60,954 nt of DNA from Akkermansia muciniphila (lineage in GTDB: Bacteria > Verrucomicrobiota > Verrucomicrobiia > Limisphaerales > BJHT01), in assembly GCA_945861535.1 (NCBI GenBank), contig CAMAUZ010000045.1, positions 1-60,954 of the forward strand, written 5' to 3'. Below are positions 1-60,954 of this stretch, in pieces. Each line of letters opens with the position of its first letter. Position 1 is the stretch's first letter. Under the pieces are notes generated by a model that saw nothing but the letters and a program-made list of their open reading frames with translations, ran no database searches and was not told where the DNA came from. The translations under genes and the position numbers were made by a program.

Positions 1-51
1 GACACCGCTTTCTCACCGCCTGGCGCGTCCAATAGCGGTGTCGCGTCCGAC

Positions 52-103
52 TTGCCACCGCACTCCAAAATTCCCGCCCCCCCACACCCACGTTCAATCA
101 CAC
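52..103. repeat. dispersed intergenic repeat, copy 1
   Basis: A stretch beginning TTGCCACCGCACTCCAAAAT recurs almost unchanged at 32751-32802, including a C-run and a CACCCAC/ATCAC tail. Its first part, CACCGCACTCC, is also the outer end of the long palindrome at 2186-2372, so this looks like a half-element of the same family. Just upstream, positions 1-9 and 34-42 form a 9-bp inverted repeat (GACACCGCT/AGCGGTGTC). No gene is seen in 1-199. Confidence 0.6.
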
Positions 104-150
104 CCGCCGAGGTGACGAGGCGGAGCAACTCACGCGACGGGTGGGGCAAT

Positions 151-176
151 CCGCCTCCTCACGTCGGTGGCTACGG
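151..176. repeat. CGACGTGAGGAGG-family repeat
   Basis: CCTCCTCACGTCGGTGGCTA is one copy of a dispersed family. Other copies, on either strand, lie at 12182-12203, 19155-19177, 37841-37866, 40881-40900, 40932-40952 and 45231-45251. It lies just downstream of the stop codon of the minus-strand lytic transglycosylase. Confidence 0.6.
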
Positions 177-199
177 CGCGGCAGCGCACCCTGCGGCGG

Positions 200-781
200 T
201 CACTGACTGGGCCGCGACTGGACATTCGCACCCGCGCCCCAGCTGGCGTAGTGCCGCTGCCGACGGGCGATGGCCTCGATGTATTTGCGCGTGCCGGGGA
301 AGGTCATCTGCTGAAGGAATACCGCGCTGTTGGTGGCGGCCGCGCCGGTGTTCCAGCGCAGGACGTGGCCGCGACCGGCGTTGTAATCCGCCAGCGCATA
401 GGCAACGGCGTTATCGGTTTGGGGATAACGGCGCAGCAGCTTCCGCAGATACCAGGTGCCGGCCAGCGTGTTGGTGGCGGGGTCGAGGAGGTGTTCGGCT
501 TGGAATTGATCGAGCCGCTCGGCCTCGGCCCATTCGCGCGCGGCGGTCTCGGTGATCTGCATCAGGCCGATTTCGCCCGCGCGTCCCCGCACGCGGGGAT
601 TGAAACGGCTCTCACGCCAGACCACGGCCTTCACCAACGCGGCATCCACGCCGTAGCGACGCGCCGCCGCGAGGATCGGCCCGTCCTGATGGTGCTCGCG
701 CCAGTCGTAGTAAAGCCACGCGCCCAACCCGCCGAGCAGCAGCCCGGCGAGCACGACGACGAGCCATTTCACGCGCGACAC
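200..781 (-). CDS. membrane-anchored lytic transglycosylase, SLT domain
   Basis: A Slt-type soluble lytic murein transglycosylase domain, which cleaves the MurNAc-GlcNAc bond of peptidoglycan. Seen in the sequence: the catalytic WRESRFNP block, the GEIGLMQITE block and a later ALADYNAGRG block, which are the three hallmark regions of the family. I chose the GTG start at 781 because it directly precedes a transmembrane anchor (KWLVVVLAGLLLGGLGAWLY); the frame stays open to an ATG at 910, which would add an arginine-rich leader and overlap the divergent gene's upstream region. About 193 residues. It probably acts on the periplasmic side, anchored in the inner membrane. It is divergent from the sulfite-oxidase-like gene at 936, so the promoters of both must lie in 782-935. 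Confidence 0.85.
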   Translation of the reverse strand: MSRVKWLVVVLAGLLLGGLGAWLYYDWREHHQDGPILAAARRYGVDAALVKAVVWRESRFNPRVRGRAGEIGLMQITETAAREWAEAERLDQFQAEHLLDPATNTLAGTWYLRKLLRRYPQTDNAVAYALADYNAGRGHVLRWNTGAAATNSAVFLQQMTFPGTRKYIEAIARRQRHYASWGAGANVQSRPSQ

Positions 782-935
782 GGCGGGGTTGTAGGGGCTT
801 TCGACGGGAAGCTCAATGCGGGAGCGCGCGCGACCGTTCCGGCGGATTTGCGGATAGTCCGCTCCGTTCCGGACTGATTCGCGATTGTGCATTTCCGTCA
901 CCCGGTTCACGTTCCGCGGAAATCAGCCACATTTT

Positions 936-2099
936 ATGAAGACTCCCACGCCCCGTGTCTCCCGTCGCAGTTTGATCAAAGGCACCGTCGCGTTCGCCGC
1001 GTATGCCTTCGCCCAGGCTCCGTTGTCCGTGTTTGGTTTTGGCGAGCCGGAGGAGGGCGCGACGCCGGTCGCGTTTCTCGATCCGCTCCCCAAGAATCCC
1101 AACCGCCCGATGGTGCAATGGGAGGAACTCAAGAGCTGGGTCACGCCCAACGAGCAGGTGTATGTCGTGAGCCACTACGGCACGCCCGCCGTGGACGCGG
1201 CCAAGTGGAAGCTCGAACTGGGCGGGATGATCGAGAAGCCGAAGACGTTCACGCTCGCGGAACTCCAGCAGCGGCCCTTCAAGGAGAGCCTCGCCACGCT
1301 GGAATGCGGCGGCAGCGGCGCGAGCAAAACCTTCATGGGCGCGGTCGCCAACGTGCGCTGGGGCGGCACGCCGCTCGCGCCGTTGCTGAAGGAGTGCGGG
1401 ATCAAGGCGCGCGGCATCGAGGTCGTGTTCTTCGGCGGCGACGAGAAAAAGGAGAAGGTGCGCGACCAGGAGTTCGACATGCGTTTCTCGCGCAGCCTGT
1501 CGTTGAGCGACGCGATGCAGGACAAGATTCTGCTGGCTTGGCAGATGAACGGTAAACCGCTGACCAAGGAGCACGGCTTCCCGCTGCGGCTCGTCGTGCC
1601 CGGCTGGTATGGCATCGCGTGGGTGAAGTGGCTCTCGCGCATCGAGGTGCAGGACCGGCGGTTCATGAGCAAATACATGGGGCGCGAATACGTGACCATC
1701 CGCGGTGAAGAGCGCGACGGGCATCTGCTCTATCGCGAGACCTCCGTCAGCTACATGAACGTGAAGAGCATCGTGGCGCGCGTTTTTCGGCTGAAGGACG
1801 GCACCCTGCGCGTTCTCGGCGCGGCGTGGACGGACGGCACGCCGCTGCAGTCGGTGGAACTCAAAATCGACGGCACCGCGTGGCAGCCGGTGAAGCTCGA
1901 TGAACGCGAGCGCTCGGAGTACTCGTGGACGTTTTGGTCTTTCGATTGGAAAGGCGCCGCGCCCGGCGAACACACGCTCGTCTCGCGTGCAACGGATGCG
2001 AACGGCACGGTGCAGCCGGCCGAAGATGATCCGCGCATCAAGCTCAAGAAAACGTACTGGGAGGCCAACCAGCAGTTCCCGCGGAAGATCAAGGTTTAA
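936..2099 (+). CDS. sulfite-oxidase-like molybdopterin enzyme, Tat-exported
   Basis: An oxidoreductase of the sulfite oxidase/SorA superfamily, 387 residues. The ATG at 936 is chosen because it starts a twin-arginine signal (SRRSLIKGT, then a hydrophobic stretch), implying export of a folded cofactor-loaded enzyme. The molybdopterin domain spans roughly residues 75-255; Cys124 in TLECGGSG sits where the Mo-ligating cysteine of the family lies. The C-terminal part (about 270-387) looks like the Mo-co dimerisation domain. No heme domain or partner cytochrome is seen nearby, so the electron acceptor is unknown. The CGGSG context differs from the commoner CAGN context, so the substrate may not be sulfite. 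The gene stands alone; the next gene downstream is on the other strand. Confidence 0.85.
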   Translation: MKTPTPRVSRRSLIKGTVAFAAYAFAQAPLSVFGFGEPEEGATPVAFLDPLPKNPNRPMVQWEELKSWVTPNEQVYVVSHYGTPAVDAAKWKLELGGMIEKPKTFTLAELQQRPFKESLATLECGGSGASKTFMGAVANVRWGGTPLAPLLKECGIKARGIEVVFFGGDEKKEKVRDQEFDMRFSRSLSLSDAMQDKILLAWQMNGKPLTKEHGFPLRLVVPGWYGIAWVKWLSRIEVQDRRFMSKYMGREYVTIRGEERDGHLLYRETSVSYMNVKSIVARVFRLKDGTLRVLGAAWTDGTPLQSVELKIDGTAWQPVKLDERERSEYSWTFWSFDWKGAAPGEHTLVSRATDANGTVQPAEDDPRIKLKKTYWEANQQFPRKIKV

Positions 2100-2110
2100 G
2101 GGTTTTTTTT

Positions 2111-2144
2111 AACCACGGATGGACACGGATGGACACGGATGGGG
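2111..2144. repeat. 12-bp tandem word repeat
   Basis: A tandem array of the 12-mer GGATGGACACGG (about 2.5 units, first unit degenerate) begins 12 nt after the stop of the molybdoenzyme gene, directly behind a T8 run at 2103-2110. A degenerate relative lies at 39397-39430. There is no coding potential. Confidence 0.7.
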
Positions 2145-2185
2145 AATGGCGCGTTTGGCCGCACAGCCAGAGGCGCGGCCGCTTT

Positions 2186-2372
2186 GGAGTGCGGTGACTT
2201 GTCACCGCTTTTGCGAGGCGACTTGTCGCCGTCGAACTGCGGCGGACGTCCGTGTGCGAGCGGGGCGTTCACGGCTCGCGCCAGCGGTGGCGGGTGGGCG
2301 TGATCGGACGCGTGCGGGCGTTTGACGGCGACAAGTCGCCTGCGCGAAAGCGGTGACGAGTCACCGCACTCC
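2186..2372. repeat. 187-bp long inverted repeat element
   Basis: Left arm 2186-2233 and right arm 2324-2372 are near-perfect reverse complements over 48 nt. Each arm contains smaller palindromes (GCGGTGACTTGTCACCGC and GGCGACTTGTCGCC). The outer end, GGAGTGCGGTG, matches the start of the repeats at 52 and 32751. The element is in the gap between convergent genes, where it could act as a bidirectional terminator or be a mobile palindrome. It carries no ORF of its own. Confidence 0.85.
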
Positions 2373-2438
2373 ATAGTTTCCGTGTCACGCGTCCACTGCC
2401 GCTCGGGTCCTCTCCAAACCGGCGCGGCCACGCGCGAA

Positions 2439-2585
2439 GGGGAGCGCACGCGGCCCGCGTGCCGGTTTGGGCGGCCCGCCCAAACCGTCGTTCCCTGATC
2501 TGCCTTAACTTCGGCGGGAAGAGGTTAGTGGAACGAGGTTTTCGGCGAGCCGCCGAAAACTGCACGCCAGCGGCGTGCGCTCCCC
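2439..2585. repeat. 147-bp composite palindromic element, copy A
   Basis: The element starts GGGGAGCGCACGCGG and ends GGCGTGCGCTCCCC, giving terminal inverted repeats. Inside are two perfect hairpins, GGTTTGGGCGG/CCGCCCAAACC type and TTTTCGGC/GCCGAAAA type, and a centre flanked by CGTTCC/GGAACG. Copies B (21989-22135) and C (47241-47387, inverted) are also exactly 147 bp. Confidence 0.85.
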
Positions 2586-2622
2586 AGGGACTCCGCGGCG
2601 GGACGCCGCTGATTGCATCCCC

Positions 2623-4050
2623 TCAAAACCGGCGTGGGAGGCGGAAATCTTCGTCGGTGGCGAGGCGGCTGTCGGGGGTGTTCAGGATCAGGACGGCGAG
2701 GGCGGTGGAGAAGACGGGGCCCATGGAGACGGTGTTTTGCGCGTTGCCGGGCGGGACGAGGATGGAGCCGTCGGCTTTCTGGTGATCGGCGATTTGCGTG
2801 GCGAGGCGGTGGGTTTGTTCGCGGGCGAGGGCGGTGGCGGTGGCGTCGTCGGGATCGCTGAACTTGAGGGCGCGGAGGCGGAAGTAGGAGGAGTAGAAAT
2901 AATTCGGGCCGGTCCAGGCGGGCGGATGTTTCGCCAGCCAGGTGAGATTTTTTCGACGCCAGTCTTCTTTCGCCGTGGGTGTGGTGGCGAGAACCCAGCC
3001 GCCGAGGGCGCTCATGAGTTCGACCGTGAGACCTTCGTTGTCCACGCTGAAGCCGCCGATCTGGCTCGAGTTGTCGGCTTGTTCCTTGAACGAGCCGAGC
3101 AGGAAGCTGGTGGCGCGGTCGAGATTGGCGGCGGGGATTTCGAGGCCGTGGGCGCGGGCGGTGCGGAGGGCGAGCAACGCCCAGCCGGTGGCGCGGCGGT
3201 CGTTGGGGCGGCCGAGTTTTCCCTCCATGCTCCAGCCGCCGCGCGAGGGGGAGGCGCTGCTGCGGTCCTGGAGTTGGAGCAGGTGACGGAGGCCGCGTTG
3301 GATGCGGTCGCCGGTGTCGGCGCGCTGCTCGGGCGCGGTCAAGCGGGCGTGGGCGTTGAGGAGGGCGGTGAGCGTGATGGCGTGGCTTTCGGTGGGGAAA
3401 AGTTCGTCGCCGAGGAAGCCGTCGGGGCGAGCGTCTTTGGCGAGGTAGGCGACGGCGCGGGCGGTGAGGGCGGCGGTGTTGGTGGGGGCGGAGGTGTCCG
3501 CGACGGAGAGGAGCGCGAGGAGGGCGAAGGCGCTTTTGAGGTGCGGCTGGGGACCGCCGAAGGAGCCGTCGGGTTGTTGCTGGGTGGCGAGGAAATTGAG
3601 GGCGGCGTGGAGCGTGGGGGCGGGGGCGGCGGGGGCGGCGGGGGCGCTGGCGCACGGAAGGAAGAGCGTGAAAATGAGGCCGATGGAGAAGCAGCGGCGG
3701 AGCCAGCCCAGCCGGGTGATTCCACTGGTGAGGAAGGTGGCTGCTGCGAATTTGGGCGCGCTGGGGTTTGCCTCGCCGTTCTCCCTCTCCCGCTGGGAGA
3801 GGGGACAGCCTCGGACGCGCTCGGTAGATTCAAGCGTCATGGTCTCCGAAGCCGCTGGCATTGGTTCGGGGACCGTCTTGCGTGTCCGAGAAACAGAGGC
3901 GCTGCGGGCCAATCGGACGCAGGAGATGGTTCTCCCTCTCCCGGCGGGAGAGGGCTGGGGTGAGGGGGAATGGTGCGAATTTGTCTGGCGGCTGCGGTCC
4001 GCTTGAATCTGCGGGAGGTTCATCAGCGGTGATTGGAGTTCGGTGCTCAT
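2623..4050 (-). CDS. secreted prenyltransferase/squalene-oxidase-repeat-like protein
   Basis: About 475 residues if the ATG at 4050 is used. That ATG overlaps the upstream gene's TGA (ATGA), suggesting translational coupling. The mature part has the repeated pattern of alpha/alpha-barrel proteins of the prenyltransferase and squalene-oxidase-repeat fold: repeats with LATQQQPDGSFGG, AKDARPDGFLG and ADHQKADGSIL motifs and helices ending in ALLAL. A signal-peptide-like stretch (CFSIGLIFTLFLPCASA) lies over 100 residues into the ORF. The region before it is translated from palindromic intergenic repeats, so the native start is probably an internal codon near 3710-3840. It is the last gene of the long minus-strand cluster. 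Substrate unknown; the fold alone does not prove an enzyme. Confidence 0.7.
   Translation of the reverse strand: MSTELQSPLMNLPQIQADRSRQTNSHHSPSPQPSPAGRGRTISCVRLARSASVSRTRKTVPEPMPAASETMTLESTERVRGCPLSQRERENGEANPSAPKFAAATFLTSGITRLGWLRRCFSIGLIFTLFLPCASAPAAPAAPAPTLHAALNFLATQQQPDGSFGGPQPHLKSAFALLALLSVADTSAPTNTAALTARAVAYLAKDARPDGFLGDELFPTESHAITLTALLNAHARLTAPEQRADTGDRIQRGLRHLLQLQDRSSASPSRGGWSMEGKLGRPNDRRATGWALLALRTARAHGLEIPAANLDRATSFLLGSFKEQADNSSQIGGFSVDNEGLTVELMSALGGWVLATTPTAKEDWRRKNLTWLAKHPPAWTGPNYFYSSYFRLRALKFSDPDDATATALAREQTHRLATQIADHQKADGSILVPPGNAQNTVSMGPVFSTALAVLILNTPDSRLATDEDFRLPRRF
3778..3954. repeat. pair of CCCTCTCCC palindromes inside a coding leader
   Basis: Two near-identical palindromes of the form TTCTCCCTCTCCCG-(N)-GGGAGAGGG occur at 3778-3804 and 3930-3954, the second followed by CTGGGGTGAGGGG. 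They are translated in frame as part of the N-terminal extension of the 2623-4050 gene (PLSQREREN and SPQPSPAGRGR). This looks like an intergenic repeat placed between coupled genes. Confidence 0.7.
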
Positions 4051-7000
4051 CGTTTCAGGTCGTTGAAGAGCTTTTGGAAATAGGTTTCGGTGCGGTCGGC
4101 GAAGGCGGCGGGGGGACGGGCGGTGCGGGCGCGGAGGAATTCCTGGGCGATGTGGGGCGGCAGGTTGAGCGAAGGGCCGGTGTCTTCCGGGAGGAGGTTG
4201 ATGCCTTTGTTGGCGCGGGATTCGCGGCCGAACTGGCGCGCGCGCAGCTCGCCGAGGACGGCGGTGGTGAGGGCGAGGTCGGCGCGGGCGGCTGCGTCGG
4301 TGGCTGGCGCGGCGGCGGCGGCGTGGTGGACTTTGCGGAGCCACATGAGTTCGGTGTCGCGCATGCGGGTGGCCCAGCGGCGGTCGAAGTTGTCCATGCC
4401 CGTGCGGATGGTCCAAAAAATCTTGGCGACGGCGGTCTGGTCGCGGCGATTGACGGAGCTGACGGTGCTGACGGGCGGCAGGCGGAGGGCGGTGCAGCGG
4501 GTGTTGAGTTCGCTCTCGACGGCGGTGCGCAGCGCGGCGAGGCGGCCGGTCCATGCGGGTGGAAGGGCGGCGGTGCGGCGGGCTTCGGGGAGGGCTTCGA
4601 GTTCGGCGAGGGCGTCGTTGAGTTCGGCGACGGTGGATTTTCCAGAGTCGTCGGCGAGCGAGGAGTGGAGAGATTTCAGCGCGGGCAGCAGCGTGGCGGG
4701 CGTGGCGCGGGATGCGTCGGGGGTGGCGAATTGCGCGGTCTGCGCGAGGGCCTTTTGCGCAGCGGTTTCTTTGGCGAGCAGGGCGGCGTTCGGAGCTTTC
4801 TTCAAATCGGCGAGTGCGGCGGCGCGGGCGGTGGCGTCGGGTTTTGCGAGCAGCTGCGCGGCGATTTGGAACTCGGCCTTGGTGCGCTCGGGGATGCCGG
4901 ACAATTTGTTCTCGATGAGGAAGCGGGGAAAATCGAAGTCGAGCGGCTGGCCGGCAACGGCGCGCTGGAGCAGGCCGGCTTGCACGCGCAACTGCGCGGC
5001 GAAGCCGCGCACGACGGGGCCGACGGTGGTGTAGCCCTGGACGGTGCGGATGTTGTAGCGGGTGTCGTAGCGGTAAACGACTTTGTCGTAGCCGCCCTGG
5101 CCGTTGACCATAAAGAGCAATTCGAGCAGGTGCCACGGCTCGGTGCGCGCCCAGTCGGCGGAGGCTTCGGTCGCGGCGAGAGTGCGGAGGAATTGCACGA
5201 GGCGGAAACTCATTTCGAGCAGGCGCGGCGCGGACTGGAGTTCCTCGGCTTCGATGGGGAAGCGCGCGAAGAACGCGGCGTGTTTGCCGGCGAGGTCGGG
5301 CTGGCGTTGGAAGTCGGCGTAGGCGGCGTCCACGGCGGCGGCGTGGGCGTCGTAGGCGTCGGCGAGCGTGAGGAGTTTTTTCCCGATGAGCGCGAAGTCT
5401 TGCGTGAGCTGCGGCTGGAGCGCGGTGAGTTGCTGGCGAGCGACGGGTTCAAGCTGGCGCGTGACGGCGGCGAGGCGGTCGGCGTGGACGCGTCCGGTGG
5501 GGCCGGTGAAGTCGCTGGTGAGCGCGGGTTGCAGGGCGGTGCGGAGAGATTCGGCGAGCGCGGGCGCGGCGCTGGTGCTCACGCCGCGGGCGAGGCGGTC
5601 GGCGAGGGCGAGGGCTTGTTCGCGGAGCCCGGCCTCGGCGTCGTCCTGCTGATCGGGTTGGAGGGCGAAGCGGCGGAGTTCGACATCGAGCAGGAGCGTG
5701 CGCCAGTCGCGCAGCAGGCGCTCGGTGAGGAGCCAGAGGTCGAGCGGTTCGGCGGGCGCGGTGAGGAGCGCGGCGGGCGCGGGCACGGTGTCGGTGAGCC
5801 AGGCGCGGCAGAGTTTCAGGTCGTCGAGCGGCGCGGTGCCGGCCTCGGATTCGCGGAGCGTGAGGAGGTCGGCGAGGGCGTGGAGGAACTGGCGTTTGGC
5901 AGGGGCGTTGGTGCGGGCGTGCTGCGCGATCTCGGCGACGGCGGTTTGCAGTTCGTCGCTGGCGGGCGGGGCGTGCGCGGCGAGGGCGCGCTCGAATTGC
6001 GTGAGGCGCTGGAGCAGTGGCGCGGTTTCCTTGGCGGCGAGCGCGGCCTCGAGGGCGGCGACGTCGTTGGTGAAACGCGCGGCGACGAGCGGATCGAGGC
6101 CGCGGGCATTGGTGATGATCGCCTTGGTTTCGTTTTGATAAAATTCGAGATTCGCCGTTTGCACTTCGGCGTTGGCTTTCTGCGTTTGCGCTTCGGAGCG
6201 GGCGAGGCGGAGGCGGATGCCGCGGAGTTTTTGCAGCAGCGTCTCGGGGGCGAAGCGGCGGGTCTCGGCATCAATGCCAGCGCGCCAGAGCGAGGCGAGG
6301 CGGACTTGATTGGTGAGGAGGGCGCGGGTCTCGGTGAGCGCGGCGGGGAGGTCCTGCGTGTCGCGCAGGCGCGGGCCGGCGGCGGGCACGTCGGGATGGC
6401 CGACGAGCGCGCGGCGCAGGCTGAGCGCGAGCGCGGTGGATTCGAGGAGGCGCTGCGGCCAGCCGCCGTGATATTGCTCGACGTAGAGCTGTTGCGCGGG
6501 CGCGGGGCGGGTGGCGCTTTGTTCGAGGAAACGCGCGAGGAGATTGCTTTGTGCGGCGGGCCAGGTGCGGCTCGAACCGGCGGCGGCTTCGAGAATTTTA
6601 GTTTGATTGAAGAGACCGCCGACGTGGCCGCCGTGCTGATTGGCCTGCGCCTGCACGGAGCGGAGGAAGGTGAGGCCGTTGGCGAAGCGCGTGGCGAAGG
6701 AATCGGATTCGAGGAAAATGCGGTAGGTGGGCGAGCGGACTTCCTGCCCTTTGGAGTCCACGGCGATGAGGGTGATCTCCATCGGGGAGCCGCCATAGAC
6801 GTAGTAGTTCATGCGCTGGAGGAGGCGCTGGCCGGTGAGTTGTTTCTGGCCGGCGGCGGGCGTGGCGAGGGCTTCTTCGCCGGCGAGATTTCCCGTGCGC
6901 GCGGAGCCGGCGACGGCCCAGTCCATGATGACGTCGCTCACGCCGAGGTCGTCCTCGACGGTGTATTGGAAGGCGAGGGTTTCGCCGGGGACGATGTAGG

Positions 7001-8405
7001 TGTCCGGCTCGAGGCCGGAAACGGTGAGGCGCGGCGGTGTGTCGCGGACCGGCTCGACGACGATGACGCGCTCGATGCCGGTGAGGCCGTTTTCGCCGGT
7101 GACGCGGAGGCGGAGGAGGCCGGGTTGGTCGAGTTTGAGGCGCAGCGTGGCCTGGTTGTTCTGGCGAATTTTCACGGGCAGCGAGCGGGTGCGCGGGGCA
7201 TCGGGCTTTTTCTCCGGCTGGCCCGTCGTGCCGGCGATGCGCTGGGCGGCAACGGCTTCGCGGGCGGACTTGGCGGCGGGGGCGTCGTCGCCGCGGGATT
7301 TGTCGAGGAGTTCGAAACTCGCGGTGAGGTCGCGGATGGGCTGGTCGCAGTCCACTTCAAAATCGATCTGGGCGTCTTCGAGGAGGCTGAGGCGGTCGCC
7401 TTTGAGCGGCTGGGCTTTGATTTCCGCGAGGCGGGCGTAGCCGGGGAAGCGCACGGTGTGGCGCACGGTGGTGATGCGAATGCGCGGTTGCACGGCGACG
7501 CGGAAGGTCTCGGTGAGGGCGTCGCCGGCGCGGATGCGGAAGGTCACGTCGTCGGTGAGCGCGCCGAGGCTGAAGGTCCAGGCGCGGCCGGCGCGGAGGA
7601 AATCTTGGGAGATGAGGCGTCCGTCGGGGCGGAGGATTTCGAGGCGGGGGGTGGGGGCGGGCACCGCGGCGGACGCGGTGGTGTTGGTGGTTTGGTTGCG
7701 GCGGGCGAGAGCGATGGAGAGGGCGAAGACGTCGTTTTCCAGCACGCGCCAGGCGGCGGCGGGGACGCGGCCATTTTCGGCGGTGTGTTGGTTGACGTTG
7801 AGGAAGTGGACTTGCGTGGTGCTGTCGCGCGGAAGGTTGGCCCAGGGATTCAGGAAGCGCTGCATGAGCAGGCGGAAGTTGAAATGCGAATTCGTGGCGA
7901 CGAGGGCAAGGGCGGCGAGGACGAGGGCGAGGAAGACCAGGCCGCGTTTGAGCGTGCGGGTGGGAACGATGGTGGTGGCGGCGGCGGGTGTGGTGTTGGC
8001 GTCGGTCTCGCGCAGGAGGCGGGCGACGAGTTCGGGCGAGGCGGGTTGCGTGGCGGTGGAGGCGGGTGAGGAGAGTTCGAGGGCGGTGGCCCAGCGGTCC
8101 TGATTTTGCGGGAGCGCGGCGTCGAGGCGGATGGCGATGGCACGCGGGGGTTCGCGACGGAGCAGCGCGCGCAGGATCAGGGGCAGGCAGATGGCGGCGG
8201 TCACGAGGACGAGCAGCAGGCCGGCGGCGCGGACGAGGACCGGCATTTCCACGAAGCGATCGGTGAGAAGGCTGGCGAGCGTGAGGAGGAGGACGGTGGC
8301 GATGCTGAAGCCGGCGAGCGCTCCGAGGGTGACGGCTTTGTGACGGTCGGCGTAGGCCGTGACGGCAGTGCGGACGGCAGCGGGGGTTTGCGGGGGGAAG
8401 TTCAT
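4047..8405 (-). CDS. very large membrane-anchored protein, DUF4175-like
   Basis: 1452 residues. Three hydrophobic segments lie near the N-terminus (about 25-48, 57-79 and 154-172), followed by a long alanine-, arginine- and glutamine-rich, mostly helical extracytoplasmic region. A predicted beta region lies around 230-520 (PFRVAVQP-like strands, ETLAFQYTVEDDLGVSD). Position and architecture match the large DUF4175-type proteins that commonly follow MoxR, DUF58 and VWA genes in Planctomycetes and Verrucomicrobia; the family name is from knowledge of that context, not from an alignment. No catalytic motif is recognised. It probably serves as a periplasmic scaffold for the MoxR-linked complex. 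Its TGA overlaps the next gene's ATG. 107 nt separate it from the gene upstream. Confidence 0.75.
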   Translation of the reverse strand: MNFPPQTPAAVRTAVTAYADRHKAVTLGALAGFSIATVLLLTLASLLTDRFVEMPVLVRAAGLLLVLVTAAICLPLILRALLRREPPRAIAIRLDAALPQNQDRWATALELSSPASTATQPASPELVARLLRETDANTTPAAATTIVPTRTLKRGLVFLALVLAALALVATNSHFNFRLLMQRFLNPWANLPRDSTTQVHFLNVNQHTAENGRVPAAAWRVLENDVFALSIALARRNQTTNTTASAAVPAPTPRLEILRPDGRLISQDFLRAGRAWTFSLGALTDDVTFRIRAGDALTETFRVAVQPRIRITTVRHTVRFPGYARLAEIKAQPLKGDRLSLLEDAQIDFEVDCDQPIRDLTASFELLDKSRGDDAPAAKSAREAVAAQRIAGTTGQPEKKPDAPRTRSLPVKIRQNNQATLRLKLDQPGLLRLRVTGENGLTGIERVIVVEPVRDTPPRLTVSGLEPDTYIVPGETLAFQYTVEDDLGVSDVIMDWAVAGSARTGNLAGEEALATPAAGQKQLTGQRLLQRMNYYVYGGSPMEITLIAVDSKGQEVRSPTYRIFLESDSFATRFANGLTFLRSVQAQANQHGGHVGGLFNQTKILEAAAGSSRTWPAAQSNLLARFLEQSATRPAPAQQLYVEQYHGGWPQRLLESTALALSLRRALVGHPDVPAAGPRLRDTQDLPAALTETRALLTNQVRLASLWRAGIDAETRRFAPETLLQKLRGIRLRLARSEAQTQKANAEVQTANLEFYQNETKAIITNARGLDPLVAARFTNDVAALEAALAAKETAPLLQRLTQFERALAAHAPPASDELQTAVAEIAQHARTNAPAKRQFLHALADLLTLRESEAGTAPLDDLKLCRAWLTDTVPAPAALLTAPAEPLDLWLLTERLLRDWRTLLLDVELRRFALQPDQQDDAEAGLREQALALADRLARGVSTSAAPALAESLRTALQPALTSDFTGPTGRVHADRLAAVTRQLEPVARQQLTALQPQLTQDFALIGKKLLTLADAYDAHAAAVDAAYADFQRQPDLAGKHAAFFARFPIEAEELQSAPRLLEMSFRLVQFLRTLAATEASADWARTEPWHLLELLFMVNGQGGYDKVVYRYDTRYNIRTVQGYTTVGPVVRGFAAQLRVQAGLLQRAVAGQPLDFDFPRFLIENKLSGIPERTKAEFQIAAQLLAKPDATARAAALADLKKAPNAALLAKETAAQKALAQTAQFATPDASRATPATLLPALKSLHSSLADDSGKSTVAELNDALAELEALPEARRTAALPPAWTGRLAALRTAVESELNTRCTALRLPPVSTVSSVNRRDQTAVAKIFWTIRTGMDNFDRRWATRMRDTELMWLRKVHHAAAAAPATDAAARADLALTTAVLGELRARQFGRESRANKGINLLPEDTGPSLNLPPHIAQEFLRARTARPPAAFADRTETYFQKLFNDLKR

Positions 8406-8450
8406 GGCGTCAGGTCGCGGGACGGAGCCGCCGGTAAGCCCGGCCGGATT

Positions 8451-8521
8451 TGGCAGGGGAATTGAGGGCAGGGGAATGGGAAAGGCTTTTCATCGCTTCA
8501 AATCGCATCGCATCACATCAC
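8451..8521. repeat. short word repeats between cluster genes
   Basis: GGCAGGGGAATTGAG is followed at once by GGCAGGGGAATGGG at 8451-8481. Then a CATCGC/CATCAC pentamer-like run (about 8488-8521) overlaps the stop codon of the 8513 gene. The same GGCAGGGGAAT word recurs at 19109-19140 and, inverted, at 31471-31503. Confidence 0.6.
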
Positions 8522-11026
8522 GCGGCCGGCGTGGCGGCGGAGGAGGTATTCGGTGGTGACGAGGAGGAGCAGCAGGATGAGCGGCCAGGGGCCGGACCAG
8601 AGGCGGTGGGAGGTGACGTGGTGGCGGTGGGCGGGGGCGAGCTTGAGCGCGGCGAGGAGTTCGGGGAGATCGACGAGCGGGGCGAAGCGGCCGTGGCCGA
8701 GGCGGCTGAGTTCTTCGAGGGGCGCGGCGTGGGCGGTGAGGGTGAAGTCGGCGGCGTTGAGGAGCGGGTGGATGGGGCGGCGGAATTTTTGGGTGCCGGC
8801 GGTGAACGCGAGTTCGTCGGTGGGGGAGGGGGTGAGCCATTGCATGTCCCAGGGGGTGGGCGTGTGAGTTGCGCCGCTCACGTCGGTGAGCGCGGCGCTG
8901 AAGGCCGCGAGTTGTTTGCGGCCGGCGACGGGTTGGGGCGGGAAGAGAAGGAGGCCGGAATCGCCTTCAAGCCACGGGCGCGCGGTGAGTTCGAGAAGTT
9001 CGGCGAGGAGGCGGTTGATGCTCGCGGCGTTGTCATGGGCGCGGAGGGACGAGAGGTCGGGGAGACCGGCGAAGAGGATGCCGCCGCGGCCTCGCAGGAG
9101 GAGTTGCAGCGGGGCGTTGGTGTCGCCGGTGAGGAGCGGGATGCCGGCGGGTGTGGGGGCGAAGGAGGCGGTGGGTGTTGGGAGTTGTTGCCAGCGGGCG
9201 AGCGACGCGGATTCGTCGCGGGCGAGGGAGTAGAAGGGGAGCCAGAGGTCGGGGCGGGGTTGCAGGGGTTGGGGTCCGGCGATGGGGTGGATGCTGAGGT
9301 TGAGCGCGGCGGGCCAGGCGTTGGTGTCGGCGTTGGCGAAGAGGAGGACGTGGAGGCCGGCGGTGACGGCGGCGGGGAGATTCGCGAGGGCGGCGGGCGG
9401 GAGGTTGGTGGTGGGGCGTCCGAGGAGCACGAGAGCGGCGACGGATTGCCACTGCTCGGGCGTTGCTGGGAATTGGCCGAGCTCGCCGCCGAGCGTGAGT
9501 TTGCCGAGTTGCGGATCGAGGAGAAGGGCGTCGAGGCGGAGGTGGGGGAGTTGTTCGGCGACGCCGCGCAGGAGGACGAAGTCGGCGCTCATCGAGTCGC
9601 TGACGATGAGAACGCGCGGGGGCTTGGCGACGGCGTCGATGACGGTGGCGAAGGTTTGGTTGGCGGGCTGGGTGTCGGGGGTTTCGGTCTGGATTTCGAA
9701 GACGACGGAGTAGCGTCCTTCGGTGTCGAAACGGAGCGGGAGTTCGACGACGCGGTTGGAGGTGAGGGTGGCTTGGGCGAGGACGGTTTCAACGGTGCGG
9801 GCGAGGAGGCGGGCGGAGTTGCCGCGGGCGAGTTGCACTTTCACGAGGGCGCGGGCATTGATGCGTTTGCCGACGGGGACGATGCCGGGAAGGTCCACAG
9901 CGATGAGGCCGGCGTCGGGCGGCTCGAAGCCGTCGGCGCCGATGAGCGCGGTGTGGATGGGGATGCCGGCGTCGGCGAGTTGCGTGGCGGCGGCGCGGTC
10001 GGCGGGGGTGAGCGGGGCGGTGGCGTCGTCGAGGACAAGGAGCGCGGTGGGTGGGCGGGTGCTGTTGCGAGCGGCGCTGCGGAGGCCGTCGGCGAGCGTG
10101 GGCGCGGTGAGGTGGGTGGTTTGAAAATCGCGCGCGGTGGCGAGGTGTTGCGCGGCGGCGGTGGCGAAGGCGCGGCGCGTGAGGGCGCGGTCGCGGGCGG
10201 CTTTGAGCGTGGGCGAGGTGGTGGCGGCGGTTTCGTCGAGGGCGGCTTGGAGGGCGTGCCAGTCGGTGGCGAGGCGGCGGGCTTCGGTGGCGAGGGTGGT
10301 GAGGCGGGTGGCGAGTTTGGGGAGGAGTTCGGGGTAGGTGCCGAACTGGGTTTGGGTGAGTTCGACTTCTTGCGCGGTGGCTTGCACGGAACTGGAGAAG
10401 GCGGCGAGGCGGCTGGCGGCGGCGGCGCGCGTGGTGGTGAGGGTTTCGTTGGCAAGCTTGGGTGGGAGGAGTCCTTGGCGGCGGGAGAGGTCGTCGCGGG
10501 CGGCGGCGAGGGAGGTTTTCAATTCGGGGAGGGCGCGGGTGAAATCGGGGCGCGGCGGGAGGGCGCTGGCGAGGTGTTCGCTTTCGCGTGTGATGCGGGC
10601 GGCGGCGTTGGTGGCGAGGGTGGCGAGATGTTCGAGCGAGCGGGCGAGGGCGGAGGCACCGGTGACGCGGCCTTCGAACTGGCGTTGTTCGATGGCTTCG
10701 AAGACGTCGGTGCGGTGGTGTGGGCCGCCGAAATCTTCGGTGACGCCGAGGCTGGGATGGTTGGGGGTGAGGAGGACGAGGTGGGGTTGTTCGCGCCAGC
10801 GTTCGGTGATGAGGAGAACGGGGCGGCAAAGGAGCCAGAGGGCGAGGGCGACGATGGCGAGGCGGAGGGCGAACAAGATGCGGAGGAGTCGCGGGTTGGT
10901 TTGGCCGGCGAGTTCGCGGTGGAGATGCCAGCAGACGAATGCGCCGAGGGCGGCGAAGAGCAACAGGGCCAGCCAGCCGGGGAGGGAACCGGTGGTGAGG
11001 AGTTGGCGCGTGAGGGTGGGGGTCAT
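8513..11026 (-). CDS. membrane protein with GATase1/VWA-like region, MoxR cluster
   Basis: 837 residues from the ATG at 11026; the upstream extension to 11248 overlaps the antisense antitoxin gene and is not credible. Two N-terminal membrane segments (LPGWLALLLFAALGAFVCW, then LLRILFALRLAIVALALWLL) and one at the C-terminus (GPWPLILLLLLVTTEYLL) bracket a large periplasmic part. Residues about 110-330 are helical. A Rossmann-like segment carries TALLVLDDATAPL, and a later one (PRVLIVSDSMSADFVLLRGV, then SVAALVLLGRPTT) resembles the glutamine amidotransferase-like domain found in the neighbouring BatA-like protein. No catalytic Cys-His pair is evident, so it is probably structural or ligand-binding. 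It lies in the MoxR cluster but is separated from the upstream cluster gene by the toxin-antitoxin pair. Confidence 0.75.
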   Translation of the reverse strand: MTPTLTRQLLTTGSLPGWLALLLFAALGAFVCWHLHRELAGQTNPRLLRILFALRLAIVALALWLLCRPVLLITERWREQPHLVLLTPNHPSLGVTEDFGGPHHRTDVFEAIEQRQFEGRVTGASALARSLEHLATLATNAAARITRESEHLASALPPRPDFTRALPELKTSLAAARDDLSRRQGLLPPKLANETLTTTRAAAASRLAAFSSSVQATAQEVELTQTQFGTYPELLPKLATRLTTLATEARRLATDWHALQAALDETAATTSPTLKAARDRALTRRAFATAAAQHLATARDFQTTHLTAPTLADGLRSAARNSTRPPTALLVLDDATAPLTPADRAAATQLADAGIPIHTALIGADGFEPPDAGLIAVDLPGIVPVGKRINARALVKVQLARGNSARLLARTVETVLAQATLTSNRVVELPLRFDTEGRYSVVFEIQTETPDTQPANQTFATVIDAVAKPPRVLIVSDSMSADFVLLRGVAEQLPHLRLDALLLDPQLGKLTLGGELGQFPATPEQWQSVAALVLLGRPTTNLPPAALANLPAAVTAGLHVLLFANADTNAWPAALNLSIHPIAGPQPLQPRPDLWLPFYSLARDESASLARWQQLPTPTASFAPTPAGIPLLTGDTNAPLQLLLRGRGGILFAGLPDLSSLRAHDNAASINRLLAELLELTARPWLEGDSGLLLFPPQPVAGRKQLAAFSAALTDVSGATHTPTPWDMQWLTPSPTDELAFTAGTQKFRRPIHPLLNAADFTLTAHAAPLEELSRLGHGRFAPLVDLPELLAALKLAPAHRHHVTSHRLWSGPWPLILLLLLVTTEYLLRRHAGRVM

Positions 11027-11078
11027 GCGTGCAGGCTCCGTTCTTGAACCAGTGGCGATGGCGGGGCATCTTGCGACC

Positions 11079-11318
11079 ATGCAACTGACCTTGCCGGAAG
11101 TTCTCGAACAACGCCTGACGCCGCGCGCCGCCGCGTTGCACCAGGCGGTGGAACTCTTCGTGACCGAGGCAGCCACGCTGGGGCAGGCGGCGGAAGTGGC
11201 AGGCCTGTCGCAAGGCGATTTCCTCCGTGAACTCGGACGGCGCCGCATCCCGATGCACTACGGCGCGGAAGAACTGGCGGAGGATTTGCAGGCCGTTGAG
11301 TTGCTCGCCGCGCAATGA
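11079..11318 (+). CDS. UPF0175-family antitoxin
   Basis: 79 residues. The body TLPEVLEQRL, then AAALHQAVELFVTEAATLGQAAEVAGLSQGDF, then FLRELGRRRIPMHYGAEELAEDL matches the UPF0175 helix-turn-helix family, which includes known antitoxin partners of DUF3368 PIN proteins. The ATG at 11079 starts right at the conserved N-terminus. Its stop overlaps the toxin start by the ATGA arrangement (11315-11318), so expression is coupled. It lies antisense to the surrounding cluster, 52 nt from the divergent start of the 8513-11026 gene. Confidence 0.85.
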   Translation: MQLTLPEVLEQRLTPRAAALHQAVELFVTEAATLGQAAEVAGLSQGDFLRELGRRRIPMHYGAEELAEDLQAVELLAAQ

Positions 11319-11776
11319 TTGTCGTGTCGGACACTTCGCCGCTGACGGCGTTGTTCACCGTCGGAGCGGCGGACATTCTTCCACGGCTTTTCTGCGAGGT
11401 CGTTATCCCCGAGGCGGTGCGCGATGAATTGCTGCGAGGCCACGCCGCCCTGCCCGCTTGGTTGCGTGTGGAAGCCGTGAAAAACTCTGCCGAGGTTCGG
11501 CGTTTTGCCCAATCGGTGGATGCGGGTGAAGCCGAAGCCATCGAACTGGCGAAGGAACTCCATGCGGCGCGGTTGCTCATCGATGAGCGCAAGGGCCGCA
11601 GGCTCGCGGCCCGGGAAGGCGTTCCTGTCATCGGTTTGCTCGGCGTGGTGCTGCTGGCGAAAAGGAACGGACTCATTCCTTCCGCGCGCACGTTGCTCCA
11701 AAAGCTGGACCGCGATGCAGGCATGTATCTCGCCGACGAGCTTCGCGAACAGGCGCTGAAATCGGTTGGCGAGTAA
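11315..11776 (+). CDS. PIN-domain ribonuclease toxin, DUF3368 type
   Basis: 153 residues. PIN fold with acidic residues in the usual places: Asp in VVSDTSPL near the N-terminus, Glu in VRDELL, the DAGEAEAIELA block and Asp in LLIDERKGRRLA. The VIPEAV and GVPVIGLLGVVLLAKRNGLI segments are typical of the DUF3368 branch. The predicted activity is RNA cleavage, held in check by the upstream UPF0175 protein. It appears intact and is coupled to the antitoxin by ATGA. Insertion of the pair into a minus-strand operon suggests acquisition. Confidence 0.85.
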   Translation: MIVVSDTSPLTALFTVGAADILPRLFCEVVIPEAVRDELLRGHAALPAWLRVEAVKNSAEVRRFAQSVDAGEAEAIELAKELHAARLLIDERKGRRLAAREGVPVIGLLGVVLLAKRNGLIPSARTLLQKLDRDAGMYLADELREQALKSVGE

Positions 11777-11987
11777 GGTCGGTCCGCGATGGGGGGAACG
11801 AGGGACGCGGCGGATTGGTCGCGCATGCGATGGAGCGTCCGCTTGCTAACGTCCCCGCCTCCGACCGCCGGTGGTGCCAAGCTGCGCCAGATCAGCGTTC
11901 GAGTTCTCCGCCCGCTACTGGCGACAGCAGCCCGAGGAACAAGTCGTAGCCAATCGGAATCTGAACCCCAATCCCCGAAACGGATTT

Positions 11988-12062
11988 GGCAAAGGAATGG
12001 AGGCAAAGGAATGAAGACAAAAAGTTTTTCCATCCCTATTCCTTTGCCTCCATTCCTTTGCC
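11988..12062. repeat. 25-bp perfect inverted repeat with internal 14-bp period
   Basis: Left arm 11988-12012 and right arm 12038-12062 are exact reverse complements over 25 nt. Each arm holds two copies of a 14-mer (GGCAAAGGAATGGA). The loop is 25 nt and contains AAAAAGTTTTT. It lies between the toxin gene and the BatA-like gene, both of which end here, so it could be a bidirectional terminator. Position 12182-12203 carries a CGACGTGAGGAGG-family repeat; otherwise 11777-12227 holds nothing recognisable. Confidence 0.85.
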
Positions 12063-12227
12063 CTAAACTCCGCTGCCCCGCTCCCACGCCCCCATCGGCA
12101 GTGCGCCGGTCGACGCCAATGTCCAACCCGCGAGGTTCCGGGGAAGTTGGCCCCGTGCTGAGCCGTTGCAGCGCTCGGGTTCTCCTTACGTCGGCGGCTA
12201 CGGTTGCCAAGATTTTGAAAATGACTT

Positions 12228-14381
12228 TCACAGGCGGCGGATGAACCAGGACTCGAAGAGATACAACGCCAGCAGCCCCGCCAGCAGCCAGGGCCAGGCG
12301 GCGTGGCGGGCGTCGGCGGGGCCGAGGGCGGCGACGGCGGCGGGCCAACTGGCGTGGAGCGGGGTGCCGAGGAGGGTTTCGAGGTGGCGGGCTTGTTGCG
12401 GATCGACGGGGCGGAGATCGGATTCGGCGGGGGGCGTGGCGAGGGTGAAGGTTTCGGTGTGGGCGCTGTCGGCGGCGCGGGCGGTGTAGGTGCCGCGTTG
12501 GGTGGGCGCGGGAACGCTGAGGAAATGGCGGCCGCCGGATTCAATAGTGGGGACGGTGGTTTCGCTTTGGTCGGGGGCGAGAAGGGTGACGTTGACGGTG
12601 TTGGTGGCGGGCCAGGCGGTGAGGAAGGGTTCGCCGGGCGCGAGGTTGCGCGGGTAGCCGCGGGTAGCGGCGGCGGCGTGCGCGAGGCGGTGGAGGAAGG
12701 CGACGTAGCTCTGGCGCACGGGCAGCGAACTCCACGAGACGCCGAGCGAGCTGGCGAGGAAGAGCGCGCGGCCGCGGCCGATGCGGCGTTCGAGGAGGAG
12801 CGGCTGGCGGTCGGTGAGTTCGAGAATGGTGCGCGAGTTTTCCGCGAGCGGGCCGAGGCGCATGAAGTTGTAGAAGCGCGCGGCGGCGAGTTCGGCACCG
12901 AGGCCGTCGCCGAATTCGGCGAAGAGGCTGGGCGTGGCGGCGAGGGTTTCGGCGCGCGGGGTTTGGAAATTCTCGGCATCGAAGCCATTGCGGTTCGGGG
13001 TTTCGAGCGGGGCGGGCAGGAGGGTTTTGAGGCTGTCGTTGTAGGCGGCGGGGACGACGGACGGGGACATGGCGATTACAAGTCCGCCGCCCTGGCGCAG
13101 GAAGCGCGTGAGGGGTTCGGCGATGGCGGGCGTGACGATGCGCGGGCCGGCGAGGAGGACGACGTCCACGTTGGTCGGAATGGTGCGGGTGAGGTCGAGG
13201 AGGTTGATGGGGGTGAGCTTCAGCGCGCTGGTGTTGTTGTTTGTGGTGGTGGTGCTGGCCGCGGTGAGGGCGCGGCGGAGGAATTCGCCTTCGCCGAGGG
13301 CGGTGGGGTTGGTGGGATCGGCGGGGTCTTCGAGGAGCCAGACGTGGAGTTGCGGGCGGACGTCGAGGCTGAGGGTGGTTTCGGAGGCGGAGCGGAGGAG
13401 GCTGGGCGTGGCGGTGATGGTGAGGAGTTGCACGCCGGGTTTGGTGAAGGTGACGGAGAGGGGGTCAGTGCGGCGGGCGTTGGGCGGTAGTACTACCGCC
13501 TCGTCGCGCGCGGCGAGGCCGTCGGCGGCGAGGCGGAGGTGGCCGATGGTTTCGGCGTCGCTGCGGTTGGCGATTTCGACGTGGAGATTGACGGGGAGGC
13601 CGGCGATGACGAGGTCGGTGCCGAGCGTGGCGGATTCGAGGGAGAGGCTGGGGCGCGGGGCGGCGGGGCTTTCGGCGAGGTTCACGGCGATGAGGCGAAG
13701 GGGACGGGCGGTGGATTTTCCCTCAGTGTTTTCAAGGCGTTCGAAGTCGGTGGCGAGGTCGCGCGGAAAGTCGGAGAGGAGGAAAATCTCGGCGGTGAGG
13801 CGCGGCGTGGTGGCGAGCGCGGCGGTGGCGCGGGCGAGGGCGGCGGGGAGGCGCAGCGCGGCTTCGCGCGGGATGATGCGGTCGAGGACGGATTGGGCGG
13901 CGGTGGCGGAGATGCGGCCGGCGAGGGGTTGCGGCGTGAGCGGGGTCTCGGGGTCGAGGAGGGAGAGGACGGTGGTTTCGTCGCCGGGGCGTTGCGCAGT
14001 GAGGAGGGCGCGGACGGCGGATTTGAGGCGGCTGAGGCGGGTGTCGGCGGCGTCACCGACGGTCATGCTGAGCGAGTGGTCGAGGAGGAGGACGCGGTGG
14101 ACGGGTTCAGCGGGCGGCTCGGGGACGAGGAAGGTGGGATGCGGATTCGGGCGGAAGGGTTGCGCGATGAGCAGGGCCATCAATGCAAGGATGAGCGTGC
14201 GGACGGCTAGCACGACGTATTGCCGCCAGACGGAGGATTTGCGCTTGCTGGCGAGGGTTTTGCGGAGGAGGTAGCTCGCGCCCCACGCGACTTCCTTTTT
14301 GCGGCGGCGCAACAGGAGGTAGATGACCACCGGGGTGACGGCGGCCAGCAGGCTCCAGAGGAAGGCGGGGTGGAGGAACAC
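12228..14381 (-). CDS. BatA-like VWA membrane protein with GATase-like domain
   Basis: 717 residues. The N-terminal domain is the classic BatA-type double membrane module: FLWSLLAAVTPVVIYLLLRRRKK, then WGASYLL, then a second segment (VLAVRTLILALMALLIAQPF). A VWA domain follows with the MIDAS DHSLSM (DxSxS form) near residue 100. A Rossmann-like segment (TNVDVVLLAGPRIVTPAI, RFLRQGGGLVIAMSP) resembles the GATase1-like domains seen in this protein class. A membrane segment (WPWLLAGLLALYLFESWFI) closes the protein. VWA proteins of this kind are clients or partners of MoxR AAA ATPases and DUF58 proteins, and the MoxR and DUF58 genes lie directly upstream. Confidence 0.85.
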   Translation of the reverse strand: MFLHPAFLWSLLAAVTPVVIYLLLRRRKKEVAWGASYLLRKTLASKRKSSVWRQYVVLAVRTLILALMALLIAQPFRPNPHPTFLVPEPPAEPVHRVLLLDHSLSMTVGDAADTRLSRLKSAVRALLTAQRPGDETTVLSLLDPETPLTPQPLAGRISATAAQSVLDRIIPREAALRLPAALARATAALATTPRLTAEIFLLSDFPRDLATDFERLENTEGKSTARPLRLIAVNLAESPAAPRPSLSLESATLGTDLVIAGLPVNLHVEIANRSDAETIGHLRLAADGLAARDEAVVLPPNARRTDPLSVTFTKPGVQLLTITATPSLLRSASETTLSLDVRPQLHVWLLEDPADPTNPTALGEGEFLRRALTAASTTTTNNNTSALKLTPINLLDLTRTIPTNVDVVLLAGPRIVTPAIAEPLTRFLRQGGGLVIAMSPSVVPAAYNDSLKTLLPAPLETPNRNGFDAENFQTPRAETLAATPSLFAEFGDGLGAELAAARFYNFMRLGPLAENSRTILELTDRQPLLLERRIGRGRALFLASSLGVSWSSLPVRQSYVAFLHRLAHAAAATRGYPRNLAPGEPFLTAWPATNTVNVTLLAPDQSETTVPTIESGGRHFLSVPAPTQRGTYTARAADSAHTETFTLATPPAESDLRPVDPQQARHLETLLGTPLHASWPAAVAALGPADARHAAWPWLLAGLLALYLFESWFIRRL

Positions 14382-14393
14382 GGGGGGAGGGGG

Positions 14394-14539
14394 AATTATG
14401 AGTTATGAATTATGAATGATGAATTGGGAACTGGCAGCGACTCGGCTTTGCGGGCGAAAGGTGGCAAAAGGTCGGGGCGGGAATATCTCTCCAAGCGGTT
14501 TTGAAAAATCATAAGTCGTAAATCAAAAATCATAAATCC
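14394..14539. repeat. AT-rich heptamer repeat, inverted pair
   Basis: The left arm (about 14394-14427) is a run of heptamers such as AATTATG, AGTTATG and AATGATG. The right arm (14504-14539) is AAAAATC, ATAAGTC, GTAAATC, AAAAATC, ATAAATC, which on the other strand is again a TTATGAT-type word. The right arm ends 7 nt from the stop of the DUF58 gene. The AT-rich words stand out in a GC-rich background. Confidence 0.75.
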
Positions 14540-14545
14540 TCCGGT

Positions 14546-15430
14546 TCAGGCGCGGCGGGCGTGGAGGAGGGTGGCGAGGGCGGCGTCCCAGTCGGCGGTG
14601 ACGGGGAGTTCGCGGAATTCGATGCCGTGTTGCGCGGTGCCGTTGTGGAGGGCGAGGCGGTGTTCGGCGACGACATCGCGGTAGGCAGCGCGGATTTCGG
14701 CGGGGTCCGCGCCGTCGGTGTGGCCGGTTTCCAAATCGCGAAAGAGGGTGAAGCCGCTGAAGGCGAGGTCTTGTTCGGCGGGGTGGACGGTTTGATAGAC
14801 GAGGACATCGTGGCCGCGGGCGACGAGCTGGCCGAGGGCGGCGCAGAGGGGCGCGGGTTCTTCGTAGCAGTCGGAGAGCAGGATGACGATGGAGCGGCGG
14901 GTGAGCTGGCGGAGGAGGAGTTCGACGCAGTGGTCGAGGCGCGCTTCGCCGGTGAAGGGCTGGTTGACGAGGAGATGGAACGCGGCGGCGAGGTGGCGTT
15001 TGCCACTGCCGGGCGGGAGCCAGCCGGTGAGCGCGGGGCCGCAGGCGGCGAGGGCGAAGCGGTCGTTCTGCGAATTGGCGAGCCACGCGAGCATGGCGGC
15101 GCAGTGGAGGAGGAATTCGCTCTTAGGCAGCGCCGCGTGTTCCCAGGCCATCGAGCCGGAGAAGTCGAGGGCGAGGACGAGGTCGGCGTTGGTGAATTCC
15201 TCGAACTCGCGGGTGACGAGGCGGTCGGTGCGCGCGAGGACGCGCCAGTCGAGGTGGCGGGGATCGTCGCCGGGGACGTAGGCGCGATGCTGGAGAAACT
15301 CGGCGGAGATGCCTTTGAAACGGGAGCGGTTCGGGCCTTTGAGGAAACCCTCGACGCGCGTGCGGGCGAACAGCTCGAGCTGTTGCACGCGGGCGACGGC
15401 GCTGGGACTGAGGAGGTCAGCGGGTTGCAT
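14546..15430 (-). CDS. DUF58 protein, VWA-like partner of MoxR
   Basis: 294 residues from the ATG at 15430; the ORF is open further upstream, but that part is proline- and arginine-rich and lies in repeat DNA. The DUF58 signature SRFKGISAEFLQHRAY, then VPGDDPRHLDWRVLART, occupies residues about 35-75. It is followed by a VWA-like fold with MIDAS DFSGSM and SIVILLSDCYEEP. DUF58 proteins work with MoxR AAA ATPases in maturation of periplasmic or membrane complexes. It sits between moxR and the BatA-like gene on the same strand. Confidence 0.9.
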   Translation of the reverse strand: MQPADLLSPSAVARVQQLELFARTRVEGFLKGPNRSRFKGISAEFLQHRAYVPGDDPRHLDWRVLARTDRLVTREFEEFTNADLVLALDFSGSMAWEHAALPKSEFLLHCAAMLAWLANSQNDRFALAACGPALTGWLPPGSGKRHLAAAFHLLVNQPFTGEARLDHCVELLLRQLTRRSIVILLSDCYEEPAPLCAALGQLVARGHDVLVYQTVHPAEQDLAFSGFTLFRDLETGHTDGADPAEIRAAYRDVVAEHRLALHNGTAQHGIEFRELPVTADWDAALATLLHARRA

Positions 15431-15480
15431 GGGGCGGCGCGGCGGGGGAGAAGGGGGAAGTAGGGAAGGGCGAAGGGGGG

Positions 15481-15516
15481 AACGTCCAACGTTCAACGTT
15501 CAACGTTGAACGTTCA
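15481..15516. repeat. AACGTTC heptamer array
   Basis: Five heptamers in register: AACGTCC, AACGTTC, AACGTTC, AACGTTG, AACGTTC. The array is largely self-complementary (AACGTT), so it can fold on itself without a second arm. Confidence 0.8.
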
Positions 15517-15632
15517 GAGAAGGGGGAGCGGCTTGGCGATTCGTGGCAGTCCGCCTTGACCCCAGACTTCTCTGGACGGGACGAAACCCATGATTTCAGA
15601 ACTTCCTGGAGCTTAGCCCGGTAGCCAGCGGT

Positions 15633-15717
15633 GGTAGGGCGCGGTGTCCTCACCGCGCCGCGAAGAATCCGCAGGGTCCGGGTGCCCGACGGCGGGGTGA
15701 GGACACCCCGCCCTACC
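15633..15717. repeat. 28-bp inverted repeat, GGTAGGGCG family
   Basis: GGTAGGGCGCGGTGTCCTCA at 15633 continues to 15660. It pairs with 15690-15717, whose reverse complement differs only where GCGCGG/CCGCGC becomes GGGCGG/CCCCGC. A 29-nt loop separates the arms. It lies 107 nt downstream of the MoxR stop. The rest of 15431-15823 shows no gene. Confidence 0.8.
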
Positions 15718-15823
15718 CATTGCAGGCTCCGAGGCAGGTCTCGCATAACTGCGGGGTTTATTCCCAGGGGCAGGAACTGCCGGGGCGCGCAGGGATGGTA
15801 GGATATTTCCACTGACTGTCTCT

Positions 15824-16813
15824 TCACGCCTCGGTGACTTTCACGGTTTGGAGGAGTTTGTTGATGAGGTCCCCAACCTTGATGCCGGCGGCGGTGCCGG
15901 CAAAATTGAGGATGATGCGGTGCGAGAGGACGGGGTGGGCGACGGCACGGATGTCTTCGGCGGTGACGTGGGTGCGGCCGGCCATGAGGGCGCGGGCCTT
16001 CGCGCCGAGAACGAGGTATTGCGCGGCGCGCGGGCCGGCGCCCCATTCGACATATTGCTTCACGAAGTCGGGCGCGAGGTCGCCCTCGGCACCGCGCTGG
16101 CGGCGGGTGGCGCGGACGAGGTCGAGCGCGTAGGCGATAAGATGACTGGCGATGGGAACGTCGCGGACCATGGCCTGGGCGGTGATAAGGTCGGCGGCGT
16201 TGAGGATGGGTTTGACGTCGGGTTTGGCGCGGCTGGTGGTGCGGGTGATGACTTCGAGTTCCTCGGCGCGTTCGGGGTAGTCCACGGTGATGAAATACAT
16301 GAAGCGGTCCTGCTGGGCTTCGGGGAGCGTGTAGGTGCCTTCTTGTTCGACGGGGTTTTGCGTGGCAAGGACGAAGAAGGGTTCTTCGAGATCGTAGGTT
16401 TTGTTGGCGACGGTCACGCGGTGTTCCTGCATGGCTTCAAGCAGGGCGGCTTGGGTCTTAGGCGGCGTGCGGTTGATTTCGTCGGCGAGGACGAAATTGG
16501 CGAAGAGCGGGCCTTTGATGAATGTGAAGTGGCGGCGGCCATCTTCACCTTCCTGGATGATTTCGCTGCCGGTGATGTCAGTGGGCATAAGGTCGGGCGT
16601 GAACTGGACGCGCTTGAAGGAGAGATGGAGAGCCTTCGAGAGCGTCGAGACAAGGAGTGTCTTGGCGAGGCCGGGGACGCCGACCATGAGGCAATGGCCG
16701 CCGGCAAAGATGGCTTGGAGAACGTGATCAACGACCTGGTGCTGGCCGACGATGGCTTTGGCGATCTCGGCTTTGAGGGCGGAGGTTTGGGAGGTGAATT
16801 GGGAGTGAGTCAT
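15824..16813 (-). CDS. MoxR-family AAA ATPase
   Basis: 329 residues, the usual length for MoxR. Walker A GVPGLAKT is near residue 45, Walker B is FVLADEINRTPPKTQ, and the pore/sensor region FFVLATQNPVEQEGTYTLPEAQQDRF is intact. The C-terminal lid (WGAGPRAAQYLVLGAKARAL) is typical. ATP-driven chaperone that inserts cofactors or assembles protein complexes with VWA partners. First of the core trio moxR-DUF58-VWA, all on the minus strand. The ATG at 16813 begins the conserved helical N-terminus. Confidence 0.95.
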   Translation of the reverse strand: MTHSQFTSQTSALKAEIAKAIVGQHQVVDHVLQAIFAGGHCLMVGVPGLAKTLLVSTLSKALHLSFKRVQFTPDLMPTDITGSEIIQEGEDGRRHFTFIKGPLFANFVLADEINRTPPKTQAALLEAMQEHRVTVANKTYDLEEPFFVLATQNPVEQEGTYTLPEAQQDRFMYFITVDYPERAEELEVITRTTSRAKPDVKPILNAADLITAQAMVRDVPIASHLIAYALDLVRATRRQRGAEGDLAPDFVKQYVEWGAGPRAAQYLVLGAKARALMAGRTHVTAEDIRAVAHPVLSHRIILNFAGTAAGIKVGDLINKLLQTVKVTEA

Positions 16814-16862
16814 GGGTGCAGTAGGGGCTGGAGTCTAGGGTCTGGGGTCTGGGGGGGGAAGA

Positions 16863-16988
16863 TGGCAGAAAAATGGGGGCAGAAAAATGGGGAAAAGGAC
16901 TTTGACTGGCGAATGGGGACTGACGAATAGGGGGACAAAGGACTGTCCGAATTGGATTTCCCATTTTTTTTGCCTCTATTTTTCTGCC
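16863..16988. repeat. GGCAGAAAAATGGG 14-mer repeat, inverted pair
   Basis: The left arm (16863-16900) has two copies of GGCAGAAAAATGGG. The right arm (about 16957-16988) contains CATTTTT and ATTTTTCTGCC as the reverse complement. The right arm ends about 21 nt from the stop of the 17010-19244 gene. A TGGCGAATGGGGACTGACGA word lies between the arms. Confidence 0.7.
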
Positions 16989-17009
16989 AGTAGTTTTTCG
17001 AGTAGAAGG

Positions 17010-19244
17010 TCATAAGTCCCGGGCGGAGTAGCGGAGGATGTTGGCGACGAGTCTCTGCCATTCGGACCAGTCGTAAAAGGGTGGTTTGCCGGGGTTGTCG
17101 GCGGGGTCGCCGAAGGCGAGGCCGAGGAGGATCATGACGCGCTGGCCAGTGCGCGGGGCGTATTCGACGAGGAAGGGATGGTCGCCGGCTTTGAGGAGGA
17201 CTTTGGGGGCGGAGGGGAGTTGGTCACGGAATTTGGCGGCGTGGACGTAGTAGGTGTAGGGAAGATCGGATAGGTTGATGCCTTGGAAGATAGGGTGGTC
17301 TTTGAGGGGTGAGTTAAGGCGCAGGGTGGCTTTGTCTATCGGAGCGGAGGCGATGGGGAGATAGGAGTAGATGGGATGGGTGCCGGGGGTGCCGGTGAAG
17401 GTGTTGGGGCCACCGCCGTAGAAGAGGCCGCCGCCGCGGTCGAGGTAGTTGATGAGGATGCTCATGCCGATGTGGCGGGCGACCTCGAAGACGGAGTTGT
17501 TCAGGACGATGGCGCGGTAGTTGAAGAGGCGGTCGTAGTCGTAGGGGAAGTCGGTCAGGCCGTTGCGGTCCACGACGACGCCGGGGTGATAGCCGGCGTC
17601 GAGCTTGAGATTGGGGATGGTGCGGAAGGCGTGCTCGAGTTTCAGGACGCGCGAGGTGGAGCCGAAGAGACCGAAGACGTTGAAGTTGGTGCGGTTGACG
17701 TTGTGCGCGGCGGTCGGAGTAGGGATGAGGGGGTTTTGCGGCGTGCGGGCCAGGAGTTTCACCGGGGTTTTCAGGTCTTTGAGGATGTTGCCGCCGAGGC
17801 TGTAGTCGCCGGTGTGGAAATGCTCGAACTCGCGTTCAATCAGGGAGCCGTCGGGGAGTTCGATGAAGGCTTTGGTGCGGACGATGACAGGGTCGGCGGC
17901 GTCACCGGGGAATTCGACTTCGCTGAGGTGCGGTTCGATGCCAAGGCTGGGGACTTCGATGGCGGCGAGGACATCGCGTCGCTCGGGGGTGCCGAGGAGG
18001 TTGTGGACGAGGGTCGGGATGAGGGTGATCTTGCGGACCTTCTCGTAGCTGGAGGTAAGTTTGTAGGCGATGCGGAGGCGGCCGTCCTGGCGGGTGGGTT
18101 GGACTTGGGCGATGAAGTATTCGGTTGCGTGGTCCACGCGTTCGAGGCCCATGACGGGGATGACATGGATGCGGGTTTTCCGGGGTTGGTTGTTGAGGAT
18201 CAGAAAATTGTCATAGACCCATTCGTCGGTGTAGGGACTGTTAGGCTGGTTGTTGTAGAGAAAGCTGACGTAGTCGTAGTCCATGAGATAGACGACGCCT
18301 TCGCGGCGGGTGGGGGAGACACGGGCGCTCCAGCCGTGGTTGAAGTTGTAAACAAACTCTTCCCCTTTGCCGGGGAGGTGATTGATGCCGGTGACGGAGG
18401 GGCGGAAGACATGGTCGGGCGCGGTGGCGTCGATGCGGTCGCAGTTGTGCATCCAGTAGAGGGGGAGCTTGGCGAAGGGGGTGTCGTTGAGGAATTCGAC
18501 ATCGAAGAGGAAGTGGGGCGTGCCTTGGCGAAGGGTGACGGTGCGGCGGATTTTCAGGTCTTGGAGCAGCTTGGAGATGATGCCGCTGTCCTTCTGGCCG
18601 ATCCAGCCGTCGAGTTTGGTCTCGAAGACTACCTGGACTTCGTCGGGGCCGCGGCGGGTGATGCGGTAGTCGTACCATTTGCCGCGGAGTTCCTGGAAGC
18701 GCCAGTCTTGTTCCCAGACATTGTCCTGTAACATGCCGCCGCCGCCGATGAGGTTCTTGGGTTGGGTCAGGTCAACGATGTCGTTCTGGGTGGGGCGAAA
18801 GGTGAAGTTGATGACGGTGGACCCGATGCCGGGCATGAGGCGCATGGAAATCCAGTCAGTTTCCATGAGGATGACTTGGTCGCCGTCGTCGTCGGTGAGT
18901 TCGGCGATGAAGGCGCCCTGGCGCTCTTGGGCAAGGGCAGTGGGGGTGAGGAGCAGGAATGCGAGGGCGAGGAGTGATAACAGGGAGGCGGGGGATGCAG
19001 AGGGGCGGAGGCACGCCCTAGGTAGAGCGCGGGAAAGTTGGTCGCAGGGGGTGACGGGGGGAAGCGCTGCGGGACTGGAAGTCTGATGCTCGAAACAGCA
19101 GCGGAGTTTGGCAGGGGAATTTGGGGCAGGGTAATGGGGAGGGATTTCTGTTGGCCTCCACACGTCGGTGGGGACGGGTGGCGAGACGCCGCCCGAACTC
19201 GCAGGCGAGGACGCCTGCGGTACCTTTACGAATCTCGTCCTCAT
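17010..19244 (-). CDS. secreted protein with beta-sandwich body and GATase-like C-terminus
   Basis: About 744 residues if the ATG at 19244 is used; it overlaps the upstream TGA. A typical signal peptide (SLLSLLALAFLLLTPTALAQ) appears only about 75-105 residues in, behind residues encoded by palindromic repeat DNA, so the native start is probably an internal codon near 19000. The body (IAELTDDDGDQVILMETDWI onward) is beta-rich, resembling a large all-beta carbohydrate- or mutarotase-like fold. The last 200 residues (RAIVLNNSVFEVARHIGM, NYLDRGGGLFYGGGP, HPIFQGI) look like a class-I GATase-like Rossmann domain, as in two other proteins of this cluster. No clear catalytic residues. Function unknown; it is probably periplasmic and linked to the MoxR module downstream. 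Confidence 0.65.
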   Translation of the reverse strand: MRTRFVKVPQASSPASSGGVSPPVPTDVWRPTEIPPHYPAPNSPAKLRCCFEHQTSSPAALPPVTPCDQLSRALPRACLRPSASPASLLSLLALAFLLLTPTALAQERQGAFIAELTDDDGDQVILMETDWISMRLMPGIGSTVINFTFRPTQNDIVDLTQPKNLIGGGGMLQDNVWEQDWRFQELRGKWYDYRITRRGPDEVQVVFETKLDGWIGQKDSGIISKLLQDLKIRRTVTLRQGTPHFLFDVEFLNDTPFAKLPLYWMHNCDRIDATAPDHVFRPSVTGINHLPGKGEEFVYNFNHGWSARVSPTRREGVVYLMDYDYVSFLYNNQPNSPYTDEWVYDNFLILNNQPRKTRIHVIPVMGLERVDHATEYFIAQVQPTRQDGRLRIAYKLTSSYEKVRKITLIPTLVHNLLGTPERRDVLAAIEVPSLGIEPHLSEVEFPGDAADPVIVRTKAFIELPDGSLIEREFEHFHTGDYSLGGNILKDLKTPVKLLARTPQNPLIPTPTAAHNVNRTNFNVFGLFGSTSRVLKLEHAFRTIPNLKLDAGYHPGVVVDRNGLTDFPYDYDRLFNYRAIVLNNSVFEVARHIGMSILINYLDRGGGLFYGGGPNTFTGTPGTHPIYSYLPIASAPIDKATLRLNSPLKDHPIFQGINLSDLPYTYYVHAAKFRDQLPSAPKVLLKAGDHPFLVEYAPRTGQRVMILLGLAFGDPADNPGKPPFYDWSEWQRLVANILRYSARDL
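19109..19220. repeat. repeat cluster inside the 17010-19244 leader
   Basis: Three repeats lie side by side. GGCAGGGGAATTTGG and GGCAGGGTAATGGGG occupy 19109-19140. A CGACGTG-family copy is at 19155-19177. The palindrome CGCAGGCGAGGACGCCTGCG is at 19200-19219. All are inside the open reading frame upstream of the signal peptide. Confidence 0.65.
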
Positions 19245-21784
19245 GGTTCGAACTCCATGACGAGGGTGCGGAAGAGTTTTATGCCGGGGAATTGTACGCG
19301 GGCTTTGCCATTGGCGAGGGTGGTGGGGAGCGGGATGGCGGCGACGCGGGGTTCCCAGGTGAGCATCCAGGCGCGGGCGGTGCGGAAGCCGGCGGGGATT
19401 TTTACTTCGATGCGGAAGGGGTCGTTGATAGGCGGCGGTAACTCGTTGGATTTGTTGCGGCGCATCCGCTCGTGGACCGGTGGATTTATGATCGGGATGA
19501 CATAGCGGCGGGTGCGGCCGCGGTCTTCGGCGACGGCGGTGTCGGCGAACCAGAGGACGGAGGGCGAGTCGAGATAGATAATATCTTCGGCATTGGTGAG
19601 TGGCTTGAGGCCGGGGCTGCGGAAGAATTCGGAATAGCGAGTGATGAATTCGCCGGGACTGTCTTCGGAATAGGGCGCGGTGGAGTAGGAACCAATGTAG
19701 GTGGATCCGGAGGCGATGGTCATCGTGGTCCAATAGATGTCGTCGTGGGCGAAGTGACCGGAACCGTCGCGGTGCGGCGAGAAGAGTTGGTAAACGCCGC
19801 CGAAGCGCCGGGCCATCTCGCGTTTTTGCGCCATACTCCAGAGGGCGTCTTGGAAACGGTTCATGTAGTGATCAAGCAGCGGTGCGCTCATGGTGCCTTC
19901 GTCCATGAACATGCCGCCGGCCTTGGCGAAGGCGATGAATTCAGGATAGGTCTCGGGTGCGGGCGGAGTGATGCCGCGGAGGCCGACATTTTCGAGATAG
20001 GCCCATGAGTCCATGTTCGCGCCGAATTCAAATTGAGGAAAGGCGCGACGCAGGGCCTGCTCGAATTGCTGAAAATTCTTCGCCGCGTGCTGCATCTTAT
20101 CCGATTCCTGAAACGGGAGTTTCTGTCCCAGCACCGATACGGTACGGTTAGGCGCGAAGAGACCGACATCGAAGCGGATGCCTTCGTAGCCGGTGCGCTT
20201 GGAGAACTCGACGGCGTCCCGGGTTATCTGGTCCATGAGTTCGGGGAACCAATGGTTCAGACTGACTTCGATGTGCGGTATCTTGGGCATCGAGAAGGGA
20301 CCTTTGGTGTAGTCGTGTTTCTGCAATGCCTCGCGGGCGGCGGAGCGGAGATAATAGACTTGGTCGGTGGCGTTCGGATGTCCGCCGAGCCAGTCGGGGC
20401 GGCGGATGTGCATGTCCATCACGGCCTCGCCGGTGCCGCCGGCGAAGAGATACATGTGCGTGGCGACACCCATGGCGCGGTTGTGCGCGGTGACGGCGCG
20501 GACGATGGGATAGCTCTGAGCGACCGCGGACATGCCGCAAATCCACGCGTCCGTCTTGGGTAGCAATTGCGCGCAATCGCCCGGCGTCGCGGCGAAGACT
20601 TCCATGAGATTCTGCGGGCTTTCTTTTTCTCGGAAGGGATCGAGGCGGCGGTGATTGCCGCCGGCGATTTGCACGTCGTAGGCGCGTTGGTGAATGCTGA
20701 AAAAATCGCGTGACGAGGATTCCAACTTATCGCCCGCGCGGGTCTCGGCGCGGATTTCCCAGCCGAACGACGCGGTGTTGGTGGTCGTGAGCCAGGGGAG
20801 GGTGAGGGCTTTGGCTTCGCCGGAAGCAAGGGTGACTTCCTGACGCGTGAGTTCTTGGGATTCGCCCCAGCCGCGTTCGAGCACGAGGACGAGCGTGCGG
20901 GTGAGAGGTTCGCGGGTGAAGTTTTCGACGGCGGTGTGGAAGGACTGTTCCTCGCCCGGACGGAGCCAACGCTTCTGTGCGCGGACGTGGCGGACGGTGA
21001 GGCCGGGCGAGGGGGCGATGCGTTCGCAGCGGAGCCAATCCACGGTGACGGTGCGGAGAGAGTTGGGCGGGAGACCGGCACCGACGTTGTAGGTGGTGCG
21101 CGGGAGAGAGAGAGAAATCTGGAGGCCGTGCGGAGGTTTGATGACGGGCGGAGGCGGCGGGGCGGGGCGATTGGTGCCGCCGGGATAAGCTTCGGCGAGA
21201 AAGTCGGAATGATGCCAGGCGTGGCGGGGGCGGCGGGCAGGGAGCTGTTTCGAGAGGGTGGGATCGACTTCGTAGAGGAGGGAGATTTCCGAGTAAGTCT
21301 CGGGTTCGGCGAGGTCGGACGCGTAGTAGGATTGCTCGGCCTTTGCATGGCGATTGCTGAGAGTCGTGGTGACACCGAGGACGATGGGGGTGCCGATGCT
21401 CTGGGAGTCGCCGGCGTATTTCACGCGCGCGGTGATGCGATAGACGCCGGGGACGATATTGGTCCAGGCGACGACCGGCGTGGTGGCGATGGGGATGGAG
21501 CCGCGGACGATTTCGCGGCGATTGACGCGGAGCTGGAGCGCGGAGTTTTCGAGGATGGCCTGACCGGTGTCGTTGGTGGTGGGGCGCGTGGAGGACGCGT
21601 CGGGGTCGGAGAGGAAGTTCAGGTCGGTGCCGGCTTTGATGGGCGCGGCGGGGATGGTCCAGGCGGGCCAGACGAATTTGTCCTGCGGTGGTTTGGCGGC
21701 CGGGGAGTTGGTGGCGGGGACGGGCGGCGGCTGGGCGGCGGGGAGAAGGGCGGTGCTCAGGAGCAGCGCCAGCAACCAATACAT
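19241..21784 (-). CDS. secreted TIM-barrel-like protein, putative glycosidase
   Basis: 847 residues from the ATG at 21784, which starts a signal peptide (MYWLLALLLSTALLPAAQ). The first 330 residues look like beta-sandwich domains (VPGVYRITARVKYAGDS, TAVENFTREPLTRTLVLVL). Residues about 390-740 alternate strands and helices and carry YEGIRFDVGLF, FEFGANMDSWAYLENVG, AGGMFMDEGTM and FGGVYQLFSPHRDG. Asp and Glu at strand ends are reminiscent of glycoside hydrolase clan TIM barrels, but I cannot assign a GH family. A small C-terminal beta domain ends the protein. Its TGA overlaps the next gene's ATG. Probably an exported carbohydrate-active enzyme or a degenerate relative. Confidence 0.6.
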   Translation of the reverse strand: MYWLLALLLSTALLPAAQPPPVPATNSPAAKPPQDKFVWPAWTIPAAPIKAGTDLNFLSDPDASSTRPTTNDTGQAILENSALQLRVNRREIVRGSIPIATTPVVAWTNIVPGVYRITARVKYAGDSQSIGTPIVLGVTTTLSNRHAKAEQSYYASDLAEPETYSEISLLYEVDPTLSKQLPARRPRHAWHHSDFLAEAYPGGTNRPAPPPPPVIKPPHGLQISLSLPRTTYNVGAGLPPNSLRTVTVDWLRCERIAPSPGLTVRHVRAQKRWLRPGEEQSFHTAVENFTREPLTRTLVLVLERGWGESQELTRQEVTLASGEAKALTLPWLTTTNTASFGWEIRAETRAGDKLESSSRDFFSIHQRAYDVQIAGGNHRRLDPFREKESPQNLMEVFAATPGDCAQLLPKTDAWICGMSAVAQSYPIVRAVTAHNRAMGVATHMYLFAGGTGEAVMDMHIRRPDWLGGHPNATDQVYYLRSAAREALQKHDYTKGPFSMPKIPHIEVSLNHWFPELMDQITRDAVEFSKRTGYEGIRFDVGLFAPNRTVSVLGQKLPFQESDKMQHAAKNFQQFEQALRRAFPQFEFGANMDSWAYLENVGLRGITPPAPETYPEFIAFAKAGGMFMDEGTMSAPLLDHYMNRFQDALWSMAQKREMARRFGGVYQLFSPHRDGSGHFAHDDIYWTTMTIASGSTYIGSYSTAPYSEDSPGEFITRYSEFFRSPGLKPLTNAEDIIYLDSPSVLWFADTAVAEDRGRTRRYVIPIINPPVHERMRRNKSNELPPPINDPFRIEVKIPAGFRTARAWMLTWEPRVAAIPLPTTLANGKARVQFPGIKLFRTLVMEFEP

Positions 21785-21988
21785 CTTGGCCCGAGCAGGG
21801 TTGATAGGTCGTGGCTGGTGGGCGTCAATGGGCATTCAAATTGAGGCGCGATGGACGGCGTGGAAGGCGTGGGATTCAGCAAGCGGCAAAGATTGGGAGG
21901 CGGGGGTGCTGTTTGGTCCCGAATGCCACCATTTGCTGCCCAGTTAGGGTTTCGATCCAACCTGAACTCCAATTTCAGGGAGCCGAAT

Positions 21989-22135
21989 GGGGAGCGCACG
22001 CGGCCCGCGTGCCGGTTTGAGCGACGCCCCAAAACCATCGTTCCCCTGTCTGCTTGCCACCCCGGAAAAGCAAGATCGGGGAACGAGGTTTTCGGCGGGC
22101 CGCCGAAAACCGCACGCCAGCGGCGTGCGCTCCCC
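21989..22135. repeat. 147-bp composite palindromic element, copy B
   Basis: Same orientation as copy A, starting GGGGAGCGCACGCGG and ending GTGCGCTCCCC. The first internal hairpin is degraded (GGTTTGAGCG) while the second (TTTTCGGCGGGCCGCCGAAAA type, 22090-22110) is perfect. A further palindrome, GGTTTTCC with GGAAAACC, follows at 22143-22169. Confidence 0.85.
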
Positions 22136-22345
22136 GGTCGGCGGTTTTCCGCGCCCGCGCGGAAAACCCGTGTGGCACGAGCGCGCGCGAAGTTTCCACG
22201 CGAGGTGTGCGGAGCTGGAAGCCCGGAGACCGAAGCTGGATGCGAGGGCGCAGCGCTCATAGGTGCGGTTTTTTTGGTGGTTCCGCTGCTCTGCACGACC
22301 GGCCAATACCTTGCGTGCCTCTGGCACGACGGGGAGGTGGGACAA

Positions 22346-22538
22346 GCTCAAAGATTAAAGCTCAAAGCTCAAGGGAAGGACCAAGTTCAAAGGTTCAAAC
22401 AGGCGAGCAAGGATGTGGACCGAGTGAAAAATGCGGGTCACTTGGCGGAGCTGATTCATGCCGCAGTGAAGCACTGGACTTGGAACTTGGCGGTTGGAAC
22501 TTCCCTTGAGCTTTGAGCTTTAGCCTTGGAGCTTTTTC
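22346..22538. repeat. GCTCAAA heptamer element, inverted pair, locus 1
   Basis: The left arm has GCTCAAA, GATTAAA, GCTCAAA, GCTCAAG and then GGAAGGACCAAG (22346-22386). The right arm (22497-22538) has the reverse complement CTTGAGC, TTTGAGC, TTTAGCC. The right arm ends 15 nt from the feoB stop. The same word occurs at 25621-25803 and 31187-31606. Confidence 0.8.
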
Positions 22539-22552
22539 CGCGTCGCGCATTT

Positions 22553-24907
22553 TCACCCGAGGCCGAGGAGGCGTCCGCCCTGGTAGGTGAGGAAGGCGAG
22601 GAGCCAGGCGAGGGCACCCATGTAGGCCCATTGGAAGAGGGGCCATTTCCAGGAGTTGGTCTCGCGGCGGACGACGGCGACGGTGCTGACGCATTGGAGG
22701 GCGAAGACGTAGAAGACCATGAGGGAGACGGCGACGAGGGTGGTATAGACGGGGGTGCCGTCGGCGTGGCGCTGGGCTTGGAGTTCCTTGGCGAGGCTGC
22801 TGGTGGCGGTGTCGGATTTGTCGAAGTCACCGATGTTGTACACGACGGACATGGTGCTGACGAAGACTTCGCGGGCGGCGAAGGAGGCGACGATGCCGAT
22901 GCCCATTTTCCAGTCGAAGCCGAGGGGGGCGATGGCGGGTTCGATGAGGCGGCCGAGGCGGCCGGCGAAGCTGTGGCGGAGTTTGGATCCTTGTTCTTCG
23001 CGGTCGATGAGTTCGAGTTTTTCGCGGACGGCGGTTTCGACGGAGTTGGTGGCGGCGGGGGGTGCGTCGGCGGGGGGCGGGGCTTGGAGGGCGGCGAGTT
23101 TCAGGGCGAGGTCGGCGGGGCTGGTGATGGTGGGGAAGGCTTCCTGGATGACGGCGTTGCGGTCGCGGAAGGATTTTTCGGCGAGGGTCGGGTCTTTGGG
23201 ATAGGTGGCGAGCGCCCAGAGGAGAATATTGATGCCGAGGATGACGGTGCCGGCGCGGCGGAGGAAGAGCTTCGAGCGGTCCCACATGTGGCGCAGCGTT
23301 ATGTAAAGGACGGGGCGTTTGTAGGGCGGCAGCTCCATGATGAGGATGGGCGTTGCGCCTTTCAGCAGGGTGCTCTTGAAGAGCCAGGCCATGAGGAGGG
23401 CGACGACAATTCCCAGAAGGTACATGGCGAGCATGGTGAGGCCGGTGAGCTTGAAGAAGCCGAGGACGTGGATGTCCGGGATGCACGCGGCGATGAGGAC
23501 GGTATAGACGGGCAGGCGCGCGGAGCAGCTCATGAGCGGCGCGACGAGGATGGTGACGAGGCGGTCCTTGGGGCTTTCGATGGTGCGCGTGGCCATGATG
23601 CCGGGGATGGCGCAGGCGAAGGAGCTGAGCATGGGGATGAAGCTTTTGCCGTGCAGGCCGACGCGGCTCATCATGCGATCCATGAGGAAGGCGGCGCGGG
23701 ACATGTAGCCGGTGTCTTCGAGGAGGCTGATGAAGAGGAAGAGGAGGAGGATCTGCGGGAGGAAGATGACGACGGCGCCGACGCCTTTGATGACGCCGTT
23801 GACGAGGAGGTCGTTGAGCGGGCCTTCCGCCATGAGCGAGCCGACATGCGCGCCAATGCCGTCCACGACGGCGGAGAGGAAATCCATCGGGATTTTCGCG
23901 AAGGTAAAGATGCTCTGGAACATGAGGGCCATGAGCACGACGAAGATGAGGAGGCCCCAGATTTTGTGGGTGAGGAGGCCGTCGAGGCGGTCGCTGAAGG
24001 TGATGCCTTCCGGCGCGGTTTCGTGGACGGTGGCGGCGTGGATTTCGCCGAGGCGGGCGTAGCGGGCTTCGATGGCGCTGGTGCGCCAGTCAAGGCCGGC
24101 GGCGGTGAGCTGGGCGCGGGATTGCTCGACGGCGGTGCGGATTTCCGCGGGATAATGCGCGCCGGCGGAGAGCAGGGCCTGGTCGTCGGTGAGGAGGAGG
24201 AGGGCTTCGGGTGGCGTCGCGGTGCGGTGGTGGGGGAAGAGGGTGTCGAGGCGCGCGGCGAGGTCGCCGACGGCGCGGGTGAAAAGCGGCGGGAGGGCGC
24301 AGAAGTTGCGGGCGGCGACCGGCGTCTGAGCGAGCGCGGGAACGGTGCGGAGGATGGCCGCGCGGAGGGCGTCGATGCCTTCGTGGGCGCTGGCGACGAG
24401 CGGGAGGACGGGGACGCCGAGGCGCGCGGCGAGGCCGACGAGGTCGATTTCGTGGCCGTTCTCGGCGGCGACATCCATCATGTTGAGCGCGACGAGCGTG
24501 GGGTAGCCGAGTTCGAGGACTTGGGTGGCGTAGTAGAGGTTGCGCTCGAGATTCGAGGCATCGACGACGACGACGACGAGGGCGGGCGGCGGCACGTCGG
24601 GCAGGCGGTGGAAGAGGACGTCGCGGGAGATTTGTTCGTCGAGGGATTTCGGGCTGAGGCTGTAGGTGCCGGGGAGGTCGAGGATGGTGATGGGCGTGGC
24701 GGCGGGCGCGTTTTTGAGCTGGCCTTCTTTGCGTTCGACAGTGACGCCGGCGTAGTTGCCGACCTTGGCGCGGAGGCCGGTGAGGGCGTTGAAGACGGTG
24801 GTTTTGCCGCAATTGGGATTGCCGGTGAGCGCGACGTAGAGCGGGCCGCCCGGAGCCGCGGCCGGTGGCGATCCGGACGGGGTGGCGGCGGGGTTGGGCG
24901 TGCTCAT
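22553..24907 (-). CDS. feoB: ferrous iron transporter FeoB
   Basis: 784 residues, normal FeoB length. N-terminal G domain: G1 GNPNCGKTT (residues 29-37), G2 Thr in YAGVTVERKEG, G3 DLPG (77-80), G4 NMMD. The membrane domain carries the gate motifs LSSFACAIPGIMATR and LMSCSARLPVYTVLI. GTP-dependent uptake of Fe(II) across the inner membrane. Two FeoA genes lie directly upstream on the same strand (39-nt gap), forming feoA-feoA-feoB. A C-terminal motif (FVSTMSVVYNIGDFD) is typical. A heptamer repeat begins 15 nt after its stop. Confidence 0.97.
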   Translation of the reverse strand: MSTPNPAATPSGSPPAAAPGGPLYVALTGNPNCGKTTVFNALTGLRAKVGNYAGVTVERKEGQLKNAPAATPITILDLPGTYSLSPKSLDEQISRDVLFHRLPDVPPPALVVVVVDASNLERNLYYATQVLELGYPTLVALNMMDVAAENGHEIDLVGLAARLGVPVLPLVASAHEGIDALRAAILRTVPALAQTPVAARNFCALPPLFTRAVGDLAARLDTLFPHHRTATPPEALLLLTDDQALLSAGAHYPAEIRTAVEQSRAQLTAAGLDWRTSAIEARYARLGEIHAATVHETAPEGITFSDRLDGLLTHKIWGLLIFVVLMALMFQSIFTFAKIPMDFLSAVVDGIGAHVGSLMAEGPLNDLLVNGVIKGVGAVVIFLPQILLLFLFISLLEDTGYMSRAAFLMDRMMSRVGLHGKSFIPMLSSFACAIPGIMATRTIESPKDRLVTILVAPLMSCSARLPVYTVLIAACIPDIHVLGFFKLTGLTMLAMYLLGIVVALLMAWLFKSTLLKGATPILIMELPPYKRPVLYITLRHMWDRSKLFLRRAGTVILGINILLWALATYPKDPTLAEKSFRDRNAVIQEAFPTITSPADLALKLAALQAPPPADAPPAATNSVETAVREKLELIDREEQGSKLRHSFAGRLGRLIEPAIAPLGFDWKMGIGIVASFAAREVFVSTMSVVYNIGDFDKSDTATSSLAKELQAQRHADGTPVYTTLVAVSLMVFYVFALQCVSTVAVVRRETNSWKWPLFQWAYMGALAWLLAFLTYQGGRLLGLG

Positions 24908-24946
24908 GATTCCGCGGAGAGGTGGGGCGGGGCGGGGGAGGGCGGG

Positions 24947-25189
24947 CTACGAGGCCGGCTGGACGAGGATCAGGTCGGCCTCGTGTTTGCGGAGGGTAAG
25001 GTGGTAGCCGCGAACTTTGATTTCGATGGGGTCGCCGAGCGGGGCGAAGCGGATGAGTTCGACGGAGGTGCCGACGAGGAGGCCCATTTCGAGGAGGCGA
25101 CCGCGACTTTCGGGCGGGATCTGGATTTCGGCGACGGTGCCTTTGGTTCCCAAGGGCAGCGCGCTCAAAGGCTGTCGTACCGCGGGCAT
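24947..25189 (-). CDS. feoA: FeoA protein, second copy
   Basis: 80 residues, SH3-like FeoA domain: PLSALPLGTKGTVAEI, RGRLLEMGLLVGTSVELIRF, APLGDPIEIKVRGYHLTLRK and the end HEADLILVQP. The GDPIEIKVRGYHLTLR segment is the canonical FeoA strand pair. The ATG at 25189 follows the previous feoA stop by 2 nt. FeoA binds FeoB and supports its transport cycle in the cytoplasm. Confidence 0.93.
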   Translation of the reverse strand: MPAVRQPLSALPLGTKGTVAEIQIPPESRGRLLEMGLLVGTSVELIRFAPLGDPIEIKVRGYHLTLRKHEADLILVQPAS

Positions 25190-25191
25190 GT

Positions 25192-25488
25192 TCAGGCGGG
25201 AACGGGCGAGCGGCGCAGGGGTTCGACGAGGATGCTGTCGGCCAACTGCGAGCTGATACCGAGGCGCATGTTGCAGACCTGGCAGATGACGTTGTGCTGG
25301 TGGCTGACGAGGCGCACCTGCTGGTCTTCGCAGAAGCCCATTTCGCGGAGCCGATGGCTGATTTCCGGGGAGGAGGTCAACTGCTTGATGCGGACGGAAG
25401 TGCCGGCGCGCACTTTGCTCAGGGGGCAAAGCTCCGGGCCAAGGCACGGGCCTTCGCCGCAGGAAGCTGATTCGCCGGTCACTTTCAT
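25192..25488 (-). CDS. FeoA-domain protein with cysteine-rich N-terminus
   Basis: 98 residues, first gene of the feo operon. The FeoA core is recognisable (LSKVRAGTSVRIKQL, SHRLREMGFCEDQQVRL, LADSILVEPL). It differs from the second copy by an N-terminal SCGEGPCLGPELCPL stretch with three cysteines, and by VICQVCNMRLGIS with two more plus one in GFCEDQ, in place of the usual charged strand. Six cysteines in a small cytoplasmic protein suggest metal binding or Fe-S based sensing (inference). Alternative: a redox-regulated FeoA or a FeoC-like role. Confidence 0.85.
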   Translation of the reverse strand: MKVTGESASCGEGPCLGPELCPLSKVRAGTSVRIKQLTSSPEISHRLREMGFCEDQQVRLVSHQHNVICQVCNMRLGISSQLADSILVEPLRRSPVPA

Positions 25489-25620
25489 TGCGGCGGAAAG
25501 TACGCGTGTTGAGACTCAGTTTCAAGAGGCATCTGGAACTTGCCGGAAAAATCGAGCGCCGATGGTGCCGACGAAAGAAAACGGGATCGGGAACCGCGAA
25601 CTCGGCGAAGGAACAGGACG

Positions 25621-25803
25621 CTCAAAGTTCAAAGCTCAAAGCTCAAGGAAAGGAGCAAGGGCCAAGGTTCAAGGCCGGGGTTGTCTTACTTCCGTCGCCG
25701 TCACCAGATTGGACTCGGAAAGCCCTCGCGACGGCCGGAGCCGAATCGGCACTTGGAGGCTTGGTGCTTCCCTTGAGCTTTGAGCTTTGGGCTTTGAGCT
25801 TTC
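25621..25803. repeat. CTCAAAG heptamer element, inverted pair, locus 2
   Basis: The left arm is CTCAAAG, TTCAAAG, CTCAAAG, CTCAAGG (25621-25648). The right arm is CCTTGAG, CTTTGAG, CTTTGGG, CTTTGAG, CTTT (25770-25801). The right arm ends about 17 nt from the stop of the glycosyltransferase gene at 25820. 25489-25819 holds no gene. Confidence 0.85.
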
Positions 25804-25819
25804 CCCCCCCGTCCCACGC

Positions 25820-27347
25820 TCAGTAGGCGTTTTCGCGCTTGAAGAAGGTTTGGAACATGATCTGGAAATCCAGCCAGAGGCTCCAGTTTTCCAGATAGTA
25901 GAGGTCGTAGCGGACGCGTTCGACGAGGCTGGTGTCGCCGCGGAGACCGTTGACCTGCGCCCAGCCGGTCATGCCGGTTTTGCAGGCGTGGCGGGCGTTG
26001 TAGTGGGGGATCTCATCCTTAAAGTTGGCTATCAGTTCGGGACGCTCGGGGCGCGGGCCGACGAGGCTCATGTCGCCTTTGAGGACGTTCCAGAACTGCG
26101 GGGTCTCGTCGATGTTGGTCTTGCGCATGAAGCCGCCGATGCGCAGGCGCCGGGGGTCGTTTTTCTTTGCCCATTGCGCGCCGCCTTTTTCGGCGTCCAG
26201 GCGCATGCTGCGAATCTTGATGATCTCGAAATTCCGCCCGTTGCGCCCGGTGCGGACCTGACGGTAGAAAATCGCGCCGGGCGATTCGAGGTACACCAGG
26301 AGGCCGCAGGTGAAAATGAGCGGGGCGGAGATGCACAGGCCGACCAAGGCGCCGACGATGTCCACCGTGCGCTTCAAGGCGCGGTTGGACAGGCGGTCCA
26401 GGGGCAGTTCGGCGGCCCCGAGAATCGGCACGCTGCTGATGCTCTCCAAGTGCAGCCCGGCGAGGGTCATCTGGAAATAGGAGGGGATGACCTTGAACTG
26501 GACGTACTCGCGTTCGCACAGGTTGGTGATATCGACGATTTCATTAAACGAACGCTCGATGTCCGCCAGCACGACGATATCGACCTCTTTGCGGGCGAGG
26601 ATTTTCGGCAGGTCGCGATAGGAACCGAGTTGCGCAATCTTCTCCGGCGGGGCCATTTGAAAGCGATCCCCTTCGGCCGAAACACAGCCCACAATGTCGT
26701 AGGGATGGCGGGAGTCGGTTTCGACGGCGGTGCTCAACTGCCCGGCGTCCGCGTTCCAACCGACAAAGAGAATGCGCTGGCGGAAGTTGCGCGCGATGCA
26801 CTCGACTCGCAGCAGGCGGTAATAAATCGCCCGCCATACCAGCAGGAATCCGATGCAGACCACGTAGGAGGAGACCACGTAGAGCCGCGAGATGGGCGGA
26901 TTAAACTTCAGTTCCAGGCTTAGGCCGAGGTAGGCGAAGAGCCAGAAGGTCGTGCCTTTCAGAATGACCATGGCCACGTCCCGATAGCGGAGGAGATTGC
27001 GGGACGAATAGAGCCGGAGGAAAGCGAACGTCGAGAGCAGGAACATCGTGCCGATGGCGATCAACCGGACGTAGTGGTGGAACGGCATGTCCGGCGTGTC
27101 GATGCCGACCGGCAGCCAACTGGAGCGGAATTTGATCCAGAATCCGAGCATCTGGCTGGACAGAATGACCAACGTGTCGCCCAGCAGCGCAATCGAAATC
27201 CAAAAATCAACCGCCTTGAGGTCGCGGTGGGAATCCTTGACGTGGTTCTGGTGCGGGACCGGTTTGGGGAGGGCCGGGGGGGGGCGCAGCCGTGCGAGGC
27301 TGCTGTTCCTCCGTCCGCGCGGTGCCAGTTCTGGTTTTTGCTGCCAT
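25820..27347 (-). CDS. exopolysaccharide polyprenyl glycosylphosphotransferase, frame broken at a G9 tract
   Basis: Sugar transferase of the WcaJ/EpsE type, which loads the first sugar-phosphate onto undecaprenyl phosphate. Five membrane segments, a Rossmann-like middle ([16 protein letters not shown]) and an intact bacterial sugar transferase domain ([59 protein letters not shown]). The uninterrupted frame has no ATG before it and would start at TTG 27172 inside the first membrane helix. An ATG at 27347, with GGAG six bases upstream, opens a different frame that meets the main frame exactly if the nine-base G run at 27276-27284 were eight. With G8 the product is 508 residues and keeps [20 protein letters not shown], matching the paralogue's N-terminus. 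So this is either a phase-variable off state, a sequencing or assembly error, or a fresh frameshift. Confidence 0.85.
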
Positions 27348-27403
27348 TGCGATCTCCATAAATCGGGTCGTATCGGGCCTTCGTTAAAGCGGCTGATGAT
27401 AAA

Positions 27404-28381
27404 TCACCGTTGGGCGGTTTTCAACCAGCGACCCAAGGTATTTTCGCTCTCCACCGGCAGAGCGCCCAGAATCGGCACACTGCTGATCGTCTCCAGATGG
27501 AGCTTGGTCATGGCCATCGGAAAGTAGGTGGGCACCACCTTGAAATCGACATACTGCCGCTCGCACAGGTTCGCCAGACTCACCACCTCCTCCATCACCA
27601 GGCGCAGGTCGGTGAGCACCACGACGTCCACCTTCTGGCGTTCGAGGATTTCGCGCAGCGCCGGGTAGTCGCCCAGCTGATTCGTTTGCCGGGGCGGCTG
27701 GGTCTGGAACACCCCGGTCGGCGAGGTGATGCAGCCAACGACTTCGTAGAGGTGATGCCGGTCCTTGCTGATCGCTTCGGCCATGCGGTCGGCGTCGCGA
27801 TTCCACCCCACAAACAAGACCCGCCGACGGAAGTGCCGGATCATTCCATCCTGCTGCAGAATTCGGGAATAAGCCCAGCGCCACGGCAACAGCAACGCCA
27901 CGCAGCCAAAGTAGGACAGCAGCGCGAACAGGCGCGAGATCGGGGGTTGAAAATCCAGCGCGAGGCTGATGGCCAGGAACGCGAACACCCACACGGCCGT
28001 CCCCTTGAGGATGGCGGTGCCGGCTTCGTGGAAATTGATCAGGTTCCGGGCGTAATAAACCCGCAGATGGGCGAAGGTGAACAGCAGGAGCGTCGTGCCC
28101 ACGATGATGAGCCGCATATACTCCAGAAAAAACATCGTGGCCGCCGCGGGGTCCACCGCGAACCAGCCAGAGCGGAATCGCAGCCAGAACGCCAGCGCCT
28201 GCGACAACAAAATGACCAACGTGTCACCGGCCAGCGCGAAGGCGACCGGCAGGTCGGTCCGGACCGAGTGGCGGTCCGGCGTCGCGGCGATAACCGGTGG
28301 CGCGGGCTTGGTGGCGTCGGCCGGGGTGGGCCGCGAAGGGGTCAGGAGACGGGGCGCGGAGTGGACTTGCTGATTCGTCAT
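27404..28381 (-). CDS. truncated paralogue of the glycosylphosphotransferase
   Basis: 325 residues. Aligns by eye with the N-terminal part of the downstream gene product: DLPVAFALAGDTLVILLSQA and LAFWLRFRSGW, the membrane segments, [32 protein letters not shown]. It stops right after that point (TLGRWLKTAQR) where the paralogue begins its catalytic domain. The conserved sugar transferase motifs are therefore missing. Five hydrophobic segments and a CoA-binding-like Rossmann domain remain. Probably a decayed duplicate, but it could be a regulatory or partner subunit of the intact enzyme. 56 nt separate it from the ATG of the next gene, so they are likely co-transcribed. Confidence 0.8.
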   Translation of the reverse strand: MTNQQVHSAPRLLTPSRPTPADATKPAPPVIAATPDRHSVRTDLPVAFALAGDTLVILLSQALAFWLRFRSGWFAVDPAAATMFFLEYMRLIIVGTTLLLFTFAHLRVYYARNLINFHEAGTAILKGTAVWVFAFLAISLALDFQPPISRLFALLSYFGCVALLLPWRWAYSRILQQDGMIRHFRRRVLFVGWNRDADRMAEAISKDRHHLYEVVGCITSPTGVFQTQPPRQTNQLGDYPALREILERQKVDVVVLTDLRLVMEEVVSLANLCERQYVDFKVVPTYFPMAMTKLHLETISSVPILGALPVESENTLGRWLKTAQR

Positions 28382-28706
28382 GGGCTTCCTTGGTCAACTG
28401 GCCGGTGCCGGCCAAACTGGCAGCCGGCAACCTGCATTCCTTTTCCAGTTCGTTGTCCAATTTCTGGACGACAACCAATAGCACACCAAATCCGATCACA
28501 GCGCAAAATGGGGGTGAGAAGGCCTGAAACCGGGGCGAAGTGGATTGCCGCTGGAACGAACGGTCCGTGACGGAAGCGCCGTCACGATGCTCCCCCCAAA
28601 AAGCGTTTTCGCCGCCGCCGCCCACACCGGCCGCCCGTAGCACGACACCGCGCCGCGCCCCGGCGAATCCCCGCGCGCCGCCGTTTTCCCGCACCCGTCC
28701 GCCGGT
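28382..28706. other. intergenic, likely promoter region of the polysaccharide genes
   Basis: 325 nt between the esterase stop (28707) and the start of the truncated paralogue (28381), both minus-strand genes. It is less GC-rich near 28430-28510. A short hairpin GTGACGG/CCGTCAC lies at about 28566-28584. I see no ORF with family features and no clear -35/-10 pair. Confidence 0.4.
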
Positions 28707-31118
28707 CTACCGCGGCTTCGGCCAGTTCAGGTGCTGATGCAGGAAGTCATACGTCCCCACGCCGTGAATGCTGTGCGGACCGTTGAAATACTCGATCGTC
28801 GCCCGCTCGGGGATTCCCAGGAACGTGTAATGCCGGCGCACCTTGGAAAACTCGTACGCCACCCATTCATCCGGCGCCACGCCGTCGTGATGCCCGCGCT
28901 CGACCATGAACGGCCGCGGCGCGATCAGCATCGCCATCTCCGCGTAATTATACGTGTGGCCCAGATTGAACTCCGGCATCTCATATTCCCCCGTGAACAT
29001 GTAGCTATACCGCCCCTCCACCGTGACATTCTTCGTGATCCACTCGTTGAAATCCGCCGAGCAAATCGACAGCGCATAGCGGTCCAGCAACGCCGGCAAT
29101 CGCATCGCCGACTTCCCGCCGTAGGACAATCCGTAAAAACCAATCCGCGCCGGATCGACAAACGGCTGCTCCCCCAGCCAGTCCAGAATCCGCTCGTGCT
29201 GCCCGAGAATCACCGAGAACAACGACGCCTTCAGCGGATTCGCCTTGCGCTGCAACACCCGGAAATTGTCCTTCCCCCGGTACGGATTGTGCGGCGCGAA
29301 CGTGATGAACCCGCGCTCCGCCAGTTTCGCCGCGAACGCGTTGTAATACCGGAAGCCGCTGCTCTTCGGGTCCGTCGTCACCGTGTCCTCCGGCACGCCC
29401 TCCAGCCCGTGCTGACACACCACCACCGGCCGCCGCTCGCCCGGCTGCAGATCTTTCGGCAGCAGCAGATAGCCCCACGCAAACACGTCCGGCCAAACTT
29501 CGAGCACCACCTCGTAGCCGGTCCATTTCGGCTCGTCGTAAATCTGCCGCGTGCGCGGATTTGCCGGTTGACTCGGCGCGGGCAGACGCCCGATCACCTC
29601 TGTCCACATATCCTCCTGAAACGGTCGCCGCGCCGCCCCCCAATCATTCGTCGGCGTCGGCCGCACTTTGTTCCAAAACCGGTCCGCGCGCACCTTCTCC
29701 GAACGCCGCAGCAGTTCCTGCGTGAATGCCTCCAGTTCGCGCACCTGCCGCAGTTGCCGCGCCGCCACGTCCACGCCCGCCCGCAATTCCACCGGCCCCG
29801 TCGCCGCCAGTTCGTTCAACCGCGCCGGCCAGCCCAGCCCCGTCATGAACCCTTGCAACGCCGGCACCGATCCCGGCCCCACCGGCGTGCCCTCATTCCC
29901 ATACACAAACCGGATCGCCTGCGCGAAACGCCCCGGCTCCGCCAGCAGCGTGCGCGCCCGCTGGACCTCCAGTTCCACAGAAATAAAATCCGGCGTCTCC
30001 CACGTCCCCGGCGCCGCCCCCGCGCGACCGTCGCGCGGCGCCGGTGGACCCGTGATCTTCGGCACTGCCGAATACTCGATCACCAGCGACCGCGGGGCGA
30101 CCAGGCTCGCGATCTCCGCGTCGCCAAACTCCTGCAACAACGCGAACACATTCCGATAAATCGGCTCCTGCCACACCTTCTGGCGCGCATCGAAATACCC
30201 GCTCACCAACGTCGCATTGATCCGCGTGTCCACCGCCGCGCTATACAACGCGATCAGCCCGCCCTCCGCGTAACCCGCCACCCCGATGCGCGGCTTCACC
30301 ACGCCCTCGCCCAAGCCCTGATTCAAACTCGAAAACCAATCCACCGCCGCCAGCACCTTCTGCACCTCATACCCGATCACATGCCGTCCCATCTCATACG
30401 CCTGCCGGTAGATCCACTCGCGATGCGGCTGATTCGTGAACCGTCCCACCAGCGCGTTCCCCGACGCCGTATCCTGCCGGTCGATCAAAGTCGGGATGAT
30501 GACCTGACAGCCCTGCTCGGCCAGCCGCCGCGCCAGTTGCGCCTCGGGCGGCAAACCCGGCGCGAGCCCCAGCAACATCTCCGGCGTCTGGTCCGCATCC
30601 GGCAACACCACCACCCGCGCCACGGGCGTGCGCTTCGGCTGCACGAACAACCCTTCGCCCTGCACCCCCGCCAGCACCGGCCACCGCACTGCATACACCG
30701 TGTATCCGTCCGTCTCCGCCGCCTTCGCCGACGTGCTCGTGCTGCTCACATACTCCAGCGCTGTCACCGGCACCCGCGCATCCACCACGCCGATGTATTT
30801 GCGAAACCGCTCCCGATTCCCCGCCACCGATTTCTCGTACGCTTCGTTCGAGGAAAAATCCCGCTGCCACAACTTCTGCCGCGCCCCCACCGACTGCTCC
30901 AGTTCCCGTCGCAAAAACCGGTCAATCCCCGCCACCATCTGCGCCGACAAATCTCCCTCCATGAACAATGGCTGCGTCCCCGCCAGCGGTCTCGCCCCTG
31001 GCAACAGCTTGGGCAACTGCGCCCACGCCCGTCCCGGAGCGAACCCCGCGACCAATGCGAAACTCAGTACCACAACTCGGGAAAGCGACCAACCAAGGGA
31101 GCAGCGAAGGTGAAACAT
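28707..31118 (-). CDS. secreted double alpha/beta-hydrolase, acetylxylan-esterase-like
   Basis: About 803 residues from the ATG at 31118 (an in-frame ATG at 31160 is the alternative), with a signal peptide ending AGFAPGRAWAQ. Two hydrolase-like halves are seen. In the first, the nucleophile elbow reads GVAGYAEGG, with Ala-Glu where G-x-S-x-G is expected, so it is probably not catalytic. In the second, GFYGLSYGGKSAM supplies the serine, GHHDGVAPDEW a likely acid and GPHSIHGVG a likely histidine. QHGLEGVPED and APHNPYRGKDN resemble the dienelactone hydrolase and acetylxylan esterase group. It lies in a region with other exported polysaccharide-related genes, so deacetylation of plant or algal glycans is a reasonable guess. 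Confidence 0.75.
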   Translation of the reverse strand: MFHLRCSLGWSLSRVVVLSFALVAGFAPGRAWAQLPKLLPGARPLAGTQPLFMEGDLSAQMVAGIDRFLRRELEQSVGARQKLWQRDFSSNEAYEKSVAGNRERFRKYIGVVDARVPVTALEYVSSTSTSAKAAETDGYTVYAVRWPVLAGVQGEGLFVQPKRTPVARVVVLPDADQTPEMLLGLAPGLPPEAQLARRLAEQGCQVIIPTLIDRQDTASGNALVGRFTNQPHREWIYRQAYEMGRHVIGYEVQKVLAAVDWFSSLNQGLGEGVVKPRIGVAGYAEGGLIALYSAAVDTRINATLVSGYFDARQKVWQEPIYRNVFALLQEFGDAEIASLVAPRSLVIEYSAVPKITGPPAPRDGRAGAAPGTWETPDFISVELEVQRARTLLAEPGRFAQAIRFVYGNEGTPVGPGSVPALQGFMTGLGWPARLNELAATGPVELRAGVDVAARQLRQVRELEAFTQELLRRSEKVRADRFWNKVRPTPTNDWGAARRPFQEDMWTEVIGRLPAPSQPANPRTRQIYDEPKWTGYEVVLEVWPDVFAWGYLLLPKDLQPGERRPVVVCQHGLEGVPEDTVTTDPKSSGFRYYNAFAAKLAERGFITFAPHNPYRGKDNFRVLQRKANPLKASLFSVILGQHERILDWLGEQPFVDPARIGFYGLSYGGKSAMRLPALLDRYALSICSADFNEWITKNVTVEGRYSYMFTGEYEMPEFNLGHTYNYAEMAMLIAPRPFMVERGHHDGVAPDEWVAYEFSKVRRHYTFLGIPERATIEYFNGPHSIHGVGTYDFLHQHLNWPKPR

Positions 31119-31186
31119 GCGGCGTATCAGACAAACTTTGCCGGACCGGAGCAACCGCATTTTCCAAAACCCGTTGCGAAGCTGCG

Positions 31187-31606
31187 AAGCTCAAAGTTCA
31201 AAGCTCAAAGCTCAAGGGAAGGACCAAGGACCAAGAACCAAGCGTCGTGCGGCGAAGCCGCAGCCCACGGAGCGCGGCTGTGTCCGCCGAGGACCAGCCG
31301 CAGCGGCCCCAAAACCTCGGAAGCACCCGTTGGAATCGGAGGCGTCCCCTGCGGCCAACGCGCTGCGGCTGGTGCGCCGCGCACCCAGTCGCGCTCCGGG
31401 AAAAATCCTCGCGCGCCGCGAGTATCTTGCCTTTGCACGCGTGGCCAGCCCGGCCCGCCACCAATTCATCCCCTCCCATTCCCCTGCCCCAAATTCCCCT
31501 GCCAATCGCTGCGCTGCTCCCGAGCAACTCCCTCCCGCGCCGCCAACCGCTTGCTCCTTGTCCCTTGTCGCTTCCCTTGAGCTTTGAGCTTTGACTCTTT
31601 GAGCTT
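31187..31606. repeat. GCTCAAA heptamer element, inverted pair, locus 3
   Basis: The left arm GCTCAAA, GTTCAAA, GCTCAAA, GCTCAAG then GGAAGGACCAAG starts near 31188. The right arm CTTGAGC, TTTGAGC, TTTGACT, CTTTGAGC ends near 31606, 11 nt from the stop of the DUF4380-like gene. Between the arms is other repeat DNA (AGCCGCAGCCCACGGAGCGC at 31257, and the GGCAGGGGAAT word inverted at 31471-31503). No gene in 31119-31616. Confidence 0.8.
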
Positions 31607-31616
31607 CCCCCCCCGA

Positions 31617-32639
31617 TCATCTTGCAAACGGCGACGGCGGAATGCGCTTCACCAACTCCCGCGCCTGCTGATGCGTGCTGATCTCGTCGCCCAGTTCGAT
31701 CAGCGTCCACTTCTCGGGGAAGTCGTACCGCTCCGTCGGCTTCAGCGTGAACTCGGGACTGAGCGGCTCCAACTCCGCCACCTTGTTGTAAAAATACAGC
31801 TCCACCGAATTCCCGCCGTCCGTGTAATTGCCCTTGGGAAAATACGGAAAATATTTCACCAGCATCAGCGAACCCTTCACATACGCGATCCAGCCCGCGT
31901 CGCTGTCCGCGCCCAGCTTCGTCGCCACCGGCCCGTCCGCCTTGGCCACCAACACGCCGCCCAGCACCTGCACGTTCGGCGACGCTGGCTTGTCGCCATC
32001 ATAGCTGTCCTTGCCGTCCACCGTCGTGTACAGCGACCACCCGGCCTTGAAACGGCTTCTCTTGTTCAGCGGAATCAGCGCAAAGCCGCCGCCCACACAC
32101 AACGTGCGGTCCCACAGACAAAACGAAATCTCCCGCCCGCTCTCATTGATCAAACGCTGCGTGATCCCCAGATCGCCGTTGTCCGGCGCGATAAAGATCT
32201 CCTTCTCCAACCGCACCCCGAGGGCCGCATCCAGCGGACTCGTCACCTTCACCGCATTGCGCCGCGCCGCCCATTCATACGGCCCCTTCCACAATCCCGG
32301 ATGTGCCGGAATTCCGCGCAACTCCGGGCCCAGATCGCACTGATATCCACCCATCCAAAAATCCTCGCTCGTGCCCGCCAGCGTCTTGCCGAAGCTCGCC
32401 GGATTCTCGAACAACATGTTCTCGCCATTGAAACCGTAGAAAACAATCCGCCCGCCCACCGCCGGCACCACCACCGTTTTGATCCGGCCCGCATTGAGAA
32501 TGATGCTCTCCTGCCAGCCCCGGTACGTTTTGATTTCCAGCGGTCGGATGATCTCGCTGCCCGTCTCCTCGGCGAAAACTGGAATCACGACTGCCAACCC
32601 GATCACGACCGCGATACACCCGGCGAATTTACGAATCAT
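31617..32639 (-). CDS. secreted DUF4380-like protein
   Basis: 340 residues from the ATG at 32639, which begins a signal peptide (CIAVVIGLAVVIPVFA). The body is all-beta with a galactose-mutarotase-like look: GRIVFYGFNGENMLFENP, YQCDLGPELRGIP, GDLGITQRLINESGREISF, YTDGGNSVELYFYNK. This pattern is that of DUF4380 proteins, which are common in Verrucomicrobia and Planctomycetes; assigned from memory, not by search. The catalytic role is unknown. It diverges from the large dehydrogenase gene at 32876, so both promoters lie in 32640-32875, a gap that also carries a dispersed repeat. Confidence 0.7.
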   Translation of the reverse strand: MIRKFAGCIAVVIGLAVVIPVFAEETGSEIIRPLEIKTYRGWQESIILNAGRIKTVVVPAVGGRIVFYGFNGENMLFENPASFGKTLAGTSEDFWMGGYQCDLGPELRGIPAHPGLWKGPYEWAARRNAVKVTSPLDAALGVRLEKEIFIAPDNGDLGITQRLINESGREISFCLWDRTLCVGGGFALIPLNKRSRFKAGWSLYTTVDGKDSYDGDKPASPNVQVLGGVLVAKADGPVATKLGADSDAGWIAYVKGSLMLVKYFPYFPKGNYTDGGNSVELYFYNKVAELEPLSPEFTLKPTERYDFPEKWTLIELGDEISTHQQARELVKRIPPSPFAR

Positions 32640-32750
32640 AATGCGCGGGACGCTAGCAAGGCGTCCCGGCCCATTCCAGCCGCAAGTTGGGCCGCTGCGC
32701 GATGCGAGTGTGATTGCAAGTGGGTGAGGGTTCCGACGGAGGGGAGCCGA

Positions 32751-32802
32751 TTGCCACCGCACTCCAAAATCCCCGCCCCCCGCACCCACTTTCCATCACC
32801 CC
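32751..32802. repeat. dispersed intergenic repeat, copy 2
   Basis: Second copy of the repeat at 52-103, again starting TTGCCACCGCACTCCAAAAT with a C-run and CACCCACTTTC. It lies in the divergent promoter region of the DUF4380-like and dehydrogenase genes. Confidence 0.6.
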
Positions 32803-32875
32803 GCCCCGCTGTCCGCCCGCTCTGCCCGCTTGCCAACGCGGTCGCCACGCTCATTAATCACCTGCAGTTCCACCC

Positions 32876-35800
32876 ATGAAATCGCACGCCATTTTCCACA
32901 CCCTGTCCGCCGCCCTCCTCGCTGCCGTCGCTCCCCTCGCCGCGCCCCGCGCCTTTTCCCAAATCGTCAACCGCCCGCCCGTGCCCGAATGGATCACCGC
33001 CACCCATGCGCGCACCAACGAGTTCATCTACTTCCAACGCGCCTTCCTCGCCCCCGCGCCCCTGCTCAAATCCGTCCTGCTCGGTGCCGCCGAGGGGCAG
33101 GCCGAGTTCCTTCTGAACGGCCAGCGCCTCGGAGAATTCTCCAGCAGCGCCAAAGCCGTCAGCATCGACGTCACCAGCCGGATCAAGACCGGCGCAACCA
33201 ATCTCATCGAGGTCCGCGTGGCCCATGCCACCAACGTCGCCGCCTTCGCCCTCCTGCTCGAATTGAACGGTGACCTCTCCCGCCAGTCATGGCTGATCTC
33301 CGACACCAACTGGAGCGCAGCCCCGATCACCGACCCGCTCTGGTTTAACCGCACCAACCGGCCCACCAACTTTTCCGCCGCCCGCTCCCTCGGCCGTGCC
33401 GACGCGCGCACGAATGCCAACCCCTTCACGCCCGACAAAGCCATCGACGCCTACAACAGTTGGAAACTCGCCCTCGCCAACAGCCAATCCGTCGCCACCG
33501 ATCCCGCCACCTTCACGCTCCTCCCCGGCTTCCGCGCCGAACTCATCCGCTCCGCCACCACCAACGAAGGCTCGTGGGTTGCCCTCGCTTTCGATCCCCG
33601 CGGACGCCTCACGCTCGCGCGCGAAAAACGCGGCCTGCTTCGCCTCACCTTCGCCGCGCCCGCCCTTAGCCAGCGCCGCGAGCCTCCCACCGCCACGATC
33701 ACTCCCACGTCCTCGCCCGCGCCCGAAGTCACCCGCGTCGAAGTCATCAACGACACGCTCCTCGAATGCCGCGGCCTCCTCTACGCCCACGGCGCGCTGT
33801 TCGCGAACGCCAATAATACCAAGGCTCTCTTCCGCCTCCGCGACACGCAGGGCAACGATCAGTTCGATGAAATCACCGAACTCCTCCGCACCGAGGGCGG
33901 CGTCGGCCACGGTCGCAATCATCTCAAGCTCGGCCCCGACGGCTGGCTCTGGATCGCGCACGGCAACAACGTTCTGCTCCCCAAGAATCTCTCCACCAAC
34001 TCCCCGCTGCGAAACTACGCCCACGACCGCCTCATCCCGAATCCGTGGGATGCCGGCATGTTCGATGGCAACGTCCAGCTCCCCGCCGGCCATATCCTCC
34101 GCGTGAAACCCGACGGCTCCGAAGTCCAGCTCTACGCCGGCGGTTTTCGCAACCCGCTCGACCTTGCCTTCAATCATCACGGCGATCTATTCACCTTCGA
34201 TGCCGACATGGAATGGGACGTCGGCACGCCGTGGTACATGCCCAACCGCGTCCTCCACGTCCTGCCCGGCGCGGACTTCGGCTGGCGACGCGGCACCGGC
34301 CGTTTCCCCGCGTGGTTCGCCGACACGCTCCCGAGCGTTGTGGACATCGGCCTCGCCTCGCCCACCGGCGTCACCTTCGGTTACGACGCGCGCTTCCCGG
34401 ACAAATACCGCCGCGCCTTTTTCATCTCCGACTGGGCCTACGGACGCATCCTCGCCGTCCACCTCACGCCCGACGGATCGACCTACACCGGCACCAGCGA
34501 ACTCTTCATCTCCGGCCGCCCCCTCAACGTCACCGACGTCGCCATCGGCCCCGACGGCGCGATGTGGTTCACCACCGGCGGACGCGGCACCCAGTCCGGC
34601 CTCTACCGCGTGAGCTACACCCAGCCGATTGAAAATACGCCGCTCGAATCTGAAAAATTCGCCGACAATTTTCACGCCGCCCGCGACCAGCGCCGCGAAC
34701 TCGAAAAACTCTCATTTCCTGAAACGCCCGCCCTCGCACTCGCCGCGACCGACTCGCCGGACCGCGCGCTCCGCCATGCCGCGCGCTCCGCACTCGAACG
34801 CCTCCCGCTCGATTCCTGGCGCGCCGCCGCGCTCGCGGAAACCAAGCCCAATTCCGTGCTCACCACCTCGCTCGCCCTCATCCGCGCAGGCGACACCAAC
34901 TCCGCCGCGCGCATCCTCGAACGCCTTTCTCAACTTCCCTTCTCGAATCTCACCGAAGACCAGCAACTCGCCACTCTCCGCGTCCTCTCCCTCGTCTTCA
35001 TCCGACTCGGCGCACCAGCCGAAACCCAGCGCCAGGTCTGTCTCCATTGGCTCGAACCGCTCTACCCGCCCGCGCGCCAGCACGTAAACCACGCGCTCGT
35101 CGAACTCCAGGTCTATCTCCACTCCCCGAATGTTATCACCAAAACCACGGCGCTACTCCGCGGTGCCACGGCCTCCGAAGACCTCGTCCAATACACCTTC
35201 TATCTTCGCTACGTCACCTTGCACTCGGTCTACGACCTTCAATACGTAGATTTCCGTGACGGCTCCCCAAAACAAACTTGGAATCTTCGATCTCAGTGGA
35301 CCCTCGACGCCCGCCGTACCGTCTTCGAATCCCTCGCCCGTGCTGAGCAACTCCCCGGTGCGCGGCAATATTTCAAAGCCATCCAGGACATCCGCAAAGA
35401 GTTCGTCGCCGACCTGACTCCCGCCGAGCGCGAAGTCTTCCCGCCCTCCTACTTCACTCCGCTAACGTCCTCCTTCAAGCCTCCCGCCGTCCCCGCCACG
35501 CCGCCCGCCTTCGTGAAGAATTGGAAAATGGAAGACCTCGTCCCGCGCCTTGCCGAAGCCTCGCGCGGCCGCTCGTGGGAAGGCGCGCGCACCGCGTTCG
35601 TGCAAGGCCAGTGCGTCCTCTGCCACCGCGTCAGCGCCGACGCCGCGCTGCCCGCCAGCGTCCTCGGCCCCGACCTCACCAGTGTCGCCAGCCGCTTCAA
35701 CCGCCGCGACCTCCTCGAGCAAATCCTCGACCCCTCGAAAATCATCGACGAGAAATTCCGCACCACCACCCTCTTCCTCGCCGACGGCTCCGACCTCTCC

Positions 35801-36025
35801 GGCACCATCGAAACCGAGGACGCCACCAAGCTCCTCCTCCGCCCCAACCCCCTCTCCCCCGACACCCTCGAAATCACCAAATCCACCATCCGCCGCCGCG
35901 AACACTCGCCGGTCTCGCCCATGCCCGCCGAACTCCTCAACACCCTCACCGCCGACCAAATCCTCGACCTCCTCGCCTGGTTCGAGGCCAGCGGAAAGCC
36001 CGACCACGCCGTGTTCAGGAAATAA
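32876..36025 (+). CDS. PVC-type membrane-bound dehydrogenase with c-type heme
   Basis: 1049 residues. Signal peptide (TLSAALLAAVAPLAAPRAFS), then a beta-sandwich of the galactose-binding type (about 30-165; TSRIKTGATNLIEVRVAH). A six-bladed beta-propeller with sorbosone/glucose-dehydrogenase-like motifs follows (VGHGRNHLKLGPDGWLWIAH, GGFRNPLDLAFNHHGDLFTF, DWAYGRILAVHL, IGPDGAMWFTTGGRG). Next come helical HEAT-like repeats (about 620-860) and a C-terminal cytochrome domain with CVLCH and the distal block (GPDLTSVASRFNRRDLLEQI). This is the standard layout of the large PVC-superphylum dehydrogenases; substrate unknown, probably a sugar or alcohol oxidised in the periplasm. It stands alone on the plus strand. 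Confidence 0.85.
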   Translation: MKSHAIFHTLSAALLAAVAPLAAPRAFSQIVNRPPVPEWITATHARTNEFIYFQRAFLAPAPLLKSVLLGAAEGQAEFLLNGQRLGEFSSSAKAVSIDVTSRIKTGATNLIEVRVAHATNVAAFALLLELNGDLSRQSWLISDTNWSAAPITDPLWFNRTNRPTNFSAARSLGRADARTNANPFTPDKAIDAYNSWKLALANSQSVATDPATFTLLPGFRAELIRSATTNEGSWVALAFDPRGRLTLAREKRGLLRLTFAAPALSQRREPPTATITPTSSPAPEVTRVEVINDTLLECRGLLYAHGALFANANNTKALFRLRDTQGNDQFDEITELLRTEGGVGHGRNHLKLGPDGWLWIAHGNNVLLPKNLSTNSPLRNYAHDRLIPNPWDAGMFDGNVQLPAGHILRVKPDGSEVQLYAGGFRNPLDLAFNHHGDLFTFDADMEWDVGTPWYMPNRVLHVLPGADFGWRRGTGRFPAWFADTLPSVVDIGLASPTGVTFGYDARFPDKYRRAFFISDWAYGRILAVHLTPDGSTYTGTSELFISGRPLNVTDVAIGPDGAMWFTTGGRGTQSGLYRVSYTQPIENTPLESEKFADNFHAARDQRRELEKLSFPETPALALAATDSPDRALRHAARSALERLPLDSWRAAALAETKPNSVLTTSLALIRAGDTNSAARILERLSQLPFSNLTEDQQLATLRVLSLVFIRLGAPAETQRQVCLHWLEPLYPPARQHVNHALVELQVYLHSPNVITKTTALLRGATASEDLVQYTFYLRYVTLHSVYDLQYVDFRDGSPKQTWNLRSQWTLDARRTVFESLARAEQLPGARQYFKAIQDIRKEFVADLTPAEREVFPPSYFTPLTSSFKPPAVPATPPAFVKNWKMEDLVPRLAEASRGRSWEGARTAFVQGQCVLCHRVSADAALPASVLGPDLTSVASRFNRRDLLEQILDPSKIIDEKFRTTTLFLADGSDLSGTIETEDATKLLLRPNPLSPDTLEITKSTIRRREHSPVSPMPAELLNTLTADQILDLLAWFEASGKPDHAVFRK

Positions 36026-36114
36026 TTCCCCCAATCGGTAAGCGCCGAAACATCAGTCGTTGCGAGAGTTTGTGCAGACATCCTCCGACCAACCCCGGCG
36101 GGTTTTCCCTGAAC

Positions 36115-37807
36115 CCAAAAAAAGGCAGTCGAGAACGCGCTCCGCCGTTGCGGCGGCTCGGAAGCCCGCCGGTGAGCGCAAAATTTGCCGCGTCCCCGCC
36201 CCGTCCGCCCCCCTCAGCCGCTGGGCGCGGGTAAGACCGCCTGCGGCAGCAGCAACGGAGCCAAAATTCGCGCCCAAATCCGTTCCCAGCAGGCCGCCGG
36301 CGTCAACTGCTCCGCAGCGGTTTTCAGACCGGTTAAAAAGGTGCTCCGGTTCGTCAACAGCGTCTGCGCCTCGGCGGCGTCCCCATGCGTGCTGGTCAGG
36401 CGCAGCGTGAACTGCCGCCCGCTCTCGAGCACCCGGCCGACGGCGGACAGCAGCAAGGGGCGGCTGGTCACCGCCTCGCGGGCGCGCGTCGGTTCGACAC
36501 AGCGCACAAAGAGGCTCCACCAGTTGTACACCAGGGCCACATGGCGGGCCGTCACCTGGCAGCGCAGCAGATCGTGGGTCGTGAAGCCGCCCCAGCCCCA
36601 GTGGTTCTTCAATTCGTCGTAGCTGTTCTCGGCGGCCGCCCGCTGCCGGTACCGGTCGGCCTCGGTCAGCAACTCCACGGTCAGATCGGTCACCAGCACC
36701 TGGTACTCATACAGGGGTGTCGGGCCGCACTCGGTCAGCCACGGCCCGGTCAGGAGCGGGGTGGCCACCGGGGCGGCGGGCGGGCGTTCCCGCAGGCGCC
36801 GCAGCCCGACCACGCGCCGCCGCCGGGTCCAGCCGGTCAGTTGCAAGCGGCCCTCGGCACCTTCCCAGCCGTTGACCGTGGGCTGCCGGCCTCCCTGCCG
36901 CTCCAGCAACTGCACCAGTTGCCGGACGCCCTTGGTGTGTCGCACGCGGAAGAGATACCGCTGGTCCCGGACCTCGCACTCGGCCAGCAGCCCTTCGTGC
37001 CCGTAGCTGCTGTCGCCGCACAGCAGCCACGGCCGGCAGGCGAAGGGCAGCTCGTCCCACGTGTGCCAGAGGTTGGGGCGGCTGTGGGTGGCCCCGTGCT
37101 GTTTGCCGGGGCGGACGTCCACATTGAGTACCAGGCGCAGGCCCCGGACAAACAGACTGTGATAAACATGGCTCGGGCGGCCGCGCTTGTGGGGGTTGTA
37201 GCCCACCTCGGCCCCTTCCTGGTGGCCGTAGATGGTTTTCACGGTCGCGTCCAAATCCATCCGCAGCGCGGGCAGATAGGTCTGGCGCAGGGCCTGGGCG
37301 TGCCAGTTCGCACAGGCGACCGGATCGGCGCGGGTGAAGGCGCGGCGGACGCTGTCTTCGCTGCACATCTGGTCCATGCCCAGGCCGGGCGGGTTGACCC
37401 GGTCGGCCCGCAACGCGGTGACGTGGCTGTAGCGCTGATGCCCGGACAACCCCGCCAGCACGATGGTGCCCAGGAGATTGATGTGGGTGGGCGCGTTGTT
37501 GCTGGTGAACTGGAGCGGACAGGTTCGGACCCACTCTTGGAACAGTCCGGCCGTGGCCAGAAACTGGCAGAAGAAAACCAACTGTCCCAGCGGCGTGACC
37601 GGGGCCGCCGGATCCCACTCGACGTGGTAGCGGCGCCCGTGGGTGTCCACGGGCAGCGGCGCGTTGCGCACGGCCTGCGCGGCTGCCCGACGGGGATCGA
37701 CCACTGCACCCGGTGGGTGAGGTTCCAACGGGGCTATTTGTAAGGGCATCCCTCATTGCACCAGTCACTTGCGCCCGTTGGCAAGCCTGGCAACTGCCGT
37801 TCTTAGG
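36115..37807 (-). mobile_element. IS1380-like insertion sequence
   Basis: Bounds are set by candidate imperfect inverted ends. CCAAAAAAAGGCAGTCG at 36115-36131 matches the reverse complement of 37791-37807 (CCTAAGAACGGCAGTTG) at 13 of 17 positions. The distances to the transposase (about 100 and 60 nt) fit an IS of about 1.7 kb. No target-site duplication is evident, so the ends may be off by several bases or the element may be old. Confidence 0.5.
36214..37749 (-). CDS. IS1380-family transposase
   Basis: 511 residues. The DDE block typical of IS1380: Asp in RMDLDATVKTIYGHQEGAEV, then GYNPHKRGRPSHVYHSL, Asp in LLCGDSSYGHEGLLAE, and Glu in AAENSYDELKNHWGWGGF. The N-terminal region with GLFQEWV, then LAGLSGHQRYSHVTAL, is also typical. 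No frameshift or stop, so it may still be active. It cuts and reinserts its own element. Only one copy in this window. Confidence 0.9.
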   Translation of the reverse strand: MPLQIAPLEPHPPGAVVDPRRAAAQAVRNAPLPVDTHGRRYHVEWDPAAPVTPLGQLVFFCQFLATAGLFQEWVRTCPLQFTSNNAPTHINLLGTIVLAGLSGHQRYSHVTALRADRVNPPGLGMDQMCSEDSVRRAFTRADPVACANWHAQALRQTYLPALRMDLDATVKTIYGHQEGAEVGYNPHKRGRPSHVYHSLFVRGLRLVLNVDVRPGKQHGATHSRPNLWHTWDELPFACRPWLLCGDSSYGHEGLLAECEVRDQRYLFRVRHTKGVRQLVQLLERQGGRQPTVNGWEGAEGRLQLTGWTRRRRVVGLRRLRERPPAAPVATPLLTGPWLTECGPTPLYEYQVLVTDLTVELLTEADRYRQRAAAENSYDELKNHWGWGGFTTHDLLRCQVTARHVALVYNWWSLFVRCVEPTRAREAVTSRPLLLSAVGRVLESGRQFTLRLTSTHGDAAEAQTLLTNRSTFLTGLKTAAEQLTPAACWERIWARILAPLLLPQAVLPAPSG

Positions 37808-37840
37808 TTGATGGTGGGAAACTGCTCCGCGCACGAGGCA

Positions 37841-37866
37841 GCCGCCGATGTGAGGAGGCGGATTCC
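37841..37866. repeat. CGACGTGAGGAGG-family repeat
   Basis: GCCGCCGATGTGAGGAGGCG lies just outside the right end of the IS, in the gap before the zinc-ribbon gene. Confidence 0.6.
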
Positions 37867-37941
37867 CGCACCGCCCGCATGAGCGGTCTCCGCCTCGTCG
37901 CCTCGTCGGCTGTGTTTTCACTCGACCCGGGAGGCCGCGGA

Positions 37942-38166
37942 TCAGAACTCGATTTCTTCATTCACCGTTCCGCATTGGGGACAGCGGGAACGATCGACAT
38001 CCTCGTCGTCGGTGTACACGAACGCGCATTTCGAGCACCGGAAAATGTGGTCTTTGCTGGGCATGGGCTCGAAGCGGCGGCGACGGCGTTCGTAATAGAC
38101 GGCGACGATGGCGATGCCGACGAGCATTGCGGCGAGGTAAACAAACAGGAGTTGGTCGATCGTCAT
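37942..38166 (-). CDS. small membrane protein with zinc ribbon
   Basis: 74 residues. One membrane segment (LLFVYLAAMLVGIAIVAVYY), a basic stretch (ERRRRRFEP), then CSKC and CPQC 16 residues apart, a zinc-ribbon pair in the cytoplasm, followed by an acidic tail. Its ATG overlaps the TGA of the upstream gene (ATGA at 38163-38166). Last gene of the exbB-exbD operon. Function unknown; ribbon plus membrane anchor suggests a sensor or assembly factor. Confidence 0.75.
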   Translation of the reverse strand: MTIDQLLFVYLAAMLVGIAIVAVYYERRRRRFEPMPSKDHIFRCSKCAFVYTDDEDVDRSRCPQCGTVNEEIEF

Positions 38167-38951
38167 GAGCCGGGCGGGACGGATGGCGGACGTGCTGGAA
38201 GTGGCGTCGGCGGTGGGGCAGGGGGGGCGTTGGTGGATTTCGTCGCAGCGGGGGGAACAATCACCGGGTGGGTTTTCGTCGGCATCGGCGTGGGCGTGAC
38301 TTGGGGAGCCGGTGGCGCGAGGGCGCCGGAGTTGGTCGCGGTCCGAGCGCTCCATGCGCCGCCCACGGAGGTGAACTGCGGCCGCAGCCAGTCGAGGGGT
38401 TCGCGCGCATCGGTCGTTGACCAGACTGGCACGCTGCGGGCGCGGGCCACCTGCGGGCGCGCGATTTCGGGCGGACCCAGGTTCGTGGTGAGCAAGGGCA
38501 GTGACAACATCGGCCGGGCCAGCGAGCGAATCTCCGGCGAGAGTTTCTCCGCGCCCAGTTCCAGCGCGGCAAGATTGGTGTGCAGGAACGAGGCGAACAT
38601 GCCGCCGACGGCTGGGGAGCTCGGGGGCAGGGCCGGGTTCGGCTCGGTCCAATCTTCCAGCCGGTGTTGCCGGGGCGGGACGTTGAGCCAGCCGTTGCCC
38701 GAAAAACTCTTGGGGCTGACCAGCGCGAACAACGTGGGATCACTCGCGCCGAGAGTTTCGAGCACCTGCCGGTTGACGTTGGCGTCGAGCACTAGGGCGA
38801 TTCCGGGGCCGGGGATCGGAGGCGCCGGCGGGGGGGGCGTTTTTTCCGAAAAGACGAACAGGAGCGCGAGCTGGGCCAGGAAAAGCAGCGTCACCGCACC
38901 GCACCATCGTTGCCGTGACCAGGAAGGAGGGACTGCCGGCGGATTGTTCAT
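38163..38951 (-). CDS. single-pass proline-rich protein of the ExbBD operon
   Basis: 262 residues, no family recognised. One membrane segment near the N-terminus (WCGAVTLLFLAQLALLFVFS), a globular 160-residue periplasmic part (NRQVLETLGASDPTLFALVS) and a proline- and threonine-rich C-terminus. The topology resembles TonB or TolA (N-terminal anchor, periplasmic proline-rich stretch), but the proline-rich part is at the end and no TonB C-terminal domain follows. Both its start and its stop overlap neighbours by ATGA, so it is tightly coupled to exbD. It may be an outer-envelope energy transducer of a new kind (inference). Confidence 0.7.
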   Translation of the reverse strand: MNNPPAVPPSWSRQRWCGAVTLLFLAQLALLFVFSEKTPPPPAPPIPGPGIALVLDANVNRQVLETLGASDPTLFALVSPKSFSGNGWLNVPPRQHRLEDWTEPNPALPPSSPAVGGMFASFLHTNLAALELGAEKLSPEIRSLARPMLSLPLLTTNLGPPEIARPQVARARSVPVWSTTDAREPLDWLRPQFTSVGGAWSARTATNSGALAPPAPQVTPTPMPTKTHPVIVPPAATKSTNAPPAPPPTPLPARPPSVPPGS

Positions 38952-39382
38952 GGCGACGGCGTCACGCGCGCCGGTGCGCCGGCCGGCCGCGTCGCCAGGA
39001 TGATGTCCTTGATGCCCGCCTCTTGGGCGACGAGGCCGAGGCGCAGGATGACATCGTGCGCCACCGCCAGATCCGCCTGCACGACCAGCGTGATCTCGCC
39101 GCGGGCGCGTGTGGTGGCGTCCTGGAGCCGGATTTTCAAGTGATCTAGTTGGATGACCTGGCTTTGAAAATACAACAGCCCGCCGCGGTCCACCGCGACG
39201 ACGATGGTGGGTTTGCCGGTGGCCGGCAGACGTCCGGCTTCGGGAAGATTGATCCGCACGCCGGACGTGAAGACAAACGAGGACATGAGAACGAGAAAGA
39301 TGAGCAGCAGAAAAAACACGCCGGCAAATGGCGCGGCATCCAGTGGTCCGTGAAACATTCGCGTATTGCGGGGGAATTTCAT
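38948..39382 (-). CDS. exbD: ExbD/TolR-family biopolymer transport protein
   Basis: 144 residues. Short cytoplasmic N-terminus, one membrane helix (FAGVFFLLLIFLVLMSSFVF) and a periplasmic domain (GVRINLPEAGRLPATGKPTIVVAVDRGG, then LVVQADLAVAHDVILRLGL). It differs from canonical ExbD and TolR, which have an Asp in the membrane helix: here DAAPFAG places the Asp just before the helix. It couples the proton motive force with the ExbB-like protein. The start ATG at 39382 is 167 nt from the exbB stop, a gap filled with repeat DNA. Confidence 0.88.
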   Translation of the reverse strand: MKFPRNTRMFHGPLDAAPFAGVFFLLLIFLVLMSSFVFTSGVRINLPEAGRLPATGKPTIVVAVDRGGLLYFQSQVIQLDHLKIRLQDATTRARGEITLVVQADLAVAHDVILRLGLVAQEAGIKDIILATRPAGAPARVTPSP

Positions 39383-39396
39383 GCGAAAGCGGGTTG

Positions 39397-39516
39397 TTCA
39401 ACCACGGAGGGACGCCGAGGGACACGGATAGGAGCGGCCAATCTACCGCCCCGGTCTTGATCCGGTGTGGGCGGTGTATCCCGGCGGTTTTCGTCCGTGC
39501 TCATCGGTGTTTGTCG
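39397..39516. repeat. 12-bp-period word repeat between exbB and exbD
   Basis: CAACCACGGAGGGACGCCGA followed by GGGACACGGATAGG at 39397-39430, and CGTCCGTGCTCATCGGTG followed by TTTGTCGGTGG near 39490-39516, form a loose inverted pair. It relates to the 2111-2144 repeat. Confidence 0.5.
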
Positions 39517-39549
39517 GTGGATTTTCCGTTCCTGCTGCTGGCTTCCGAT

Positions 39550-40176
39550 TCATCCCTTGCGTCCGCTGCCCATCTCGCCCACCAGATTCACGATCTCCGT
39601 GGAAATTTTCTCCATGTCACGCACGATCGCGTTGACCCGGCTGACGAGATAGTTGTATCCGACATAGCAGGGAATCGCGACCGCGAGACCGAGCGCCGTG
39701 CTGATGAGCGCCTTCCACACCCCGCCAGTCAGCAACACCGGACTGGCCGCCAGACCGTGCGCCTCCATTTCCCGCAGGATGTCCACAAAGCCGAGCACCG
39801 TGCCAAACAGGCCGATGAGCGGCGCCACCTGGGCGATGGTCGCGATCAATCCCAGCTTTTCCTCCAGGCGCGGCATCTCGATCAAGCCCGCCTCCTCGAT
39901 TGCCTCGCGCACGCCCTCGCGGCCCCGGTCACGGCTCAAGATCGCCGTCTTGACCATGCGCGCCACCGGTCCCGGGGTGGCGTCGCAGATCGACAGGGCT
40001 TCGACGATGTTCTCGCGCTTGAGTACGTTGCGGATGCCGGCGATGAACTCGGTGGAATTGATCTGGTCGCTATGAAAGCGGAGGAGACGTTCCAAGAACA
40101 CGGCGATGGCCACCGCTCCGGCCACCAGGAGCAACCACGCCACCGGACCACCCGCAGAAAGCAACTTCGGCAACAT
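39550..40176 (-). CDS. exbB: ExbB/TolQ/MotA-family proton channel protein
   Basis: 208 residues. Three membrane segments (WLLLVAGAVAIAVFLERLL, VAPLIGLFGTVLGFVDIL, ALGLAVAIPCYVGYNYLV) with the family's signature around GLFGTVLGFVDI and GGVWKALISTALGLAVAIP. It forms the proton-conducting pore with the ExbD-like protein. The ATG at 40176 is chosen because the extension to 40587 reads through the tRNA. First gene of the operon; its promoter must be in 40177-40507. Confidence 0.92.
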   Translation of the reverse strand: MLPKLLSAGGPVAWLLLVAGAVAIAVFLERLLRFHSDQINSTEFIAGIRNVLKRENIVEALSICDATPGPVARMVKTAILSRDRGREGVREAIEEAGLIEMPRLEEKLGLIATIAQVAPLIGLFGTVLGFVDILREMEAHGLAASPVLLTGGVWKALISTALGLAVAIPCYVGYNYLVSRVNAIVRDMEKISTEIVNLVGEMGSGRKG

Positions 40177-40466
40177 GGGCGTTCTTATAGATTTGGAAGG
40201 CCAAAGTTCAAAGCGCAATCTCCGGCCCGCGAAGACTCGCGCCCCCTCGCCGACTCCCCATCCAGCGCCCCCGGGACACGTTCCAAGGCTTACGCAAAAA
40301 AACTTGAGGGAAATAATCAAAGCCATATTGACATCCCCTCCGTTCGGGCTAACCTCGCGGCAGATTTTGATTCGGGCGGCAGCACGTTTCTTCAGCGGGG
40401 TTCCCCACCCCCACCTCCTTGGCGTCTGCTGCCCGAATCGCTTTTTTTGTCTGATTGACTCCTTGG

Positions 40467-40495
40467 TTGACGGCCAAGCGATTATTCCGAGTAAT
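40467..40495 (+). promoter_or_regulatory. possible tRNA promoter
   Basis: TTGACG at 40467-40472 and AGTAAT at 40490-40495 are 17 nt apart and sit 14 nt upstream of the tRNA. The -35 match is good, the -10 match weak. A second TTGACT lies at 40455. The rest of 40177-40507 has no gene. Confidence 0.35.
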
Positions 40496-40509
40496 CTCGG
40501 CGCCCTTGC

Positions 40510-40586
40510 GGGGGTGTAGCTCAATTGGTTAGAGCGCTGCCCTGTCACGGCAGAGGTTACGGGTTCGAGCCCCGCCACTCCCGCCA
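40510..40586 (+). tRNA. tRNA-Asp (GTC)
   Basis: 77 nt with an encoded CCA. The acceptor stem GGGGGTG pairs with CACTCCC, discriminator G, as expected for Asp. D arm GCTC/GAGC, anticodon arm CTGCC-CTGTCAC-GGCAG with anticodon GTC at 40544-40546, and T loop TTCGAGC are intact; one A-C mismatch closes the T stem. Confidence 0.95.
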
Positions 40587-40880
40587 CTTTTTATTGGTAA
40601 AAACAAGGAAGGGTTTTCGTCCCTGACAGACTTGGCCACCCGAAAACAGCTCAGTTTCCGGTGGTGATTCGGGTGGGGCGAACGCGCGCCACAATCTACA
40701 AGACTCCCACCAATGGCTGTGACTCGTTCACGGTCGGTTGGTATGTCGGCACGGTGCGGAAACGGAAGGCGTTGCGGATTTGGAGGAAGCCAAGCTGCCC
40801 GCCCATTCGCTGGTCAGTTGTCTGGCCAGAGGTGCGGCCGGGATGGTTCGGCTGAGCGGTGAAGACCGGCTGACCAGTGT

Positions 40881-40952
40881 GCGCCGACGTGAGGAGGCGG
40901 AAGGGTCGTGGGCAAAATGCGCTGAAATCCCCCTCCTCGCGTCGGTGGGTAC
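40881..40952. repeat. CGACGTGAGGAGG-family inverted pair
   Basis: GCGCCGACGTGAGGAGGCGG at 40881-40900 and CCTCCTCGCGTCGGTGGGTA at 40932-40951 are inverted copies of the same family. The surrounding 40587-41156 has no credible gene and is a graveyard of short repeats. Confidence 0.65.
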
Positions 40953-41156
40953 AGGGAAGCACTGGAGTTTCCACGCAGTCTGTGAAGCCGGGCGCTACTG
41001 AGCAGGGGGAATCGGTTGCGATAATCTGCGAGGCGGCCCGCCCTCGAATCACCGCCGGGTTTGTCCTTCCTATCACCGGGCACGCGCGGTAATGCTTTCG
41101 CCCATCAAATTGAACTGAGGCCGCCGCTCCTCCGCCCACGCCGAACCTGTCCGGTC

Positions 41157-42737
41157 ATGGAAGCCAAACCACTTAACGTCCTGCACATCGAAGATGACCC
41201 CGAGCAGCAACTGGTGCTCCGGCTGTTGCTCGATACGGCGAAGCCCGCGGGCTTCCGCCTCGTGCAGGCCGGCACGTTGGGACGTGGCCTGGCCTCCCTC
41301 GTCCAGCTCCCCTTCGATCTCCTTATCCTCGACCTGCACCTGCCCGACAGCGATGGCGAAGCGACGCTCCACAGCGCCCTGGCCCGGGCCGGCAAAGTAC
41401 CGATCATCGTCTTGTCGGGCAATGACAGCGACCAACTGGCCACGCAGTTCGTCCAGGCGGGGGCGCAGGATTTTCTGGTCAAAGGCCAGATCAACCCGCG
41501 GCTGCTGCTGCGCTCGATTAACTACGCCATCGAACGCAAACGGGCGCAGGAATCGCTGCGGGAATCGGAGGCGTTCTACCATTCGTTGGTGGAAAATCTG
41601 CCGCCCAGCATCATGCGCAAGGACCTCGAGGGACGTTTCACCTTCGCCAACCGGAATTTCTGCGCGACGCTCGGCCGCCCGTTGAACGAGATCGTCGGCC
41701 GCACCGACTTCGATTTTTTCCCCCGGGAACTGGCGCAAAAATATGTCGATGACGACCGCCGGGTGGTGGCGACACGCGCCACGATCGAGGGCGTCGAAGA
41801 GCACGTCCCGGCCACTGGCGGCACCCATTACGTGCATGTGATCAAGAGCCTGATCCATGACTCCGCGGGCAAGATCATCGGCACGCAGGGGATTTTCTGG
41901 GATGTCACCGACGCCAAACGGGCCGAGCAGCAGGTGCGGCAGGCCAACGAAGAATTGCGCAAATCGCACGCCGAGCTGCAGCAGGCCCAGACCAGCCTGA
42001 TCGAAGCCGAACGGTTGCAAACTGTCGGCCTGCTCGCCGCCGGCGTCGCCCATGAGGTCAAGAATCCGCTCGCGATCATTCAGATGGGATTGGACTACCT
42101 CACGCGCCAGTGCGGCGAGGGTGACGCGGCCACGCGCGGCGTGCTGGAAGACATGACCGACGCGGTCCGGCGGTCCGACGCGATAGTGCGGGACTTGCTG
42201 AACCTCTCGAAACCCGGCGCCCTCGCGCTCCAGCCGGAGAATCCGCACGCGGTGATCGAAGGCGTGCTGGCCCTGGTCCGGCACGAGATCACCCAGCGCC
42301 GGGTGGCGGTCGTGCGCGAGTTCTGCAAAGGCGAGACCGGCGTGGTGTTTGACCGGGCGAAGATCACCCAGGTGCTCGTCAACCTCTGCACCAACGCCTG
42401 CCACGCCATGAACGAAGGCGGCATCCTCACCATCCGCACCCGCGAGCGGGCGATTGCGCCCGACGAATTCCAGCGCGCGGCCGGGTCGCGGCAGGGCATT
42501 CTCTTCCATCCCGGCGACAGCGTGTTCGAGGTCGAGATCGACGACACCGGCCCGGGCATTTCCGACCAGCATCTCGACAAGCTGTTTGTCCCGTTCTTCA
42601 CCACCAAACCGGCTGGCACCGGGACCGGCCTGGGCCTGACCGTCGCGCGCAACATCATCGAGTCCCACGGCGGTGCCATCCGCCTGCGCAACCGCCCGGA
42701 AGGCGGGCTGCGCGTCACGCTTCATTTCAAACTCTAA
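41157..42737 (+). CDS. hybrid histidine kinase: receiver-PAS-kinase
   Basis: 526 residues, cytoplasmic, no membrane segments. The receiver domain is at the N-terminus (Asp12/Asp13, phospho-acceptor Asp59 in LLILDLHLPDSDG, Lys109 in FLVKG). PAS domain about 135-255 (YHSLVENLPPSIMRKDLEGR, ending FWDVTDAKRAE). A short coiled coil leads to HisKA with His299 in AHEVKNPLAI, N box NLCTNACHAM, G1 DDTGPGIS, G2 TGLGLTVARNI. An N-terminal receiver suggests the kinase is itself controlled by another phosphodonor. The partner is probably the response regulator 25 nt downstream. Confidence 0.92.
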   Translation: MEAKPLNVLHIEDDPEQQLVLRLLLDTAKPAGFRLVQAGTLGRGLASLVQLPFDLLILDLHLPDSDGEATLHSALARAGKVPIIVLSGNDSDQLATQFVQAGAQDFLVKGQINPRLLLRSINYAIERKRAQESLRESEAFYHSLVENLPPSIMRKDLEGRFTFANRNFCATLGRPLNEIVGRTDFDFFPRELAQKYVDDDRRVVATRATIEGVEEHVPATGGTHYVHVIKSLIHDSAGKIIGTQGIFWDVTDAKRAEQQVRQANEELRKSHAELQQAQTSLIEAERLQTVGLLAAGVAHEVKNPLAIIQMGLDYLTRQCGEGDAATRGVLEDMTDAVRRSDAIVRDLLNLSKPGALALQPENPHAVIEGVLALVRHEITQRRVAVVREFCKGETGVVFDRAKITQVLVNLCTNACHAMNEGGILTIRTRERAIAPDEFQRAAGSRQGILFHPGDSVFEVEIDDTGPGISDQHLDKLFVPFFTTKPAGTGTGLGLTVARNIIESHGGAIRLRNRPEGGLRVTLHFKL

Positions 42738-42762
42738 CCTCGGGAAACTCCCCTCCACCCTT

Positions 42763-43200
42763 ATGACCAAACATCGCATCCTCATCGTGGACGACGAACA
42801 CGCCATCACGCGGATGGTGAAACTCAATCTCGAATCCACCGGCCGCTACGAAGTGCGCGGCGAAAACTCCAGCGTCAACGCCCTCGCAGCCGCGCGCGAG
42901 TTCCGGCCCGACCTGGTGTTGCTCGATGTCATCATGCCCGGCGCCGACGGCGGGGAAATCGCGGCGCGCATGAAAAACGACGCCGTCCTGCGCCAGGTGC
43001 CCATCGTGTTCCTCACCACCACCGTGTCGCCCAAGGAGGCGGGCAAAGGTGGGCTGATCAGCGCGGGGATGAAGTTCCTCGCCAAGCCCGTGAGCCTCGC
43101 CACGCTGGTCGGGTGCCTCGAGGAGTTTCTCGGCAAACCGACGGAGAAGGCGCCGACCGAAGCGCCGGGAGCGGGCGGCGGGGAGAAGAGTAATCAGTAA
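42763..43200 (+). CDS. single-domain response regulator
   Basis: 145 residues. Receiver with Asp10/Asp11 (IVDDEHAI), phospho-acceptor Asp55 in LVLLDVIMPGADG, Thr85-Thr86 and Lys108 in FLAKPVS. No output domain; about 25 low-complexity residues follow. It probably relays phosphate from the upstream kinase to another protein. The last codons (S-N-Q-stop) are encoded by a heptamer repeat that begins at 43191, so the repeat has shaped the C-terminus. Confidence 0.9.
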   Translation: MTKHRILIVDDEHAITRMVKLNLESTGRYEVRGENSSVNALAAAREFRPDLVLLDVIMPGADGGEIAARMKNDAVLRQVPIVFLTTTVSPKEAGKGGLISAGMKFLAKPVSLATLVGCLEEFLGKPTEKAPTEAPGAGGGEKSNQ

Positions 43201-43455
43201 TTAGTGATTAGTAATTCGCGGGAAAGGTTCGCTAGCTCCGGACTGCCAGTCCTCGGTCTGGCAGACGATTGGGAGCAGAGGCTTAAAACTACCGATCGGC
43301 ACCAATGAAAATCAGCCAGCCCCGCATTCTCCAACTGAATTTCGTTCGGTCCGCTTATTAGTGCCGGTTAGTGCCAGTTAGTGGTTTTCCTTCTTCCCCG
43401 GTTCAGCACCATCGGATCCAAGCTACTCCCAGGTTACCAATTGCTAATCACTAAG
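43191..43455. repeat. TTAGTAA-type heptamer element overlapping a stop codon
   Basis: The left part TAATCAG, TAATTAG, TGATTAG, TAATT (43191-43215) overlaps the response regulator stop. A second word GTTAGTGCC recurs at 43360-43384. The right part CTAATCACTAAG (43444-43455) is the inverse of the left word. Between them, nothing coding is seen. Confidence 0.75.
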
Positions 43456-43487
43456 CCGTGTCTAAGCAGTGGAAACCGATGAAACAA

Positions 43488-43612
43488 CCACAGAGACACG
43501 ATGAACACAGAGAACGACCAGCGGTAACGTCGGCCTCGGAAAGGCACCAATCAGTGACTCAATCTGGGTTGGCGAGTCCTTTGTCTTCTCTGTGTTCATC
43601 GTGTCTCTGTGG
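43488..43612. repeat. 27-bp perfect inverted repeat, CACAGAGACACG word
   Basis: The left arm 43488-43514 starts CCACAGAGACACGATGAACA. The right arm 43586-43612 is its exact reverse complement, 71 nt apart. It lies upstream of gatB. The A/C/G bias on one strand is strong. Confidence 0.9.
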
Positions 43613-43746
43613 TCAATCTGCAGCGGCTCGACTGAATCGATACGGCTCAGTACTAATTATCCGTCCTCAACCTTCCCTCGCCACGCGGGTTGAAAATGAG
43701 GCTGGTCGAGAGGGCCGCGCCCCGCAATGCTCCGCTGCAAATTGTC

Positions 43747-45228
43747 ATGGAATACGAAGCTGTCATCGGCCTGGAAACACACGTCCAGCTCAGAACCAAA
43801 TCGAAGATGTGGTGCGGTTGCGCGAACGAGTTCGGCGCGCCGCCGAACACGAATGTCTGCCCCGTCTGCCTCGGCATGCCCGGCGTGCTGCCCGTGGCCA
43901 ATGATGAGGCGCTGCGGCTCACGGTGCTGACCGGCTACCTGCTGGGCTGCGAAATCCCCGGCTTCGCCAAGTTCGACCGGAAGAATTATTTCTATCCTGA
44001 CGTCGCGAAGAACTACCAGATCACCCAATACGACCAACCCTCGACCCGCAACGGCGTGGTCGAGTTCGAGTTTCAGGGCGGCGTCGCGCGGTTGCGCATC
44101 ACGCGCGCGCATCTCGAGGAGGATGTGGCGAAGAATTTTCACTTCGACCGGCACAGCGGCGTGGATTTCAACCGCGCGGGCGTGCCGTTGCTCGAGATTG
44201 TTTCCGAGCCGGAACTGACCAGCGCCGACATGGCCTGCGAGTATCTCAACGCGCTCAAGGACATCCTCATCTATGGCGGCATCAGCGACTGCGACATGGA
44301 GAAAGGAATGGTGCGCTGCGACGTGAACGTCAGCGTGCGACCCAAGGGCGCGAAGGAGCTGGGCGCGAAGATCGAGATCAAGAACATGAACAGCTTCTCC
44401 GGCGTGCGACGCGCGGCGGAGTATGAGATCGCGCGGCAGATCGACGTGGTGTCGAAGGGCGGCAAGCTCGTGCAGTCCACGCGGCGTTGGGACGACGTGG
44501 CGGGCATCACCGAAGAGATGCGCACCAAGGAGCACGCGCATGATTACCGCTATCTGCCCGAACCGGACCTGATGCCGTTCTCGCCGACGGAAGGCTGGCT
44601 CGAGGAGGTTTCGCGGCGCGTGGTCGAGCTGCCGCTGGCGCGCAAACGACGGTTCATGGCGGATTACCAACTGCCCGCGGCGGACGCCGAGACCTTCAAG
44701 AACGACGTGCCGCTCGGCACCTATTTCGAGCGCATCGCGGCGCAGGCGAAGAATCCCAAGGCCGTGGCGAACTGGGTGATCAACAACCTCCGCGCGCGCC
44801 TGACCGAGGCGAACACCAAGCTCGCTGCCGAACAGGCGGCGCTCGGCGTCGAGGCCGCGGACGTGCGGCTGCTGACGCTCGCCGATTTGAAGTTCCAGCC
44901 GGAGAGCATTCTGGAACTGGCCGGGCTGGTGGACAGCGGCAAGATCAGCAGCAAAATCGCGCAGGACGTGTTCACCGAGATGTTCGAGACCGGCGCCACG
45001 CCGGCGACCATCGTGCAGCAGCGCGGCTGGTTGCAGGTGAGCGACACGGGCGCGATCGAGAAATTCTGCGACGACGTGATCGCGGCCAACCCCGGACCCG
45101 CCGCCGATTTCCGCTCCGGCAAAATCGCCGCGCTGAATTTTCTCAAGGGCCAGGTGATGAAGCTGAGCAAAGGCAAAGCCAACCCCGGCCTCGTCGGCGA
45201 AGTGCTCGAGCGGCGGCTGAAAGCCTGA
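43747..45228 (+). CDS. gatB: Asp/Glu-tRNA amidotransferase subunit B
   Basis: 493 residues. The N-terminal cradle begins YEAVIGLETHVQL, with the zinc-site cysteines in MWCGCANEFG and NVCPVCLGMPG, the kinase-like domain signature RAGVPLLEIVSEPEL, and the C-terminal YqeY/helical tail (PGPAADFRSGK, GQVMKLSKGKANP). Transfers ammonia to activated Glu-tRNA(Gln) or Asp-tRNA(Asn) with GatA and GatC, which are not in the window. The ATG at 43747 is chosen over 43690 since it opens the conserved strand. Confidence 0.97.
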   Translation: MEYEAVIGLETHVQLRTKSKMWCGCANEFGAPPNTNVCPVCLGMPGVLPVANDEALRLTVLTGYLLGCEIPGFAKFDRKNYFYPDVAKNYQITQYDQPSTRNGVVEFEFQGGVARLRITRAHLEEDVAKNFHFDRHSGVDFNRAGVPLLEIVSEPELTSADMACEYLNALKDILIYGGISDCDMEKGMVRCDVNVSVRPKGAKELGAKIEIKNMNSFSGVRRAAEYEIARQIDVVSKGGKLVQSTRRWDDVAGITEEMRTKEHAHDYRYLPEPDLMPFSPTEGWLEEVSRRVVELPLARKRRFMADYQLPAADAETFKNDVPLGTYFERIAAQAKNPKAVANWVINNLRARLTEANTKLAAEQAALGVEAADVRLLTLADLKFQPESILELAGLVDSGKISSKIAQDVFTEMFETGATPATIVQQRGWLQVSDTGAIEKFCDDVIAANPGPAADFRSGKIAALNFLKGQVMKLSKGKANPGLVGEVLERRLKA

Positions 45229-45230
45229 TT

Positions 45231-45316
45231 GTAGCCGGCGACGTGAGGCGGCCGAAAGGCCACGCCGGGCCGGAGTTGCTCGCTGTCGCCCTCGTCACCT
45301 TGGCGGCTACGCCGAA
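45231..45316. repeat. CGACGTGAGG-family repeat, convergent gap
   Basis: GTAGCCGGCGACGTGAGGCG at 45231 and GGCGGCTACGCC near 45303-45314 make an inverted pair immediately after gatB. A degenerate 147-bp-like fragment (TCCGTCCGCTCCCGTG and GGTGTGCTCCCCGG) follows around 45378-45462. Confidence 0.5.
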
Positions 45317-45484
45317 ACTTCGGGGAGCAAGCGCGCCCTCGCCGCCGACCTTCGGCTCCGCACACCCGTCATGAAAATCCGTCCGCTCCCGTGCTGCACG
45401 GGTTTTCCGCGAGGACGCTGAAAACAACACCTGGAGCCCGGTGTGCTCCCCGGTTTCGGAGTTCGGGTGGCGGCCCCATCCGCC

Positions 45485-46939
45485 TCACGCGAGAATACCT
45501 TTCACCACCTGCCCATGCACATCGGTCAGGCGGAATTGCCGGCCTTGGTAGCGGAAGGTGTGCGCCTCGTGATTGATGCCGCACAGATGCAGGATTGTGG
45601 CCTGCATGTCGTGAATGTGGACCGGGTCGCGCACGATGTTCCACGCGAAGTCGTCGGTCGCGCCGAACGTGGTGCCGCCTTTCACGCCGCCGCCCGCCAG
45701 CCACATGCTGTAGGCGCGGCCGAAATGATCGCGGCCTTTCGGATTCGCCGGGTCACCCTGGCCGAACGGCGTGCGCCCAAATTCACTGCCCCAGAAAACC
45801 AGCGTGTCGTCGAGCAGCCCGCGCTCCTTGAGATCGCGCACGAGCGCCGCGGCGGGCGCGTCGGTGTCGCGGCACTGGGCTTCGAGCTGCGTGAAGAGGT
45901 TGCCGTGCTGATCCCAGCCGCTGTGCATGAGCTGCACGAAACGCACGCCGCGTTCGAGCAACCGGCGCGCGATGAGACAGTTGTTGGCGAAGGTGCCTTT
46001 CGTCAGCGCGTCCGGGCCGTAGCGTTCGAGCACCGACTTCGGCTCCTTCGAGAAATCCAGCAGGTCCGGCACGCTCGCCTGCATCTTGAAGGCCATCTCG
46101 TATTGCGCGATGCGCGTGTCGATCTCGGGATCGCCGTAGTCGTTCAGGTGCGCGGCGTTCATGGCCTGGATGTCGTCGAGCAACGCGCGCCGCTGCTCGC
46201 GGCTCATGCCCGGCGGATTCTGGAGATACGGCACGGGATCGCCGGTGTTGCGGAAGCGCACGCCCTGATAGCGGCTCGGGAGAAAACCGCTGCCCCAGTA
46301 GTAATCGTAGAAAAGCTGGCCGCACGTCCGCCCCTTGTCCGACGAGGTCATCGCGACGAACGCCGGCAGATCGCTCGCCTCGCAGCCGAGGCCGTACGCG
46401 AGCCACGCGCCGAGGCTCGGGCGGCCGGGCACCTGCGCGCCGGTCATGAAAAATGTCACGCCCGGCGCGTGGTTCACGGCCTCGGTGGTCATCGAGCGCA
46501 CCACGCAAATCTCATCCGCGAGCGCGCCGATGTTCGGCAGCATCTCGCTCAATTCCGTGCCGCACTTGCCGTAGGCCTTGAACGGTTTGATGGCCGGCTG
46601 GATGGGCCATTTCTTGTAGCTCGCCGACATCGTCGAGAGCCGCGTCGAGCCGCGCACGCTGTCGGGAATGTCCTGGCCCTTCATTTTTCCGAGCACCGGC
46701 TTGGGGTCGAAAAGGTCGAGGTGCGACGGTCCGCCGCCCTGCCACAGGCACACGACGCGTTTCGCCTTGGGCGCGAAGTGCGGCAGGTTCGGCAAGCCCG
46801 GCTGGCCCGCCGGCGCGGCGCTGGCACCGCGAGAACCAAGGAGCGACGCGAGCGCCACGCCGCCGAGGCCCTGCGCCGTGGAACCAAAGAACTGCCGACG
46901 GGTGACGCGTTGGTGATTGGTGAGAAGTTCGGGGAGCAT
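45485..46939 (-). CDS. DUF1501 protein, Tat-exported
   Basis: 484 residues. Twin-arginine signal VTRRQFFGSTAQGLGG, then the DUF1501 core: VVCLWQGGGPSHLDLFDPKP, AVNHAPGVTFFMTG, GRPSLGAWLAYGLG, MHSGWDQHGNLF, LVFWGSEFGRTPF, GRDHFGRAYSMWLAGGGVKG. This is a sulfatase/alkaline-phosphatase-like fold of unknown activity, abundant in Planctomycetes and Verrucomicrobia and normally paired with a DUF1549/DUF1553 c-heme protein. That partner is the next gene upstream (47531-50092) on the same strand, separated by a repeat and a small gene on the opposite strand. Confidence 0.93.
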   Translation of the reverse strand: MLPELLTNHQRVTRRQFFGSTAQGLGGVALASLLGSRGASAAPAGQPGLPNLPHFAPKAKRVVCLWQGGGPSHLDLFDPKPVLGKMKGQDIPDSVRGSTRLSTMSASYKKWPIQPAIKPFKAYGKCGTELSEMLPNIGALADEICVVRSMTTEAVNHAPGVTFFMTGAQVPGRPSLGAWLAYGLGCEASDLPAFVAMTSSDKGRTCGQLFYDYYWGSGFLPSRYQGVRFRNTGDPVPYLQNPPGMSREQRRALLDDIQAMNAAHLNDYGDPEIDTRIAQYEMAFKMQASVPDLLDFSKEPKSVLERYGPDALTKGTFANNCLIARRLLERGVRFVQLMHSGWDQHGNLFTQLEAQCRDTDAPAAALVRDLKERGLLDDTLVFWGSEFGRTPFGQGDPANPKGRDHFGRAYSMWLAGGGVKGGTTFGATDDFAWNIVRDPVHIHDMQATILHLCGINHEAHTFRYQGRQFRLTDVHGQVVKGILA

Positions 46940-47007
46940 GAGGAGTGGAGGGGGGGAGGTTAAAGGGGTGATTGGCTGGCGGCGTATCGTTGCGTAAAAC
47001 TCGGGCT

Positions 47008-47199
47008 ATGAAAAAGACCTTGGAACAACGTGTTGCCGATTTGGAAAAGCAAGTGGCGGAGCTGCGCCAACAACGGGGAAGGCGTCCGGCCAAAATCAAG
47101 GACTGGACGACTGTTGTGGGAATAATGGAGGACACGCCGTCCGCGCGGAAAGCCGACGCGCTTGGCGCTGCCTACCGACGCGCGCAGAAGTGGCCCTGA
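47008..47199 (+). CDS. small coiled-coil protein, orphan antitoxin-like
   Basis: 63 residues. The N-terminus is a short coiled coil (LEQRVADLEKQVAELRQQ), then KIKDWTTVVGIMEDTPSARK and a basic helical tail. This order (coiled coil, then W-x3-VG-x-M, then an acidic helix) is seen in small proteins next to PIN toxins, so it may be an antitoxin (inference). No toxin follows: a 147-bp repeat begins 42 nt after its stop. It is antisense to the gap between the DUF1501 and cytochrome genes. Confidence 0.5.
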   Translation: MKKTLEQRVADLEKQVAELRQQRGRRPAKIKDWTTVVGIMEDTPSARKADALGAAYRRAQKWP

Positions 47200-47240
47200 C
47201 GCGAACTCCGCGGGAGGAGCCGGGCGCAGCCCGGCACGCC

Positions 47241-47387
47241 GGGGAGCGCACGCCGCTGGCGTGCTGTTTTCGGCGGCCCGCCGAAAACCTCGTTCCACTA
47301 ACTTTTTCCCGCCGGGGAGAAGGCAGACTGGGGAACGACGGTTTGGGCGGGCCGCCCAAACCGGCACGCGGGCCGCGTGCGCTCCCC
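47241..47387. repeat. 147-bp composite palindromic element, copy C
   Basis: Inverted relative to copies A and B. Same ends (GGGGAGCGCACGCC and GTGCGCTCCCC), same two hairpins in reverse order and the same length. GTTCCACTAAC matches the centre of copy A inverted (GTTAGTGGAAC). It lies between convergent genes at 47199 and 47531. Confidence 0.85.
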
Positions 47388-47530
47388 GGCGGGTTTCGCG
47401 GCCTTCCCGCCGTTCCGTCCGGCCAGTGGCCGGACGGCACAGGCGGGTCGCCTGTGCTACCCAGTTTAATTGCGGCGTTTGGGTTGAATTCATTGCTCGA
47501 TTGGCTGGAGCACGCGGTCTTTCACCGCGC

Positions 47531-50092
47531 TCACTCCCTCGTCAGCGCCTCATCCAGATTGAAAATCGCCAGACACACCGCCGTGAGCGCCGCGTGATCC
47601 GTCGCCGCGAGTTGCGGCGCGCGCGGTGCGGTGCCGACGGCGACGACTTGCGCGGCGGCCTTCGCGTCGGCTTGGAAGAAGGTGCGCTGCTTCTCGAACG
47701 CGCGGCGCAGGGTGGCAATTTCATTCGCCGCCGGCTTGCGGCCGAGCACGCGGCGGAAGGCGAAGGTGAGCCGCGCGTCGGCGTCGGCGCCGGCTTCCAT
47801 GCTGCGCGCGGCGAGCACGCGGGCGGCTTCGGCCCAGGTCGGATCGTTCAGCGTGGTGAGCGCGTGCAGCGGCGTGCTGGTGGTCGAGACACGCACCTTG
47901 CAGGTCTGGCGGTTGGAGGCATCGAACATGTTCGCCGGGCCGATGGTGCGCCGCCAGAACGTGTAGAGACTGCGCCGGTAAAGGTCCGCGCCGCTCGACG
48001 CGGGATAGGTGAAGTCACGCTCCTTCGTGATCGCGAGCGTCTCCCACACATCGTCGGGCTGATACGGATACACCGGCTTGCCGCCGATGCGCGGGTCCAG
48101 CAGGCCGCTCGCGGCGAGCGCCACGTCGCGCAAAACCATCGCGGGCGCCCGGAAGCGCGCGCCGCGCGCGAGCAGGCGGTTCTCGGGATCGCGCTGCAGC
48201 AGCTCGCGGCTCACGCGGCTGCTCTGGCGATACGTCGCGCTGGTCACGATGAGGCGGTGCATCTGCTTCATGCTCCAGCCGCGCGCGCGAAACTCGTCCG
48301 CGAGCCAGTCCAGCAAATCGAGGTGCAACGGCAGCTCGCTCTGCACGCCGAAATCCTCCGCCGTCTTCACCAATCCCGCGCCGAAAAACGTCTGCCACAT
48401 ACGGTTCACCTGCACGCGCGCGGTGAGCGGATGCTCGGGCGCGAACAGCCACTGCGCGAAGCCCAGCCGGTTCGGCGGCGCGTTCTTCGACGGCGCGGGG
48501 AGGAAGGCGGGCGTGGCGAAAGTGACCTTGTCCTTCGGCTTCAAATACTCGCCGCGGTCCAGCAGGAACGTCTCGCGCGGCTTGTCATCGCGCATGACCA
48601 TCACACGCGGCACCTCTTCCTTTCGATATTTCTCCGCCTGTTTTTTCAGGTCATCCACGACCTTCGCCGCGGCGTCCTTGGCGGCGACGCCCGGCCAGAC
48701 TTTGGTTTCAAACGCCGTGCGCAAGCCGGCGGCGAGTTCCTTGCGCTGCGCGTCGCTGCGTTTGTCGCCCGCGATTTTGAGGATGCCCGCGAGGTTCGGC
48801 GGCAGCGGCTTGGCGTCGGGCGTGGTGGAATCAGGCGTCAACCCGGTGGTCCACGCCGCGAGCGCGAGTTCAAATTTTTCCTTCGCCTGTCCATTCGTCT
48901 CCGCGGCCTTGATCTTCGCCTCGTGCGCCGCGAACCACAGCTTGTTCTCGTCGGTCATCAACTCGGCGAACGGCGCGGCGATGCGCTTGGGGCCGGGGCC
49001 GCCGCCCGCGAGGCCGTTTTCCGAAACCTGGTTGAACGCCGACATCAGCCCGTAGTAATCGCGCTGCGTGAGCGGATCGTACTTGTGATCGTGGCACTGC
49101 GCGCACGCCATCGTCAGCCCGAGCCACGTCGTCGCCGTTGTGTCCACGCGGTCGAAGAGGATGTTGAAGCGCTGCTCCTCGGCGATCGCGCCGCCCTCGC
49201 CGTTGAGCAGGTGATTTCGATTGAACGCCGTCGCGATGAGCTGGTCATCGGTCGGTTTGGGCAGGAGATCGCCGGCGAGCTGCTCGATGGAGAAGCGGTC
49301 GAACGGCAGATCGGCATTGAGCGCACGCACGACCCAGTCGCGCCACATCCATTGAAACGTGTCGCCGTCCTGCTGGAAGCCGTTGCTGTCCGCGTAGCGC
49401 GCGGCGTCGAGCCACGGCAGCGCCAGTCGCTCGCCGTAGTGCGGCGATTTCAGCAGGCGTTCCACGAGCCGCTCGTACGCGTCCGGCGCGGTGTCGGCGA
49501 TGAACGCATCGACCTCTTCCGGCTTCGGCGGCAGGCCGAGCAAATCCAGCGACAACCGGCGGATCAACGTCGCGCGATCCGCCTCGGGGGACGGCGACAA
49601 ACCCGCCGCCTCGAGCTTCGCGAGTACAAAGCGGTCGAGGTCGCCGCGCGGCCAATCGGCGCGTTTCACCGACGGCGGCGCAGGCCGCTGCGGCGCGAGA
49701 TACGCCCAGTGCGATTGATATTCCGCGCCCTCGGCGATCCAGCGTTTGAGCAGTTCCTTCTGCGCGGCGGTGAGCGTGCGATTGGCTTTGGGCGGCGGCA
49801 TCAGCTCGTCGGGATCGGTGGAAAAGATGTGTTTCACCAGTTCGCTTTCCTGCGGTTTGCCCGGCACGAACGCCTTCGCCTTCAGCGCCTCCGCGCGCAC
49901 GTCCAGGCGCAGATCGGCCTTGCGATGATTCGCGTCCTGGCCGTGGCAGTAGAAGCAGTTCTCGGACAGGATCGGCCGGATGTCGCGGTTGAACTCGAGC
50001 TTGGCCGGGGCGGCTGGCGCGCCCGGCGGGCTTTGCGCGACGGCGGCATCGGCGAGGAAAAGGACGGCGGAGAAAAGGAGGAAGCGTTTCAT
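47531..50092 (-). CDS. PSD1-type c-heme protein, DUF1549/DUF1553
   Basis: 853 residues. Signal peptide (RFLLFSAVLFLADAAVA), a planctomycete-type cytochrome c domain with CFYCH (46-50), DUF1549 about 140-345 (DLLGLPPKPEEVDAFI, PWLDAARYADSNGFQQDG, MACAQCHDHKYDPLTQ), and DUF1553 about 560-830 (LAQWLF-like FAQWLFAPEHPLTARV, NRMWQTFFGAGLVKTAEDFG, VRVSTTSTPLHALTTLNDP). The second CAQCH is the usual DUF1549 motif. It is partner of the DUF1501 gene and probably takes part in a periplasmic oxidative step in glycan breakdown. Confidence 0.93.
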   Translation of the reverse strand: MKRFLLFSAVLFLADAAVAQSPPGAPAAPAKLEFNRDIRPILSENCFYCHGQDANHRKADLRLDVRAEALKAKAFVPGKPQESELVKHIFSTDPDELMPPPKANRTLTAAQKELLKRWIAEGAEYQSHWAYLAPQRPAPPSVKRADWPRGDLDRFVLAKLEAAGLSPSPEADRATLIRRLSLDLLGLPPKPEEVDAFIADTAPDAYERLVERLLKSPHYGERLALPWLDAARYADSNGFQQDGDTFQWMWRDWVVRALNADLPFDRFSIEQLAGDLLPKPTDDQLIATAFNRNHLLNGEGGAIAEEQRFNILFDRVDTTATTWLGLTMACAQCHDHKYDPLTQRDYYGLMSAFNQVSENGLAGGGPGPKRIAAPFAELMTDENKLWFAAHEAKIKAAETNGQAKEKFELALAAWTTGLTPDSTTPDAKPLPPNLAGILKIAGDKRSDAQRKELAAGLRTAFETKVWPGVAAKDAAAKVVDDLKKQAEKYRKEEVPRVMVMRDDKPRETFLLDRGEYLKPKDKVTFATPAFLPAPSKNAPPNRLGFAQWLFAPEHPLTARVQVNRMWQTFFGAGLVKTAEDFGVQSELPLHLDLLDWLADEFRARGWSMKQMHRLIVTSATYRQSSRVSRELLQRDPENRLLARGARFRAPAMVLRDVALAASGLLDPRIGGKPVYPYQPDDVWETLAITKERDFTYPASSGADLYRRSLYTFWRRTIGPANMFDASNRQTCKVRVSTTSTPLHALTTLNDPTWAEAARVLAARSMEAGADADARLTFAFRRVLGRKPAANEIATLRRAFEKQRTFFQADAKAAAQVVAVGTAPRAPQLAATDHAALTAVCLAIFNLDEALTRE

Positions 50093-50278
50093 CGGGAAAG
50101 CGCCGGCGACGCGCCGGAAGCGTTGTTTTTCGTCCGCGGCACCGCGGCGGCCACTCGGAAAGGCATGGAGAAATTCTGCATCGCGTTTTCGGACTGTGGC
50201 GGGCGTTGCGGATTCAGAACAGTTTCAATTCGCGCGTCGCAGTGCGCAGCGGCTTGTTCGCCGCGCACACAGCCGCGC

Positions 50279-50388
50279 ACCGGGGTGCCGCGGCGTAGGG
50301 AACGCCGATCTCCAAAACGGCGCGTGGATGCGGAGTGGCGGGGCGCGCGGAACGGGAGTTCGGCGTTCCGCGGTCGTGGCACCCCGCG
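50279..50388. repeat. inverted repeat with GGCGTTCC arms
   Basis: Left arm 50279-50313 (ACCGGGGTGCCGCGGCG then GGGAACGCCGATCTCC) and right arm about 50354-50388 (GGGAGTTCGGCGTTCCGCGG then GGCACCCCG) are imperfect reverse complements. It is in the gap between the esterase stop and the cytochrome start. 50093-50428 holds no gene. Confidence 0.75.
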
Positions 50389-50428
50389 CCCGCCGATTTT
50401 TTGGCGGTGCCGGTGCGATTGGAAACGA

Positions 50429-51331
50429 TCACTCGGTGGCCAGCTTCCGTTTGTTTGCGGGTGTCGGGGCGCTGGCAGGAACAGGGATTGGCGGCTCTTT
50501 CAACGTGGGCGGTCGGGTGAGCCAGCCGAGGGAGGCGAGGAATTTGTCCGCCTCGAGCAGGGTCTTCGATTTGAACGGCTCCTGGTTGAAGAAACCGTGC
50601 GCCTGCTGTTCGTAGAAGACCGCGTCGCAACGCGCGCCGGCGGCTTTCATGTTCGCCTGAAAACGCTCGACGGTGCTGACGGGGATCAGTTTGTCATTGC
50701 GGCCAAGGAACACGATGGCGGGCGGCGAGTTGGAACTTATGTTGTGTGCGGGCGAAAATTCCTTCACGCGATTGCCCACGCGCTGCTGGCCCCAGCCGCC
50801 GTCGGGGCCGTTGTCGAAGACGGGGTTGAAGAGCACGAGCGCGTTGGCTTTGGGCGACACTTTCAGATCATCCTGCGGATCGTCCTGGCCCTCGACCAGG
50901 CCGACGAAGGCCGCGAGATGTCCGCCCGCCGATCCGCCGCCCGCGCCGATGCGCTTGGGATCCACGCCCAGTTCCCCCGCGTGCGAACGTACCCAGCGCA
51001 TGGCCGACTTGGCATCGCGCACACAGATTTCCGGCGGCCCGGGAATATCCTTGAGCAACCGATACTCGACCTGCGCGCAGACCATGCCGCGGCGTGCGAG
51101 ATAGGCGGCCTGCTCGGTGAACTGCGTGGGCGTGCCACCGACCCAGCCGCCGCCGTGGAAGAACACGAGCGCGGGGCGCTGATCGGTCGCCTTCCAGTCG
51201 GCGGGTTTCACGAGCGAGAGTTTCAGTTCGCGGTCGCCGATTTTTTTGTAAACCACCGTTTCCGCGCCGTGCAGCCGAAGCGGCGCGGCGACGAACAGAG
51301 CCGTGAGTAAAACGAGAAACGTGTTTTTCAT
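50429..51331 (-). CDS. secreted alpha/beta-hydrolase esterase
   Basis: 300 residues, signal peptide (FLVLLTALFVAAPLRLHGA). HSL/BD-FAE-like fold: oxyanion loop FFHGGGWVGG (58-66), nucleophile Ser134 in GGGSAGGH, acid in GRNDKLIPV, His in QQAHGFFNQ. The tail is proline-rich. Its start overlaps the sulfatase stop by ATGA (51328-51331), so both are made from one transcript. Probably removes acyl groups from a sulfated glycan. Confidence 0.88.
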   Translation of the reverse strand: MKNTFLVLLTALFVAAPLRLHGAETVVYKKIGDRELKLSLVKPADWKATDQRPALVFFHGGGWVGGTPTQFTEQAAYLARRGMVCAQVEYRLLKDIPGPPEICVRDAKSAMRWVRSHAGELGVDPKRIGAGGGSAGGHLAAFVGLVEGQDDPQDDLKVSPKANALVLFNPVFDNGPDGGWGQQRVGNRVKEFSPAHNISSNSPPAIVFLGRNDKLIPVSTVERFQANMKAAGARCDAVFYEQQAHGFFNQEPFKSKTLLEADKFLASLGWLTRPPTLKEPPIPVPASAPTPANKRKLATE

Positions 51332-52821
51332 TTCGGTGCGGGGTTGGTTTTTTGGGTGATGGCAATGCTGACGTCGTTCGCCTGTTTCGCGCCCGGCGTG
51401 CTGCGGCCGTTGGCGAAATAGTCTTCGAGCAGGCGGGAGAGTTTGGCGACCACTTCCGGGTGCTTCGTGTGGAGGTTCTTCGTTTCGCCGGGATCGGTGG
51501 CGAGGTCATAGAGCTGAACGTCGGGCAGGTCCTGCTGCTTGGCGTCGGCGTCGCCGGGTTTTCCCCAACCGCCGGAGCCGGGGCAGAGTTCGAGTTTCCA
51601 CGGACCCTGCCGGATGGCGAAGCGGCCGTGGATGCTGTGGTGCACAACGGCTTCGCGCAGCGGCGCGGGGTCGCGGCCGAGCAATGCGGGGAGCAGGCTC
51701 ACGCTGTCTTCGCCTGAACTGGCGGGGAGTTTCGCGCCGAGGATTTCCGCACAGGTCGCAAGCAGGTCGGTGTGGCAGATGAGCTGCGAACTCTGCGTGC
51801 CGGGTTTCACCTTGCCGGGCCAGCGCGCGAAGAACGGCACGCGATGACCGCCATCCCAGATGTCGGCCTTGTAGCCGCGAAACTGGGCGCTGGCGAAGTG
51901 GCCCTGCTGTTCGAGCTTCGCGGTGCCGGCGGCGGGCGAGCAGCCGTTGTCGCTGGTGAAAATGACGAGCGTGTCGTTCGCGACGCCCGCCTGCTCGAGC
52001 GCGCCGAGCACTTCGCCGACGGCCCAGTCGGTTTCCATCACGAAGTCGCCGTACTCGCCGAGGCCGCTTTTGCCCTGCCACTCGCGGCTCGGGACGATGG
52101 GCGTGTGCGGCGAGTTGAGCGCGAGGTAGAGAAAGAACGGCCCGCCGGCTTGGGCGCGGACGGCAATGTGTTCGCGTGAACGCCGGACCAGCGCGGGCAG
52201 CAGGTCCACCGGCTCGATGATTTGCGTGACGCGGTCATTTTCAAACACCGACTTCATCATGCGCGCGTGATGAAAACCGAAGAACGTGTCGAAGCCGCGC
52301 GTGACCGGACCGTCGCGCGTGATCGCGCCGAGCGGCGCGCCCGCGAGCTTGCCCTGGCCCGGGCCGCCGCCGCGTTTGTCTGCGCCCGCGATGGTGTAGC
52401 CGAGATGCCATTTGCCAATGCACGCGGAGTGATAGCCATGCTGCTTCAGCAACGCGGGCACCGTGAGCCGGCCGGCGGCGATCAGCGGCGCGACGTAGCC
52501 ATCGAGCACGCCGTTCTGGAGCCGCGTGCGCCAGGCATGGCGCCCCGTGAGCAATCCGTAGCGCGTGGGCGTGCAGACGGACGAGCCGCTGTGCGCGTCC
52601 GTGAAGGTCAGGCCCTGCGCCGCCAGCTTGTCGAGGTGCGGCGTCTTGATCTTGCCGCGCTGCGGATTGAGGCACTGCACGTCGCCGTAGCCGAGGTCGT
52701 CGGCGAGGATGTAAACGAGGTTGGGTTTGCGCGCGGCGTCGGCGGCGGGGAGGGCGGCGAGCGGCAGCAGGAGCAGGGCGGCGAAGGCGGCGAGGAGGAA
52801 TTTGGCGGGCCGGTTGTTCAT
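51328..52821 (-). CDS. secreted formylglycine sulfatase, family S1
   Basis: 497 residues, signal peptide (FLLAAFAALLLLPLAALPAADA). Metal-binding Asp41-Asp42 in YILADDLGYGD, sulfatase signature SVCTPTRYGLLTGR with Cys83 as the formylglycine site, later GKWHLG, ALNSPHTP and FTSDNGCSP motifs. An anaerobic or aerobic formylglycine-generating enzyme is needed and is not in the window. It cleaves sulfate esters of polysaccharides in the periplasm. Coupled with the downstream esterase. Confidence 0.95.
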   Translation of the reverse strand: MNNRPAKFLLAAFAALLLLPLAALPAADAARKPNLVYILADDLGYGDVQCLNPQRGKIKTPHLDKLAAQGLTFTDAHSGSSVCTPTRYGLLTGRHAWRTRLQNGVLDGYVAPLIAAGRLTVPALLKQHGYHSACIGKWHLGYTIAGADKRGGGPGQGKLAGAPLGAITRDGPVTRGFDTFFGFHHARMMKSVFENDRVTQIIEPVDLLPALVRRSREHIAVRAQAGGPFFLYLALNSPHTPIVPSREWQGKSGLGEYGDFVMETDWAVGEVLGALEQAGVANDTLVIFTSDNGCSPAAGTAKLEQQGHFASAQFRGYKADIWDGGHRVPFFARWPGKVKPGTQSSQLICHTDLLATCAEILGAKLPASSGEDSVSLLPALLGRDPAPLREAVVHHSIHGRFAIRQGPWKLELCPGSGGWGKPGDADAKQQDLPDVQLYDLATDPGETKNLHTKHPEVVAKLSRLLEDYFANGRSTPGAKQANDVSIAITQKTNPAPK

Positions 52822-53155
52822 TTGTTTCAGCGGTTTTTTCGGGCGTCGCGACCAGCCGCGAGTTCCCTCCGGGAATCAGGGCGGGGGTGCATCAAAATCA
52901 GCAAGGCGATTCGCGGACCCGCATCCCGTTGGCCTTATTCAATGGGCGGGACGGTCGGGTTCGCGCGGCGTGCGGGGCCGATTTGAAAACCCCAATTGCG
53001 GCGTGAATCCGTAGGTTGGTTGCATTCTGCGTGAGCAATAAACGCTCACGATATGCCTCATAAACCGGTAAATCGGTGAGGCATAAAGCAACCGTCTATT
53101 GCGGTGGAAGTCGCAGTTCCTCGTGGCTGAAGCCCGCCGCCGTGCATTGGTAAAT
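52822..53155. other. intergenic gap with two hairpins
   Basis: GTGAGCAATAAACGCTCAC at 53031-53049 and TGCCTCA-(16)-TGAGGCA at 53054-53083 can each form a stem-loop downstream of the Fic gene (minus strand). Neither has a U tract, so terminator function is uncertain. The rest has no gene; the sulfatase promoter should be here. Confidence 0.4.
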
Positions 53156-54265
53156 TCAGTCACCGATCGGTCCCAGTTCGTAACTGGTACTGCGGCCTCC
53201 GGCGTCGCTCTGCCTTAAAATCCCGCGTTCCAGCAGCACCTGGATGTCGCGCAGCGCCGTGTCCGGCGAGCACTTCGCGAGCTTCGCGTACTTGGAGGAC
53301 GTGAGCTTTCCGACGAAGCCGTCCAGCAGCCGGTTGAGCACTTTTTGCTGCCGCTCGTTGACGGGCTGATGGTTCACCTTCTCCCAGAGCCGCGCCTTGA
53401 GCAGCGTTTGGGCGAGCGCGGTCTCGGCGCCGGACATGGCGCGGCCGAGACAGCCGAGGAACCATTCCAGCCAGGGAGTGATGTCCATCGTGCCGCGCTG
53501 ATTGCGTTCCAACATGCGATAGTAGGCTTGGCGTTCCGCCTCGATTTGAGTTGAAAGACTGTAAAAGCGCTCGGTCGTGCCATCGGCGCGAGCCAGCAAC
53601 ATGTCCGCTATGGCCCGCCCGATACGCCCGTTGCCGTCTTCAAACGGATGGATCGTCTCGAACCAGAAATGCGCGACGCCGGCCTTCAATACCGGATCAC
53701 CGTCCGCAGAGCCGTCCATCCACTTCAGAAAAGTCGTCATCTCGGCGTCCAACCGTGACGCCTCGGGTGCTTCGAAATGCACCTGCTCGCGCCCGATTGG
53801 GCCGGACACCACCTGCATTGGTCCGGCCGAAACCGGCCGCCATCGGCCGACCGCGATGCGGGTCGTTCCGCTGCGGCCGGTCGGGAAAAGCGCGCAATGC
53901 CAGCCGAACAGGCGCTCGGCCGTCAGCCTCTGGTCATAATGCTGGGTGGCATCCAGCATCATCTCCACCACGCCGTCCACGTCGCGACTCGAGGGCTTCA
54001 ATCCGGCGACGTTTAGTCCGAGACGTCGGGCAATGGATGAGCGCACCTGTTCGGCGTCCAGGTGTTCGCCTTCGATGGCGCTGGATTTGAGAACGTCGGC
54101 CGTCAGCGTCGTCAGGCTCGCCTCCGAACGCAGCCGGAAACCCAGCCCCTCCATGCGCCCGAGCAAACGCCCCTGCCGATGCCGCACCTCCGCCAGTAAA
54201 GACGAGAGCCGCGCGGCATCCCAAGTCAACCGGGGCCAGTCGGGCAGTGCATGAATGTATCCCAT
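53156..54265 (-). CDS. Fic-domain AMP-transferase with DUF4172 N-terminus
   Basis: 369 residues from the ATG at 54265. The N-terminal segment (ALPDWPRLTWDAARLSSLLA then GRLLGRMEGLGF) fits DUF4172. The inhibitory motif SSAIEGE (61-67, [S/T]xxxEG type) precedes a complete Fic motif HPFEDGNGRIGR (206-217), so the enzyme is class II and auto-inhibited. The C-terminal winged helix (SSKYAKLAKCSPDTALRDI) probably binds DNA or protein. Predicted to AMPylate a target protein. It stands alone and diverges from lepA. Confidence 0.92.
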   Translation of the reverse strand: MGYIHALPDWPRLTWDAARLSSLLAEVRHRQGRLLGRMEGLGFRLRSEASLTTLTADVLKSSAIEGEHLDAEQVRSSIARRLGLNVAGLKPSSRDVDGVVEMMLDATQHYDQRLTAERLFGWHCALFPTGRSGTTRIAVGRWRPVSAGPMQVVSGPIGREQVHFEAPEASRLDAEMTTFLKWMDGSADGDPVLKAGVAHFWFETIHPFEDGNGRIGRAIADMLLARADGTTERFYSLSTQIEAERQAYYRMLERNQRGTMDITPWLEWFLGCLGRAMSGAETALAQTLLKARLWEKVNHQPVNERQQKVLNRLLDGFVGKLTSSKYAKLAKCSPDTALRDIQVLLERGILRQSDAGGRSTSYELGPIGD

Positions 54266-54593
54266 AATCTCCGCAAAATGTGCGGAGAATCTGCCGGGCA
54301 TTCGCCGCACGGGCAAGAATCATCCGCGGCGTCAGGCCCGGTTTCGGCCGGGTTTGCGCTGCCTGGCTGTCCGCGTGGCTCGGCGCGTTCGGACCCGTTT
54401 GCAGCGTTCCCGGTCGAAGCAGCATGGCGGCCGTGCTCCCCGCGACCCCGCGCCGTTTTCGCCCCGCCAAAATTGCCCTTTCCTTAAAGGGGAACGCCCG
54501 TATCTTGCGCCCCGGTTTAGTTTGCGGAAGAGTCGAAACGCCGCGGGGGCCATCTGGCTGTCGCGGTTTGTTCGTTTATCCGCCTCAAGTTCA
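54266..54593. other. divergent promoter region, fic and lepA
   Basis: 328 nt between divergent starts. A CCCTTTCCTTAAAGGGG palindrome at 54477-54493 may be an operator for lepA. No gene and no clear promoter pair recognised. Confidence 0.4.
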
Positions 54594-56384
54594 ATGGACG
54601 CCGCGCACATTCGTAATTTCAGCATCATCGCCCACATCGACCACGGGAAGACCACGCTCTCCGACCGGTTGCTGCATCGCACCGGCACCATCGCCACGCG
54701 CGACATGAAGGAGCAGTTGCTCGATGCGATGGATTTGGAAAAGGAACGGGGCATCACGATCAAGGCGCATCCGGTCACGATGCTCTATACCGCCAGGGAC
54801 GGCGAGGTGTACGAACTGAACCTCATCGACACGCCCGGACACGTCGATTTCGCGTACGAGGTCTCACGCAGCCTCACCGCCTGCGAGGGCGCGTTGCTCA
54901 TCATTGACGCCGCGCAAGGCGTCGAGGCGCAGACCGTCGCCAACGTGCATCTGGCGATGAAGCTGAGCCTCGAGGTCATCCCGGTGATCAACAAGATCGA
55001 CCTCCCGCACGCGGACATTCCGCAGACCTTGCAGCAGCTCGAGGACATTATCGCCATCCCGAAGGAGCTGGCCGTGCTCGCCAGCGCCAAGGAAGGCATC
55101 GGCATCGAGGACATTCTCGAGGCGGTCGTGAAACGCATCCCGGCACCGAAGGGGACTGGCGCGCCGAGTTTGCAGGCGCTGGTGTTTGACTCTTACTTCG
55201 ACACCTACAAGGGCGTGGTGTCGCATGTGCGCGTCTTCAACGGCGAACTGCGCGCGGGCATGTTGGTGAAGCTCCTGCACTCGGGAAAAACGGTCGAGAT
55301 CAAGGAGGTCGGCAGCTTCAATCCCAAGCCGTACGTCCGCGAGAAACTTCAGTTGGGCGAGACTGGCTACATCACGGCGAACATCAAGAGCCCGGCCGAA
55401 GTGAAGATGGGCGACACCATCACCGACGCGCGGCATCCCTCGCCGGAACTGCCCGGCTTCAAGGAGATTCACCCGATGGTGTTCAGCGGGATTTATCCGA
55501 TCAACACCTCGGACTACGAGCATCTGAAGGTGAACCTGGCGAAGCTGCAGTTGAACGATTCGGCCTTCGTGTTTCAGAGCGAGAGTTCGGTGGCGCTGGG
55601 CTTTGGTTTTCGCTGCGGCTTCCTCGGGCTGCTGCATCTGGAGATCGTGCAGGAACGGCTGCGGCGCGAGTATGGGATGGACATCATCACCACCTATCCG
55701 AGCGTGGTGTACAAGGTGACCCTGACCGACGGCACGACCAAGGAGATCGACAATCCGGCGTTCATGCCGGCCGTGAATTACATCCTCAAAATCGAAGAGC
55801 CGATGGTCGAGGCGTTCGTGATTTGTCCCAACGAAAACATCGGGGACATGATGGCGCTGCTCTCCGAGAAACGCGGCGGCGCCGAGCACACCGAGACGCT
55901 GGACGCGCGCCGCGTGATGATTACGAGCAAGCTGCCATTGAACGAAATCCTCATCGACTTCCATGACCGCATCAAAAGCATGACGCGCGGCTACGGCTCG
56001 ATGGACTACGAGGAGATCGGCTATCAGGAGGCGGACATGGTGAAGCTGGACATGCTGGTGAACCTGGAGCCGGTGGACGCCTTCTCGTGCCTGGTGCATC
56101 GCTCCAAGGCCGAGAGCCGCGGGCGCGCGCTGGCGGCCAAGCTCAAGGAGGTCATCCCCTCGCAGCAGTTTTCCGTGGCGATTCAGGCGGCCATCGGCGG
56201 CAAAATCATCGCGCGCGAGACGGTCAGCGCGATGCGCAAGGACGTGACGGCCAAGTGCTACGGCGGCGACATTTCTCGGAAACGCAAACTGTTGGAGAAG
56301 CAGAAGGAAGGTAAGAAGAAGATGAAAATGTTCGGCTCGGTCAACATCCCGCAGGAGGCCTTCATCGAAGTGCTCAAGGCCTGA
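54594..56384 (+). CDS. lepA: elongation factor 4 (LepA)
   Basis: 596 residues, normal length. G domain: AHIDHGKTTL, RGITIKA, DTPGHVDF, NKIDLP. Then the LepA-specific C-terminal region (GFRCGFLGLLHLEIVQERL, GGKIIARETVSAMRKDVTAK, then CYGGDISRKRKLLEKQKEGK). Ribosome-bound GTPase that back-translocates or remodels stalled ribosomes. lepB follows after 13 nt, the common lepA-lepB arrangement. Confidence 0.98.
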   Translation: MDAAHIRNFSIIAHIDHGKTTLSDRLLHRTGTIATRDMKEQLLDAMDLEKERGITIKAHPVTMLYTARDGEVYELNLIDTPGHVDFAYEVSRSLTACEGALLIIDAAQGVEAQTVANVHLAMKLSLEVIPVINKIDLPHADIPQTLQQLEDIIAIPKELAVLASAKEGIGIEDILEAVVKRIPAPKGTGAPSLQALVFDSYFDTYKGVVSHVRVFNGELRAGMLVKLLHSGKTVEIKEVGSFNPKPYVREKLQLGETGYITANIKSPAEVKMGDTITDARHPSPELPGFKEIHPMVFSGIYPINTSDYEHLKVNLAKLQLNDSAFVFQSESSVALGFGFRCGFLGLLHLEIVQERLRREYGMDIITTYPSVVYKVTLTDGTTKEIDNPAFMPAVNYILKIEEPMVEAFVICPNENIGDMMALLSEKRGGAEHTETLDARRVMITSKLPLNEILIDFHDRIKSMTRGYGSMDYEEIGYQEADMVKLDMLVNLEPVDAFSCLVHRSKAESRGRALAAKLKEVIPSQQFSVAIQAAIGGKIIARETVSAMRKDVTAKCYGGDISRKRKLLEKQKEGKKKMKMFGSVNIPQEAFIEVLKA

Positions 56385-56397
56385 GCTGTCACGGCGT

Positions 56398-57558
56398 ATG
56401 CTTTTCTACTGGCTCCGTTCCCGCACCGCCCGGCACGCGACCGAGATGCGCAAGCACGCGCTCAAGCTGCTCAATTCCCAGCGCGACATCCTCTCCCCGC
56501 CCGCCATCACCGCGATGGAGGAGGCGATGGCCGAACTCGATTCCGCCGTGAAAGCGCAGGCCGACAAACCGGCGCTGCTGGCCAGGATGGAGAACCTCGA
56601 GCTCGTCGCCGCCAAGTGGCTCAAGCCCTATCCCCACGCCTCGATCCGCGAAAACGTCGAGGTCATCCTCGTCGCCATCGCCGTGGCCATGGCCATCCGC
56701 ACGTTCTTCCTGCAGCCCTTCAAAATCCCCACCGGCTCGATGCAGCCGACGCTCTACGGCATCACGCACGAAGACCTGCGCGGCAAACCCGGGGTGGAGA
56801 TTCCCGGCGTCGTCACGCGGTTTGTGGATTCGTGGTTTCGGGGGATTTCCTATTATCAGCTCGTGGCCGAGGAGGATGGGGAACTGTTGAACGTAGAGGA
56901 GGCGGTGCTGCTGCTGCCCTTTGTCAAAAAGCAAAAGCTCCTCGTCGGCAGCCGCTGGTACACCGTCTGGTTTCCGCCGGACAACTTGCGGGGGCGCGCC
57001 GGCTTTCATCCGGGGCAATCCTTCAAACGCGGCGAGGACATCATCAAGCTGCGCGTCACCAGCGGCGACCATCTGTTCGTGGACCGGATGTCCTATAATT
57101 TCCGCAAGCCCACGCGCGGCGACATCATCGTGTTCGAGACCAAGGGCATTCTGCATCCGAACATGCCGCAGGATCAGTTTTACATTAAGCGCCTGGTCGG
57201 CCTCGGGGATGAAAAGCTGCGCATCGGCGACGACAACCATCTGGTCGTCAACGGCGTCCGCCTCGACGCCGCCACGCCGCATTTCGAGCGCCTGTACCGC
57301 TTCGACCGCGGCGAGCCGAAGCCGAACCACTACTTCGGCCATGTGAACAACGCGACTGCGCCCGGCCTCGCGCCGATATTCCCCACCGGAACTTCCGAAG
57401 TGACCCTCGGTCACAACCGCTACATGGCGATGGGCGACAACACGCTGAACAGCTTCGACTCCCGCGGCTGGGGCGACCTCCCGCGCGAGAATGTCATCGG
57501 GAAATCGTTCTTTGTTTACTGGCCGTTCAGTGTGCGGTGGTCGTTTGGGGCGAGGTAG
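56398..57558 (+). CDS. lepB: signal peptidase I
   Basis: 386 residues, long for the family. About 85 extra residues precede the membrane segment (VILVAIAVAMAIRTFFLQPF). Catalytic Ser114 in KIPTGSMQPTL and Lys264 in FYIKRLVGLGDE, box E GDNTLNSFDSR. A 120-residue insertion between the Ser and Lys boxes is typical of Verrucomicrobia. Inner-membrane protease that removes signal peptides; many exported proteins in this window would be its substrates. Confidence 0.95.
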   Translation: MLFYWLRSRTARHATEMRKHALKLLNSQRDILSPPAITAMEEAMAELDSAVKAQADKPALLARMENLELVAAKWLKPYPHASIRENVEVILVAIAVAMAIRTFFLQPFKIPTGSMQPTLYGITHEDLRGKPGVEIPGVVTRFVDSWFRGISYYQLVAEEDGELLNVEEAVLLLPFVKKQKLLVGSRWYTVWFPPDNLRGRAGFHPGQSFKRGEDIIKLRVTSGDHLFVDRMSYNFRKPTRGDIIVFETKGILHPNMPQDQFYIKRLVGLGDEKLRIGDDNHLVVNGVRLDAATPHFERLYRFDRGEPKPNHYFGHVNNATAPGLAPIFPTGTSEVTLGHNRYMAMGDNTLNSFDSRGWGDLPRENVIGKSFFVYWPFSVRWSFGAR

Positions 57559-57605
57559 GAGCAACTTCGGCGCAGAATCAGCCCTTTTTGAGACGCAGTT
57601 GTTCT

Positions 57606-57806
57606 CATATTGAGATTTGCGGCGATGGCTTCAAGACCGTCCGTATTCCGCTGCTGCCCGAGGGTCAGAAGCGCGTGCTGACGTATTATACGCGGCCCGG
57701 CGATGTGTTCGGCTGGGCGTGCGTGGAGCTGGCGGCGTTGCGGGTGGTCCGGCTCGCGTGGCGTGGTTGGCGCGAGCGAAAGCGCACGACGGCTGGTTCC
57801 AGTTGA
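57606..57806 (+). pseudogene. possible cNMP-binding-like remnant
   Basis: The frame reads HIEICGDGFKTVRIPLLPEG, then QKRVLTYYTRPGDVFGWACV, which is reminiscent of the Crp/Fnr cyclic-nucleotide domain (x-L-x-x-Y-x-PGDVFG). There is no proper start, and the reading after it is arginine-rich. It may be a decayed fragment or chance. Confidence 0.25.
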
Positions 57807-57903
57807 AGCACGCGTCGAACTCGCACAGCGGAGAGAACGCTAGAACCGGTGCCCCAAGGCAACGACACCCCGTGAACTCACTGCCCGAACTTTGGTTCAG
57901 CAA

Positions 57904-58167
57904 TCAGCCACGCCTGCCCTTCAAAACAGGAGTATTGGCAGGGGGAAATTCCGGCGCTAGCAATTCGTGGACGCCGATTCCGAAGGCATGTGCAATCTTC
58001 TCAAGGGTTTTCAGGCCGGGGTTGTCCTTGATCCCAAGCTCGTAAAATTGGAAGAGCTTTTGGCCGATTCCACAAGCTTCCGCCGCTTGTTCCTGTGTCC
58101 AGCCAAGGCGTTTCCGCAGCGCACGAAGGCGCTTCCGAAAGACGATTGCGGCGGGAGAATCTGGCAC
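57904..58167 (-). CDS. XRE-family HTH regulator
   Basis: 87 residues from a GTG at 58167 (an upstream stop in frame limits extension). Helix-turn-helix LRKRLGWTQEQAAEACGIGQ, then KLFQFYELGIKDNPGLKTLE, then KIAHAFGIGVHELL. A transcription factor, likely autoregulatory, divergent from the small gene at 58257. The gap 58168-58256 is AT-rich and has CCTTAAAC and TAAAGG half-sites that could be its operator. Confidence 0.85.
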   Translation of the reverse strand: MPDSPAAIVFRKRLRALRKRLGWTQEQAAEACGIGQKLFQFYELGIKDNPGLKTLEKIAHAFGIGVHELLAPEFPPANTPVLKGRRG

Positions 58168-58256
58168 TGATGCACCATGATTTTTTCACCTTGCCTTAAA
58201 CACTTCCTAAAGGTACCCTTCGCTATCAAATTCAGAGCAACCAGTTAAACGCCAAA

Positions 58257-58499
58257 ATGCCTGATTCCATGAACAAATACGAGGGCTACTATGTAACTGT
58301 GGCGGGTGGCGAAGACCCCGGTGGGGCGAAAAATCTGTGCGAGGCCGCAGAAGAGGAGTTTTCGGGCCTAAATGCCGACATTTCCGACAGTCCGCACGAC
58401 CCGGCAGGCATTATTCTTAGTGGTCCCGAGGGGGCAAATCCCGAAATCTGCGCAGAAATTAGGCGTTGGTGTGAAGCGAAGCGGGAGAAATATTGCTAA
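58257..58499 (+). CDS. small acidic hypothetical protein
   Basis: 80 residues, no family recognised. Acidic, with EDPGGAKNLCEAAEEEFSGL and three further cysteines near the C-terminus (ICAEIRRWCEAKREKYC). Composition is less GC-rich than the core genes. It lies between the HTH gene (divergent) and a membrane protein 59 nt downstream on the same strand. Confidence 0.6.
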   Translation: MPDSMNKYEGYYVTVAGGEDPGGAKNLCEAAEEEFSGLNADISDSPHDPAGIILSGPEGANPEICAEIRRWCEAKREKYC

Positions 58500-58558
58500 A
58501 GCGGGAATAGACTGAAATTGGCGGTGAACCGGGCGGACTACCTGACCAAAAGAAGTGT

Positions 58559-59842
58559 ATGGGAAAATCGTATCTTCTTAGTATCGACGGTAGGAACGCT
58601 GGTCCGTTCACAAAACAGGAACTCACTGGCAAGTTCTTGCGCGGAGAAATCGAGGAAACAACGCAACTCTGCGCTGTCGGCGGGAGTTCTTGGGAATCGC
58701 TGTCCGACTGGCAGCGAAAGGTTACGGCGCGAAAAAAGCTCGTACCGTTGATTTTCGGGATCTCGTTCTGTTTGGTCGCAGCGGTTTGCGGATTCAAGTT
58801 CCTTGAACTTGACGTAAAAAGCCTTCAAAAGCAGGTGGATGAATACGAGCAATCTTTACCGGAGAAAATCGCCAAGATTGAAAATCTGGTAAGTGACAAG
58901 AAAGTAGAGGCGGCGATACGAGAGCGCGGCTATAATTTGTTTTTGAAATTTGATAGAATCCCAGAACTCTTCGAGCTGGACCGACAACGAGTTAAGCGCG
59001 ACGCGTATGTGCAGAACGAACTCAGTAAACTAAAGAGCCTTGGTGAACAGGATAAGGCCGGGTTGATTCAACAACGCGACGTGATAAGGGCGGGAATGGT
59101 TCGTATGCACCGCATGAGACTGGAGTATGGGGTTGGCGGTGGCTTGGCGCTTGCGTTTGGGGCATCTATGTTCCTCATCGCGGCTCGCATAAAAACAGTT
59201 GCGCGTCCGGGGCTTCCCGGCGTTCGGAGCGCGCCGCCCATGCGGGACAGCGCCCGCCGCAAAAGCTTCTCTGCCTACGCAATTGGCATAATCGTTTTGA
59301 TGTTCGCCTTTTGGCTGGGCTTGTCCTACCGCTTCGATGCGAATCGCCGCAGCTTCGCAATGCAAGTGGACTTGATAATCCTCCTGAAAAAGGAGGCGCA
59401 GGAGAACAAAGCACTAATGGATTTCATGGAGGCAAGATTTGGCAAGAAGATGAACAGCGAGGAAAAGGCTGAGAGTCAGCAAGCTGAAGCCAAAATTGCC
59501 AAACTGACGGCAGAAGTTGAAGACTTTGAGAGAAAGAAGTGGGCGAAGGGTGCCGGAGCGCTCTGTGCGCTAGGCATGGGCATCGGTTTCCTTGTCGGGG
59601 CAAGCAGGACAAAGCCGCCAGAGCGTCCGCCGCGCCCGCCCCCCCCTCAAGCTAACCAGCTTTCCAATCCTCCCGTCCCGCCGCCAGCACCAAAACCCGC
59701 AACGCCGAAGGAACCGAAAGCGCTCTGTCCGGCCTGTCAGCAGAAGGTTGCTTTCCCGAAGCAGATGGAAGGACACCAGATTGCCTGCCCAACTTGCGGC
59801 GCAATGATGACCTTGGACGATTGTTCCGAAACCCTCGCCTAG
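58559..59842 (+). CDS. GYF_2-domain membrane protein with coiled coil and zinc ribbon
   Basis: 427 residues. N-terminal GYF_2-type fold (YLLSIDGRNAGPFTKQELTG, then SWESLSDW). Hydrophobic segments at about 62-82, 190-208, 238-258 and 343-360. Coiled-coil stretches follow the first and third segments (KSLQKQVDEYEQSLPEKIAK and KAESQQAEAKIAKLTAEVED). A proline-rich linker leads to a C-terminal zinc ribbon (CPAC and CPTC). Probably an inner-membrane scaffold or sensor. Function unknown. Codon use is AT-richer than the surrounding genes. Confidence 0.75.
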   Translation: MGKSYLLSIDGRNAGPFTKQELTGKFLRGEIEETTQLCAVGGSSWESLSDWQRKVTARKKLVPLIFGISFCLVAAVCGFKFLELDVKSLQKQVDEYEQSLPEKIAKIENLVSDKKVEAAIRERGYNLFLKFDRIPELFELDRQRVKRDAYVQNELSKLKSLGEQDKAGLIQQRDVIRAGMVRMHRMRLEYGVGGGLALAFGASMFLIAARIKTVARPGLPGVRSAPPMRDSARRKSFSAYAIGIIVLMFAFWLGLSYRFDANRRSFAMQVDLIILLKKEAQENKALMDFMEARFGKKMNSEEKAESQQAEAKIAKLTAEVEDFERKKWAKGAGALCALGMGIGFLVGASRTKPPERPPRPPPPQANQLSNPPVPPPAPKPATPKEPKALCPACQQKVAFPKQMEGHQIACPTCGAMMTLDDCSETLA

Positions 59843-59854
59843 TCGAATTTGCCG

Positions 59855-60097
59855 TCAGCAAGCGAATTTAATTTCCCTAGCCGCTTGCGCGTTCTTTTGG
59901 CGAAGTGTCCGCTTGAGTCGGTCCGAAAAAGTTTCATCTAGCACACGGAGGTTTCCATATCGGTCAACCGCGTCTTTCGTGACGTAATCAATCCCGGTCT
60001 GACCAAGCTCCGCGCGAAACGGTTTAATCTTCCCCTGCCATTCTTCCTTCGTACTTCCGAACGCATCGCGCCACGGATTTGATTCTGTCCAGAGTTC
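59855..60097 (-). pseudogene. C-terminal gene remnant next to a MITE-like element
   Basis: An 80-residue frame without a start (it opens after a TGA at 60098-60100) reads WRDAFGSTKEEWQGKIKPFR, then AELGQTGIDYVTKDAVDRYG, then NLRVLDETFSDRLKRTLRQK, ending in EIKFAC. It looks like a genuine protein tail and not a shadow frame. The upstream part ends 15 nt from the 60112-60284 element, which may have displaced the rest of the gene. Confidence 0.55.
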
Positions 60098-60111
60098 TCA
60101 TGCCGATTTGC

Positions 60112-60284
60112 TATCTCATTAGCACCCGGCTTCAGCCGGGTGTTGAGGAAAGGGGAATCGAGCAGCCGTTTTAACGGCTTTGCCGGCCGCGCGATCCACG
60201 GCGGCAAATCGGAGAAACCGCTGAAACGGTTGGGCCGTCTCCCTTTCGCAGAACACCCGGCTGAAGCCGGGTGCTAATGAGATA
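60112..60284. mobile_element. 173-bp MITE-like element
   Basis: Perfect 33-bp terminal inverted repeats, left 60112-60144 (TATCTCATTAGCACCCGGCT onward) and right 60252-60284. Each contains a smaller palindrome (CACCCGGCTTCAGCCGGGTG). The ends carry TA, fitting a TA target duplication as used by IS630/Tc1 relatives. Inner hairpins GCCGTTTTAACGGC and GAAACGGTT are also seen. No ORF inside. Confidence 0.7.
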
Positions 60285-60394
60285 AAAAATCCGCTCGACG
60301 AAATGGGGATGCAGTCGGGCGAATGCCGCCAGCCTTGCGGAAATTTCCCCGGTCCGTTTAATGGCGCGCAATTCATCCGACCAACGCACCTATT

Positions 60395-60954
60395 ATGTTT
60401 TCTCGACTCCCCGCCTTCGTTCCCTCTCTCCGGTTCGCCGCCTTGCTTCTTGCGGCGGTCACCGTCGCTCCCCTCCGTGCCGCTGAACTGCCGCGGCCGG
60501 ATTTTCCGGCCGCGCTCACGGAAACGGTCGAGATGCTGCGCGGCTTCATCCGCGTGGACACGGTGAATCCGCCGGGCAACGAAACCCGCGGCGCGGTGTA
60601 TTTGAAGGCCATCCTCGACCGCGAGGGCATCCCGTCCGAAATCCTCGAACTCGAACCGGGCCGCGGCAACCTCATCGCCCGCCTCAAGGGCAATGGAAAA
60701 AAGCAACCACTCCTGCTCATGGGCCATCTTGATGTCGTCGGGGTCGAGCGCGCCAAGTGGACCGTGGACCCTTTCGGGGGCGTGGTGAAGGACGGCTACA
60801 TTTATGGTCGCGGCGCGCTCGACGACAAAGGCATGGCCAGCGCGTTCCTCCAGATTTTCCTCCAGTTGCACCGGCTCAAGGTGCCGCTGGACCGTGACGT
60901 GATTTTCTTGGCGGAAGCCGGCGAGGAAGGGACCACGCACGTCGGGATCGATTT
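60395..60954 (+). CDS. M20-family metallopeptidase, N-terminal part
   Basis: Open to the window end (at least 186 residues). Signal peptide (RFAALLLAAVTVAPLRAAEL), then the M20 metal sites: His and Asp in LLMGHLDVVG, Asp in YIYGRGALDDKGMA, Glu pair in FLAEAGEEGTTH. Co-catalytic zinc amino- or carboxypeptidase, probably periplasmic. The end is beyond the window. Confidence 0.92.
   Translation, partial: MFSRLPAFVPSLRFAALLLAAVTVAPLRAAELPRPDFPAALTETVEMLRGFIRVDTVNPPGNETRGAVYLKAILDREGIPSEILELEPGRGNLIARLKGNGKKQPLLLMGHLDVVGVERAKWTVDPFGGVVKDGYIYGRGALDDKGMASAFLQIFLQLHRLKVPLDRDVIFLAEAGEEGTTHVGID

Follow-up and report, generated by a model that had tools for sequence, protein, structure and literature searches.

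A frame break of one base at or next to a nine-base C run in a predicted polysaccharide priming transferase gene, a plausible case of phase variation in Verrucomicrobiota

Results

The priming-transferase gene and its neighbourhood

The window, the whole stretch of DNA analysed here (60,954 nucleotides of contig CAMAUZ010000045.1, from a genome of the verrucomicrobial lineage BJHT01), carries on its minus strand a gene that the first-pass annotation had named as a polysaccharide priming enzyme. The family models bore out this identification. The product reached 223.9 bits with PF02397 (cut-off 27) and 401.5 bits with TIGR03025, the model of exopolysaccharide polyprenyl glycosylphosphotransferases (cut-off 295.55), and PF13727 was detected with 28.8 bits. 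In scoring above both of these curated cut-offs the product resembles the TIGR03025/PF02397 polyprenyl glycosylphosphotransferases, and it differs from WcaJ, WbaP and EpsB_2 in that the cut-off of each of these narrower models was missed; for WcaJ (TIGR03023, undecaprenyl-phosphate glucose phosphotransferase) the score was 382.1 against an equivalog cut-off of 410.75 bits. Because of these scores no sugar was assigned. The solved sequences that were matched belong to WbaP-type and N,N'-diacetylbacillosaminyl-1-phosphate transferases. The predicted product is a polyprenyl-phosphate sugar-1-phosphate transferase, which looks functional and would initiate a surface polysaccharide; the gene is one of three with PF02397 that were found in the genome. 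It is adjoined by Feo-like iron-transport genes, named from reading their open reading frames. The features of the locus are as follows.

27404-28381, minus strand: upstream paralogue, N-terminal half only, without the sugar transferase domain
27396-27424, minus strand: candidate sigma-70-like promoter by consensus match, TTGAAA-17-TATCAT, upstream of the ATG
27354-27357, minus strand: ribosome-binding site GGAG, six bases upstream of the ATG and kept in the congener
27345-27347, minus strand: ATG, most likely the true start codon; residues 1-21 align on residues 1-21 of the congener protein
27285-27347, minus strand: 21 codons of the ATG frame that precede the run and encode the N-terminus
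27207-27347, minus strand: short open reading frame that starts at the ATG of the assembled allele; 46 codons followed by a TGA at 27209-27207
27276-27284, minus strand: homopolymer run, C9 on the gene strand (G9 on the plus strand); the frame changes at or beside it
27170-27172, minus strand: TTG, the first common start codon of the main frame, inside the first hydrophobic segment
25820-27275, minus strand: main coding frame after the run, with the first hydrophobic segment, PF13727 (CoA-binding-like) and PF02397; stop at 25820-25822

The ATG at 27347-27345 and the GGAG six bases upstream of it, at 27357-27354, were present as the first-pass annotation had described them. So was the one-base offset between the ATG frame and the main coding frame, which we measured against the congener orthologue, with the G9 run at 27276-27284 lying between the two. 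The C9 follows codon 21 of the ATG frame, and a long mononucleotide run in the coding or promoter part is one of the features that mark a phase-variable gene. Given the offset and an intact orthologue for reference, it is the length of the run that decides whether the start and the main frame are joined.

The promoter-like consensus occurred once in the scanned stretch against a mean of 0.2 in shuffled sequences, and at the same place the congener has TTGAAA-17-TACCAT. The main frame belongs to a long frame that is open through the run from 27403 to 25823, 527 codons from stop to stop. Between 27403 and the TTG at 27172 this frame contains no ATG, GTG or TTG. A start at this TTG would cut the first hydrophobic segment, because the TTG lies inside it.

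An N-terminus recovered by removing one base from the run had been said to match the paralogue next door. This could not be upheld: the 21 residues upstream of the run gave no alignment with the paralogue at E values up to 100, and the paralogue aligned only from the codon at the edge of the run onward. The paralogue was dropped as support for the N-terminus, and the congener orthologue was taken as the right comparison. A paralogue-type match also adjoins the transferase gene of the congener. As an N-terminal half without a catalytic domain, the paralogue may be a partner or regulator of the transferase.

A dispersed inverted repeat of AAGCTCA heptads was observed between genes at three places in the window, 22344-22520, 25632-25801 and 31187-31606. 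The repeat AAGCTCAAAGCTCAA is present in 352 copies in the window's genome and 360 in the congener, and in 0 to 4 copies in seven other genomes of the order; a reversed control gave 0-1. The heptad copy that directly follows the stop codon of the transferase folds into a long hairpin (z -6.14 as DNA). A heptad core lies within 25 bases of 13 of the 146 long G/C runs described below.

Comparison with the congener orthologue

Among the 57 relatives searched only one genome (G001) is of the same genus, and no second genome of the window's own species was found there. The run length is known from one assembled consensus sequence. The congener keeps the gene order (BLAST blocks 25752-29673 and 22522-25534), and its orthologue, an open frame of 506 codons, has the matching ATG as its start and shares the ribosome site. 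The 21 amino acids from the window ATG to the run were 62% identical to the congener N-terminus (E 9e-8), and the main frame after the run was 95% identical over 450 amino acids. Since each side aligns with the same congener protein, the two sides of the run are parts of one protein, and the ATG at 27347, upstream of the run, is the likely start.

From the ATG to a conserved in-frame anchor the window has 127 nt and the congener 120. Both have 63 nt between the start of the ATG and the run, without an indel, and therefore the net difference of seven bases sits at or after the start of the run and amounts to one base too many. At the place of the uninterrupted C9 the congener has an interrupted stretch. 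Judged against this orthologue, the frame of the assembled allele is broken by one base at the C9 run or beside it.

Conservation of the codons between the two genomes differed along the gene. The 21 codons before the run were only loosely conserved, with 4 silent and 8 changed, and the 26 between the run and the TTG were conserved, with 6 silent and 3 changed. From the TTG at 27172 the main frame of 450 codons showed 81 silent and 22 amino-acid-changing codons, with 21, 15 and 80 changes by codon position. Such a pattern shows purifying selection on the main frame, and for this reason the break is a recent one.

The codon pattern bears on the reading that the frameshift is fixed, that is, that the lineage has lost the enzyme and retains a young pseudogene. 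In favour of it are the broken frame of the assembled allele and the two other PF02397 genes of the genome, with which a loss could be tolerated. Against this, the 527 open codons hold no second lesion and the main frame is strongly constrained; a nine-base run would be expected to revert readily, and fixation without decay would have to be very recent. We consider a fixed loss improbable.

The enzyme could also be made in spite of the break, either by a ribosome that slips by +1 on CCC CCC CCC or by initiation after the run, at a TTG or a rare start codon. Sequences of the CCC CCC CCC type favour +1 frameshifting; in the ATG frame the run consists of three proline codons, and +1 is the sign required. 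A programmed shift should have a site conserved among orthologues, and comparison with the congener did not reveal such conservation: without the run and without a frame change, the congener reads straight from the same ATG. For a downstream start there is the TTG at 27172; counted from 27346 in the main frame it is codon 59, and it lies inside the first hydrophobic segment. The 21 codons upstream of the run, moreover, match the congener N-terminus. Expression despite the break is in our judgement improbable too.

Homologous loci in the order

We examined 30 homologous loci, at most one per genome and the window's own included, from the 57 genomes with a match. A run of at least nine bases was found only in the window locus; it was absent from the congener and from the 28 other loci. 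The nearest observation was a C8 at nt 393 of the open frame of one locus (L022). The open frame reaches its first start codon at codon 77 in the window and between codons 0 and 45 in the 29 others. A run common to the order was rejected for the 29 other loci examined, and conservation of the run in orthologues of relatives, which would support a phase-variable gene, was not observed. A switch, if there is one, would not be shared among the 30 loci examined.

Number and frame of long G/C runs in the genome

In 7.94 Mb we counted 45 distinct G/C runs of at least nine bases, where 19-54 were predicted from run-length decay, and 150 of at least eight (105 of exactly eight and the 45 longer ones), where the prediction was 95-216. 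Long G/C runs are thus not in excess genome-wide over the decay prediction, and an excess was rejected as support for a switch. What is remarkable is not the run itself but where it lies, with a conserved start on one side of it and a conserved frame on the other.

The frame was examined at 146 distinct runs (all 45 of at least nine bases and 101 of length eight, which comprise those listed of the 105 and one more at a contig start), of which 144 lay away from contig ends. A codon model assigned 126 of these 144 as noncoding or edge, 15 as in frame and 3 as frame switches. One of the three switches (L173) was a gene junction and was rejected as a frameshift; the other two (L113 and L186) were real breaks. 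Nine of the 126 were inspected by eye and three of them were accepted as in-frame coding runs (L083, L090 and L091), among them a G11 in frame at L090. The window's own run had been put among the 126 by the codon model, and its break was found by homology. The classified coding runs came to 3 breaks and 18 in frame (15 by the codon model, 3 by eye; two of the 18 in one gene, L071), and both numbers are lower bounds, as most of the 126 were judged by the codon model alone. Left out of this tally as ambiguous was a G9 between a small open reading frame without a family match and an NMT1-like gene (L107).

Two of the in-frame loci are described for their own features. At L091 (G000:C30:35765-41773, at 3001-3009) a G9 lies in an O-antigen-ligase-type gene (PF04932) and the frame is open across it; an in-frame G9 in this gene is needed neither by slippage nor by a miscall as the explanation of the break. 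At L071 (G000:C1:193145-199169, at 3001-3025) the inspected G9 is joined by a C9 in a perfect inverted repeat, whose arms of 12 bases flank a single base, within an open frame with a BRO N-terminal domain.

An automatic scan was made for frame switches near runs of each length. Near G/C runs it gave 42 switches at 1361 runs of four bases, 13 at 278 of five, 8 at 40 of six, 0 at 2 of seven and 3 at 16 of eight and nine, one of the three being L173. The numbers near A/T runs were 13 at 228 (five bases), 4 at 64 (six) and 2 at 12 (seven). Switches near G/C runs of 4-6 bases were not clearly rarer than near those of at least eight, and the switch sites inspected by eye (window near 38250, L103 and L173) were gene junctions. 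Since ordinary gene junctions confound it, the switch rate by run length was dropped as a control. The automatic scan gives no clean background, and the frame breaks consequently rest on homology.

For the congener a sample of 27 runs of at least nine bases in 20 stretches, about half of 51 matches, was passed through the codon model; 25 were noncoding or edge, one was at a contig end and one was a frame switch. At this switch (L217, G001:C19:12700-17700, at 2498-2506), a C9, a sulfatase-like C-terminus was recognised on the right by reading against the open reading frame at window 51328-52821, and the left side had no visible continuation. By this reading it is not a simple one-base break and would be a rearrangement or misjoin. 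C runs of up to 59 bases occur in two other congener stretches (L220, G001:C33:31200-36300, at 2503-2590; L231, G001:C213:1-4800, at 2179-2291); noncoding or edge by the codon model, they are perhaps artefacts.

Two further genes broken at long runs

The first of the two other breaks (L113, G000:C140:1077-7085) was found in a gene for an NHL-repeat protein of more than 1600 codons, which is split at a G9 (C140:4077-4085) inside a repeat; the next repeat copy stands in the other frame and is 69% identical. The second (L186, G000:C63:7086-12157) breaks a gene for an immunoglobulin-domain protein by one base at a G8 (C63:8587-8594). Its congener orthologue is 81% identical with an intact open frame of 879 codons, and has a shorter, interrupted stretch there. 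The broken gene is the first of four related proteins in a row (G000:C63:8586-19832). From their domains both products are inferred to be surface proteins.

All three breaks have the same sign, one base too many (or two too few). They are compatible with slippage under weak or fluctuating selection and also with a systematic miscall, and the shared sign does not discriminate between the two.

A sequence or assembly error is the main rival to slippage. The real run would then be in frame, the gene intact and the consensus length off by one. Several observations fit an error: homology is good on either side of the run, the congener orthologue is intact, and a systematic miscall would give the three G8/G9 breaks a shared sign. 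In the accessible part of PMC3711429, singleton frame breaks confirmed by BLASTp are expected to be mostly sequencing errors, and the part of PMC8808543 that was available gives an estimate, for a metagenome set, of spurious Illumina homopolymer indels in up to 1% of genes. On the other side, the 18 other coding runs, of 8-11 bases, are in frame; runs of this length are thus not misassembled as a rule. A coarse scan of 311 kb gave 39 switches, and the two inspected groups that lay off the long-run breaks were ordinary gene junctions, which is a weak argument against an error. We regard an error as unlikely, if still a serious contender.

Discussion

Replication slippage at the run is in our view the most likely cause of the break, with about an even chance of being right, and would give the locus a behaviour like phase variation. 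Several observations were counted in its favour: the ATG frame and the main frame, flanking the run, are each homologous to one and the same congener protein; the constrained main frame marks the break as recent; among the 30 loci the window alone has a run of at least nine bases and so late a first start codon; two other genes of the genome break at such runs with the same sign; and a G9 in an Akkermansia gene has changed its length in culture. Counted against it were the single consensus, the absence of the run from the congener, the lack of an excess of long runs, the 18 in-frame coding runs of at least eight bases, the frame switches near shorter runs in the automatic scan and the loose conservation of the 21 codons before the run. 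The first-pass annotation had called the tract probably phase-variable. The part of this claim that concerns an allele out of frame by one base at or beside the G9 stood, and "probable" was too strong a word for one consensus sequence. We consider phase variation of the transferase plausible from the sequence.

The events could have been the following. In the lineage of the window, a C-rich stretch after codon 21 would have become an uninterrupted run of nine bases, and replication slippage at this run would then have altered its length. Ribosomes starting at the conserved ATG of the assembled allele would stop after 46 codons, and no enzyme would be made (OFF). Because slippage is frequent and goes in both directions, cells with an in-frame length and a restored enzyme would be expected in the same population. 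Slippage as the cause, the coexistence of ON and OFF cells, the reversibility of the change and its effect on the surface sugar are what we infer from the locus. A run of this kind would be born by chance and behave like a phase-variable one, and would not be a long-kept switch: an evolved switch is disfavoured because a run of at least nine bases is missing in the congener and the 28 other loci and because the genome has no excess of such runs.

Homopolymer runs switch genes by slippage in Campylobacter, Neisseria, Helicobacter and Bordetella, many of these genes serving surface structures, and variability has been shown for many of them. The window's genome differs from these contingency systems in having long runs in chance-level number, and its gene is known from one consensus.

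A closer comparison is found within the phylum, in Amuc_1413 of Akkermansia muciniphila, a gene of exopolysaccharide biosynthesis with a Wzz domain and a G9 run, as described in the available text of PMC13055324. According to that text the run changed in culture from G9 to G10 in 4 of 9 sequenced mutants, cutting the product from 735 to 98 amino acids; the frameshift lies at residue 55 of 735, was present in 87-91% of reads and was read as phase variation. Among 100 Akkermansia genomes the same text gives G9 in 32, G8 in three and G10 in one. As far as this text goes, the two cases are alike in phylum, in a G9 early in a polysaccharide gene and in a one-base change that truncates the product. 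They differ in that Amuc_1413 is not a priming transferase and its G9 is in frame, whereas that of the window is out of frame; in that length variation was observed there, whereas the window gene is known from a single consensus; and in that 32 of the 100 Akkermansia genomes keep G9, whereas the one congener of the window lacks the run. Two capsule genes of Akkermansia had been listed earlier with long runs, in the portion of PMC3048395 at hand. Slippage at a G9 is thus of a kind already known, down to phylum and run length. The literature matches listed included none that describes such a run in the priming transferase of a free-living Verrucomicrobium, and no direct case of phase variation in Verrucomicrobia or lakes beyond Akkermansia.

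What loss of a priming transferase can do is illustrated by a Klebsiella mutant with a disrupted wcaJ frame, in which, by the available part of PMC7142929, the loss was tied to loss of surface sugar and of phage adsorption, and so to phage resistance; the lesion given there is an IS1 insertion and not a homopolymer change. A wider reading, which we regard as rather improbable, is that a free-living Verrucomicrobium has a small phasome, in which quickly arising and vanishing G8-G9 runs would randomise the surface sugar (through the transferase gene), an NHL-repeat protein and an immunoglobulin-domain protein, so that phage receptors and attachment would differ among the cells of a population.

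Phase variation, error and pseudogene are told apart in PMC3711429, as far as its available text shows. If the run at the priming-transferase gene does not vary, the locus gives reason for caution, since in a draft genome a frame broken at a long run has exactly the appearance of phase variation. If the run does vary in the source population, a seemingly free-living member of the phylum would turn on and off the enzyme that heads one of its polysaccharide pathways; among the literature matches listed, switching in this phylum is otherwise reported for the gut genus Akkermansia.
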